This document shows, piece after piece, positions 1 to 40,412 of a DNA stretch of 40,412 nt (its first letter is position 1; every line of letters starts with the position of its first letter). The position numbers were made by a program, and so were the translations under genes. This DNA is from a virus, in IMG/VR virus record IMGVR_UViG_3300043409_001577, positions 1 through 40,412 of that record. One strand, 5' to 3'. Under the pieces are notes generated by a model that worked only from the letters and a program-made list of their open reading frames with translations, had not been told where the DNA came from and did no database searches.

Positions 1-2
1 AT

Positions 3-2168
3 AGTTGCTATGTTCACAATTATCTTGGAGTTTTGGAAGGCACAAAAACAGACATTGTTGATGTGTCTGGAGTGCATCCTGTTGGTACTATCGTTCCGTT
101 CTCAGGAGAAATTGCAGATATTCCTCTTGGGTGGCTTCTTTGTGATGGCTCCCGCAGAGAAAAGTCAACATGGTCAGAACTTTATTCGGTTGTTAAACAG
201 AATTATTATGCAGAAGCAACTATAGCAGTTGTAACCCAAGACACGAGTGCTATGATTGTGGTTTTGGAGGGAGACAGAAATTTACAAGTTAATGATGCAG
301 TTAGAATTGATTTCACACAAAACGGAGTGTTAGTTTCAGTTGATACCAATATTACTGCAATTGTTGCGTCCCAATTGTATACTGTAAACAACACAAACGG
401 AGGATTCAACAGTTTCGATGTGAGTGTTGGTGGGAGGGTTAAAATTTATGGGCGTACCAACACAGAACAGACTGCACACACAAGTATTTTCTTTGTTCCT
501 AACTTCCGCTCTAGAGTTGGTATTGGAGCAAGCACAAGCGGAAATGATCTTATTGCGAATGCTACTTTGGGAATCGTTGGGGGAGTTACCCAAATCGGCT
601 TAACAGTCGATAATCTTCCTCAACATTCACATCGATTGAAAAATGCTTCTGTGGGAGTGGGTAGCGGCGATCAGAATGGAAACGTTGGTTTTGAACTAGA
701 CGATGCCCAGCGACCGAACAACATCGCTACATTTGACAATCAGAATCGGACTACGGCATTTGGTCAGGTGGAAGGCGGAAGTTCAAGCCCTTTCTCAATT
801 CTCCAGCCATACATTGCATTGCATTGGATTATTCGTGCATATAGGGGCATGAGTGCAATGATTCTTAGCGGACACAACCACTATGATCGACATATTCGTT
901 ATGATGATACACATACTCTAACTGACGCTAATCGAAGTCTGTTCCGCTCCAACGCACGAGTACTCCGTAGAGATGGTGATGACACCTTCCACGGAAAACT
1001 GACAATCACAGGCGGAGCAGTCGTTGGTGTGAATGGTTCGTCGTTGCTTGAAGTTCTTGCTGGAGCATCGTTCGGTGGTGGGGCAACGTTCAACGGAGCG
1101 TTTGCAGTCAGCCGACCATCTAGTGGCAGGGTTGAGGTTGTTTCTGGTATCACACGACTGCGTGTTGCGGGAAATTCGTTCTCATCCACAGCACTCGTCG
1201 CCGACATTCTTATTGATAACGGCATAAGCGGAAGCACAGGATGGAATGCTCTCGCAACCATGCCAAATGCAGTATTGCCAGCAGATGCGGCAATAAAAAT
1301 TCGTGGCGGATCGTCAACGAGAGCATCTATCGCATTGTTTAACGACAATGGTAATGGTGGCACATCTGACAGAGCAGACGTGCGCTTTTTTGGTCGTGTA
1401 AGAAATAACACCGACATAATTCCGATATATGCTGGAGGTGTGTATGGGACGGTGCAAGTCCCAGCGCTGAATTCAGCAAATTCGGAGATCGAAAGATCAC
1501 TCACCCTAGAAGTTGGTATGTCAGCATCTGCCGCTTTTCCTCTAGGACGAAGGCCAGTATTGGAATTGAGAACGAATGGGAACGATCAAGACAATGAGAA
1601 TGTTCCTCCCACAATAACCATTGTAAACGGACTTGTGGAGCACGACCCAGCAGATGAAGGTCATAGTTTCGTTGTGATCAGCGGTAGTGGAAAATTGAAG
1701 AAGGGGGCTGTAATAACCCCAGCGAGTTCTTTATCCAATTCTTCATCGGGAGGACCAAATTTCTTGGCAAATGGCCCAATCCGAATTCTTTCTATTGGTG
1801 TTGTTGGGGGTTCTGTTTCAAGTAGTCTTTACCACAATTTTACAGAAATAATACTACCAAAAGATGATGAAGGTTTAGATATTGTTCCAAATACAGCCAC
1901 AGCACTCATTTTGGAATCTCATCTTTATAGCAATGGAACTTCGTCGGTACAACTCCAAATCGCAAAAAACACATCCACACATCCGTACCCGTATCTTATC
2001 AACGCAATAAGCGCAGGGTCGGGAGCGGACGCTCAGACCGCAGGTGGACAGTCTACGATACCATTTGATTATACAGCACCAAACTCCAAAATCTATTGGA
2101 GACTGTACCATCCTCTAGATGGCACAAACGATCTCAATGGCTGGATAAACCTTGTAGGATATTATTGA
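3..2168 (+). CDS. Tail fibre / tail-collar protein (5' end outside window)
   Basis: Large virion adhesion protein, about 721 residues visible. The frame is open to the left edge, so the TTG at 33 is not needed as a start and the gene is probably cut by the window. The N-terminal part has the phage tail-collar signature (VGTIVPFSGEIADIPLGW then LCDGS), followed by FVPNFRSRVGIGAS, an LPQHSHR motif and PYIALHWIIRAY, an arrangement typical of collar domains related to T4 gp12 and short-fibre proteins. The remaining ~450 residues are Gly/Ser/Asn/Val-rich and repetitive in character, as expected of a beta-structured trimeric fibre. The collar domain is paralogous to that of the gene at 3884-7180. 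The stop overlaps the next start (TGATG). Role inferred: receptor binding or fibre attachment at the baseplate. Confidence 0.8.
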   Translation, partial: SCYVHNYLGVLEGTKTDIVDVSGVHPVGTIVPFSGEIADIPLGWLLCDGSRREKSTWSELYSVVKQNYYAEATIAVVTQDTSAMIVVLEGDRNLQVNDAVRIDFTQNGVLVSVDTNITAIVASQLYTVNNTNGGFNSFDVSVGGRVKIYGRTNTEQTAHTSIFFVPNFRSRVGIGASTSGNDLIANATLGIVGGVTQIGLTVDNLPQHSHRLKNASVGVGSGDQNGNVGFELDDAQRPNNIATFDNQNRTTAFGQVEGGSSSPFSILQPYIALHWIIRAYRGMSAMILSGHNHYDRHIRYDDTHTLTDANRSLFRSNARVLRRDGDDTFHGKLTITGGAVVGVNGSSLLEVLAGASFGGGATFNGAFAVSRPSSGRVEVVSGITRLRVAGNSFSSTALVADILIDNGISGSTGWNALATMPNAVLPADAAIKIRGGSSTRASIALFNDNGNGGTSDRADVRFFGRVRNNTDIIPIYAGGVYGTVQVPALNSANSEIERSLTLEVGMSASAAFPLGRRPVLELRTNGNDQDNENVPPTITIVNGLVEHDPADEGHSFVVISGSGKLKKGAVITPASSLSNSSSGGPNFLANGPIRILSIGVVGGSVSSSLYHNFTEIILPKDDEGLDIVPNTATALILESHLYSNGTSSVQLQIAKNTSTHPYPYLINAISAGSGADAQTAGGQSTIPFDYTAPNSKIYWRLYHPLDGTNDLNGWINLVGYY

Positions 2169-2536
2169 TGGCTATTAGTATCAACAGAGACATGGATCAA
2201 GGAGCAAACTTTCGGTTCGTTGCAACTCGAAAGGATGATGATGGTTTTGCCCTTTCCATTACGGGTGGGTGTACTGCCTATTGTCAGATACGGAAATTTC
2301 CGTCCTCAACCTCATACGTCAATCTGATTGCATCGATCACAGGAGGCGTAGGAGAGATCTTGGTGACCCTTGGGCCAACCGCAACCGCTGCAATCAAGTC
2401 GGGTGTGTACTTCTATGATGTGGAATTGATGACAACTCCTCTCGGAGGATCTCCCCCATCAGGGGTGGGCGAAACTACAATTCAAAGAATCGTTCAGGGG
2501 ATGGTTACCGTCTATCCCGAAGTCACAAGAATCTGA
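2168..2536 (+). CDS. Small conserved virion protein, function unknown
   Basis: 122 residues, starting at the ATG that overlaps the upstream fibre stop (TGATG at 2166-2170), so translation is probably coupled. The protein is beta-rich with the pattern FRFVATRKDDDGFALSITGG near the N-terminus and SGVYFYDVEL then VQGMVTVYPEVTRI near the C-terminus. I recall similar short proteins (a polar strand, a G-x-Y-x-YD-[VI]-EL turn, and a final V-P-x-VTR strand) next to baseplate or fibre genes in other phages, but I cannot name a family with confidence. The position between two fibre-region genes suggests a fibre or baseplate accessory protein. Confidence 0.65.
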   Translation: MAISINRDMDQGANFRFVATRKDDDGFALSITGGCTAYCQIRKFPSSTSYVNLIASITGGVGEILVTLGPTATAAIKSGVYFYDVELMTTPLGGSPPSGVGETTIQRIVQGMVTVYPEVTRI

Positions 2537-2578
2537 AAATACATCATTCGGTTTTTTGGGGTGGTGTCTATGTGTCTG

Positions 2579-2585
2579 CTAAATA
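2579..2585 (+). promoter_or_regulatory. Late-type box CTAAATA (glycosyltransferase)
   Basis: CTAAATA, 28-40 bases upstream of the candidate ATGs at 2614 and 2626. Same core as the boxes before genes 18, 19, 22 and 23. It argues that the real start is downstream of the GTG at 2572. Confidence 0.55.
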
Positions 2586-2625
2586 CCCGTGTTCGATAGA
2601 GAAACCTTTTATTATGGAGATTGGA

Positions 2626-3828
2626 ATGGATAAATCCGCCGCTGTACTTGAGCCTCTCACACAGGCTTCCTCGCCCACAAACACACCCGTAAAGACCCAA
2701 ACGATCACGCTCTGCATGATCGTGAAGGACGAATCGCCTGTCATTGAGCGATGCCTTTCTTCGGTCTTGCCTGTCATCGATTACTATGTGATCGTGGACA
2801 CGGGGTCAAGTGACGATACCAAAAAGAAGATCCGTGAGTTCTTCGAGCGCAATGGAATCGACGGCGAAATCCATGACCGTCCATGGGTGAACTTTGGTGT
2901 GAATCGAAGTGAAGCCCTTGAGTTTGCCCAAAAGTCAGGACACGACTACAGTCTCATGATCGATGCTGATGAGATTCTTGTTTTCGATTCTGGTTTCGAT
3001 CCTGAAACATTCAAGGCTTCGTTGACAGCCGATCTCTACAATGTCTTTGCGATCTACGGTCAGACTAAGTATCATCGTCCACAGTTGACGAGCAACCACA
3101 AGCGGTTCTTTTATCGTGGGATTCTCCATGAGTATGCCGACTGTCATGATCCAATCGAAACTCGTGACTTTGTTCGTGGGTTCACGAACACCCCAATCCA
3201 AGACGGAAATCGTTCTGCACAAGAAAATAAATACAGCAATGATGCGATTACGTTTGAAACAGAACTCGCAACAGGCAACGTTGGTGAGAAGGACTTCAAT
3301 CGATACCACTTCTATCTTGCACAGTCGTATCGTGACTCCCAGCAATGGGATAAGGCACTCGATGCCTACCTGAAGCGAGCCAGCCTTGGGGGATGGAACG
3401 AAGAGGTGTTTTACTCGTACTACCAAGCGGCTCGAATCATGGAGATCTTGAAGAAGGAATTTGACGAGATCATTCGTATGTACTTCCAAGCATACCAAGT
3501 CGCTCCGTGGAGAGCAGAGAGTCTTTGGGCTGCGTCTCGATTGTGTCGAAACTACTGCCGTTGGGATCAGGCGTACCGCTTCGCCAAGCAAGCACTAAAG
3601 ATTCGTTATCCCGAAGGCGCACTCTTTGTGGGTCAGGGAATCTATGAATGGGCTGTTTTGGATGAATTTGCAATCTCTGCTTATTGGACAGAAAATTATC
3701 GTGAAGCCCGTATTGCTTCCATCCAATTGTTGAAGGAAAACAAGTTCCCGCCTGATCAAAAGGAACGCATCGAAGCGAACCTGAAGTTCTCTTCTGAGGC
3801 ACTCGCCGTAGAACATGGACTTGCGTGA
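2626..3828 (+). CDS. Family 2-type glycosyltransferase with TPR-like C-terminus
   Basis: 400 residues from the ATG at 2626. The N-terminal domain has the GT-A hallmarks of family 2 glycosyltransferases: TITLCMIVKDESPVIERCL (residues ~26-44), YVIVDTGSSDDT (54-65) and a DxD-type metal/nucleotide-sugar site in MIDADEIL (D113, D115). The C-terminal half is helical with repeats resembling TPRs (QSYRDSQQWDKALDAYLKRA and following). Start: the frame opens at GTG 2572, but the late-type box CTAAATA at 2579-2585 lies inside that extension, and GGAG at 2616-2619 sits six bases before ATG 2626; ATG 2614 is the alternative. It may glycosylate host surface sugars or the virion fibre next door; the substrate cannot be read from sequence. 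Confidence 0.82.
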   Translation: MDKSAAVLEPLTQASSPTNTPVKTQTITLCMIVKDESPVIERCLSSVLPVIDYYVIVDTGSSDDTKKKIREFFERNGIDGEIHDRPWVNFGVNRSEALEFAQKSGHDYSLMIDADEILVFDSGFDPETFKASLTADLYNVFAIYGQTKYHRPQLTSNHKRFFYRGILHEYADCHDPIETRDFVRGFTNTPIQDGNRSAQENKYSNDAITFETELATGNVGEKDFNRYHFYLAQSYRDSQQWDKALDAYLKRASLGGWNEEVFYSYYQAARIMEILKKEFDEIIRMYFQAYQVAPWRAESLWAASRLCRNYCRWDQAYRFAKQALKIRYPEGALFVGQGIYEWAVLDEFAISAYWTENYREARIASIQLLKENKFPPDQKERIEANLKFSSEALAVEHGLA

Positions 3829-3839
3829 TAAAATCCTGT

Positions 3840-3846
3840 CTAAATA
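3840..3846 (+). promoter_or_regulatory. Late-type box CTAAATA (large fibre)
   Basis: CTAAATA in the 55-base gap before the fibre gene at 3884. Fits the T4-late pattern. Confidence 0.6.
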
Positions 3847-3883
3847 GTCACAGTTCATACCCGACAACTGAGGACTTATCTCG

Positions 3884-6800
3884 ATGGCATTTAGCGCAGC
3901 AACAGTAAGAGGCGGCGGAGGTAGCGGCGATGGTCGTTCTATCCGCAACACCATCACGCAGACCAATCACGGCTTTCAGCCAGGCGTGGTTGTTCGGCGT
4001 GATGGTGTTTTAGACAAATACGTTAGAGCAAGTTCTGAAACTTTCTCCCATGCCAATAGCGTAGGTGTTGTTGAGTCTGTGACTGCTAACACATTTGTTG
4101 TTGTTTATCATGGAGAGATCGATTTTGGTGGTGCGTCGATCTCAGTTGATGAGGTTGGTACGGTAGGTATTACTGATGGAGATGTTTACTATCTTTCATC
4201 GTCGCTCTCGTTGACAGGGTATCTGTCTCCCATAGCACCAACAGATCCATCTGTGACGTATCAGCCTCTGCTTGTTGCAACATCGAGCAGCACAGGAATT
4301 ATTATCAATTCGTTGCCGAACCTCATAGCAGGATCGACATTGTACACTCCCGTGGGAAGTATGGTTCCTTATGGTGGTGCAGCAGATGATGTCCCTGTTA
4401 ATTGGGCACTTTGTGCGGGAGATGTTCTCAGCAAGGCTAGTTACCCTGCTCTATATTCCCGTATTGGCGACAATAATCGCATTGTTGGTTTGGAAAATGC
4501 TCTTAGTACAATTGGCGGAACAGCAAATAATGGATTGACTGTTAAGTTTGCAGGTGCGCTTGAGGATGCACCTATAAGCGGAATAGGTAGCGATAATATC
4601 CATAGCATCACGACGGGACATAGGTTCAAGTTGAGTTGGAACGCTGGTGCGGACATCGTCGTTGCTAACACAACAGCAATAGACAATCCAAACAAAACTG
4701 TTACATTTCAGTTTATTATGGATCATCCCGCCAACCTTGGAGGCGTTCACACATCATTCGCTAGTCTTGTTGGTGGCGTAGTTACTCCCATCACAATTCA
4801 GACTCTCGAACATGGAGAAGTGACAGGGCATACTAGTACAAACTTCTTCTTGCCTGATCTTCGTGCCAGAACCGTGTTTGGTATTGGTGCAGGAACAGGA
4901 CTAACGAGTACAGGATTTAGTCGTGGGGAGTTTGGTGGAGAGCAAACCCATCTTATGTTGGAAGACGAGATGCCAAGCCACTCACATAATGTGAAAGTGA
5001 CTTTGTCTACTGCTGCGGCTGGGTCTCACTATCTTAGCAACGCCTCAGCCGATCCCACTCAGGCAACTACATTCCAAACTAACATGGCAACAACAGAGGC
5101 AACAGGAAACGATGAAGCATTTAATATGCTTCCTCCCTATGTTGCTGCAAATTGGATCATTCGAACCACAAACCCGACAGGTATGTTGATCGATGAATGT
5201 TTACCAGGACTACAAGGAACCACAGGAACGAATGGTGTTGATGGTGTTGATGGTCTTGATGGAGCCAATGGTGTTAATGGTATTAATGGCTTGAATGGTA
5301 CAAATGGCGCACCTGGCGCAGATGGAGATCAGGGACCACAGGGAGAGAAAGGAGACCAAGGAGTTCCTGGTCAAGATTGTGTGTGTGAGCCAGCCGCTGC
5401 ATCCCCACAAGAATTTACTGTCTATATCGCAGAAGAATCGCAGTATAATGGAACAAAACTTCCAACAAATCCCATCATCTCAGGCATTGGATTTTCAACA
5501 TCACCGCTAACCCCAACAGACTTCAGTTACTTCAAGAGTGTGCTTACATCATACAACACTCCATTTGCTGAGAATTTTGAGGAAGTGCAGCATTTCAACA
5601 ATCTCAATCCACGAGATCCAGCATACACGGGCGAATTACCAAGTCAGTTCTCGTCCTATATCACGCAGCCGTCAGAATTCATAACACGAGATCTGAAGAA
5701 AACCATCAATCTCAACATTAAGGAAAATGCAAATTCAGATTTCAGTCAGATGAATTTCATATTCCGTCCTGGTGTCTACGACATCGATTTTCCTTTCGCA
5801 CATAACGGAAGTCGGAAAATTACGATGGGTGGAGCATACGGATCTGTGTTTGAAATTCCAATCAATTACATTAAGGTGATCGGTTGTTATAGTTCAACAG
5901 GAGCAACACAAACAGATTGTTTCCGATTGAATTGCAAGTCTTCTATCTCGGGGATGACTCGTCCACTCGTTCACACAGGAAATTACACCGCATTGAGTCC
6001 AGAACATCTGAACTCCACGCTAACTGTTGGATACACATCAGGAAATCCTAATACGGGCGGGGTGATTGGTGCTAGTGGGCAAACCGCTGGTTTTGTGACT
6101 ACTACGCTTGGAATATTTGAGGTTGTTTCTAACGGATGGTCTGGAAATTCTAGTTTCACTCTTGAGGTTCCACATCTTCCAATTCAAGCAACAGCAAGTG
6201 CGCCATCGGGAATTCCATACAACATGGTCATCGATTCGTCGTATGGTCTTTCTGCGATGACGATCTTTACCACCATTTTCAACGTGAGAAACGGAAACGG
6301 ATTCTTGGTTGGAGATATAGGATCAAACGTCCACATAGGCACAGGATCAATTGGAAATACATTGGAACCAATTGTCATTGTTTGGGGTGGTTCTGGTAGT
6401 ACTGATGCCAATTATCCAGAGAAATACACAAGCAATGCGGTAGGTATTCAAACTTCGGGTAGAATTACTATCGGAAAGAACGTGGCAGTTCTTGGATTCC
6501 CAACAGGAATGCATGTTGTGCAAGGAGGACAGGCAATTGTTAATGGTGGTGTGTTTGTTGGAAACTATAACGGAATCGCCGCAGACAAAGCAAATGTGAA
6601 AATCAAGGGAGGAACCATCTCTCGAAACCAATTTGGTGTTTCTGCTGTAAACAGCACGGTTGACATTCTTGGAGATGGAACATACCCAACAATTTTTGGT
6701 AGAAATGGTCTTGCAGTAGCCATTCAGTCATCCGAACTGAAGGTGAATGATGTGACCACAAAAAATGCTATGGTTGTGCGACAGAGTCCTGCGATTGTGG

Positions 6801-7180
6801 CATTTAATTCTGCATCAACAATTATTCACAATATGGTCGCAGATCATCCTGCTACATGGATGGGTACGGGTGCAGGTGGGGTTGGTGCAACTGGTGTGAG
6901 TGGATCATCGGGCGCAAATCCAAACTCATATTCTGTGTTTTCCATCAACTCGAATATTTCATACACAGAACCAACATTGGTAGGAATGGCAAATCAACTT
7001 CCTGTGTTTATTGCCGACAACACAAATATTCTTCTACGAACAAGTGGAGAATATGTTGACGCTCTGACTGCGATAGGAAAAAATAGTTTGTTGGGAAAAA
7101 ACGCTAACACTGTTGCAACGGGATTCAATATTAAGAAACCTGCTCCATATTTGCCTGTTCTTCCCCCTGTTGAGGCATAA
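3884..7180 (+). CDS. Large tail fibre: collar domain, collagen-like stretch, beta-helix-like tip
   Basis: 1098 residues. After an N-terminal ~140-residue domain comes a tail-collar domain (VGSMVPYGGAADDVPVNW, LPDLRARTVFGIGAG, MPSHSHNV, LPPYVAANWIIRTT) paralogous to that of the first gene in the window. A collagen-like run of Gly-X-Y triplets (about 5203-5377, for example GVDGVDGLDGANG and GADGDQGPQGEKGDQG) connects it to a C-terminal region of ~600 residues with repeated short strands (GVFVGNYNGIAADKANVKIK, ISRNQFGVSAVNST) typical of right-handed parallel beta-helix fibres. Expected to be a trimeric virion adhesin; the collagen triplets would form a rigid stalk. A late-type box lies at 3840-3846, and a GAGGA precedes the ATG. 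Confidence is high for fibre, lower for the exact fibre class. Confidence 0.85.
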   Translation: MAFSAATVRGGGGSGDGRSIRNTITQTNHGFQPGVVVRRDGVLDKYVRASSETFSHANSVGVVESVTANTFVVVYHGEIDFGGASISVDEVGTVGITDGDVYYLSSSLSLTGYLSPIAPTDPSVTYQPLLVATSSSTGIIINSLPNLIAGSTLYTPVGSMVPYGGAADDVPVNWALCAGDVLSKASYPALYSRIGDNNRIVGLENALSTIGGTANNGLTVKFAGALEDAPISGIGSDNIHSITTGHRFKLSWNAGADIVVANTTAIDNPNKTVTFQFIMDHPANLGGVHTSFASLVGGVVTPITIQTLEHGEVTGHTSTNFFLPDLRARTVFGIGAGTGLTSTGFSRGEFGGEQTHLMLEDEMPSHSHNVKVTLSTAAAGSHYLSNASADPTQATTFQTNMATTEATGNDEAFNMLPPYVAANWIIRTTNPTGMLIDECLPGLQGTTGTNGVDGVDGLDGANGVNGINGLNGTNGAPGADGDQGPQGEKGDQGVPGQDCVCEPAAASPQEFTVYIAEESQYNGTKLPTNPIISGIGFSTSPLTPTDFSYFKSVLTSYNTPFAENFEEVQHFNNLNPRDPAYTGELPSQFSSYITQPSEFITRDLKKTINLNIKENANSDFSQMNFIFRPGVYDIDFPFAHNGSRKITMGGAYGSVFEIPINYIKVIGCYSSTGATQTDCFRLNCKSSISGMTRPLVHTGNYTALSPEHLNSTLTVGYTSGNPNTGGVIGASGQTAGFVTTTLGIFEVVSNGWSGNSSFTLEVPHLPIQATASAPSGIPYNMVIDSSYGLSAMTIFTTIFNVRNGNGFLVGDIGSNVHIGTGSIGNTLEPIVIVWGGSGSTDANYPEKYTSNAVGIQTSGRITIGKNVAVLGFPTGMHVVQGGQAIVNGGVFVGNYNGIAADKANVKIKGGTISRNQFGVSAVNSTVDILGDGTYPTIFGRNGLAVAIQSSELKVNDVTTKNAMVVRQSPAIVAFNSASTIIHNMVADHPATWMGTGAGGVGATGVSGSSGANPNSYSVFSINSNISYTEPTLVGMANQLPVFIADNTNILLRTSGEYVDALTAIGKNSLLGKNANTVATGFNIKKPAPYLPVLPPVEA

Positions 7181-7183
7181 TCT

Positions 7184-7729
7184 ATGAAATCTTTCAAACA
7201 CATAGGTGGTAAGATTTTTGTAAATGGGTTGGAAGTTCCGTTGAGTGTTTTCAATATTCTTGAGCCGTCATATAAGCAACAAAAAAACTTTGAGGCACTC
7301 ACATATGACGGCTTGTGTTTGCGAGTACGAACGTCAGGAATTACCTCAACTTTGAGTGGTAATTGGGCAGATGGAGACCGATTTATTTCTCGAAAAAAGG
7401 ATTTTGAGAATTTGCTTCAACTGATTCGGGTAGAAGACACAGAAATCGCAAAAGAAGTTGATCCTATTCGTGATGCTGAGGGGTGCAGAAAGAATGGATA
7501 TCCGTTGGCAGATGATCTTGTTGTTGCATTGTGGGAACACATAGTCGAGAAGAAGGATGTCACAACCTCCGAAATCGCCAATCTTCAGGCAAAGAGACTC
7601 GCAATAAAGGATAAATACCCCCTGAAGGAGACTACGAAGAATGCCAACGATCAACTCACGGGAGAAACTAAAGGAATATTGCCTAAGGTCGCTCGGCGCA
7701 CCCGTAATCGAAATAAACCTAGCGGATGA
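7184..7729 (+). CDS. Unknown protein after tail fibre; possible fibre/tail assembly chaperone
   Basis: 181 residues, starting 3 bases after the fibre stop, so probably cotranslated with it. Two segments are seen: an N-terminal ~90 residues with short strands, and a charged helical part containing GYPLADDLVVALWEHIVEKK then LQAKRLAIKDKYPLKE. A YP..DDLV.ALWE..VE segment followed by a helix ending KxKYP resembles the C-termini of some phage tail or fibre assembly proteins, but I hold this loosely. The last 89 bases overlap the gene 13 start in another frame, and the gene 13 late-type box lies inside this coding region. A long overlap like this is unusual here; the C-terminal ~30 basic residues (VARRTRNRNKPSG) may be dispensable. 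Confidence 0.6.
   Translation: MKSFKHIGGKIFVNGLEVPLSVFNILEPSYKQQKNFEALTYDGLCLRVRTSGITSTLSGNWADGDRFISRKKDFENLLQLIRVEDTEIAKEVDPIRDAEGCRKNGYPLADDLVVALWEHIVEKKDVTTSEIANLQAKRLAIKDKYPLKETTKNANDQLTGETKGILPKVARRTRNRNKPSG
7611..7617 (+). promoter_or_regulatory. Late-type box ATAAATA (gene 13)
   Basis: GATAAATACC, 24 bases before the gene 13 ATG, lying inside the preceding coding region. Confidence 0.55.
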
Positions 7730-8477
7730 GCAGATTGAGGATCGCATCGACGATGCTCTGCGATTCTTCTCTGAGTATCATTTCGATGGTGTGGAGAAGG
7801 TCTACCTGAAGTATCAGATCAAACCCGCAGACATCATCAATCGTTACATCGAAGTGAAGTCACAGAATCGCATCTCAGAGGGTGGCGGTTTTGCCAACAA
7901 TGATGCCATTTCTGCTGCGGTCGAAGAAGGACGAACAGACGAAGACGTTCTCCTTGAAAATGTCATCACTAGCGTGACTCGCATCTTCACGTTCACCCAA
8001 CAATCAGTTGGAATGTTCGACATACAGTATCAGTATGCCTTGAACGATCTCTACACCTTCGGATCCATTGACATGGTGCAGTACGACCTCACTCAGTCGT
8101 ATCTTTCCATGCTTCAGCAATATCTCAGCCCTGAGAAGAGCGTTCGTTTCAGTCGAGTCCAAAATCGACTACACATCGATATGGATTGGACGAAACGAGT
8201 CACCGCAGGGATGTACCTCATCATCGAGTGCTACCGCATTCTAGATCCTCGTCTTTATCCTGAAGTCTATGAAGATCGTCTTCTGAAAAGATACACCACA
8301 GCACTCATCAAGAAGCAATGGGGAGTGAACCTGTCGAAGTATTCGGGGGTCAAACTGCCTGGGGATATCACCCTTCGAGGCACAGAGATCGCATCAGAGG
8401 CAACAGCAGAAATCGAAGCATTAGAGAAAGATATTGTGTCGAAATATGAACTCCCCGCTGATTTTATGCTGGGATAA
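7641..8477 (+). CDS. 13: Neck protein, T4 gp13-like
   Basis: 278 residues (T4 gp13: 309). The N-terminus (LKEYCLRSLGAPVIEINLA, then IDDALRFFSEYHFDGVEKVY) corresponds to the T4 gp13 pattern of an LRRLGAP motif followed by a helix and EYHFDGV. The C-terminus (YTTALIKKQWG, GVKLPGDITLRG, IEALEKDIVSKYELPADFMLG) matches the end of gp13 in order and character. gp13 and gp14 form the neck that closes the filled head and accepts the tail. Start supported by AAGGAG nine bases upstream and by the position of the LGAP motif. A late-type ATAAATA lies at 7611-7617. First gene of the 13-14-15-16-17 cluster. Confidence 0.9.
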   Translation: MPTINSREKLKEYCLRSLGAPVIEINLADEQIEDRIDDALRFFSEYHFDGVEKVYLKYQIKPADIINRYIEVKSQNRISEGGGFANNDAISAAVEEGRTDEDVLLENVITSVTRIFTFTQQSVGMFDIQYQYALNDLYTFGSIDMVQYDLTQSYLSMLQQYLSPEKSVRFSRVQNRLHIDMDWTKRVTAGMYLIIECYRILDPRLYPEVYEDRLLKRYTTALIKKQWGVNLSKYSGVKLPGDITLRGTEIASEATAEIEALEKDIVSKYELPADFMLG

Positions 8478-8524
8478 TTTAGATACTTTTACATACACAA
8501 TGTCATGGAAAAGATATAAAATAG

Positions 8525-9415
8525 ATGGCACTCAATCCATACATCCGACTTCATAACAAGACCGAACTTGGCGAACAAAATCTCGTCGAGGATCTTACCA
8601 TTGAGGCGATCAAGATTCATGGTGTTGAGATGTTCTACATCCCTCGCAACCTCGTCAAGAGGGATGATCTGTTTGGGGAATCTCAGTATTCCCGATTCGA
8701 CACTTTTCGAATGATCGAAATGTACATGGACACTACTCAGGCATTTGAGGGTGGGGATATGTTTTCGAAGTTTGGTTTTGAGGCAAGAGACAGCGTGAAG
8801 TTCTTGGTATCACAGAAAAGATTTACTAGAGAAACAGGATCAAAGAGACCTTTCGAAGGAGACCTGCTATTCCTGCCTCTCACTCGTGGATTGTTTGAGA
8901 TCAAATTCGTAGAACACGAGAATCCGTTTTATCAGTTGGGCAAGTTGTTCTCATACCAACTGACATGCGAACTCTTCCAATACAGCGAGGAAGAGTTTGA
9001 TACGGGCGTGGGCGAGATTGATGTTATCAACGACGATACAGGATACAAGGTCAACTTGACCTTGGGAGGGACATTTGGAACAGGAACTTTCACAAAGGGC
9101 GACATCGTATATCAATACGAGGATGGCACAGTTACGGGAGGAACATCGGGTGAAACTGCAAGGGCGAAAATTCAGTCACTTGACAACAGAGACAATCCGT
9201 CTGTACTGCATCTTGCCGATATTTCTGGCAAGTGGTTGTCTGGCACAACTGCATCACCACTCTATCTGAAAAAGGGTGGATCGACTCTCTATGGTACGGT
9301 GGTTGGCTCTACCGACACGATGGGTATCCCAGACGAGGCCAAGAACTCTATCATCGAAACTGAAGCCGACGATATCATCAACTTCACAGAGTCTAATCCT
9401 TTCGGAGATCCTTGA
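8525..9415 (+). CDS. 14: Neck protein, T4 gp14-like
   Basis: 296 residues, slightly longer than T4 gp14 (256). Assigned by position between genes 13 and 15 and by a pattern I associate with gp14 of T4-like cyanophages: MALNPYIRLHNKTELGEQN at the N-terminus, then GVEMFYIPRNLV, FDTFRMIEMYMDTTQAFEGG and a region rich in aromatic residues where the protein contacts partners (FVEHENPFYQLGKLFSYQL). Acts with gp13 at the head-tail neck. The region upstream of the ATG has no strong Shine-Dalgarno (GGAAAAG only). The stop is three bases before the gene 15 start, so coupling is likely. Confidence 0.85.
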   Translation: MALNPYIRLHNKTELGEQNLVEDLTIEAIKIHGVEMFYIPRNLVKRDDLFGESQYSRFDTFRMIEMYMDTTQAFEGGDMFSKFGFEARDSVKFLVSQKRFTRETGSKRPFEGDLLFLPLTRGLFEIKFVEHENPFYQLGKLFSYQLTCELFQYSEEEFDTGVGEIDVINDDTGYKVNLTLGGTFGTGTFTKGDIVYQYEDGTVTGGTSGETARAKIQSLDNRDNPSVLHLADISGKWLSGTTASPLYLKKGGSTLYGTVVGSTDTMGIPDEAKNSIIETEADDIINFTESNPFGDP

Positions 9416-9418
9416 TCC

Positions 9419-10240
9419 ATGTTCGACTATTTCTATCATGGCACAATCCGCAAGGTTGTGGTTGGATTTGCTTCCCTCTTCAACGACATTTATATTTCTC
9501 GCAAAAACGAGAATGGTGTTGAGATTGAGCGGTTCAAAGTCCCAATTGCCTATGGTCCACAGCAGAAATTCTTGCGGCGACTTGATCGGGTTGGAGATTC
9601 TTTCGACGCAAAAATTGAGTTAGAAACCTATCTTCCAAGAATAGGTTTTGAGATTACGAATCTCCAATATGACTCGTCAAGAAAACTGAATAGTATACAG
9701 CAGACTGCTGCATATTATGGTGCAGATCGTACCGAACTACATCGTCGATATGAGAGAGTTCCATATAACTTGTCCTTGAGTCTCAGCATCATGTCTAAAT
9801 CGACGGATGATGCTTTGCAGATTATGGAACAAATTCTACCATACTTCGGTCCCGAATACACATTCACAATTAAGGCGATTGATCCAACAGATCAAGATCT
9901 TGACATTCCGATTGTGTTCTCGTCTTCCACACTCAATGATGGAGATGACGGCTCGTATGGTGACTATGCTACTCGTAAGATTACTTTGGCAAATATTCAG
10001 TTTGTTGCCAAGATGTACCTGTTTGGCCCTGTCACACGACAGAAGGTCATTACCGCCGCAGACATCAATATCTTCGACACGAAATGGTACGGCAGCACAG
10101 GACTAACTTATGCATCGATTAACACCGTTCCATACCCAGGAGTGACCGCAGGAGGATACAACCCAGGGATCACCACAGGTGCTGTGGGATATACGGGAAG
10201 TGGTGCAATCTCCACCATAACAGAGTTCACCAATGGATGA
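9419..10240 (+). CDS. 15: Tail sheath stabiliser / tail completion protein, T4 gp15-like
   Basis: 273 residues, practically the T4 gp15 length (272). The N-terminus MFDYFYHGTIRKVVVGFASL parallels T4 MFGYFYNSSFRRYATLMGDL; further shared features are the segment FKVPIAYGPQQKFLRRL, ETYLPRIGFEITNLQYDS, a central YNLSLSLSIMSKSTDDALQI with MEQILPYFGPEYTF, and the late strand with KMYLFGPV. gp15 forms the hexameric terminator at the head-proximal end of the tail and joins it to the neck. The last eight bases overlap the start of the following large gene. Confidence 0.92.
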   Translation: MFDYFYHGTIRKVVVGFASLFNDIYISRKNENGVEIERFKVPIAYGPQQKFLRRLDRVGDSFDAKIELETYLPRIGFEITNLQYDSSRKLNSIQQTAAYYGADRTELHRRYERVPYNLSLSLSIMSKSTDDALQIMEQILPYFGPEYTFTIKAIDPTDQDLDIPIVFSSSTLNDGDDGSYGDYATRKITLANIQFVAKMYLFGPVTRQKVITAADINIFDTKWYGSTGLTYASINTVPYPGVTAGGYNPGITTGAVGYTGSGAISTITEFTNG

Positions 10241-13200
10241 CGATAAGAAATTTGGTATTTACTCTAAACTATTCGGCGAATCCACTCCCTCTTGGTGGAA
10301 GAAACGAAAGGAGATTGTATTTAAGAAACCCAGCCCTGCTATAGATCTTGAAGAGATCTATAGAGTGGACGATGATTTTTCAAAAAGTATGTTTGCCTCG
10401 TTGCCGATAGGCACTCCTGGAGCAAACACAGGTGAGTGGTTGGATATGACCGCCACTTATGTTGCAACATTTCAAGGACACCCCACAACAGGAGTTAGAG
10501 CCTATCAATGGGAACCAAATCCCAGCAGTCCGTCTACTTCTAGCCCATGGCATAATGTCTTATATGAAAATTGTATTGGCTTATACAAATGGGGAGCAAG
10601 AGCATTTCAATTGTATTTTCCGTTTGGTTCTTCTGAGGAAACCTTTTTCCTTTCTCCTGAAATATGGAAGAGATCATTCATAGAGTACAATGAAGCAAAC
10701 GATAGTCACGATCAACCCGCCATATGGAAGGGATTCAAATATGCGGTGAAAGCGTTGTTGGAGGGAACATTGACTCCTCCCAATACAGACAGAGAGGGAA
10801 TTAAACATCCCTGTAATGTCATGATCTATCATCCCACAAACAGAGGAGATTCGCCGTATAGAACCAAAAGCAATGCTCTTTGGGATTCTTTTGCAGGATC
10901 ATCCACATCAAAGGATGAACAATACTATGTCTATTTGGATGCTTGGATCGACGAACTCATTGCGATAAAATCCAATGTCCCTGACGCAGGTAGACTTCAT
11001 GTCACATTGGATGGGGTAAATTCTTCAGCAACACCCGCCAATATTGTTCATTGGAGAACTATGCCTGATTATAGAAGTGATCTGTTGGAACTTGCCGATT
11101 GGTATGTTTTTAACCGATTGCTTTTGGCTGGTGTTGCTGTGTTTTACGATACTCGAAGTCTGACGAAACGAAGATCTGCAACAGTTCCTGGTTCGGGTAG
11201 TTCTCATACTGTCGATAATCCAGGCCAATCGTTGCTTGTTGAGTGGGCAGGAAAGGCTTTTGCATCCGAAGAGTATTGGTTTTGGTATTCTAATCCAACA
11301 CATCCCGAAGAAAACAATGAGTTTGCGGATTATGCTACAGACGAAGTTGCACCAATGGTGTTTCGCCCGATGATGTCTAACTTCCCGTTACCGCCAGAAC
11401 GGGATCCGTATGGAGTTTCGGTAACGATAACGTCAAACAACAAAGCGAAAACACTTACTCTAGATGATCTCACAGTATTCACCCCACAGTATGCTATGTG
11501 GTCTTACTATACTTTGAGTGATCATTATCGATATCAATACAATATAAACACAGAGTCGGAAACCTTTACTGGTATATCTGCAAGAGTTAAAAACATTGTG
11601 TCGTATGCTCCTGAGACGTTTTGTTCAGCCGATCTCTGTATTTCTTTCTACGACGAACCCAACCAAGAACTTGTTCGATATCATACGTTACCTAGTACTA
11701 CTATCCACTATCGACCTATGTTTAATGATGGTGTGGCTGTGGGAGAATGGAATCATGTTGCTGGGGTGACAGGATATGTTGGTGGTTTTTGGAAGCAGAG
11801 TGGTATTAATAAATGGGACAGCGATATCCGAGATGCTACCTTCCCAGGATTTATAAACAAACTCCACAACTACTCATTGGTGGTTGGTCCTAATCGGTTT
11901 TCATCGGGTTGGAAGGGAACGTCATACGGAAGTGCGGGTGACGAACTTACCAATGGTGTGCTTGTGTTGAATACAAATTACACAAAAATGTGGGCTGCTT
12001 CGTGGTTGGCCACAGACCCAACTATCAATCTGTCAGGTGCACAGACCTATCCAACAACTCCAGAAGTATTGGGAGATGTGAATTCATTCCAATACGTCAA
12101 ACCAATGATTCATGTGGCCGATTGTGTTGCTGATGGTGGGTATCGAGTTGGTACTACTACAGCATTCATAAACGAAACGTCGGGTTGTCCTGGAAGATTT
12201 TCCTTGATCACTCCAAAAATTTTGGAACTCCCTGTTGGGAATAGATCCTTACGAATGCAACGGTATGATAGCGGGGGTTATTTCGAAGAGGAGGGAGATA
12301 AGTATCCAAACTATCCGAGTGGTGGGAGAAGTGTGTGGGGGGATGTTGCAGGTCTCACGGTGGCTGCTGATTGGACAATAATTGCAACAGAACTTAAATC
12401 GAGGGGTTGTCTTCCTGATTACATCATTCTTGATGGCCCACCATCAGAAGGCAATGTATTTTCGTTTTTTTCAGGTATCACTGCTGGAAATATCACCAAC
12501 ATTATAAATGACCCACGAGCCGCCTTGCCGTGGTACGATTCTCCAAGTTTCAATAGCCTATACACCAATGGCGGCACAACAAATGGTGGTGGAACACCAA
12601 TCTTCGATACGATCTACACAGGGGCACACCACCCACAGACAAACAAACGATATTTGTATTGGAACAAGGCAGTGTCAGGAATTATGTCTGAATTTCTGAA
12701 TGAATTTATAGGAGAACCAACAGTTCAAATCTTTGGGATTACAAAGATCACGAATCTTGATTCTATAATCACAGACGAAAACACCCTCATATACGATAAT
12801 TGGGGTCATCCGACCCTGTCTGAAGTTTTGATTGGTGATGCAAATTGTCCTGTGTTGTATGGTTCAACCCGCAATTTAAGTGCATATGGGGTGTGGAACA
12901 ATGATAAAACACAACTAGTACGACAGGATTGGGCAGACGATGGTAATGGTGGTTCTACCCCATTTGCAGATACTGCATGGAACCAATTTCTCCAAATAGT
13001 CCAAACTCTACGAGGACTAAAACGAAAATCCCCAAATATCCCATTACGTCCTTGGATGGCTCCTATGACATGGTATGGAAGCGGAGGTGGAGGATCTGTA
13101 AACCCTAGATGGCATTGGGAAGGTTTGGAAGGACTTGGTTGGGAGTCGGTGAGACATATGTTGGTGTCTGGGTCTGAGATGCTCCACTATTTCAATCAGC

Positions 13201-13508
13201 CTGACGGAGACACAGGAACCTCAACACTACGGACACTCAACAATATCAAATTCGAAAGTGTACTACAAGAAGTCAATGGGCGAATTGGTGGATACGTTCT
13301 TCATGCTACAAACATAGCAAGAGTAGATTACTCAAAACAATACATCATTAGCGGATCACCCTATGGTGGAGCATTTGTTTGGAGATTGACAAGAAGACCT
13401 GGAGTTACCCTTTTTGATGCGAACAATATGGTAGTTGGGCCATGGGATTCTGATGGTGGTATGTGGATTACCACAGCAACATCAACCCCCCCCGTTTATC
13501 ACACATAA
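10233..13508 (+). CDS. Unrecognised 1091-residue protein inserted between genes 15 and 16
   Basis: Very large soluble-looking protein with no signal peptide or membrane segment. It starts eight bases inside the end of gene 15 (MDDDKKFGIYSKLFG) with no clear Shine-Dalgarno. It is rich in Trp, Tyr, Gly and Pro. Stretches such as CIGLYKWGARAFQLYFPFG, LHVTLDGVNSS, GVAVFYDTRS, DYIILDGPPSEGN, PRWHWEGLEGLGWESVRHM and a C-terminal YVLHATNIARVDYSKQYIISG look like strands and loops of a (beta/alpha)-barrel followed by a beta-sandwich, as in some glycoside hydrolases, but I cannot assign a family or catalytic residues. In T4, gene 16 follows gene 15 directly, so this is an insertion into a conserved cassette. 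Candidate virion-associated enzyme or adhesin; function open. Confidence 0.75.
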   Translation: MDDDKKFGIYSKLFGESTPSWWKKRKEIVFKKPSPAIDLEEIYRVDDDFSKSMFASLPIGTPGANTGEWLDMTATYVATFQGHPTTGVRAYQWEPNPSSPSTSSPWHNVLYENCIGLYKWGARAFQLYFPFGSSEETFFLSPEIWKRSFIEYNEANDSHDQPAIWKGFKYAVKALLEGTLTPPNTDREGIKHPCNVMIYHPTNRGDSPYRTKSNALWDSFAGSSTSKDEQYYVYLDAWIDELIAIKSNVPDAGRLHVTLDGVNSSATPANIVHWRTMPDYRSDLLELADWYVFNRLLLAGVAVFYDTRSLTKRRSATVPGSGSSHTVDNPGQSLLVEWAGKAFASEEYWFWYSNPTHPEENNEFADYATDEVAPMVFRPMMSNFPLPPERDPYGVSVTITSNNKAKTLTLDDLTVFTPQYAMWSYYTLSDHYRYQYNINTESETFTGISARVKNIVSYAPETFCSADLCISFYDEPNQELVRYHTLPSTTIHYRPMFNDGVAVGEWNHVAGVTGYVGGFWKQSGINKWDSDIRDATFPGFINKLHNYSLVVGPNRFSSGWKGTSYGSAGDELTNGVLVLNTNYTKMWAASWLATDPTINLSGAQTYPTTPEVLGDVNSFQYVKPMIHVADCVADGGYRVGTTTAFINETSGCPGRFSLITPKILELPVGNRSLRMQRYDSGGYFEEEGDKYPNYPSGGRSVWGDVAGLTVAADWTIIATELKSRGCLPDYIILDGPPSEGNVFSFFSGITAGNITNIINDPRAALPWYDSPSFNSLYTNGGTTNGGGTPIFDTIYTGAHHPQTNKRYLYWNKAVSGIMSEFLNEFIGEPTVQIFGITKITNLDSIITDENTLIYDNWGHPTLSEVLIGDANCPVLYGSTRNLSAYGVWNNDKTQLVRQDWADDGNGGSTPFADTAWNQFLQIVQTLRGLKRKSPNIPLRPWMAPMTWYGSGGGGSVNPRWHWEGLEGLGWESVRHMLVSGSEMLHYFNQPDGDTGTSTLRTLNNIKFESVLQEVNGRIGGYVLHATNIARVDYSKQYIISGSPYGGAFVWRLTRRPGVTLFDANNMVVGPWDSDGGMWITTATSTPPVYHT

Positions 13509-13523
13509 ACAAACACAGGAAAC

Positions 13524-14003
13524 ATGATTATGAACAACTCTGATATGAACATTGCGAAGGCTCTCGATATAGAAATCCCCTTAGAAGCGAAGCCAATTCT
13601 GAAGGTGGAAGAGGACACACAGGTGGTGCTGTCTGTGACGGGTGGGTATGCCGCCTCTGATGCTGATGATGACTACAAAGTCGTTCGAAAGAACCTGAAG
13701 GTTGTCATCGAGCAATCCAATAGCGCAATTCAAGGAATATTGGAACTTGCAGAGGATAGTCAACAGCCCCGTGCATATGAAGTCGTTGCCCAACTCATCG
13801 GCCAGACTCTTGAAGCCAACACCAAGTTGATAGATCTTCATCGTCGAATGAGGGAAATTAAGAAGGTAGAGGGCAGGTCAACGCCTTCCACAGTGACGAA
13901 CAATAGCATTTTTGTTGGAAGCACGGCAGAGTTGCAGAAGTTGATTCGCAATCAAAGACAGATCATTGAATCTACAAGCACACCAATAGAAGAAGGTAAA
14001 TAA
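13524..14003 (+). CDS. 16: Terminase small subunit, T4 gp16-like
   Basis: 159 residues (T4 gp16: 164). The central part DDDYKVVRKNLKVVIEQSN, then AIQGILELAEDSQQPRAYEV and VAQLIGQTLEANTKLIDLHRRM, matches the T4 gp16 pattern (DDYGVVRRNM, a helix pair with PRHMEV and a helix with KEILKLHKEM). The end has the conserved NNSIFVGSTAELQKLI. The small subunit recognises concatemeric phage DNA and regulates the large subunit ATPase and nuclease. Start at ATG 13524 with AGGA eight bases upstream; an in-frame second ATG at 13530 is possible. The stop overlaps the gene 17 start (TAATG). Confidence 0.9.
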   Translation: MIMNNSDMNIAKALDIEIPLEAKPILKVEEDTQVVLSVTGGYAASDADDDYKVVRKNLKVVIEQSNSAIQGILELAEDSQQPRAYEVVAQLIGQTLEANTKLIDLHRRMREIKKVEGRSTPSTVTNNSIFVGSTAELQKLIRNQRQIIESTSTPIEEGK

Positions 14004-15685
14004 TGCGTAAAATCGATGATACCTATCTTGGCAACCCGCTCCTCAAGGGCGGAAATATCCAAATTGAGTTTACCGAAGAGCAGTTGAAGGAGTACTTAGC
14101 ATGCTCTCAAGACCCTGTCTATTTCATGGAACATCACATGAAGATCGTGACACTTGATCACGGACTTCAAACTATCGAGTTGTACGACTTTCAGAAGGAA
14201 ATCGTTCGAACGGTACACAATAATAGATTTTGCATATGCAAAATACCTAGACAGTCAGGAAAAACGACTTGTATGATGGGCGAAGTTGTTCATCAGGTGT
14301 TGTTCAACCCCAACTACAAGGTGGCGATCCTTGCCAATAAGTTGAAAACTGCGACTGAGATTATGGATCGGGTGAAGATTATCTATGAGAATCTCCCCAA
14401 ATGGATGCAACAAGGAGTCGTAGAATGGAACAAGACAAGCATAACGTTGGAGAACGGATCGAAGATCATATGCTCCTCCACATCTTCAAGTGCGGTTCGT
14501 GGATCTTCATTTAATTTTTTGTTGCTTGATGAATTTTCTTTCGTCCCTGATGAGATAGCAGAAGATTTTTTCGCTTCTGTGTATCCAACGATTACAGCAG
14601 GAAATACAACAAAGACGGTTATTGTTAGCACCCCAAACGGGATGAATCTGTTCTACAAGATGTGGCAAAATGCTAAGGCGGGACGATCAGACTTTGTACC
14701 CATCGAAGCGCATTGGTGGCAAGTCCCAGGTAGAGATGAGAAGTTCAAAGCGGAAACAATCAAGAACACGTCAGAGAGGCATTGGGCGGCAGAATATTGT
14801 TGCGATTTCTTAGGCTCCACCGACACATTGATCAAGACATCAAAGATTGCAACCCTATCTTTTACTGAACCCATCATGCGAACCGAAGACGGGCTGGCCG
14901 TCTTTGAGTCCCCTAAAGAAGGTCACGCTTACATGATGATGGTGGACACTAGTCGATCTCTTGGGTTGGACTACAACGCATTCACAGTCATCGATGTTAC
15001 GGATATGCCCTACAGGGTGGTTGCCAAGTATCGAAACAATCGAATCCCTGTAGCAGTCTATCCCAATGTTATCTTTTCGGTGGCAACAAAGTATAACGAA
15101 TCCCATGTTTTGATTGAAATTAACGACATTGGACAGCAAGTGGCAGACATCATCCGTGACGAGATGGAGTACGGGAATCTACTAGAGATCTCTGTGAAAG
15201 GAAAGAAGGGACAGAAAGTTGGTGCTGTGTTCGGCCAGACAAGATCCTACAACGGCGTGAAGATGAGTATTCAAACAAAAAAGATGGGATGTTATGCTCT
15301 CAAGGAGATGATCGAATCAGACAAACTCCTCCTCAACGACTTTGACATCATCGCCGAGATCAGCACTTTTGTCGCCAAAAATGGTTCCTACGAGGCAAGT
15401 TCTGGCTACAACGACGATCTTATATCTACTTTAGTGATGTTTGGATGGTTGAGTAGCCAACCATTCTTCAAAGACCTCGTCAATATGGATGTCCGTAAAC
15501 GAATTTACGACGAAAAACTCAAGAAACTTGAGGACGATTTGATGCCGTTTGGGTATATCGACAGTGGAAATGAAGAGGACGAATCTGTGAAACTTCTCGC
15601 TCAGGAGAATTTCGGTAACGACAATAAACAGCGAGGGGGGCTAAAAAATAGATCGTGGCTCTCTGATCCCGAAGAAACATTCTGA
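14003..15685 (+). CDS. 17: Terminase large subunit, T4 gp17-like packaging motor
   Basis: 560 residues (T4 gp17: 610). The N-terminal ATPase has a Q-like region YDFQKEIVR, Walker A PRQSGKTT (K87), Walker B NFLLLDEFSF (D176, E177) and coupling motif TVIVSTPNG. The C-terminal RNase H-fold nuclease shows the three acidic positions: MMMVDTSRS (D315), VLIEINDIG (E372) and GYNDDLIS (D471/D472). The protein cuts concatemeric DNA and drives it into the prohead through the portal. Compared with T4, the N-terminal region before Walker A is shorter by roughly 75 residues. It starts within the stop of gene 16, giving translational coupling. Confidence 0.96.
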   Translation: MRKIDDTYLGNPLLKGGNIQIEFTEEQLKEYLACSQDPVYFMEHHMKIVTLDHGLQTIELYDFQKEIVRTVHNNRFCICKIPRQSGKTTCMMGEVVHQVLFNPNYKVAILANKLKTATEIMDRVKIIYENLPKWMQQGVVEWNKTSITLENGSKIICSSTSSSAVRGSSFNFLLLDEFSFVPDEIAEDFFASVYPTITAGNTTKTVIVSTPNGMNLFYKMWQNAKAGRSDFVPIEAHWWQVPGRDEKFKAETIKNTSERHWAAEYCCDFLGSTDTLIKTSKIATLSFTEPIMRTEDGLAVFESPKEGHAYMMMVDTSRSLGLDYNAFTVIDVTDMPYRVVAKYRNNRIPVAVYPNVIFSVATKYNESHVLIEINDIGQQVADIIRDEMEYGNLLEISVKGKKGQKVGAVFGQTRSYNGVKMSIQTKKMGCYALKEMIESDKLLLNDFDIIAEISTFVAKNGSYEASSGYNDDLISTLVMFGWLSSQPFFKDLVNMDVRKRIYDEKLKKLEDDLMPFGYIDSGNEEDESVKLLAQENFGNDNKQRGGLKNRSWLSDPEETF

Positions 15686-15697
15686 AATAGTTGTGGT

Positions 15698-15705
15698 TAT
15701 AAATA
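15698..15705 (+). promoter_or_regulatory. T4 late consensus TATAAATA (gene 18)
   Basis: Exact T4 late promoter core TATAAATA, the box recognised by gp55-type late sigma factors in T4, 46 bases before the sheath gene. Confidence 0.75.
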
Positions 15706-15750
15706 CCCGTTGACTACCAAAAGTCTAGTAAATCAAGGAGACTAACTCAT

Positions 15751-17517
15751 ATGGCATTCCAACTTTCTCCAGGCGTAAATGTAACAGAGCGAGACTTGAC
15801 CACAATCGTCCCGTCTGTAGCAACCACCAACGCCGCATTCGCAGGTGTCTTCACATGGGGACCTGTCGATAAGCGCATTTTGATTGATAGTGAGAACAAC
15901 CTCGCAAAGTTGTTTGGTCTCCCAAACAACTACAACTACCAATATTGGTTCTCTGCGGCGAACTTCCTCCAATACGGCAGCAACCTTCAAGTTGTCCGAT
16001 GTCTTTCTGAGAATACGACAGCGAAGAACGCAACACCTGGTGCGTTACCCGCCATCTTGATCAAGAACGATGATTACTTTGGACTCGCAGGAGCAACCAC
16101 TAATGGGCCGTTCATTGCTCGTTATCCTGGAATGCTTGGCGATTCTCTCGATGTTGAGATCTGTGGTAACGCCACTCCCGCAACCAATTTCAATGCGTGG
16201 AACTATAGTGATGAATTTGATAAATTGCCTAGCAATAGCGATTATGTGAGTTCTCTTGGAGGAACCGCCGACGAATTCCATCTTGTTGTTGTTGACAGCA
16301 AGGGACTTTGGTCGGGAGCATCAGGAACAGTTCTTGAGCGGTTTTCCAACCTTTCTTTGGCAGAAGATGCACAAGACTTTAATAACAATTCTGTGTACTA
16401 TCGATCAAAGATCAACGATTCGTCCCGTTATATTTTCTGTCCCCTTGGCCTAACTGCATCTTCTCTTGCAGCAGGAACATCAAGTTCCCTTGCAGGATTT
16501 AATTTCAAGAGCGCAACTGCTGCCGACAATGTGTCGTTCGGTGTTGTTAAATACGTCTTCTCTGGTGGTAAGGGAGGCACAGGCGCAGACACGGCAATGG
16601 GTGCTGCGGACTACATGGACATGGCGTTCAGTGGTACAGGCAACGGATACCGTGCCTTTGTGGACGCTGATGTGACCGATGTGAATCTGATCATTGCGGG
16701 ACCTGACCATCAGCCATCGACAGGAACTCCTACCGACCCTGTCGCTAGACTCCTCAAGGACATCGCAGACAGTCGTAGAGATTGTGTTGTGTTTGCTTCC
16801 TGCCCAATCAGCAACCCTATTATGACAGAAGACACCAAGTTGACTTTGGCGAAGAATTATCGCAACCTCATCGGTTCTTCTTCATATGTTTTCATCGACA
16901 GCGGGTACAAGTATATGTACGACATCTACAACGATAAGTATCGTTGGGTTCCGCTGAACGGCGACATTGCGGGTCTCTGCGCTCGTACTGATGCGAACAC
17001 AGATCCATGGTTCTCTCCAGCAGGATTCAATCGTGGCAGCGTCAAGGGTGTTGTTAAGTTGGCGTTCAACCCAACACAGACCTTCCGTGATGAACTCTAC
17101 AAGAACAATATCAATCCTGTTTGCACTTTCCCAGGCGAAGGTACGATTCTTTACGGTGACAAGACTGCTCAGGCAAAGCCCTCAGCATTCGACCGTATCA
17201 ACGTTCGTCGCCTCTTCATCGTCCTTGAGAAGGCAATCGCCACAGCCTCGAAGTACTCACTCTTCGAGTTCAACGATGCCTTCACACGAGCGCAGTTCCG
17301 TTCTCTCGTCGAGCCATTCCTTCGGGATGTTCAGGCTCGTCGTGGTGTCACGGACTTCAAGGTCGTTTGTGACGAGAAGAACAACACAGCAGAAGTCATC
17401 GACAGTAACCGCTTCGTTGCGGACATCTACATCAAGCCGTCTCGTAGCATCAACTTCATACAACTGAACTTCGTTGCTACACGAACGGGTGTGTCATTTA
17501 GCGAAGTTGGAGCCTGA
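15751..17517 (+). CDS. 18: Contractile tail sheath protein, T4 gp18-like
   Basis: 588 residues (T4: 659). The N-terminus MAFQLSPGVNVTERDLTT is the standard sheath start (SPGV.V.E.D.T), followed by AAFAGVFTWGPVDKRILI. The C-terminal conserved half includes YRWVPLNGDIAGLCARTD, DPWFSPAGFNRG, LYKNNINPVCTFPGEGTI and DRINVRRLFIVLEKAI, the core shared by sheaths of many contractile systems. Polymerises around the gp19 tube and contracts on infection. Preceded by a perfect T4 late box TATAAATA at 15698-15705 and an AAGGAG, so it is expected to be strongly expressed late. Confidence 0.96.
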   Translation: MAFQLSPGVNVTERDLTTIVPSVATTNAAFAGVFTWGPVDKRILIDSENNLAKLFGLPNNYNYQYWFSAANFLQYGSNLQVVRCLSENTTAKNATPGALPAILIKNDDYFGLAGATTNGPFIARYPGMLGDSLDVEICGNATPATNFNAWNYSDEFDKLPSNSDYVSSLGGTADEFHLVVVDSKGLWSGASGTVLERFSNLSLAEDAQDFNNNSVYYRSKINDSSRYIFCPLGLTASSLAAGTSSSLAGFNFKSATAADNVSFGVVKYVFSGGKGGTGADTAMGAADYMDMAFSGTGNGYRAFVDADVTDVNLIIAGPDHQPSTGTPTDPVARLLKDIADSRRDCVVFASCPISNPIMTEDTKLTLAKNYRNLIGSSSYVFIDSGYKYMYDIYNDKYRWVPLNGDIAGLCARTDANTDPWFSPAGFNRGSVKGVVKLAFNPTQTFRDELYKNNINPVCTFPGEGTILYGDKTAQAKPSAFDRINVRRLFIVLEKAIATASKYSLFEFNDAFTRAQFRSLVEPFLRDVQARRGVTDFKVVCDEKNNTAEVIDSNRFVADIYIKPSRSINFIQLNFVATRTGVSFSEVGA

Positions 17518-17526
17518 TTTCAGTCT

Positions 17527-17533
17527 CTAAATA
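17527..17533 (+). promoter_or_regulatory. Late-type box CTAAATA (gene 19)
   Basis: CTAAATAG in the 34-base gap between genes 18 and 19, followed by AAGGAG. Confidence 0.6.
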
Positions 17534-17551
17534 GAACAAGGAGCCACACAT

Positions 17552-18175
17552 ATGTCTAGATTCAGCATTGATGCTTTCAGAGCCAATCTCGTAAACGGAG
17601 TTGCCCGTAACAATCTCTTCCTCGTACAGGGCAACTTTCCTGGCGCAGGTCTTGGTGCAGTTAACTTTGCCGCAGGTGTGGCAGGTGCTGCATTCGGTGG
17701 AGGAGCCGCTGCTTTAGGTAACGATATTGCAGCGATTGCTGGAGGAAGTCCGAACGCACAGGTTTCGTTCCTGTGCAAGGCGGCTTCCATCCCCAGTTCC
17801 ACAATCAACATTGGTACGGCGAACTTCATGGGTAGACAATTCAAGTACCCAGCAGACAAGACATTCGGCGATTGGAGCATCAGCGTGTACAACGATGGTG
17901 CATACACTCTTCGTAGGGCGTTCGAGACATGGTCGAACTCCATGAACACGAACAAGACCAATGTTGGTCCAAATGCGATGAACTCGTATATGACGGATTG
18001 GTATGTTTCTCCCTTGACTCGTGAGGGAAATACTATCACAACATATAAGTTCATTGGTTGTTGGCCTAGTACTCTTGGAGAAATTGCTCTCGACTCAGGA
18101 CAAGCATCTGAACCGTCATCTTTCCAAGTTACTTTGACTTATCAGTACTATGAAGTTGCGAATATCACAACCTGA
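17552..18175 (+). CDS. 19: Tail tube protein, T4 gp19-like
   Basis: 207 residues, longer than T4 gp19 (163). Conserved parts are NLFLVQGNFPG near the N-terminus, VSFLCKAASIPSSTI, NFMGRQFKYPADKTFGDW, VYNDGAYTLRRAFETWSNSM and the final FIGCWPSTLGEIALDSGQ. The extra length is mostly a Gly/Ala-rich insertion (roughly residues 30-66) in the first beta-hairpin, before the FLCKA strand. It forms the inner tube through which DNA passes. A late-type CTAAATA at 17527-17533 and an AAGGAG lie directly upstream. Confidence 0.93.
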   Translation: MSRFSIDAFRANLVNGVARNNLFLVQGNFPGAGLGAVNFAAGVAGAAFGGGAAALGNDIAAIAGGSPNAQVSFLCKAASIPSSTINIGTANFMGRQFKYPADKTFGDWSISVYNDGAYTLRRAFETWSNSMNTNKTNVGPNAMNSYMTDWYVSPLTREGNTITTYKFIGCWPSTLGEIALDSGQASEPSSFQVTLTYQYYEVANITT

Positions 18176-18235
18176 TATTCAGACAAGTTTCGTTGGAACG
18201 CTCTCCCCAGAGTTCCTACAAGGAGGGTATTCATT

Positions 18236-19738
18236 ATGGCAGAATTATTTGGCTTCAAGTTAGAGCGAACCAAGAAACAGAAAGAACATTTCAAGGCACT
18301 AAAATCGTTCGTGGTTCCAACCTCGGACGATGGTGCTATTCCCGTAGAAGCAGGTGGTTTTTATGGTCAATACATCGATCTTGATGGTACTGTCCGTAAC
18401 GACACAGAACTCATCATGAAGTATCGTGAGATGGCAATGGATCCGATCACGGAAGTTGCTATCGATGATATTGTGAACGAGGCTATCGTTCTAGGTGAGA
18501 AGAAGTCTCCTATCAAGATTGTCCTTGATCGCCTCAAGCAACCCGACAACATCAAAGAGAAGATCCACGAAGAGTTCCGCAACATTGTGCGAATTCTGCA
18601 ATTTGAGACCAAAGGCGCAGACATTTTTCGTCGTTGGTATGTCGATGGTCGCATCTATTTCCACATCATTGTGGATGAGGAAAACCCACAAAAGGGAATC
18701 CTTGAGTGTCGCTATGTCGATCCGATGAACATCACAAAGATCCGTGAGTTCAAGAAGGAGACCCTCAAGGATGGTACAAAGGTCATTGCAGGACATCAGG
18801 ACTTCTATGTCTACAGCAAAGATGGCACTCGTTCGGGTGGTAATCCTAATGGAACAAAAATCACCGATGATGCCATTGCGTCTTGCTCGTCGGGACTCAT
18901 GGATTCCCGCTACAAGAGAGTGGTAGGCTTCCTTCACAAGGCGATCAAGCCCCTCAATCAGTTGCGTATGCTTGAAGACTCGGTGGTCATCTACCGCATC
19001 TCCCGTGCACCTGAGCGAAGAATCTTCTATATCGACGTTGGTAACCTCCCAAAGACAAAGGCAGAAGCCTATGTCAAGGGACTTATGAACCAATACCGAA
19101 ACCGTCTCGTCTATGACGCTAACACGGGCGAAATGCGAGATGACCGCAAGTTCATGTCCATGCTTGAGGATTATTGGCTTCCTCGCCGTGAAGGTTCGAA
19201 GGGAACAGAAATCACCACCCTACAAGGCGGTGCGAATCTTGGTGAGTTGACAGACATCATCTACTTCCAAAAGAAACTGTACCGTGCGTTGTCTGTTCCC
19301 TCGGGTCGATTGGAACAAGACAAGCAGTTCATGCTTGGACGAAGCACAGAGATCACACGAGACGAGGTACGTTTCTCTAAGTTCATTCATAGAGTTCGCA
19401 CTCGCTTCTCTGAATTGTTCTTCGATCTGTTGAAGAAGCAATTGGTGTTGAAGAAGATCATTACTCTTGATGATTGGGCTGACCTCAGAGAGTCGATTTA
19501 CTTCGATTTCTTGAAGGATAATCTGTTCGCCGAACTCAAGAACGCTGAACTCCGCAAAGGACAAATAGAAGAGTTGGGGAACATTAAATCATACATAGGT
19601 AAGTACTATTCGCATGCATGGGTGCGTACACAAGTACTTGGTCAATCTGAAGCAGAATCCAAAGATATGGATCGACAGATCGAACAAGAGCGAAATCAGG
19701 GCAAGATCGAGGCAGATACATCTCAGTTTGGATTGTAA
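18236..19738 (+). CDS. 20: Portal vertex protein, T4 gp20-like
   Basis: 500 residues (T4: 524). Recognisable gp20 segments: GGFYGQYIDLDGTVRNDTEL, KYREMAMDPITEVAIDDIVN, YVDGRIYFHIIVDE, LECRYVDPMNITKIREFKK, YRISRAPERRIFYIDVGNLP, AEAYVKGLMNQYRNRLVYD, WLPRREGSKGTEITTLQGG and LYRALSVPSGRLEQ. This dodecameric ring at the unique vertex nucleates prohead assembly, docks the terminase and is the DNA channel. AAGGAGG precedes the ATG; no late-type box was found in the 60 bases upstream, so it is probably read through from genes 18-19. Confidence 0.96.
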   Translation: MAELFGFKLERTKKQKEHFKALKSFVVPTSDDGAIPVEAGGFYGQYIDLDGTVRNDTELIMKYREMAMDPITEVAIDDIVNEAIVLGEKKSPIKIVLDRLKQPDNIKEKIHEEFRNIVRILQFETKGADIFRRWYVDGRIYFHIIVDEENPQKGILECRYVDPMNITKIREFKKETLKDGTKVIAGHQDFYVYSKDGTRSGGNPNGTKITDDAIASCSSGLMDSRYKRVVGFLHKAIKPLNQLRMLEDSVVIYRISRAPERRIFYIDVGNLPKTKAEAYVKGLMNQYRNRLVYDANTGEMRDDRKFMSMLEDYWLPRREGSKGTEITTLQGGANLGELTDIIYFQKKLYRALSVPSGRLEQDKQFMLGRSTEITRDEVRFSKFIHRVRTRFSELFFDLLKKQLVLKKIITLDDWADLRESIYFDFLKDNLFAELKNAELRKGQIEELGNIKSYIGKYYSHAWVRTQVLGQSEAESKDMDRQIEQERNQGKIEADTSQFGL

Positions 19739-19747
19739 AGGTAGGAA

Positions 19748-20395
19748 ATGGACGAAAAAACTCAAGACAAACTCAAGGCAGTTGTCGAAACCCTCCTCAA
19801 AAAGGAGGCAGGGAAGTTTCGTAGTCTGATCCAAAAGGAATTGGACACAAAAGTTCAAGCCAAGATGGGAGAAATGAAGAAGTCTCTGTCTGGATCTGCC
19901 GCAACAGGGAAGACTGCTGCCCCAAAAGTGGTGAAAGAGGTTGGGGGTGCAATGGCTCCCTCTGCTCCTCCTGCAACTACTCCGTCAAGCGGCAATAGTG
20001 TACCGCCTCCCGCACCTGTGAAACCTCTTGCCACTAAAGACATCAAAATTGCTCCAACATCAGGAGCAAGTGGAGAGCAGACTCTCGATCCAAATTTCGA
20101 GAAAGAATTCTTCACCAAGTCATACCTTTACAAGGGACAGAAAGTTGTTGTGAAGACAGTCGGAACTGGCTTTGGCAAGCCTGTTCGGATTTATATCAAC
20201 GACAAAAGTTGGGAGTTCTTCCCAGGACCAAATGCTGCATCGTCAGCAACTAAAGCATACATCGACGGCATGATGAAGGATGCAAAGCAGGATCCCGAAC
20301 TTGCCCGTGCAATGACAGACACAGTTATTGGAGACAAGAAAAAGGCAGGACAGCCTCCTGCACCAACAGCAAAACCAAAATGGGGAGGGCGTTAA
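19748..20395 (+). CDS. Putative prohead core protein (position of T4 67)
   Basis: 215 residues. The N-terminus is a charged helix (MDEKTQDKLKAVVETLLKK, then KFRSLIQKELDTKVQAKMGE); the middle (~50-110) is a low-complexity Ala/Pro/Thr/Ser/Lys linker; the C-terminal ~80 residues form a small domain with YKGQKVVVKTVGTGFGKPVR and KSWEFFPGPNAASSATKAYI, and a basic Lys/Pro tail. It lies between portal and prohead protease where T4 has core genes 67 and 68, and is linked to both neighbours (9-base gap and TAATG overlap). No direct similarity to T4 gp67 is claimed; the role is inferred from position. Confidence 0.65.
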   Translation: MDEKTQDKLKAVVETLLKKEAGKFRSLIQKELDTKVQAKMGEMKKSLSGSAATGKTAAPKVVKEVGGAMAPSAPPATTPSSGNSVPPPAPVKPLATKDIKIAPTSGASGEQTLDPNFEKEFFTKSYLYKGQKVVVKTVGTGFGKPVRIYINDKSWEFFPGPNAASSATKAYIDGMMKDAKQDPELARAMTDTVIGDKKKAGQPPAPTAKPKWGGR

Positions 20396-21843
20396 TGAAA
20401 AACACCAAAGAAAAAATTAAAGCCCGTTACGAAACTTTGAGATTTCTCAAACCCGAAAAATTGTGGGGAGTTTACCTACGAACATTCATGGTTGGACGGA
20501 TTCTTACAAACCCAAAACGGCTTACTCAAAAAGACAAAGACCTGATGGCTTGGGCGATTGCGGTTCATGAAAACAAGGAACAGGATGTTGGTAGTCAAAA
20601 CACAAAAACAAGCAGCAACAACCACGATGTAAGTTATGTGCTTGAACCATACTATCCTTCTCGCAGCGGCGGCAAAGGTAGTGTGTATGATTCCTACGAA
20701 TCCGATGGCGAAGAGATTCAAGAAGACAATTGGGGCGGCGGCTTTCAAAGTCAAGCCGATAGTAATAGGGATCAACAAGCATTGGCTAAGGGCGACTTTA
20801 ACCGAAGCCGCAACAAGACACTTGTACTCATCATCAAGGTCATCCGTGGTGAGATCACGAAGCAGAAGTTCAAGAAACTCACGGGCTACGGCTTCGATGA
20901 GATGATGAATCCTAGCAGTAGGAATTGGTATGCGAACCAAATCAAGAGAATGTCAAAGAAGGCACTCGCTCCCGTTGTCCCCGCCGCTCCCGCCATGAAG
21001 GATTCCTACGAATCTGATGGCGAAGACATTCAAGAGAATGTTCCAAAACCCCCGTTTGAGCAAGCACTCGCAAACATCGAGTCGTTTGCTGCAAACCTCC
21101 CCGCAAGTGATGCAAAAACCGCAAAATTACTGCGCCAAATCGTTGCGGGGGTTTACAACGATGATCACAACGCAGTCAACATGATTTCATTGCTCAGTCA
21201 ATATCCAACAGTAAGGTTGTTCAAGGAACTGGGTGCTGTCCGTGACTATCAAAGACGATTTATGCCGAAGATCAAAGAGTCCTACGGCGAGTCCTACGGC
21301 GGCGAAGACATTCATGAGAAGGTCGATATCGACGGTCGCACCCGTTCATACAAGAACACGGTAATGCGTCTCGAACAACTTCGTCAAAATCGATCTAACA
21401 AAACAGATAACTATAAGGGACTATATGACGATGGTTCGGGGAGAGGCGCATCGCTGCCCAATCCAATCTCATTCAACAAAGAAAGTAGATCTACTATGGG
21501 AATTGATGGACGAGCAAATGCACTCAAAGAAGCACTCAAGCGTGTTGAGTCATATCGCAAAATGCGTGACGAATCCAAGAAGAAGACTCTTCTTGGTATG
21601 AAGGAATCGGACGAAAATATGCATGAGGGAACATCCCTCACACGAGGTCAAATCCTTGATGCGGTTGGCATGACGAACAACAAGTTTGAAGTCACCGAAG
21701 AGGAATTGTCGCCTAAGCAAAAGGAATATCGTGCATTCTTTCAGAAGGCACTCAAGAAGCACGATGCAAAATCTCCTGCCGATCTTGATGATGGAAAAAA
21801 GAAGAAGTTCTTTGACTATGTCAAGGCAAACTGGAAGGGTTGA
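20395..21843 (+). CDS. Putative prohead core protein with repeated gp21-type cleavage motifs
   Basis: 482 residues from ATG 20395, which overlaps the preceding stop (TAATG) behind a GGGGAGGG; the longer ATG at 20380 is less likely. A repeated acidic motif occurs at residues 99-111 (DSYESDGEEIQED), 203-215 (DSYESDGEDIQEN) and, in a variant, at 303-309 (GEDIHEK). Each ends in IxE, the T4 prohead protease consensus (I/L)xE. Residues ~340-355 (Y.GLY.DG.G.GA..P.PI) recur in the gp22 scaffold downstream. The segments between the motifs are helical and basic. Between portal and protease, this is best explained as a core protein cut into pieces during head maturation. Confidence 0.65.
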   Translation: MKNTKEKIKARYETLRFLKPEKLWGVYLRTFMVGRILTNPKRLTQKDKDLMAWAIAVHENKEQDVGSQNTKTSSNNHDVSYVLEPYYPSRSGGKGSVYDSYESDGEEIQEDNWGGGFQSQADSNRDQQALAKGDFNRSRNKTLVLIIKVIRGEITKQKFKKLTGYGFDEMMNPSSRNWYANQIKRMSKKALAPVVPAAPAMKDSYESDGEDIQENVPKPPFEQALANIESFAANLPASDAKTAKLLRQIVAGVYNDDHNAVNMISLLSQYPTVRLFKELGAVRDYQRRFMPKIKESYGESYGGEDIHEKVDIDGRTRSYKNTVMRLEQLRQNRSNKTDNYKGLYDDGSGRGASLPNPISFNKESRSTMGIDGRANALKEALKRVESYRKMRDESKKKTLLGMKESDENMHEGTSLTRGQILDAVGMTNNKFEVTEEELSPKQKEYRAFFQKALKKHDAKSPADLDDGKKKKFFDYVKANWKG

Positions 21844-22274
21844 TGTCAACACTCAATGTCAACTTCAAATCTCCTAGCAAGGCAGCGGAGTTCGCTAAGA
21901 ACTTCGGCGTTGTTGGTTTGAAGGCGACAGCGAAAGTTGATGGGTCTGTTGTAGTAGTGACCTCACCAGATGCAAAGACACATGACTTTGTGAAGCAGAT
22001 GGTCGCAGACTTGAAGAATGAGGCAAAGATGGAATCAACGATGTCTCGTTTCCTCTCGTCGATTATCGAAGCATCCACACACGGCGAGATTGTTGAAGTA
22101 AATCTCTTGGATGGTTCCACAGTATCCATTCACCCAAAGTTTGCTGAGAAGTTCATCAAAGTTCACGACAGCATGTGTGAGGATACAGGGCAGGGATTAC
22201 TTCGCTCCCTTGCAGTCGAAAGTGCAGATTCATTCACCAAGACGATGAAGTTCGTCGCAGAGGATCAGGAGTAA
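21843..22274 (+). CDS. Small conserved head-region protein (position of T4 68)
   Basis: 143 residues, starting inside the previous stop (TGATG at 21841-21845). The N-terminal part alternates strands and helices (STLNVNFKSPSKAAEFAKNF, then GLKATAKVDGSVVVVTS, THDFVKQMVADLKNEAKM), suggesting a small alpha/beta domain; the second part has a short strand GEIVEVNLLDGSTVSIHPKF and a helical tail. No catalytic motif is visible. Its place between core protein and protease argues for a prohead core or assembly role, but no family is recognised. Confidence 0.6.
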   Translation: MSTLNVNFKSPSKAAEFAKNFGVVGLKATAKVDGSVVVVTSPDAKTHDFVKQMVADLKNEAKMESTMSRFLSSIIEASTHGEIVEVNLLDGSTVSIHPKFAEKFIKVHDSMCEDTGQGLLRSLAVESADSFTKTMKFVAEDQE

Positions 22275-22278
22275 CCCT

Positions 22279-22701
22279 ATGGCATCGAAGCAAGATCTAG
22301 TAGTAACACAGAAGCGATATGTGACGAAGATTCAGTTCAACAACGAGTCGGCGGCTTTTAATCTTGGAATCACGGCTTCGGCATTCGACCCAATTGACGG
22401 TCTCACAGATGGGAGAATGACTCGTGGCATCACGAACAATACTGCCGCTCTTTCCAGCATGATATGGAACGCAAGTGGGGCTACTTTTGGATACCACCTC
22501 ACATGGGCAGGTGGTACTGGAGCGACTGCCATGTCGTTGTTCGGTCCCAACGGAAACATCGCTCTCGAAAGAGCAACACTCAAGAACAATGCAGTAAGTC
22601 CAACAGGCATTTTGACAATCACCCCCACAGGAATAGTGACAGGGACTGTCATTCTTGAATTTGTTCACTCGTCTGGCTCACTTGGCACTTACCTCGCATA
22701 A
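22279..22701 (+). CDS. Small beta-rich protein, possible head decoration protein
   Basis: 140 residues with an AGGAG eight bases before the ATG. After a charged start (MASKQDLVVTQKRYVTKIQF) the protein is almost entirely small and hydrophobic residues (WNASGATFGYHLTWAGGTG, FGPNGNIALERATLKN, GILTITPTGIVTGTVILEF), the composition of a single beta-sandwich of the sort used for capsid decoration or virion surface proteins. It sits in the head-assembly block directly before the protease gene. Function is inferred from fold character and position only. Confidence 0.55.
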   Translation: MASKQDLVVTQKRYVTKIQFNNESAAFNLGITASAFDPIDGLTDGRMTRGITNNTAALSSMIWNASGATFGYHLTWAGGTGATAMSLFGPNGNIALERATLKNNAVSPTGILTITPTGIVTGTVILEFVHSSGSLGTYLA

Positions 22702-22710
22702 GGAATCCCA

Positions 22711-23358
22711 ATGAAATTAATTACAGAAGTAAACGAAGGTGTGGAGATTGTTGTCGAAGCCGCAGAAAACGGCGAGAAGAAGTACTTCATCGAAGGCACT
22801 TTTCTTCAAGGCGACATCACCAACCGCAACAAGCGTAGATACCCATTTGAGATGCTCAAGGCAAAGGTGAACGATTATATCAAAGAATTTGTAACCCAAA
22901 AGAGAGCATTCGGCGAGTTGGGTCACCCTGAGGGACCAACTATCAACCTTGAGCGTGTGTCTCATATGATCACCGAACTGCATTCTGACGGAAAGAATTT
23001 CAGCGGCAAGGCGAAAATCATGGACACCCCCTACGGCAAGATCGTAAAGAATCTTATCGACGAGGGAGCCAAGTTGGGTGTTTCCAGCCGTGGTATCGGC
23101 TCAATCGAAGAAAAGAACGGCGTGAACATCGTTAAAGATGACTTCCGACTCTCCACGGCTGCTGATATTGTCGCAGATCCCTCTGCTCCCGATGCCTTTG
23201 TTCGAGGTGTAATGGAGGGCAGGGAGTGGGTCTACGAAAACGGACTATTGAAAGAAAAAGAAATCGAAGAGATTCGGAGAGAAATCACCAAAGCCTCATC
23301 TAGAAAATTGAACGAGGCTTGCATTAAGGCATTCGCTCGTTTTATCACGAAACTATAA
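22711..23358 (+). CDS. 21: Prohead core scaffold and protease, T4 gp21-like
   Basis: 215 residues (T4: 212). Serine-type prohead protease: catalytic His in FGELGHPEGP (H72) and Ser in LGVSSRGIGS (S125 or S126), with the DIVADPSAPDAFV segment and NRNKRRYPFEML also characteristic of gp21 proteins. After assembly of the prohead it cleaves scaffold, core proteins and capsid protein at (I/L)xE sites and then itself, making room for DNA. Candidate substrates encoded here are the 20395 protein, gp22 and gp23. The start ATG 22711 has AAGGAAT upstream. Confidence 0.94.
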   Translation: MKLITEVNEGVEIVVEAAENGEKKYFIEGTFLQGDITNRNKRRYPFEMLKAKVNDYIKEFVTQKRAFGELGHPEGPTINLERVSHMITELHSDGKNFSGKAKIMDTPYGKIVKNLIDEGAKLGVSSRGIGSIEEKNGVNIVKDDFRLSTAADIVADPSAPDAFVRGVMEGREWVYENGLLKEKEIEEIRREITKASSRKLNEACIKAFARFITKL

Positions 23359-23364
23359 CTCTGC

Positions 23365-23371
23365 ATAAATA
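23365..23371 (+). promoter_or_regulatory. Late-type box ATAAATA (gene 22)
   Basis: CATAAATAAC in the 35-base gap between genes 21 and 22. Confidence 0.6.
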
Positions 23372-23393
23372 ACCCTACGAAGGAGACACATCC

Positions 23394-24461
23394 ATGGACG
23401 AATTCAACAACGAAGAAATTGAAGAGATCCTCGACGAGGTAGTCGAAGAGATCGAACTTGAAGAAGAGGACTCTAAGGTAGTACAAAAGGCTATCGTAAA
23501 TAAGAGCGGCAAGAAGCCATTTCCCCCAAAGAGCAAACTCAAGGAGGAAGAGGAAGAAGAAGAGGAAGAAGAGGAAGTCGCTGGCAAGAATAAGTACGCA
23601 GGTCTGTACAGAGATGGTACAGGCAAGGGCGCATTTGTTCCTGAGCCAATTGCAACTGATCGCTCCCCTTCCACGTCGAAGCAATCGACTAGCATAAAGT
23701 CTAAGAAGGCTATGCGTGAAGAAATCGACACCCACATGAACGCCATGTTTGACGGCGAAGAACTGTCGGAAGATTTCAAGACGAAGGCTTCTACGATCTT
23801 TGAATCTGCTCTCAATGAGCGAGTCGAAGCATTCCGAACCGAACTTCAAGAAGAGTTCTCCAACCGCTTGGTTGACGAAGTCGATGAGATCAAGATTGGT
23901 CTTACCGAACAACTCGATTCCTACCTCTCCTATGTGGTTGAGGAATGGATCGAAGAGAACCGTCTCGTTGTTGAGAAGGGTATTCGTACCGAAATCGCAG
24001 AAGAGTTCATGCAAGGTCTCCGCAACCTGTTTGTTGAGCATGATATTGCTGTTCCTGAGTCGAAGGTCGATCTTGCCGATCAGTTGGCAGAGACCGTCGA
24101 AACACTCAAGGATCAGTTGGACGAAGAGATGAACAAGAACATCTCTCTCAAGACAAAGATCGCTGAGTTCCGCAAGGCACAAATCCTCGATGAGGCTGCA
24201 TCCGATCTTGCTGATACACAGAAGGAACGCTTCAATGTTCTTGCAGAAGGCATCACCTTCAACGGTGAGGATGATCTCCGTAACAAGGCACAAATCATCA
24301 AGGAGTCATACTTCCGTTCGAAGAAGCCTGTCCTCCGTGAGGAATCGCATGTGACATCTGAAGAAGACGGCATCGACGAAGTGTCGGGTGTTCCTTCAGA
24401 AATTCTTTCAGAATCAATGACTGCTTACACTCAAACACTATCACGACTTAATCGTCGCTAA
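23394..24461 (+). CDS. 22: Prohead scaffold protein, T4 gp22-like
   Basis: 355 residues, longer than T4 gp22 (269). Very acidic: the first ~40 residues are dominated by Glu/Asp/Ile, and an uninterrupted Glu tract lies near residues 51-61 (GA-rich DNA, about 23545-23578). The motif KYAGLYRDGTGKGAFVPEPI (from Y68) is shared with the 20395 core protein. The rest is predicted long coiled-coil helices (MREEIDTHMNAMF, LAETVETLKDQLDEEMNKN). The position between protease and capsid gene and the helical acidic nature identify it as the major scaffold. Late-type ATAAATA at 23365-23371 and AAGGAGA precede the ATG. Confidence 0.88.
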   Translation: MDEFNNEEIEEILDEVVEEIELEEEDSKVVQKAIVNKSGKKPFPPKSKLKEEEEEEEEEEEVAGKNKYAGLYRDGTGKGAFVPEPIATDRSPSTSKQSTSIKSKKAMREEIDTHMNAMFDGEELSEDFKTKASTIFESALNERVEAFRTELQEEFSNRLVDEVDEIKIGLTEQLDSYLSYVVEEWIEENRLVVEKGIRTEIAEEFMQGLRNLFVEHDIAVPESKVDLADQLAETVETLKDQLDEEMNKNISLKTKIAEFRKAQILDEAASDLADTQKERFNVLAEGITFNGEDDLRNKAQIIKESYFRSKKPVLREESHVTSEEDGIDEVSGVPSEILSESMTAYTQTLSRLNRR

Positions 24462-24484
24462 TACAAACGCAAATATCTAGTTCA

Positions 24485-24491
24485 CTAAATA
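24485..24491 (+). promoter_or_regulatory. Late-type box CTAAATA (gene 23)
   Basis: CTAAATAC in the 73-base gap before the major capsid gene, 43 bases before its ATG. Confidence 0.62.
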
Positions 24492-24534
24492 CAAACTGTA
24501 CGAAACAATCGTACTTACAAGGAGATAAAACACA

Positions 24535-25875
24535 ATGGATCTAACCATTTCAGAAGCACTTCAGAAGAAGTGGAAGCCAATCTTGGAGCACCCAGAACTC
24601 CCAGAAATCAAGGATGCCTACAAGCGTTCCGTCACAACCATGCTGCTCGAAAATCAAGAGCAGTATCTCAAGGAATCCGCACCAACGAACTTCTCCGACA
24701 ATCTCGGTGGTTCGTCGGGTGTTAGCCGTTGGGATCCGATTCTCATCTCGCTCGTTCGTCGTGCGATGCCAAATCTGATCGCCTACGACATCTGCGGTGT
24801 TCAACCGATGTCGGGTCCAACAGGACTTATCTTTGCAATGCGTAGCCGCTACATGACGCAGGGTGGTCCAGAAGCATTGTACCAAGAAGCCGATACACGC
24901 TTTGGTGGTTCGGGCAGTACGGGTGCTACAGCAAACGGTGTGATTGACACAGATACATTTGCATCTAATTCGGCAGGTGTTGATCCGTTTGAAACTTCTA
25001 ATGGTCCATCGGTCTTTGGTGGCAATCCTACTCTGCTCGGCGAAGCACTCGGTGATGGTGTCAGTAATCCGTTCCCACAGATGGCATTCAGCATCGAAAA
25101 GACCACAGTTGAAGCGAAGACTCGTGCTCTCAAGGCTGAGTACACGATGGAACTCGCACAAGACCTGAAGGCAATCCACGGACTCGACGCTGAGACCGAA
25201 CTTGCTAACATTCTGTCGAGCGAAATCTTGGCTGAAATCAACCGTGAAATCGTTCGCACACTTTACGGCACGGCTAAGTTGGGTGCTCGTTCGGGACAGA
25301 CTCAAACTGCTGGTGTTTTCGATCTCAATGTCGATAGCAACGGTCGTTGGTCGGTCGAGAAGTTCAAGGGCTTGCTCTATCAGATCGAGCGTGAATGCAA
25401 TCAGGTCGCCAAGGAAACTCGTCGTGGCAAGGGCAATTTCGTGCTCTGCTCGGCAGATGTTGCCTCGGCTCTCTCGATGGCAGGAATCCTCGATTATGCT
25501 CCAGCACTTTCGACGAACCTCAATGTCGATGACACAGGCAATACATTCGCAGGTGTCCTTAACGGTCGCCTCCGTGTGTACATTGATCCATATTCGTCGA
25601 TGACTTCCACCCATGACTTCTTCATGGTTGGTTATAAGGGATCGTCCGCATATGACGCAGGTATGTTCTACTGCCCGTATGTGCCGCTTCAAATGGTTCG
25701 TGCAGTCGGTGAGCAGTCCTTCCAGCCGAAGATCGGCTTTAAGACTCGCTACGGTCTCGTCAACAACCCATTTGCGACAATCACAGGTGGTGTTTCGGTG
25801 ACTGATCCAACACTTGCTGGTGCAAAGCGTAAGAATTGCTACTACAGAATTGTAAAAGTTACAAACCTTTTCTGA
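24535..25875 (+). CDS. 23: Major capsid protein, T4 gp23-like
   Basis: 446 residues (T4 precursor: 521). Strong gp23 features: KKWKPILEHPELPEIKDAY, LVRRAMPNLIAYDICGVQPM, SGPTGLIFAMRSRY, LKAEYTMELAQDLKAIHGLD, AETELANILSSEILAEINRE, YDAGMFYCPYVPL and FQPKIGFKTRYGLVNNPFA. HK97-fold capsomer. A candidate gp21 cut site (L/I)xE is YLKE-S at residues 44-48, in the position expected for removal of the N-terminal arm. Late-type CTAAATA at 24485-24491 and AAGGAGA upstream; a strong hairpin terminator follows at 25900-25930. Confidence 0.97.
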   Translation: MDLTISEALQKKWKPILEHPELPEIKDAYKRSVTTMLLENQEQYLKESAPTNFSDNLGGSSGVSRWDPILISLVRRAMPNLIAYDICGVQPMSGPTGLIFAMRSRYMTQGGPEALYQEADTRFGGSGSTGATANGVIDTDTFASNSAGVDPFETSNGPSVFGGNPTLLGEALGDGVSNPFPQMAFSIEKTTVEAKTRALKAEYTMELAQDLKAIHGLDAETELANILSSEILAEINREIVRTLYGTAKLGARSGQTQTAGVFDLNVDSNGRWSVEKFKGLLYQIERECNQVAKETRRGKGNFVLCSADVASALSMAGILDYAPALSTNLNVDDTGNTFAGVLNGRLRVYIDPYSSMTSTHDFFMVGYKGSSAYDAGMFYCPYVPLQMVRAVGEQSFQPKIGFKTRYGLVNNPFATITGGVSVTDPTLAGAKRKNCYYRIVKVTNLF

Positions 25876-25899
25876 TTCGTGACATCGCAAAATGAAACG

Positions 25900-25930
25900 G
25901 GGTGGGGTCGAAAGATCCCACCCTTTTTTT
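25900..25930 (+). terminator. Rho-independent terminator after gene 23
   Basis: Ten-base-pair stem (25900-25909 with 25914-25923; one G-U pair) closed by a GAAA tetraloop and followed by seven T. Ends the head-gene transcript. Confidence 0.9.
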
Positions 25931-25939
25931 ATTAATATC

Positions 25940-25946
25940 ATAAATA
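25940..25946 (+). promoter_or_regulatory. Late-type box ATAAATA, leaderless geometry
   Basis: ATAAATA ends six bases before ATG 25953, and no Shine-Dalgarno is present. Transcription from such a box would start at or next to the start codon. Downstream of the gene 23 terminator. Confidence 0.6.
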
Positions 25947-25952
25947 CTAAAA

Positions 25953-26507
25953 ATGAGTGATTCACCACAGATTCCAAGAGACAGAGAGGGCGGGATACTG
26001 AAGAGGCAACCCCTCAACACCAATCCTGCCTTTGCATCGAATTTTCGATTGGTGATTCCAAAGGTGAGAGGGGGAGTCTATTTCTGTACTGAAGTTTCCT
26101 TCCCCGAACTCGTTTGTGATCCTGTAAAGATACCTGTTCCCATGGCTCCATCACTCAAGTTCTTCGGAAACAAAGTATCGCATGGTGACCTGAGCGTGAA
26201 GTTCGTCGTGAACGAGGATTACTCCAACTATGGTCAAATGAACGATTGGTTCAAATCGACGCTCGTCTTTTCTGATTTCTTCACAGGAAATACAAGTTCT
26301 TCTATAGACATCGTGACCAACACAGGGTATCTTTTGATCCTCACCAACAAGAAGACTCCTATTGCCAAGTTCCATCTAAACGGTCTCATGATCACAGGTC
26401 TGTCCTCAATCGAATATAACAGCGCAATGACTGATGCATCAGCAACAACTGCGACTGCAACCTTTCAGTTCTCCACTTATGACTTGGAGGCAATCGTCGA
26501 TGGCTGA
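25953..26507 (+). CDS. Tail-tube/completion-like virion protein, first of a paralogous pair
   Basis: 184 residues. Shares with the next gene the pattern NTNPAFASNFRLVIPKVRGG, VYFCTEVSFPE, LSVKFVVNEDYSNYGQMNDW, and LLILTNKKTPIAKFHLNGLM. This resembles the tail-tube-like proteins often found just after gene 23 in marine T4-like phages and annotated as tail completion or tube initiator proteins (gp3/gp54 role), but I cannot say which. The late-type box ATAAATA at 25940-25946 ends six bases before the ATG and no Shine-Dalgarno is present, so the mRNA is probably leaderless. The last eight bases overlap the next gene. Confidence 0.7.
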   Translation: MSDSPQIPRDREGGILKRQPLNTNPAFASNFRLVIPKVRGGVYFCTEVSFPELVCDPVKIPVPMAPSLKFFGNKVSHGDLSVKFVVNEDYSNYGQMNDWFKSTLVFSDFFTGNTSSSIDIVTNTGYLLILTNKKTPIAKFHLNGLMITGLSSIEYNSAMTDASATTATATFQFSTYDLEAIVDG

Positions 26508-27045
26508 TCCCAAACCTAGCAATTTCCTGCCGACATATGAGCAGTTCGGGCAATTGGGGAATCAACCCATCAATACGAACATTGCGCTCAACACAAACTT
26601 TCGGTTCATCCTCAACAAAGTGCCAGGGGTAACATACTTCTGCACATCCATCACAACTCCATCTTCGACATCAACTCCATTGAGTTACGACTACATCACC
26701 GCTGCTCCGTTGAAACTCCCAGGTGGGAAAACAAGCACAGATGTGTCCGTCCGATTCATAATCTCGGAGGACTTCAGCAATTATATGGAAATGGTGAGGT
26801 GGTTTCGCTCGGGAATGCCCTACAAGGACTTCACCGAAATCGTCCCCGAACATTTGGCGGGTCCATCAGATGGGCAGATGCTTCTGTTGAACAACAAGAA
26901 AAACCCCATGTACATGATCAACTACCGCAATATGATCCCGACGAGCATCTCGGGGTTCACACTCAGTCACTCTGAGGGCGAACCAACCGTACTCAATGCT
27001 GTAGTGCAGTTCGTGTATGACTCGTCTTTACTGACTAAACTTTAA
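26500..27045 (+). CDS. Tail-tube/completion-like virion protein, second of the pair
   Basis: 181 residues from ATG 26500 (GGAGG nine bases upstream, inside the preceding gene). Aligns with its neighbour along most of its length: NTNIALNTNFRFILNKVPG, VTYFCTSITTPS, VSVRFIISEDFSNYMEMVRW, QMLLLNNKKNPMYMINYRN. The two probably arose by tandem duplication and now fill related positions in the tail (for example consecutive rings of a tube). The gene ends 45 bases before the stop of a convergent minus-strand gene. Confidence 0.7.
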   Translation: MADPKPSNFLPTYEQFGQLGNQPINTNIALNTNFRFILNKVPGVTYFCTSITTPSSTSTPLSYDYITAAPLKLPGGKTSTDVSVRFIISEDFSNYMEMVRWFRSGMPYKDFTEIVPEHLAGPSDGQMLLLNNKKNPMYMINYRNMIPTSISGFTLSHSEGEPTVLNAVVQFVYDSSLLTKL

Positions 27046-27090
27046 GGGCGGGGTTTGGTGGGCTTCTTTGGCGAACCCTTGGATCGGCCA

Positions 27091-27399
27091 TCACTCGCTC
27101 GAAGCGGTCGTGTTGGCTTCGAGGGTTTCGAGACTGCTTTTCTTCTCGGCATCATTCACTCCATTCTCGATCTTGTCCAATGTGTTTACTAGTTTTATGT
27201 TGTTTGCGATCAATTGTTTTGTTGTCGCAAGAGTGTCTTCTGGGCAATTGGTTGCAGACTCCATGTTCCGCACGATCTTGATCAACTGCCTTGTATTTTT
27301 GTTGAAAAAATCTCGAAGAGACTTCACTCGGTCTTTGCGTTCCAATAGAGACAGGGAGTTGTACCAAGAAATGAGTTGTAATTTGTCAGGATCTGTCAT
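27091..27399 (-). CDS. Small helical early protein, unknown
   Basis: 102 residues, all helical and charged (KLQLISWYNSLSLLERKDRV, LRDFFNKNTRQLIKIVRNM, ATTKQLIANNIKLVNTLDKI), with one Cys, no membrane segment and no recognised family. It occupies the place where T4-like cyanophages often have recombination or completion genes, but it does not look like UvsY. Coding strand chosen because the minus frame has a sigma70-like promoter (TTGACA-N17-TATGAT, 27433-27461) and AGGA nine bases before the ATG, while the opposite open frame (27068-27439) has neither. It is an early-type gene embedded among late genes. Confidence 0.65.
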   Translation of the reverse strand: MTDPDKLQLISWYNSLSLLERKDRVKSLRDFFNKNTRQLIKIVRNMESATNCPEDTLATTKQLIANNIKLVNTLDKIENGVNDAEKKSSLETLEANTTASSE

Positions 27400-27432
27400 G
27401 TGTCAGTTTCCTATTTTAGATACAGAGAGAAC

Positions 27433-27461
27433 ATCATAGGTGTTTATGTCTCCCTTGTCAA
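27433..27461 (-). promoter_or_regulatory. Sigma70-like promoter TTGACA-N17-TATGAT
   Basis: Drives the minus-strand gene at 27091-27399; leader of about 27 bases with AGGA. Overlaps the intergenic region used by the plus-strand late box at 27467. Confidence 0.65.
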
Positions 27462-27466
27462 GCCCC

Positions 27467-27473
27467 CTAAATA
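27467..27473 (+). promoter_or_regulatory. Late-type box CTAAATA, leaderless geometry
   Basis: CTAAATA ends five bases before ATG 27479 of the lipoprotein gene. It lies next to the -35 box of the oppositely oriented early promoter at 27433-27461. Confidence 0.6.
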
Positions 27474-27478
27474 GTATC

Positions 27479-28411
27479 ATGAAACTATTTCAAACCATCG
27501 TGAGTGTGATGTCTATTTTGGTGACTCTTCAAGGGTGCAAGACACCATCTCCCGTCAAGCCGTCCACAGGGTCTTCCTCTGTTGAATTGGTGTCGGTGTT
27601 GGAACATACCAACGAGGCAGTTTCGGACATCAAGCGAGATGCTACATCGATTATAGACGAAGCCAAGATCGCTCGTGATTCGCTTGCCATGGCTACAGGA
27701 AAACCTCATGGTGACTCTGCTGCTGTCCCCGCACCATCACCATCTGTTGTGGATCGGGTTGTGCAGTCGCTCGACAAGATCGAGAGTAAAGCCATCAACA
27801 TAATTGAAGCATCGGATGACATAGCAAGGGAAACAAAACGATTGGAAACCCTCACAGAGGAGGTAGATCGTCTCGAAAAGTCTCTTTCTAATTTGGAAAT
27901 CATGGTGACGGAGACGAAAGTCAAGGCACTCGAAAAGTTGTATGGTTACATCAGCCTGTTTTGGGTGATTGGCTTTATCCTCATCGCAGGTGGCGCAGCG
28001 GTTGCGTTTTTCTTGAACAAAACCTACGGCGGCTCTCTCGCTCTCATCGGTCTATTGATGCTAGGCTTCGCCTCAGCCTCTCAGTACTACATGGAGGAGA
28101 TAGCCATGGTTGGGGCTATCCTTCTCATCGTAGGCTTCCTGACAGCCATTTGGATGGTTGTTTGGTCATGCATCAACAGCAAGCGAAACATCACCGCCAT
28201 CCGTGAGGTGGTGGAAATGATACAGATCCTCAAAGAGACGATGACGGAAGATGAGCAGGAGCGCATCTTCGGCGAAAACGGAGTGGCAAGCAATGTGCAA
28301 TCGGATCTGACCAAAGAAATTGTTGCAAAAATCCGTGAGCAGAACGGGTTCAAGAAATTAGAAGAGGTACGGAAAGCAGGGAAACCTCTTGTGGCTCTCG
28401 ATAAAGATTAA
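27479..28411 (+). CDS. Lipoprotein with coiled coil and three membrane segments; possible spanin-like lysis protein
   Basis: 310 residues from ATG 27479. N-terminal signal peptide of lipoprotein type (MKLFQTIVSVMSILVTLQGC; lipidated Cys20 in LQGC). Residues ~35-155 are a charged, largely helical region with heptad character (DIARETKRLETLTEEVDRLE). Three hydrophobic segments follow (about 157-179, 185-203, 208-231), then a charged tail of ~75 residues. An outer-membrane lipid anchor, periplasmic coiled coil and C-terminal membrane anchor is the layout of unimolecular spanins, though those usually have a single C-terminal segment. The late-type CTAAATA at 27467-27473 ends five bases before ATG with no Shine-Dalgarno, so a leaderless late mRNA is likely. 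Alternatives: superinfection or host-envelope protein. Confidence 0.7.
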   Translation: MKLFQTIVSVMSILVTLQGCKTPSPVKPSTGSSSVELVSVLEHTNEAVSDIKRDATSIIDEAKIARDSLAMATGKPHGDSAAVPAPSPSVVDRVVQSLDKIESKAINIIEASDDIARETKRLETLTEEVDRLEKSLSNLEIMVTETKVKALEKLYGYISLFWVIGFILIAGGAAVAFFLNKTYGGSLALIGLLMLGFASASQYYMEEIAMVGAILLIVGFLTAIWMVVWSCINSKRNITAIREVVEMIQILKETMTEDEQERIFGENGVASNVQSDLTKEIVAKIREQNGFKKLEEVRKAGKPLVALDKD

Positions 28412-28415
28412 CGTT

Positions 28416-28670
28416 CTAGGAAAATCTCACGGAACCATCAGCCACCGCAGTATCCCAGATGAATCGTACTGTTTCTTTATCGACGGTGACAATGTACTCC
28501 CAGGTTTGAGCGGAAGTTCCGCCCTTGCCCCCAAAGATCGCAATCCATCTTGGATCAATCGCCACAAAGCGAAGCCACTTCTTTTTCCCTTGATGAAAGA
28601 GCATCGGATCTGTGGGAGTGAAGTCGGCCACAGTAGCGTAGGTAGCGGAGGTTGTTGTTGGCTGAGTCAT
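28416..28670 (-). CDS. Small hypothetical protein
   Basis: 84 residues from ATG 28670, which lies 10 bases after the stop of the preceding minus-strand gene; the open frame continues upstream but would run back into that gene. No good Shine-Dalgarno. Notable parts are KWLRFVAIDPRWIAIFGGKG and TWEYIVTVDKETVRFIW, suggesting a small beta-rich domain. It ends four bases from the convergent lipoprotein gene. Function unknown. Confidence 0.5.
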   Translation of the reverse strand: MTQPTTTSATYATVADFTPTDPMLFHQGKKKWLRFVAIDPRWIAIFGGKGGTSAQTWEYIVTVDKETVRFIWDTAVADGSVRFS

Positions 28671-28680
28671 CAATAGAAGA

Positions 28681-29007
28681 TTACGTTGTTTTGCCTTGGA
28701 TGTCAAGCCCATCGTCCAAGATTTTTGCGATTTCTTCTGAGTCTGATAAGATCTCATCAATCTCTTCCATGCTGGTTACTGTGCGAACGAACATTGGAGT
28801 TCCCTCACCCACCCAAGCACCTAAAACATTGAATACCATGTACTCATAGGCTTCGTCAATAGTGCCTCCGTCTCGGTCTACCAGCAATTGAGCGCACTTC
28901 TCGTAGTCGTAGACGAGGATCGGAATATTCATGCCGAAGCGACTGCCTATACCGATAACGCAGGTGTCGAATCCATCAGCCTTGAGTGTCTTACTTTGAG
29001 TTGTCAT
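28681..29007 (-). CDS. Conserved small phage protein, unknown function
   Basis: 108 residues from ATG 29007, where AGGA lies eight bases upstream (ATG 29013 is too close to it). The sequence FDTCVIGIGSRFGMNIPILV, YDYEKCAQLLVDRDGGTIDE, AYEYMVFNVLGAWVGEGTPM matches a short protein I recall from many unrelated phages, with the pattern D.CVIG...R, YDY.K....L..RDG....EA.EY...N..GA.VGE.TP.F. No biochemical role is known to me. It overlaps the preceding gene by 17 bases. Confidence 0.75.
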   Translation of the reverse strand: MTTQSKTLKADGFDTCVIGIGSRFGMNIPILVYDYEKCAQLLVDRDGGTIDEAYEYMVFNVLGAWVGEGTPMFVRTVTSMEEIDEILSDSEEIAKILDDGLDIQGKTT

Positions 29008-29359
29008 TTTCATTTTCCTTTGTGATTTCTTTTTGGTTCATGGTGTATGCCTTTTCTGCGGCTTCTCGGGTCAAAAATGGCTTACTATTGCGTGACTGAA
29101 TCTCAATCCAAAAGACCCACCCTCTCTCTGTTGGGCTATATTCCACATACTCATCTATTTTCTGTGGCCTGTCTACACGCTCTGTATGAAATTGAACCAT
29201 CTCATATGCCTCGTATTCGGCAGGATAGTGTTTGAGATGTTGACGAGCGAGTTCTCGAATCGCTTTCGGTACTTTGGGGGTTTCTTTGGGGTTCAACATC
29301 GAGACCAAAAATGCCCGTGTGTTCACCATAGCGTGGTATTGCTCGTATGGCAGAGTCAT
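28991..29359 (-). CDS. Small protein resembling the BPSL0761 family
   Basis: 122 residues. The N-terminus MTLPYEQYHAMVNTRAFLVS followed by PKAIRELARQHLKHYPAEYE resembles the short BPSL0761-type proteins (M.xPYER..A...T..FL...., then R..A..LLRHYP), recalled from memory. The rest (ERGWVFWIEIQSRN, LTREAAEKAYTM) looks like a small strand-helix module. The start overlaps the stop of the upstream gene (TGATG), so it belongs to the operon that begins at 29610. Function unknown. Confidence 0.65.
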   Translation of the reverse strand: MTLPYEQYHAMVNTRAFLVSMLNPKETPKVPKAIRELARQHLKHYPAEYEAYEMVQFHTERVDRPQKIDEYVEYSPTERGWVFWIEIQSRNSKPFLTREAAEKAYTMNQKEITKENENDNSK

Positions 29360-29610
29360 CAGTCATCTCCGTCAGTTGATTGAGTTTGCTCGTTGTTCCA
29401 TTCAACGACGGCGACAAGGGTTTTCCTCGCCCAATCACGGTCGAATTTCTTCATCTCTTCGGTGAGTTCGCTGTAGGGAACCATGCACTTCTTCCACCGT
29501 TCGATCCTCTCGGGAGAGAGGGTTTCGGTTTCCATGAGTTTCCCTGCCCATGCCATCCATTGGTCATGTTCGATCTCTGCGAGGGTTTCGAGTAGGTCTA
29601 TGTTATTCAT
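29359..29610 (-). CDS. RyR-domain-like small protein
   Basis: 83 residues. ETLAEIEHDQWMAWAGKLME, then ERIERWKKCMVPYSELTEEM and KKFDRDWARKTL follow the pattern of prokaryotic and phage RyR-like domains (A..EH..W........R.....VPY..L.EE.K..DR.WA). Such domains are often linked to nucleotide or ligand sensing, but the role in phages is not settled. First gene of a four-gene minus-strand operon. The -10 hexamer (TACAAT) ends seven bases before the ATG, so the mRNA may be leaderless, although AGGAGT lies on the other strand, not as a Shine-Dalgarno. Confidence 0.7.
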   Translation of the reverse strand: MNNIDLLETLAEIEHDQWMAWAGKLMETETLSPERIERWKKCMVPYSELTEEMKKFDRDWARKTLVAVVEWNNEQTQSTDGDD

Positions 29611-29617
29611 AGGAGTG

Positions 29618-29645
29618 ATTGTATCGTTTACTCTGCGAAAGTCAA
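29618..29645 (-). promoter_or_regulatory. Sigma70-like promoter TTGACT-N16-TACAAT
   Basis: -10 ends seven bases before the ATG at 29610; drives the four-gene operon ending at 28416. Confidence 0.6.
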
Positions 29646-29672
29646 GAGTCTATTTCCTACATTTTCTGTGTC

Positions 29673-29679
29673 ATAAATA
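29673..29679 (+). promoter_or_regulatory. Late-type box ATAAATA (beta-rich virion protein)
   Basis: CATAAATAAC, 27 bases before ATG 29707, followed by TTAGGAGA. About 30 bases from the divergent early promoter at 29618-29645. Confidence 0.6.
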
Positions 29680-29706
29680 ACAAGTTACCCCCTTAGGAGA
29701 TCACAC

Positions 29707-31104
29707 ATGGCAAACTATTACTGGGTTGGTGCTACTGCATCAGCAGGAATCAGCAGATACGATTTCAACACTCCCACCAATTGGCAAACCTCATTTTGGA
29801 ATTCTCAGTCCACAGGTGCTAGTTCTGGTTGGGCATTTCAAGGCGCAACGAATTCTCCTGGCATTGGAGATATCGCTTTTGTTGGAACCTCCAATGTTGG
29901 TGTTGTTCCATTGGCAATTTCCCCTCTCCTCTATGGTGGATATTCGGGAAATGTTGGATATGGTGAGTGGAATAGTGCCGTTGGTTCGACGGGAACAACT
30001 CTGAACAGTTCGCTGTCTGCGATCACAATTGATATAACAAGCAACAAATATCCCTTCAATTACTTTGGTGGTGGACTGACGGGTGCTGTCTATAATTGGG
30101 CAGTTGGAACTGATGGCCTCACAACAAATGCCTTTGTTGGATCCACAGGAGCAAGAGCAACGCAACCTATGAAGTTGAAGGTCAGACAAAATTATACGAT
30201 CTCTTCGAAATCATCAAGTGTTGTTGATATCTTTACTGTGAAGTCGATCAATACAGCACCTGGAACCACAGCAGCATTGGTCGCAACCAAAATACTTATC
30301 GCAGGAGGGGGGGCTGTGCGAGTTCAGGGCGGATCGATAGCGGAGATCCTAAACAACGGAACAGGAACACTACACCTCTCAGGACTCACATGTGGCGAAT
30401 TGCGAACCATTCCAACATCTGTATTTGTAGAAACAAACACACGATTCAGTAATGTTTACATCCAAGAGGGAACATACAAAGCCCCGATGTGGTTTGGTGG
30501 GTCTCTCGACACACCAACAGTTATGGCAGATCTTGGATTTGTTGGAAGCGCAACAGGAAATAACGCAGGAGCGAACGACTCGGGTCTTATCGTGAGTCCG
30601 ATTGCTAATTGGTGGAATGGTGGGGGTATTACATCAAATCCTGTTGTGTATTTTGGTATGCCTGGAATTACCTCGAATCTCTCATACTGCAAGAAAATTT
30701 CTATCGTTTCTTCCCTTGGTGGAACCGCCGCATCTTCGTCTACGTCGAAATGGCATCTTGCTTTTGCAGGAGGAGCGAGTGCCGCTTCGGTCGAGGTTGA
30801 CGATGTAACTGTGAGAGGATATGAGTATCTTGACCCTACCGTGACCGTCTCAATCGGTCAACTCGGCCTGTCTCGTTACTCTGTCCTTGATTTGGCACAT
30901 GAAGGTAGTTTCGACAATTGGGTCTTTGGTTCGATCACAGGAAACCAAGTCAATGGTGGTGTTATATTCCGTGATGAGACTCCCATCATCAAGGGTAGCG
31001 CAGGAGTTCGGTTGTTTAACTCTCAGATCGTTCTTGGCAATCGCCTCGATGCTCGCACAGGCAAGATCGCCAATACTTCGTCATCGTTGCCTGAGGCAGT
31101 CTAA
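29707..31104 (+). CDS. Beta-rich late virion protein (fibre/decoration type)
   Basis: 465 residues, starting MANYYWVGATASAGISRYDF with Trp/Asn-rich N-terminus (FNTPTNWQTSFWN). The body is Gly/Ser/Thr/Val-rich with many short strands (KILIAGGGAVRVQGGSIAEI, GTGTLHLSGLTCGELRTI), typical of beta-solenoid phage structural proteins whose N-termini read MANYYWVGG..W. Late-type ATAAATA at 29673-29679 and TTAGGAGA before the ATG place it with virion genes although it is surrounded by minus-strand early genes. A perfect bidirectional terminator follows at 31110-31138. Exact location in the virion unknown. Confidence 0.75.
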   Translation: MANYYWVGATASAGISRYDFNTPTNWQTSFWNSQSTGASSGWAFQGATNSPGIGDIAFVGTSNVGVVPLAISPLLYGGYSGNVGYGEWNSAVGSTGTTLNSSLSAITIDITSNKYPFNYFGGGLTGAVYNWAVGTDGLTTNAFVGSTGARATQPMKLKVRQNYTISSKSSSVVDIFTVKSINTAPGTTAALVATKILIAGGGAVRVQGGSIAEILNNGTGTLHLSGLTCGELRTIPTSVFVETNTRFSNVYIQEGTYKAPMWFGGSLDTPTVMADLGFVGSATGNNAGANDSGLIVSPIANWWNGGGITSNPVVYFGMPGITSNLSYCKKISIVSSLGGTAASSSTSKWHLAFAGGASAASVEVDDVTVRGYEYLDPTVTVSIGQLGLSRYSVLDLAHEGSFDNWVFGSITGNQVNGGVIFRDETPIIKGSAGVRLFNSQIVLGNRLDARTGKIANTSSSLPEAV

Positions 31105-31109
31105 CAAAA

Positions 31110-31138
31110 AACCCCCTCTCCTTCGTGGAGAGGGGGTT
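31110..31138. terminator. Bidirectional rho-independent terminator
   Basis: Perfect ten-base-pair stem (31112-31121 with 31127-31136) with loop TTCGT, extended by A-T pairs at the base. Lies between convergent genes (virion protein and 31153 gene). An A run on the left gives a U tract in minus-strand RNA; the plus side has TTCT only. Confidence 0.82.
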
Positions 31139-31152
31139 CTGCAAGACACGAA

Positions 31153-31581
31153 TCACGCAGTCTTTTCGTTCAACCAACCCGTCACCAAAGCGGCCTTTTG
31201 TGCATCGAATAATGGTCGGGTTTGGGATAATTGTTTTGCCAACCCAATCAACTCAACTTTGACGAACGAATGGCTTTTTGGATAGATCGTATCGGTGTAG
31301 TGGTTGCAATCGAACCCCACCCACCAACTCCTTCTTAACCATGGTTCGGCTGGAGAATCCAATTCTGAGAAGGTGACTCCTCCATGAACATGGAGATGTT
31401 GCAACTGCATTTGGTTTGCTCCTTCGCAGTTATGTCCTTTTGGCAATTCAACATACCCACACAAGTACGGAGCGTGGGTAACGGGGTTTTTGTACCTATA
31501 GATTCGCAGAACGTATCGAGTCTCGGTATCGACCCAACAGTCGATGCAATCGTTGAAAGTATTCGAATCTCTCTCGCTCAT
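31153..31581 (-). CDS. Conserved phage protein with HLHVHGG motif
   Basis: 142 residues from ATG 31581 (AAGGA about eight bases upstream). The middle reads YLCGYVELPKGHNCEG, then LQHLHVHGGVTFSELD and WWVGFDCNHYTDT. The arrangement CGYV..P.GH followed by L.VHGG.T and W..GFDC.H.D is one I recognise from small phage proteins of unknown function; the clustered His and Cys residues suggest metal binding, but no enzyme class is known to me. It ends just beyond the shared terminator. Confidence 0.72.
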   Translation of the reverse strand: MSERDSNTFNDCIDCWVDTETRYVLRIYRYKNPVTHAPYLCGYVELPKGHNCEGANQMQLQHLHVHGGVTFSELDSPAEPWLRRSWWVGFDCNHYTDTIYPKSHSFVKVELIGLAKQLSQTRPLFDAQKAALVTGWLNEKTA

Positions 31582-31592
31582 GATTTGATTCC

Positions 31593-31877
31593 TTATTGGG
31601 ATTGGATCTTTGCCCACAACGGAGGAGTCTGATTCATCGCTACAGTAATTCTTGCGATTGTCTTTTCCTCTTTCTCGGTGAGTAGATCAGAGAGAGAAAG
31701 AAGGGTGAGAGCCATTGTGAGATTGGCGTAGGAAATGCGGTCTGTTAGCCAATCCATTGAGGCAAATTCCATAACAACGCACGAGAACTCGTTGCTGAAA
31801 TTCATCGTTGATGTTTGTACTGCACGAGTGCTGTTGGAGAAGTCTTGATATTCTGGCATTGAGAATTCATCGTCCAT
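31593..31877 (-). CDS. Small acidic hypothetical protein
   Basis: 94 residues from ATG 31877, fixed by AAGGAG seven bases upstream. Sequence begins MDDEFSMPEYQDFSNSTRAV and contains FASMDWLTDRISYANLTMAL and LSLSDLLTEKEEKTIARITV, suggesting mainly helices. No family recognised. A weak sigma70-like promoter (TTGTGT-N16-TATACT) lies at 31898-31925. The next gene starts 11 bases downstream, so the two are probably cotranscribed. Confidence 0.65.
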   Translation of the reverse strand: MDDEFSMPEYQDFSNSTRAVQTSTMNFSNEFSCVVMEFASMDWLTDRISYANLTMALTLLSLSDLLTEKEEKTIARITVAMNQTPPLWAKIQSQ

Positions 31878-31897
31878 GGGAGTACTCCTTTTGGATA

Positions 31898-31925
31898 AGT
31901 ATAGCAAACCCACACAGAAACACAA
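31898..31925 (-). promoter_or_regulatory. Weak sigma70-like promoter TTGTGT-N16-TATACT
   Basis: Good -10, poor -35, 20 bases before the ATG at 31877 with AAGGAG between. Would serve the 31877 and 31581 genes. Confidence 0.4.
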
Positions 31926-31993
31926 GAGCAAAGATAGAGTTTCAAAAGATTTCTTTTGGAAGCAAACCCATGAGGTGTTTGCAGAAATAACTT

Positions 31994-32296
31994 TTATCCG
32001 TTGTCGGTATGTCGATACCCACACCGCCACATGAGATTGGCAAGGTCTTTCCCTTGAGACGCAATCACCGACTCGCTTTCGTCGGGGTACAGCGCATGAA
32101 GGGCTTCGTGTAGAATCGTTTCCAATCGCTCTTCCCCCCGCAGAGTTCTGCGAACTTGTATCTCACGATTCTTGTCGCTGGGGTGGCTACAGTCAGCCCA
32201 TCTATCTGATGGGATCTCTTTGCTCAACACAAAGCGAATCTTCCACTTCTTGCCCCCCAAACGAGCATAAAACGAATCCGAATTGGGGGTAGTCAT
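31994..32296 (-). CDS. HExxH metallopeptidase-like protein
   Basis: 100 residues from ATG 32296, two bases after the stop of the preceding gene. Contains the zinc-peptidase signature ILHEALHALYP (H63, E64, H67) followed by acidic DESESV and the helix SQGKDLANLMWRCGYRH. The arrangement HEALHA.....E..V....DLA..LWR.GYR is shared with a set of short phage metallopeptidase-like proteins recalled from memory, related in spirit to SprT/zincin folds. E75 could be the third ligand. Substrate unknown; the small size argues for a minimal zincin core. Confidence 0.78.
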   Translation of the reverse strand: MTTPNSDSFYARLGGKKWKIRFVLSKEIPSDRWADCSHPSDKNREIQVRRTLRGEERLETILHEALHALYPDESESVIASQGKDLANLMWRCGYRHTDNG

Positions 32297-32298
32297 GG

Positions 32299-32508
32299 TT
32301 AGTTTCGTGGAATTGAGACATCGGATGCAACCATCCAAGCCTCAAACGGATCTCTGTGTAGTAGGTGTTTCGCTCGTCGGAGGGCTTCCTCTTGCAAGCG
32401 GACTTTGTTTGCAGTTTTTCGCATGGCTTTCTTGAGACGATCAATCTCCTCGTTAGCCCGTGCGGTGTACTGACTCAACTCTTTTGGCGAAATAGGTTCT
32501 GTGTTCAT
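32299..32508 (-). CDS. Small coiled-coil protein, late-type promoter on minus strand
   Basis: 69 residues, helical and basic (YTARANEEIDRLKKAMRKTA, NKVRLQEEALRRAKHLLHRD), so probably a coiled coil. GCGGAGG lies seven bases before the ATG. The upstream minus strand carries CTAAATA (complement of 32527-32533), the late-type box otherwise used by the plus-strand virion genes, so this gene and the HExxH gene behind it may be expressed late. Function unknown. Confidence 0.65.
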   Translation of the reverse strand: MNTEPISPKELSQYTARANEEIDRLKKAMRKTANKVRLQEEALRRAKHLLHRDPFEAWMVASDVSIPRN

Positions 32509-32526
32509 GGCACTACCTCCGCATAC

Positions 32527-32533
32527 TATTTAG
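32527..32533 (-). promoter_or_regulatory. Late-type box CTAAATA on minus strand
   Basis: Complement reads CTAAATAG, 18 bases before the ATG at 32508. The only minus-strand late-type box noticed upstream of a plausible gene. Confidence 0.45.
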
Positions 32534-32537
32534 GGAA

Positions 32538-32623
32538 AACTCCAAGTTCTGAAACTCGGAGTTCTCGTTGCACCCAATCCGACTAGCCTAGGCGAACCTA
32601 GGCAGGGACGAATCCTTTTCGTC
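32538..32623. other. Cluster of three hairpins in a gene gap
   Basis: Stem-loops at 32538-32563 (11 bp, 4-base loop), 32586-32603 (GCCTAGG/CCTAGGC with CGAA loop) and 32607-32623 (GACGAA/TTCGTC). None has a T tract. They lie between the 32627 gene and the 32527 late-type box; possibly a structured 3' end or small RNA. Confidence 0.5.
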
Positions 32624-32626
32624 GGA

Positions 32627-33007
32627 TCAGGCGAGTGGCAGGGTCTGCTCGTACATCCCGTCGCCTGTGGCCGTGAGGTTGAACAGGGGAGTTCCGTCAT
32701 CGTCGAAGGTTGAGACCTCGACCAATTTGCCCTCCCACTCAGAAGGCATCGTAGCGTGATTGTCGAGCCAATCTCGCAGCATCGCCATCGCCATCGCAGG
32801 GTTCGTAGCCATCAGGTAATTGGCGAACTCGTGCAGGTTCAGCGTTGCTGTTGGGTCTTTGTACCCCATGTAGTGGGTGGTATCTGTTGTCACGGCAGGA
32901 GCATCTTGATATGTCATCCAAGATGCCTCGTTTGTTTCGGGGGTGGGGGCGGTCGTGGGGGCGGTGGTGGTGGTCATTGTTTTTTTCATATTGGTGGTCT
33001 CTTTCAC
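32627..33007 (-). CDS. Hypothetical protein with Thr/Pro-rich N-terminus
   Basis: 126 residues if started at GTG 33007, which sits exactly six bases after a TATGTT -10 box; ATG 32989 (MKKTMTTTT) is the alternative with a weak GAGA upstream. The first ~30 residues are Thr/Pro/Ala-rich and probably disordered. The rest (NLHEFANYLMATNPAMAMAM, LRDWLDNHATMPSEWEGKLV) is helical then beta. No known family. The leaderless GTG interpretation follows the pattern seen in several neighbours. Confidence 0.6.
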   Translation of the reverse strand: MKETTNMKKTMTTTTAPTTAPTPETNEASWMTYQDAPAVTTDTTHYMGYKDPTATLNLHEFANYLMATNPAMAMAMLRDWLDNHATMPSEWEGKLVEVSTFDDDGTPLFNLTATGDGMYEQTLPLA

Positions 33008-33013
33008 ACCCGT

Positions 33014-33042
33014 AACATACAGTATCTTTACCCCTCAGTCAA
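33014..33042 (-). promoter_or_regulatory. Sigma70-like promoter TTGACT-N17-TATGTT
   Basis: -10 ends six bases before GTG 33007. Shares the TATGTT -10 and part of the spacer with the promoters at 38343 and 39038. Confidence 0.6.
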
Positions 33043-33080
33043 GGGGTAAACCACATTCTGTGGAGATTTACCAAGATTTT

Positions 33081-33326
33081 TCATGCTTCGGCTTGTGTTC
33101 CGACCTCGTTATCGGTCGTGATCTCATCGAATTCGAGTTCGGTTTCGATAAACTCCTCATCGATCATGTCGATTGCGTCTCCAGAATACAACTGAAGGGG
33201 GTCATTTTTGATGTCCTCCCTCAGGTCTTCGATTGATTTATCGGAGAAAACCACATAAGTCTCACGGATCTTGTGTGTTGCAACGACGGTGACTGTGTAT
33301 TTGTGGTTGGTGGGGGAGGTATTCAT
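33081..33326 (-). CDS. Small acidic hypothetical protein
   Basis: 81 residues: an N-terminal strand pair (HKYTVTVVATHKIRETYVVF) followed by an acidic part (KSIEDLREDIKNDPLQ, EEFIETELEFDEITTDNEVG). No family recognised. The promoter TTGACA-N17-TATGCT (33333-33361) ends six bases before the ATG, and no Shine-Dalgarno exists, so the transcript should begin at or very near the A of ATG. An acidic, DNA-mimic-like end is notable but not evidence of function. Confidence 0.65.
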   Translation of the reverse strand: MNTSPTNHKYTVTVVATHKIRETYVVFSDKSIEDLREDIKNDPLQLYSGDAIDMIDEEFIETELEFDEITTDNEVGTQAEA

Positions 33327-33332
33327 ACCCGA

Positions 33333-33361
33333 AGCATAGAATATCTCCGAGGGAATGTCAA
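33333..33361 (-). promoter_or_regulatory. Sigma70 promoter TTGACA-N17-TATGCT, leaderless
   Basis: Consensus -35, ideal spacer; -10 ends six bases before the ATG at 33326. No ribosome site. Confidence 0.7.
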
Positions 33362-33385
33362 CCCCCCAGCATCAAAATTCTTGGA

Positions 33386-33481
33386 TCATTCTTCGCTGAA
33401 AATGTGGTAGTGGAAGTACACCGCCAAGGCAATTGATGCGGCTACGAAAATAGAGAGCGAAATGATGTGTGAGGCTTGCAT
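33386..33481 (-). CDS. 31-residue single-pass membrane peptide (tentative)
   Basis: Short frame read directly from the sequence: MQASHIISLSIFVAASIALA followed by VYFHYHIFSEE. It is one hydrophobic helix with a short His-containing acidic tail. It fits the gap between two minus-strand genes, but no Shine-Dalgarno and no convincing -35 box precede it, so it could be chance. Confidence 0.3.
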   Translation of the reverse strand: MQASHIISLSIFVAASIALAVYFHYHIFSEE

Positions 33482-33527
33482 AGTCAGATATCTAGTGTGG
33501 TGAACGGTAAAGTTTCTGTGAATTTTA

Positions 33528-33686
33528 TCACAATGTTTTGGGTGTTAAGTTGGGGTTCTTTGGAGTTTCCTCAACCACAATCGGTTTCAGGGATGCGAGT
33601 TCCCTTTTTAGTGCAGCGTTCTCTGTCCGCAACTGATGGATCTCGGTGTTCTTTTTTGTTGATCTTTTTTTACGGGAGTTTGTCAT
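33528..33686 (-). CDS. Small basic leucine-zipper-like protein
   Basis: 52 residues from ATG 33686, chosen because GGAGG sits five bases upstream; the longer frame to 33797 has no ribosome site. Begins with a basic patch (TNSRKKRSTKKN) then IHQLRTENAALKRELASLKP, a short heptad coiled coil. It overlaps the end of the upstream 59-residue membrane peptide by 17 bases in a different frame, so the two are likely translated as a pair. Function unknown. Confidence 0.6.
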   Translation of the reverse strand: MTNSRKKRSTKKNTEIHQLRTENAALKRELASLKPIVVEETPKNPNLTPKTL

Positions 33687-33849
33687 CTTGTCCTCCAAAC
33701 TTGTCATCGTTTTCTTTTTCTTCATCCGTTCGGTCATCGAACGGTTCGCCTTGTCCATCTGAATGATACGCTTCCCAATAAAAGAGAAGGGCAACAAATG
33801 AAAGACCTATAACGAAAGTTCCGATGAGGAGATAATATCCTGTTGTCAT
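33670..33849 (-). CDS. 59-residue membrane peptide
   Basis: Read directly: MTTGYYLLIGTFVIGLSFVA continues LLFYWEAYHSDGQG and an acidic tail (FDDRTDEEKENDDKFGGQDD). One transmembrane helix at residues ~5-25 with a hydrophilic, strongly acidic C-terminal part. TAGGA eight bases before the ATG supports it. It overlaps the coiled-coil gene downstream. Candidate early membrane protein; a holin or host-takeover role cannot be distinguished. Confidence 0.6.
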   Translation of the reverse strand: MTTGYYLLIGTFVIGLSFVALLFYWEAYHSDGQGEPFDDRTDEEKENDDKFGGQDDKLP

Positions 33850-33895
33850 GGTGTTTTCCTAATGCGTCATGGTTCATAAATGTCTGAGCAACCCA

Positions 33896-34363
33896 TCAAG
33901 ATGAACCATCTCGGTGAGTCCACCAATATGGTGGGGGGCAATGCTTCCACACGGCAATCTTGCTCTTCTCACCCATGTAATAGTTGCGGTATGCGACTAC
34001 CGCATTTGCATCTTTGTACTGATCGGGCATTGCCTGTGCAAATGGTGTAAGACCGATATTGGGGAGAGTTGTTAATTTTGAGCAAAAAGAGATAACCGCT
34101 TGCGACTTGTGTGTTCGCTTGTATCTTCGGCTGTATTCTTCACACATAGCCTGTGCGTGTTCGCATAGCCAGTCAAAGTTTCGTTGACTTTCACGAACCC
34201 ACTTAGTGCAGGGGTGATTCTTGAATGCTGACTTGTACGGCGCACCCTCACCGTAAGCAGTACATAGCATCTGCGCCGACTCAAGAATCATCTTGACGAT
34301 GTGCTTGTCGCAGAGCATAAAGGCGGCTACTTGTGGATCTTCATCGACTACAAAAATATTCAT
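33896..34363 (-). CDS. Conserved phage protein; pyrimidine-dimer-glycosylase-like family
   Basis: 155 residues. MNIFVVDEDPQVAAFMLCDK then HIVKMILESAQMLCTAYGEG, HPCTKWVRESQRNFDWLCEH and KIAVWKHCPPPYWWTHRDG follow a family common in phages (MNIF..D.DP...A...CDKH..KM.LE.AQ.L), sometimes annotated as pyrimidine dimer DNA glycosylase-like. It does not resemble T4 DenV directly, so the enzymatic role is uncertain. Promoter TTGACA-N16-TAGAAT (34370-34397) ends six bases before the ATG and no Shine-Dalgarno is present, indicating a leaderless mRNA. Confidence 0.75.
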   Translation of the reverse strand: MNIFVVDEDPQVAAFMLCDKHIVKMILESAQMLCTAYGEGAPYKSAFKNHPCTKWVRESQRNFDWLCEHAQAMCEEYSRRYKRTHKSQAVISFCSKLTTLPNIGLTPFAQAMPDQYKDANAVVAYRNYYMGEKSKIAVWKHCPPPYWWTHRDGSS

Positions 34364-34369
34364 GGTGTG

Positions 34370-34397
34370 ATTCTACCATCAGATTGGGGGGTGTCAA
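34370..34397 (-). promoter_or_regulatory. Sigma70 promoter TTGACA-N16-TAGAAT, leaderless
   Basis: -10 ends six bases before ATG 34363 of the glycosylase-like gene. No ribosome site. Confidence 0.68.
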
Positions 34398-34401
34398 GTG
34401 A

Positions 34402-34707
34402 TCAAATTTGGGGCAATGAGGGTTGTTGTGATAAATCACGTCGCACCCAACCCATCTCAACCAAGAAGTTCCAAACCAATCGGGCTTCTGATCGGAGAAC
34501 CGTTTGTGGGATGCCATCTTCGAATGTCCAAAGCCCCACCCGACATTCCATCCTTGTCGGTGATTGAGGCAAACCACATTTGTATTCGGTCATCATCAAA
34601 GTTGGATCGTGTGGACACTCGTAAAAGTAAAAGTAGGAAAGAGTTTCAGAAAAAATCAGACTGTGGGAGACGATGACGGGGCACACGGTTGTTGTGGTAT
34701 CTTTCAT
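34402..34707 (-). CDS. ARxxWxxLxxxGW-family protein A
   Basis: 101 residues. Starts at ATG 34707, six bases after the -10 box TATTCT (leaderless); ATG 34713 directly abuts the -10 and is less plausible. The C-terminus EARLVWNFLVEMGWVRRD shows the family helix and GW motif, followed by a 12-residue extension. The N-terminal part has strands (SLIFSETLSYFYFYECPHD) and several Cys. Function unknown. This member is more divergent than those at 37-39 kb. Confidence 0.68.
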   Translation of the reverse strand: MKDTTTTVCPVIVSHSLIFSETLSYFYFYECPHDPTLMMTEYKCGLPQSPTRMECRVGLWTFEDGIPQTVLRSEARLVWNFLVEMGWVRRDLSQQPSLPQI

Positions 34708-34713
34708 GCTCAT

Positions 34714-34742
34714 AGAATACCTTATGTTTGTGATGGTGTCAA
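34714..34742 (-). promoter_or_regulatory. Sigma70 promoter TTGACA-N17-TATTCT, leaderless
   Basis: -35 lies inside the end of family gene B; -10 ends six bases before ATG 34707 of family gene A. Confidence 0.62.
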
Positions 34743-34982
34743 GGGAACATCTCCACTTTCTTCGGAACTCGACCTCTCCTGCCAGCCGTGATGGACGATC
34801 AGGGCAGTCCATAACTCTCTCGCCAATTGGATCGTGTAGCAACCCTCGTGGGTCACCTCGTTGGTTTTGGGGTTGGTCACCACAGACCTAACAACTCCCG
34901 AACCCACAGCAATGTAGAAAATCCTTTTGCGTGTGCCACATGGCGACACGAGAATATGAGGGATGCCAAGGTTGTTCGTCAC
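34722..34982 (-). CDS. ARxxWxxLxxxGW-family protein B
   Basis: 86 residues, starting at GTG 34982 within the stop of the previous gene (GTGA), with GAGGGG six bases upstream. N-terminal strands (HILVSPCGTRKRIFYIAVGS) precede the family helix QLARELWTALIVHHGWQER, which has one extra residue before GW, and a Ser/Glu-rich tail. Its 3' end carries the promoter of the next family gene. Function unknown. Confidence 0.62.
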   Translation of the reverse strand: MTNNLGIPHILVSPCGTRKRIFYIAVGSGVVRSVVTNPKTNEVTHEGCYTIQLARELWTALIVHHGWQERSSSEESGDVPLTPSQT

Positions 34983-35311
34983 TTGTCCCCTCGCAAAATC
35001 ATTCGTGCCAATTCGGTTCCCACAAGGGCATCAAATTGGATTCTTTCATTTGCGGTACAGTCCGCAGGATCATATGAGAGGGATACTATTGCGGTAAAGG
35101 TATCAATGATCCCATGGTTGGAAGTGAGGGCGAATGCTTCGATATCGTCTTCGAAGTTCTGTTTGGAGACTGCAATGAACTTGTCTTGGGTTGTGGGGTA
35201 GAACTGTCGGGTGTAGGCATCTTGAATCACAAAGACAGTCTTGCAGTCAGGAAACTTCATGGCGGGGATACCAATCTCATCGAATCCGTAGTGAACATGA
35301 ACGAGAGTCAC
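34979..35311 (-). CDS. Hypothetical protein
   Basis: 110 residues from GTG 35311, with a strong GAGGAGGAG seven to eight bases upstream. Sequence features: KFPDCKTVFVIQDAYTRQFY, DKFIAVSKQNFEDDIEAFAL, TFTAIVSLSYDPADC and a C-terminal helix ELARMILRGDK. The end has an AR.. helix but no GW motif, so it is not counted with the family. An 18-bp perfect palindrome lies about 25 bases upstream and may be an operator. Confidence 0.62.
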   Translation of the reverse strand: MTLVHVHYGFDEIGIPAMKFPDCKTVFVIQDAYTRQFYPTTQDKFIAVSKQNFEDDIEAFALTSNHGIIDTFTAIVSLSYDPADCTANERIQFDALVGTELARMILRGDK

Positions 35312-35339
35312 GGTGTTTTCTCCTCCTCATCGGAGCAAT

Positions 35340-35357
35340 CCCATCGAATTCGATGGG
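35340..35357. promoter_or_regulatory. 18-bp perfect palindrome, possible operator
   Basis: CCCATCGAATTCGATGGG, upstream of the GTG at 35311 and its Shine-Dalgarno, between the exonuclease gene and the 110-residue gene. Could be a dimeric repressor site or an RNA hairpin. Confidence 0.45.
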
Positions 35358-35407
35358 TTTATTGGAAAGTGATTTACTCGGCAACCTTCTATACAATGTT
35401 ATTGTTT

Positions 35408-36262
35408 TCAGGAAAGATCACTGAATTCTGTTTCGGACATAATTCGGATACCTTTGCCTACAGCCGTCTTTGATTTTTTTGTGACTAATTCCCACTCGTC
35501 AACAACATCTCCGCTGTTAGCCACTACGAGGATATTTGTTGTCTTTGTGACGGATTCCGTTGGGGTTCCACCCAACCGAATGATTTTTTCGTGTGCTTCA
35601 GATTTTGTCATTCCATTACTAAAATCTCCAGTGATACAAATCTTCATCCCTTTGCAAGTAGACGAACTCACCTTTGTTTCTTCTAGTAACTGCTTGATTC
35701 CACGAGAAGGAGTTGGCTCCTTAATCTCTCGTTGCGTGTATTCCTGTTTGAGGAGGACATTCACAACAGCAGCACACCCACGGGCATCCGCTTCTGCTTG
35801 GTGGGACTCCATGAATGGGATACCAAGGGCTTCGCACACAGTAGGCAACTTATGGTTGTGGATGTTCAATAAACTTCTGGACAGAGACAGAGAACAGTTG
35901 AGTTTGACGTTATCTAAAAACCCTGCTGTGTCGTATTGTCGTAAGAACTTTTGTTCGAAGGGGGCGTTGTGGGAATACAATCGCATATCCGTACCATCAG
36001 CGGTAACTTTAAGATACCAATCCATGAATCCAGACCACACTTCTTTCATTCTTGGGCTATCCACAACAGATCCCTCGAAAATTCCATTGATTGCCATAGC
36101 CACAGGCTCCCATACTGTGTGTGGAGGGGGCTTTACCAATGTAGAAAACGAGTATACCTCGGTGTTTGTGTCTGTGTCAATCACTACTAATGCAAATGAG
36201 CAAATATCGTTTGTTGGTGGGTTCAAACCAGTGGTTTCAAGATCAATGGCGGCAATGAGCAT
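35408..36262 (-). CDS. DnaQ-type 3'-5' exonuclease fused to a BRCT domain
   Basis: 284 residues from ATG 36262 (GAGGAG nine bases upstream; TTG 36277 is less likely). Exo I: LIAAIDLETTGLN (D7, E9). Exo II: LYSHNAPFEQKFL (H98, N99); here the usual acidic FD is FE (E103). Exo III: SHQAEADARG (H154, D159). These make the DEDDh exonuclease of the DnaQ/epsilon superfamily. Residues ~205-284 (MKICITGDFSNGMTKSEAHE, IRLGGTPTESVTKTTNILV) form a BRCT domain as found at the end of bacterial DNA ligases and some exonucleases. Probably acts on DNA ends or proofreading, with BRCT giving partner or DNA-end binding. Promoter TTGACT-N16-TACACT at 36290-36317. Confidence 0.9.
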   Translation of the reverse strand: MLIAAIDLETTGLNPPTNDICSFALVVIDTDTNTEVYSFSTLVKPPPHTVWEPVAMAINGIFEGSVVDSPRMKEVWSGFMDWYLKVTADGTDMRLYSHNAPFEQKFLRQYDTAGFLDNVKLNCSLSLSRSLLNIHNHKLPTVCEALGIPFMESHQAEADARGCAAVVNVLLKQEYTQREIKEPTPSRGIKQLLEETKVSSSTCKGMKICITGDFSNGMTKSEAHEKIIRLGGTPTESVTKTTNILVVANSGDVVDEWELVTKKSKTAVGKGIRIMSETEFSDLS

Positions 36263-36289
36263 ATGTTTTCTCCTCAAGGGTTGGTCTGG

Positions 36290-36317
36290 AGTGTAATAAA
36301 AAAATTGAAGAAGTCAA
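36290..36317 (-). promoter_or_regulatory. Sigma70-like promoter TTGACT-N16-TACACT
   Basis: Upstream of the exonuclease-BRCT gene, with a leader containing GAGGAG. The -35 overlaps the stop of family gene C. Confidence 0.55.
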
Positions 36318-36583
36318 TCAGTTTTGCGTACCCACCCTCTTCTGACCAACGCCCTCCACACACATTGGGCTTCGTCGAGGGTGAGGGTACTGAGAAGGGC
36401 TTGGCTGTCTGTGTAGATCATCTCCGTGTAGACAAAGTCTGACCCTGAGCCAATCGGTTTTGTTGCGTCCACATAAAAATATCGAGTGCCATAGTTGTCG
36501 TGGGCGGTGAGGGCATAGATCAAAAAAGCACCATGGCGAGGAACCTGAACGGGATACTTGGAGTTTGCTGGTAGTTTGATCAT
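36314..36583 (-). CDS. ARxxWxxLxxxGW-family protein C
   Basis: 89 residues. N-terminal beta region (GAFLIYALTAHDNYGTRYFY) and C-terminal family helix LDEAQCVWRALVRRGWVRKT, with Gln replacing Arg of the motif and a C-terminal basic end. The only nearby ribosome-like sequence (AGGA) is very close to the ATG. It lies between the 62-residue gene and the exonuclease gene, and its stop overlaps the exonuclease -35 box. Function unknown. Confidence 0.65.
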   Translation of the reverse strand: MIKLPANSKYPVQVPRHGAFLIYALTAHDNYGTRYFYVDATKPIGSGSDFVYTEMIYTDSQALLSTLTLDEAQCVWRALVRRGWVRKTD

Positions 36584-36609
36584 GTCCTATCGTCCCGATT
36601 CTAGATCAT

Positions 36610-36798
36610 TCAGAATTCGAGGAAGATGTCATAGGAGGGAGAACCCCCACAGATCTTGCTGCACTTGGCAGCAAGACGGCCAGCAGCCTTTTCGGCCTCG
36701 ATGCGGGAAGAGTAGGACTTGGTTCGACCGTATGAGCCAAGACCCTTGAGGGAGCCGCCGTGGTACACGATGCCGTAGTATGTGGTTTTGTTCTTCAT
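36610..36798 (-). CDS. Small basic hypothetical protein
   Basis: 62 residues: MKNKTTYYGIVYHGGSLKGL, a Ser/Arg-rich middle (YGRTKSYSSRIEAEKAAGRL) and KICGGSPSYDIFLEF. The middle helix looks like the end of a small dsDNA- or RNA-binding or single-sheet domain, but no family is named. Promoter TTGTAT-N17-TATACT (36805-36833) ends six bases before the ATG with no Shine-Dalgarno, so it fits the leaderless pattern. Confidence 0.62.
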   Translation of the reverse strand: MKNKTTYYGIVYHGGSLKGLGSYGRTKSYSSRIEAEKAAGRLAAKCSKICGGSPSYDIFLEF

Positions 36799-36804
36799 GG
36801 TTGT

Positions 36805-36833
36805 AGTATACTGTTAAATGAGGAAAGATACAA
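36805..36833 (-). promoter_or_regulatory. Sigma70-like promoter TTGTAT-N17-TATACT, leaderless
   Basis: -10 ends six bases before ATG 36798 of the 62-residue gene. No ribosome site. Confidence 0.55.
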
Positions 36834-36854
36834 GGGGTAAAAGTCTGAAAGAGG

Positions 36855-37100
36855 CTAAATGATGCGTTCCCATCCGTCAGCAATAAACGCTTTCCACAAA
36901 TTGCGGGCTTCATCGAGAGATTTGTGTGCTTGGCATTTATGCTCATCGGGAGAAAATTGAGAGCAATAAGTGATATGGACTTCCATGTCATGGTGAATCG
37001 CATCACCAAGAACATCGAATCTGATCTTTGTCCAACTTATGTTGGTGGGGTGAGTCAACTCGTATGTTTTGGTCTCGTTGGTGTTCACAGGTGTTTCCAT
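36855..37100 (-). CDS. ARxxWxxLxxxGW-family protein D
   Basis: 81 residues from ATG 37100, overlapping the upstream family gene by 16 bases. N-terminus ETKTYELTHPTNISWTKIRF matches the TTYTLTHP start of member J; middle HHDMEVHITYCSQFSPDEH; C-terminus LDEARNLWKAFIADGWERII. Last gene of the tandem run. Function unknown. Confidence 0.68.
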   Translation of the reverse strand: METPVNTNETKTYELTHPTNISWTKIRFDVLGDAIHHDMEVHITYCSQFSPDEHKCQAHKSLDEARNLWKAFIADGWERII

Positions 37101-37381
37101 CCCGTTCTCACAAGTTCCTGCCAAAGATCTCTGCACTGCTCGATGCTGAGGATTCGTCCGTCCTCATTGGGCATCATAAGGATTGTGTGTCTGTTGCCGT
37201 TGTGTTCAAACTCGAATGCCATTTGTAGAGGAGATGCTAGAGAATGATCCACCAATCGAATTTCCATATTACAGATTTCGTAGCCTCCTCGATTGGGGAG
37301 ATATTGAAAAAAGAACAAGGCTTGCTCACGGTGGAGGGTAAAAGAATTCGATGGTGAGCCTGTGGGTATACGGACTGTCAT
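37085..37381 (-). CDS. ARxxWxxLxxxGW-family protein E
   Basis: 98 residues. ATG 37381 overlaps the stop of the upstream member (ATGA), so translation is coupled. Strands FFFQYLPNRGGYEICNMEIR and LQMAFEFEHNGNRHTILMM lead to the family end IEQCRDLWQELVRTGWKHL (Cys before Arg instead of Ala). It ends right after the GW motif. Function unknown. Confidence 0.68.
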   Translation of the reverse strand: MTVRIPTGSPSNSFTLHREQALFFFQYLPNRGGYEICNMEIRLVDHSLASPLQMAFEFEHNGNRHTILMMPNEDGRILSIEQCRDLWQELVRTGWKHL

Positions 37382-37650
37382 GAGTGAGCCATCCATCCTT
37401 GGGAGACAAGTTCGTTCCACAGTTCCCGTGCGTCCTCGATCCGTAACTCAAAACTTCTGCGAGAGACGATCCGATGACCACAGCGAGAAATGTACTCCTC
37501 ACCCGTATTCGCATCGGATTGGAAGGTCACGGTGATTCCACGACTTTCGAAGTGGTTACCCTGAAAGTAAAAATTTGCACTCCCCCACACCAAGAGATGG
37601 GTATAGGTGACGGCAGGAAATGTAGAGTGTGTGGGTGGGATTTTATTCAT
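37378..37650 (-). CDS. ARxxWxxLxxxGW-family protein F
   Basis: 90 residues. GGAAGG seven bases upstream; ATGA overlap with the upstream member. N-terminal strands VTYTHLLVWGSANFYFQG and GITVTFQSDANTGEEY; C-terminus IEDARELWNELVSQGWMAHS, one of the best matches to the family consensus. Function unknown. Confidence 0.7.
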   Translation of the reverse strand: MNKIPPTHSTFPAVTYTHLLVWGSANFYFQGNHFESRGITVTFQSDANTGEEYISRCGHRIVSRRSFELRIEDARELWNELVSQGWMAHS

Positions 37651-37931
37651 GATTTAACCTTCCAACCCTGAGAGATGAGGGCATCCCACAATCGCCTACC
37701 CCATTCAAGAGATACGAGTTGGGCTGATGTGGGACCCGCATAGAAAACCATGATTTGGGTTGATTGTTCGTAGACTCGGAGGCATTCGTTGTCGGGTGGG
37801 TTGCTTGAGTAAATGTCGTGGGAGTATGTTGCCTTTATATGAGCCATGACTGTCTCGGTTTGCTCAAAAATCTCAAATTTCATGATTCGTTTGGGAGCAT
37901 ACATGTCGTAGAGGGTGTGTGTGGTAGTCAT
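37647..37931 (-). CDS. ARxxWxxLxxxGW-family protein G
   Basis: 94 residues from ATG 37931; ATGA overlap with the upstream member and GGGAGG nine bases before ATG. The leader GGATGGGAGGTTTCA before the start is nearly identical to that of member I, evidence of duplication including the ribosome site. N-terminus TTTHTLYDMYAPKRIMKFEI; C-terminus EWGRRLWDALISQGWKVKS. Function unknown. Confidence 0.7.
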   Translation of the reverse strand: MTTTHTLYDMYAPKRIMKFEIFEQTETVMAHIKATYSHDIYSSNPPDNECLRVYEQSTQIMVFYAGPTSAQLVSLEWGRRLWDALISQGWKVKS

Positions 37932-38191
37932 GGTGAAACCTCCCATCCTACGGAGATTAAGGCATTCCAAATCTCACGAGCAGCCTCGATACCCCACATA
38001 CCCGTCATCCCCTCTCGCAGCAACCAAGACGTATTGGGAACTGGCATATACATCATGCTACCCCCTTCCACCGTTGAGTATGTGATGTCAACTGCTTGCA
38101 TGTGTCTATCCGTGACAGTAAATTCGACCGTCCTCTTGTCGCCGATGGCGTTGCGCCATTGGAGAGTGTATGTGGTGTGTGTGTTAGTCAT
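37928..38191 (-). CDS. ARxxWxxLxxxGW-family protein H
   Basis: 87 residues with GAAAGG nine bases upstream. N-terminus TNTHTTYTLQWRNAIGDKRT, strands VEFTVTDRHMQAVDITYSTV, and C-terminus IEAAREIWNALISVGWEVSP. The C-terminal half is the closest to member J. It follows the 42-residue membrane peptide by 16 bases and is the first family gene of the operon driven by the promoter at 38343. Function unknown. Confidence 0.7.
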   Translation of the reverse strand: MTNTHTTYTLQWRNAIGDKRTVEFTVTDRHMQAVDITYSTVEGGSMMYMPVPNTSWLLREGMTGMWGIEAAREIWNALISVGWEVSP

Positions 38192-38207
38192 GATTGAACC
38201 TTTCGTC

Positions 38208-38336
38208 TTAGTTCACCATGCAGATGACTGTCTTCGGGATTTTCGTCAGGATGCGAATGCGGGGTGGGAGGAAGATCCCAGCGAGGGTGGTGTAGGCGGC
38301 GAGGACGAGGACGAGGATGGTAGTGGTGGTCTTCAC
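38208..38336 (-). CDS. 42-residue membrane peptide with leaderless GTG start
   Basis: Read directly: V/M-KTTTTILVLVLAAYTTLAGI followed by FLPPRIRILTKIPKTVICMVN. One N-terminal hydrophobic helix and a basic tail. The start GTG 38336 lies exactly six bases after the -10 box TATGTT of a strong promoter, with no Shine-Dalgarno. It opens the operon of family genes H-G-F-E-D. The frame is short, so it rests on promoter geometry and composition. Confidence 0.45.
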   Translation of the reverse strand: MKTTTTILVLVLAAYTTLAGIFLPPRIRILTKIPKTVICMVN

Positions 38337-38338
38337 AA

Positions 38339-38421
38339 CTGAAACATACTTTATCTTTGGTTTGGTGTCAAGCCCTCAAGGGGAGATTCGGGACAGAAAG
38401 AGAAAAAATTGGAGATTCTGA
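38339..38421. repeat. Duplicated promoter module, copy 1
   Basis: Shares two exact blocks with 39034-39126: 36 bases (38339-38374, the promoter) and 27 bases (38395-38421). Copy 2 is 12 bases longer between and at the blocks. Confidence 0.85.
38343..38371 (-). promoter_or_regulatory. Sigma70 promoter TTGACA-N17-TATGTT (copy 1)
   Basis: Consensus -35; -10 ends six bases before GTG 38336. Identical over 36 bases (38339-38374) to the copy at 39034-39069. Drives the operon of family genes H to D. Confidence 0.7.
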
Positions 38422-38432
38422 TGCTCACAAGT

Positions 38433-38759
38433 CTACAACCTTTCTACAACCTTCCAGCCCAATTCGACGAGCCGACTCCAAACCGCTCGGGCAATATGGG
38501 TGGGTACGAATTGATCTCCTCCAAAATCGTTCGGCAATTTTACCAACAATCTGGGAGGCTCACCGCAACCATCGGTGTCCGCAGTAGTCCATAGATCGAG
38601 CAGTTTGTCATGAGGATCACGCCCTTGGCCGAACTTTCGCCAATGGTAATACTTGAGGCCAACCTCACCACCCGCACAGGGGTCGAATGTCACATACCGT
38701 GAGTTGTGTGGGTACTTTGGATCAACGAGTTGGTATGTGGTCATGGCGGTGGTTGTCAT
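38433..38759 (-). CDS. ARxxWxxLxxxGW-family protein I
   Basis: 108 residues from ATG 38759 (ATGA overlap with member J, GGGAGG nine bases upstream, leader almost identical to that of member G). N-terminus TTTAMTTYQLVDPKYPHNSR, middle EVGLKYYHWRKFGQGRDPHD and C-terminus HIARAVWSRLVELGWKVVERL. Longest member with a clear match at both ends. Function unknown. Confidence 0.7.
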   Translation of the reverse strand: MTTTAMTTYQLVDPKYPHNSRYVTFDPCAGGEVGLKYYHWRKFGQGRDPHDKLLDLWTTADTDGCGEPPRLLVKLPNDFGGDQFVPTHIARAVWSRLVELGWKVVERL

Positions 38760-39007
38760 GATGAAACCTCCCATCCTGCGGCGATCATGGTATTCCAAAT
38801 TGTTCTTGCGTGATGGGTGTACCGTAATATCATTCCCGTTGGCAATCGCCAAAAGGTCTCACCCTGAGCATCTATGCCCCGATGGAATCTGATTTCGTGG
38901 TCTGCATCATTTGTGATCTCAACAGTGTTGTCCATATCGACGAATAGGGTGAAGGTGACCGAAATAATCTTTCCGCAGTAGGGATGGGTGAGAGTGTATG
39001 TGGTCAT
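38756..39007 (-). CDS. ARxxWxxLxxxGW-family protein J
   Basis: 83 residues, first gene of the I-J pair. Starts MTTYTLTHPYCGKIISVTFT, continues NTVEITNDADHEIRFH and WRLPTGMILRYTHHARTIWN, ending TMIAAGWEVSS. Unlike the 42-residue gene that uses the duplicated promoter copy, this one has a leader of about 25 bases with AAGGAAG, although the spacing to ATG is long. Function unknown. Confidence 0.68.
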   Translation of the reverse strand: MTTYTLTHPYCGKIISVTFTLFVDMDNTVEITNDADHEIRFHRGIDAQGETFWRLPTGMILRYTHHARTIWNTMIAAGWEVSS

Positions 39008-39033
39008 CGTGTGTTTTTGGGTCTTCCTTACAC

Positions 39034-39126
39034 CTGAAACATACTTTATCTTTGGTTTGGTGTCAAGCCTTTAGGGAGACAAAACAGGAAGAAACAGGAA
39101 GAAAGAGAAAAAATTGGAGATTCTGA
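39034..39126. repeat. Duplicated promoter module, copy 2
   Basis: Exact blocks 39034-39069 and 39100-39126 match copy 1. The spacer holds a short repeat of AACAGGAAGA. Confidence 0.85.
39038..39066 (-). promoter_or_regulatory. Sigma70 promoter TTGACA-N17-TATGTT (copy 2)
   Basis: Second copy of the duplicated promoter; here no start codon lies at +1, and the leader carries AAGGAAG before gene J. Confidence 0.7.
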
Positions 39127-39253
39127 GGGGGGTATATGTGGGGGTGAGAACCTGCATTTTTGGAGTGGGGAATCCATTTTTATGTGTGGGGTATGCCGTT
39201 TTGGTAGTTGGGTGAAGTTGGTGTTAGCGGATTTATTATAAAGTTTTACAAAA
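39127..39253. other. Non-coding stretch upstream of gene J
   Basis: Between the duplicated promoter module and the tandem repeats. The open minus frame here (39046-39258) starts only with TTG and looks non-coding. Runs of TATAAT-like sequence (minus, 39235-39240) lack a spaced -35. Together with 39254-39460 this is the longest gene-free part of the window. Confidence 0.5.
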
Positions 39254-39364
39254 GTCAAGTAAAAAATCCAAAAAATATAAAAATAGTTTTGTCAAGTAAA
39301 AAATCCAAAAAATAAAAAAATAGTTTTGTCAAGTCAAAACCTCCAAAAATAAAAAAATATATTT
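39254..39364. repeat. Three tandem 37-bp AT-rich repeats
   Basis: Units start at 39254, 39291 and 39328, each beginning GTCAAGT; units 1 and 2 are nearly identical, unit 3 diverges. The minus strand shows ACTTGAC at each unit boundary, but no matching -10 is found. Confidence 0.85.
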
Positions 39365-39383
39365 CCTCAACAATCCCAATCAG

Positions 39384-39404
39384 TTGTCAAGGAATTCTTG
39401 ACAA
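39384..39404. repeat. Inverted repeat TTGTCAAG/CTTGACAA
   Basis: Eight-base arms around GAATT, just right of the 37-bp repeats and sharing their GTCAAG core. Possible operator. Confidence 0.55.
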
Positions 39405-39460
39405 GCCCTCGTGAAAAGAATCCAGCAGAATCTTTAACTTATAAAAATTATATAAGTACA

Positions 39461-39495
39461 AAAGAAAACCCCCGATGACCTTGCGGTCACCGAGG
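39461..39495 (-). terminator. Rho-independent terminator of the VWA gene
   Basis: On the minus strand an 11-base-pair stem (two G-U pairs) with a GCAA tetraloop is followed by TTTTCTTT. Starts about 40 bases after the VWA stop. Confidence 0.85.
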
Positions 39496-39534
39496 GAAGT
39501 ATTCGAGATCAACCAGAGCTCTGGCTTCGAGAAC

Positions 39535-40412
39535 TCAGAGGTTCGTGCTGATCAGGGTAGCGATCCGAGCCATCAGGGGGCGGTTTGCTTTGCGACTTGC
39601 AAGGCTCTTGACGAAGGCTTTCTGAAGTTCCTTCTCGCCCTTCTTCGAATTCGTATCCACCGTCACACTGTTGAAGTCGAAGTCAACCTCTTGAGCGTTG
39701 GCCGTGTTGAGGTAGATCTCCTCATCGAAGCCGTTGTGGTTCTTGACTCCAACCCAACCTTCTTTGCCCCAGTGCTTCTTGGCAGCGAGGTACTCAGGAG
39801 CGTGTTCTCCGCCGAGGGTAGTCATGATGGGGTAGAGGTGTTTGCGTCCGCCCACCGTGAGGTTGATGTTGATGACTTTGCTTCCCGTGCGATCTTTCAG
39901 CATCTTCACGAGGAGTGCTTGTTGCTCAGTTGAGTTGAGGGTGGTCTTGAAGACCTTGCCACCGTAGGTACTCTCCGTCCAAACGTTGTACTCTCGACGA
40001 GTCTGAGGGTCACGGACAACCGTCACCGTTTGTCCTGCGGGATCGGTGTATCCCCAGTTCCCCTTGGCGAGGGGGGTGTCTCCCGCTTGGCCATCGGTGA
40101 GGATGATCGTGTTGACCACCTGCACGTTGTGCTTCTTCTTGAAGGCAGGGACGAGGTGAAGGAGACCCATGAGAGCCTCGTTCGTAGGCGTTCCGTTCAG
40201 GGCGAAGCCTTGATCGGTGAACTTGCTGTAGATCGATCCTCCACCGTTCTCGCCGCCTCGCATCGCCTTGACGTACTCGTTACTGTTGTTGTTTCCGTAA
40301 CTCGCAGCGAGACCTGCACCGTAAGTGAGGAGAGCGGCAACCGCTTTCTGCCAGCGGAGTTGGGTGGTTCCGCTCTCGACGAGAGTGAGGAGTCGAGTCT
40401 TAGTCCCAGGCA
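39535..40412 (-). CDS. VWA-domain protein (5' end outside window)
   Basis: About 292 codons visible; the frame is open to the right edge, so the ATG at 40263 is probably internal. VWA (MIDAS-type) features: FALNGTPTNEALMGLLHLVP with the MIDAS Thr, and VVNTIILTDGQAGDTP with the Asp of the second metal motif; the first DxSxS would lie outside the window. The C-terminal part has VININLTVGGRKHLYPIMTT and GWVGVKNHNGFDEEIYLNT. VWA proteins bind partners via a divalent cation, often together with AAA+ ATPases; the partner is not in view. A rho-independent terminator follows at 39461-39495. Confidence 0.8.
   Translation of the reverse strand, partial: PGTKTRLLTLVESGTTQLRWQKAVAALLTYGAGLAASYGNNNSNEYVKAMRGGENGGGSIYSKFTDQGFALNGTPTNEALMGLLHLVPAFKKKHNVQVVNTIILTDGQAGDTPLAKGNWGYTDPAGQTVTVVRDPQTRREYNVWTESTYGGKVFKTTLNSTEQQALLVKMLKDRTGSKVININLTVGGRKHLYPIMTTLGGEHAPEYLAAKKHWGKEGWVGVKNHNGFDEEIYLNTANAQEVDFDFNSVTVDTNSKKGEKELQKAFVKSLASRKANRPLMARIATLISTNL

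Follow-up and report, generated by a model that had tools for sequence, protein, structure and literature searches.

The plastic regions of T4-like phages carry small early host-takeover genes, many of them short and overlapping, under host-type promoters. A second described system of relevance here is DUF1651 (PF07864), a family of Synechococcus, Prochlorococcus and Cyanobium. In three marine cyanobacteria, DUF1651 genes are responsive to infection by phage, several of them being induced by cyanophage, and inactivation of an operon holding a DUF1651 gene lowers the phage yield (Fedida and Lindell, PMC5490813). The mutant of the SYNW1659-1658 operon makes less phage DNA (PMC5490813), and PMM0684 is part of a Prochlorococcus island that responds to phage (PMC2518516).

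We analyzed a stretch of 40,412 bases (the window, G000) that constitutes an IMG/VR-type virus record and belongs to an uncultured, T4-like aquatic virus of bacteria. Its T4-like virion genes occupy the plus strand up to ~27 kb. At 14003, the gp17-like terminase shares 51-53% identity with those of cyanophages and Pelagibacter phage Mosig, while the gp23-like capsid protein at 24535 is nearest to those of Pelagibacter HTVC008M and Mosig (63-64%), followed by the Methylophilales Melnitz phages (62%) and cyanophages (about 60%). The uncultured relative G006 is much closer (capsid 91%, terminase 75%), and the capsids of further uncultured relatives (G003, G005 and G015-G018) are 83-84% identical to that of the window. 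The psbA gene, a sign of a cyanobacterial host, was found neither in the window nor in 18 family-bearing records, one of 168 kb included.

The accessory region of the window, on the strand opposite to the virion genes, carries an array of small paralogous genes (Table 1). All ten minus-strand reading frames listed by the initial annotation were found at the positions and with the C-terminal helix-plus-GW motifs that it had given. Its claim of frequent ATGA links holds for four 4-nt overlaps (J/I, H/G, G/F and F/E), whereas a probable fifth, E/D, reads GTGA and requires D to start at the GTG codon at 37088. The overlaps chain the genes as J-I and H-G-F-E-D. The array interval also contains non-members, for instance the genes at 34979-35311 and 36610-36798. 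One of the non-members joins an RNase T-type exonuclease to a BRCT domain, an uncommon pair for a phage. Beyond the A end, a minus-strand gene for a pyrimidine dimer DNA glycosylase (33896-34363; Pfam Pyr_excise, E 3e-12) has its ATG 6 nt after a promoter-like site.

Table 1. Features of the array and its surroundings, in window coordinates.
Feature	Position	Strand	Details
Member J	38756..39007	-	83 aa; MTTYTLTHP...HARTIWNTMIAAGWEVSS; leave-one-out E 3.8e-7
Member I	38433..38759	-	108 aa; ATGA overlap with J; leave-one-out E 6.1e-6
Member H	37928..38191	-	87 aa; leave-one-out E 3.5e-10
Member G	37647..37931	-	94 aa; ATGA overlap with H; leave-one-out E 9.9e-10
Member F	37378..37650	-	90 aa; ATGA overlap with G; leave-one-out E 1.5e-6
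Member E	37085..37381	-	98 aa; ATGA overlap with F; leave-one-out E 1.1e-5
Member D	36855..37100	-	81 aa (ATG 37100) or 77 aa (GTG 37088); leave-one-out E 2.8e-8
Member C	36314..36583	-	89 aa; leave-one-out E 2.0e-4
Member B	34722..34982	-	86 aa; starts with GTG; diverged furthest among the ten; leave-one-out E 1.9e-3
Member A	34402..34713	-	<=103 aa; start 34713, 34707 or 34686; leave-one-out E 3.4e-4
Probable eleventh member, degenerate	28416..28670	-	MTQPTTTSATY...VRFIWDTAVADGSVRFS; outside the array interval
Control region, unit 1 (J-I)	39020..39103	-	TTGACA-17-TATGTT at 39066-39038
Duplicated control region, unit 2 (H unit)	38325..38408	-	TTGACA-17-TATGTT at 38371-38343
Promoter-like site directly before A	34714..34742	-	TTGACA-17-TATTCT
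Three 37-nt AT-rich tandem repeats upstream of J	39254..39364		minus strand of each contains TTGAC
Flanking gene, non-member	34979..35311	-	homologs adjoin the family in G006, G005 and G003
Exonuclease-BRCT gene, non-member	35408-36277	-	RNase T-type exonuclease and BRCT in one protein
Non-member	36610-36798		
Non-member ORF	38208-38336		42 aa
Flanking gene	39535..40410	-	truncated at the window edge; vWA-like on visual inspection; family arrays also adjoin its closest homologs

The ten proteins form one paralogous family beyond chance, probably together with an eleventh. When each member was left out in turn and searched for among the 612 window ORFs with a profile of the other nine, it was found at rank 10 every time, right after the nine training sequences (E 3.5e-10 to 1.9e-3), while the best non-member reached only E 0.22 with the ten-member profile. 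In the numbering of member A, the first aligned, M1, F28, W81, G88 and W89 do not vary, and R78 is almost invariant. A DNA pattern of the motif gave six exact matches in the window versus none in 100 shuffles, which together with the profiles bears out the single family proposed initially; a stricter DNA pattern demanding GW-E/K-V codons found no match. The codons of the conserved A, R, L and G differ synonymously, which indicates that conservation acts at the protein level and is old. The shared signal resides almost wholly in the C-terminal ~25 residues, the N-terminal parts having diverged. Profiles of the N-terminal parts alone recovered D, H and J weakly when left out (E 0.02-0.16) and did not recover the other seven members. 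The reported TTYTLTHP-like start can be kept for J, D, H and I, and is loose in G.

The probable eleventh member, at 28416-28670, gave no match with a profile built from 32 family members (A2). It resembles an ORF of G006 at a similar place (28697-28942; identity 26%, with E 1.3e-4 against the small database of G006 ORFs), and that ORF was itself found by an A2 profile built without it (E 1.1e-7). The presence of a clear G006 member at a similar place is thus the reason for counting the window gene as a probable member.

AlphaFold models were obtained for H (mean pLDDT 82.9, pTM 0.70) and, with modest confidence, for F (pLDDT 70.7, pTM 0.55). The H model comprises strands 6-13, 19-26 and 34-40, a helix at 68-80 and a strand at 84-86; that of F comprises strands 14-20, 35-44, 47-56 and 60-68, a helix at 71-83 and a strand at 87-89. 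The two predictions, both from shallow alignments, agree in the order of a beta-meander, a helix and a final strand, and the unrelated folds that the initial annotation had named as grounds against the family thus did not appear. The conserved A, W and L of the helix are placed on one face, which would fit a structural core. Searches of the PDB gave no usable fold match (all E >= 0.75) and no useful sequence match. In the BFVD, Foldseek linked both models to proteins of Streptomyces phage Nesbitt and to one WGR protein of Agrobacterium phage Atu_ph07, all at E > 0.01; the latter reached a probability of 0.95 with H and 0.99 with F, at a TM of about 0.56. WGR domains (PF05406) resemble the models in their small sheet, the helix after it and the GY/GW turn at the end, but their helix is longer and the window members contain no W-G-R motif. 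WGR membership was ruled out on sequence, as hmmscan matched none of the 32 members and a control hhalign comparison of the family with WGR gave 0.1%.

The initial annotation knew of no described family with this signature, a statement that does not quite hold in view of DUF1651. This profile matches 17 of the 32 family members, nearly all below its curated Pfam cut-off of 22 bits, while every other Pfam family matches at most one of them. Six of the ten window members are matched at 13.5-21.1 bits, all below the cut-off, the best being F (21.1 bits) and D (21.0 bits); one relative (G005/L065) passes it with 24.5 bits over positions 7-68 of 74. The window members align to profile positions 47-70 only, or from 26 in the case of D. 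Comparison of the family with 17 cyanobacterial DUF1651 domains by hhalign gave a probability of 93% (E 3.5e-7) over 28 C-terminal columns, and a profile built from the phage proteins ranked cyanobacterial DUF1651 ORFs top. DUF1651 was present in 10 of 24 cyanobacterial genomes, all of Synechococcus/Cyanobium type or a cyanobacterial MAG. Coliphage ECBP5, named as a DUF1651 carrier (PMC5490813), was matched neither by DUF1651 nor by the phage profile at E <= 0.001.

At the level of sequence, a C-terminal helix with a GW turn is common to the window family and picocyanobacterial DUF1651. Both have the helix pattern AxxxWxxLxxxGW after strands, a length of about 75-100 residues and several copies per genome. 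In the host, DUF1651 genes lie in genomic islands and are phage-responsive. The window members differ in that only their last ~25 residues align and in being phage-encoded, in tandem and not basic: their pI is 5.1-8.8, mostly neutral to acidic (median 6.2 for the phage family in A2), whereas that of the cyanobacterial domains (alignment A3) is 7.0-11.5, mostly strongly basic. Because the window proteins fall below the 22-bit cut-off, we call them DUF1651-like and would file them as such, not as DUF1651. DUF1651 occurs in marine and other picocyanobacteria, whereas the window is a phage record; with psbA absent from all 19 records, the DUF1651 link may say nothing about the host.

A motif scan of IMG/VR returned 87 stretches, some of them by chance. 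The A2 profile matched the window (10 copies) and 24 of 24 viral records tested, which is not an unbiased rate, the records having been picked as carriers of members. Methyltransferase-like ORFs of L006, L018 and L056 had entered the first iterated profile by chance, and A2 as well as the later pairwise and motif tables were made without them. Among 69 members with the R/W pattern, on which they were selected, the conserved A is present in 61, L in 47, G in 55 and W/Y/F in 58, in a table that still included a few members later judged doubtful. In L019 (10500-11288), the family domain is fused C-terminally behind a DUF5710 domain, and L035 and L068 resemble this fusion by eye.

The local amplification described initially recurs in other viral records, with arrays of 15 (G001), 9 (G005), 6 (G002) and 4 (G003) copies by the A2 profile, and the comparison with relatives that had been proposed shows wide variation of both copy number and protein bodies. 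The visible part of G006 contains two clear members. In G005 and G003, the members lie between homologs of the window genes at 39535 and 32627 that flank the array. A scan with the 39535 gene, in which the motif was not used, recovered these two and a new contig, L206, with three adjoining members; the family thus occupies the same genomic place in the close relatives G005, G003 and L206. At 77 of the 80 loci, those with more distant homologs of the 39535 gene on other T4-like contigs, no members adjoined, and the reversed-sequence control of the scan gave none. A tblastn search with three members (H and two from relatives) found none in isolated phages, and IMG/VR yielded no close relatives of H, J or the exonuclease-BRCT gene.

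The placement of the array in an accessory region is supported by host-type promoters as well as by the strand. Perfect TTGACA-(16-18)-TANNNT sites occur eight times in the window, all on the minus strand, and are predicted to be strong sigma-70-type promoters of the accessory strand; early expression may be inferred from these promoters and the strand. The array shares with T4-like host-takeover genes the strand opposite to the late genes, the host-type promoters and the short overlapping genes, but consists mostly of one family and not of unrelated ORFans. At 10 of 33 perfect sites in the window and four relatives (L199, L200, L202 and L204), the ATG or GTG of an ORF lies exactly 6 nt past the -10 box, a spacing that resembles leaderless or very short-leader transcripts and may hint at the host; the minus-strand window sites concerned are 39066, 38371, 34742, 34397, 33361 and 28706.

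The control regions of the J and H units are 76% identical over 84 nt, with an identical promoter core, while the coding bodies of J and H share only 49% identity in DNA and 36% in protein. The copied 84-nt region shows duplication of a promoter-gene module for this one pair.

The initial annotation had read the amplification as diversification against variable host targets, which is unproven. Purifying selection, which does not characterize an arms race, acts on two orthologous subfamilies from other phages (L005, L011, L062, L031 and L086), and such a race is therefore not demonstrated; the defined dN/dS values are 0.08-0.35, with several pairs saturated, and the window paralogs are too diverged for this test. 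PADLOC defence profiles, which cover counter-defence poorly, matched none of the ten window members.

We consider it the likeliest of several explanations, with a probability of about 0.42, that the array encodes early, non-virion, host-directed modulators built on one scaffold and spread by promoter-gene duplication. Each protein would be a small domain with a beta-meander packed on one amphipathic helix, in which the conserved A, W, L and GW would form the core and the strands and loops before the helix would vary. Host sigma-70-type promoters would drive early transcription of the genes, whose products would work in the cell rather than in the virion, as small modulators binding host (or phage) factors, perhaps with a separate partner for every copy. 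Growth of the array may in part reflect copying of promoter-plus-gene modules, after which the coding bodies diverged heavily.

It is possible, but unlikely, that the proteins are instead small domains of WGR-like shape that bind nucleic acids, coating or marking the DNA or RNA of the phage or the host. The Atu_ph07 matches of both models, the basic charge of most cyanobacterial DUF1651 domains and the reduced phage DNA of the operon mutant (PMC5490813) point in this direction; the failure of the WGR sequence comparisons, the lack of a WGR structure among the PDB fold matches listed and the mostly neutral to acidic pI of the window members argue against it. Slightly less probable is neutral or selfish amplification, by which duplicates would persist without separate targets. 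Diversifying selection was not seen and bodies and copy number differ widely across relatives, as expected under such a process, but the purifying selection in the orthologous subfamilies, the ten frames that stay open with five 4-nt overlaps, and the motif kept despite synonymous codon change speak against it.

We give less credence again to capture of picocyanobacterial host genes, which would make the array the phage's own copies of infection-induced DUF1651 proteins. The restriction of DUF1651 to Synechococcus/Cyanobium-type genomes and one MAG among the 24 cyanobacteria tested, its induction on infection (PMC5490813), and the possibility that it raises phage yield, would favor such an origin; the likeness is remote and C-terminal, the charge differs, psbA is absent in relatives, and the capsid is nearest to Pelagibacter and Methylophilales phages (62-64%, cyanophages about 60%). 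A role as small virion or morphogenesis proteins is very improbable: the region does come after the head and tail genes, but it lies on the opposite strand behind host-type promoters, and PHROGs gave no functional and no structural (virion) match. Hardly any weight can be given to the view that the GW end is a by-product of the ribosome-binding site and start codon of the next gene within it (GGATGGGAGGTTTCATCATGA). The next start does overlap the gene end at five junctions, and in J and H the GW-E-V codons contain a GGAGG ribosome site. Overlap cannot explain the motif, however: GW is also kept in A, B, C, D and I, which have no such overlap at that end; the upstream A, R, W and L would be left unexplained, and the motif is kept in other phages and in cyanobacteria. 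As a cause of the motif as a whole, nucleotide overlap is refuted.

One might speculate, as a possible but unlikely reading, that a clade of T4-like phages maintains a variable repertoire of binders on a DUF1651-like scaffold, renewed by module copying, with picocyanobacterial DUF1651 as the host side or a captured remnant. The window family is a real, little-studied one with a named relative. DUF1651 genes count among those that marine picocyanobacteria turn on when attacked by phage (PMC5490813). The same C-terminal module, amplified in phages, provides a second, independent set of sequences for DUF1651, and the array described here offers a concrete way to seek its partners and function.
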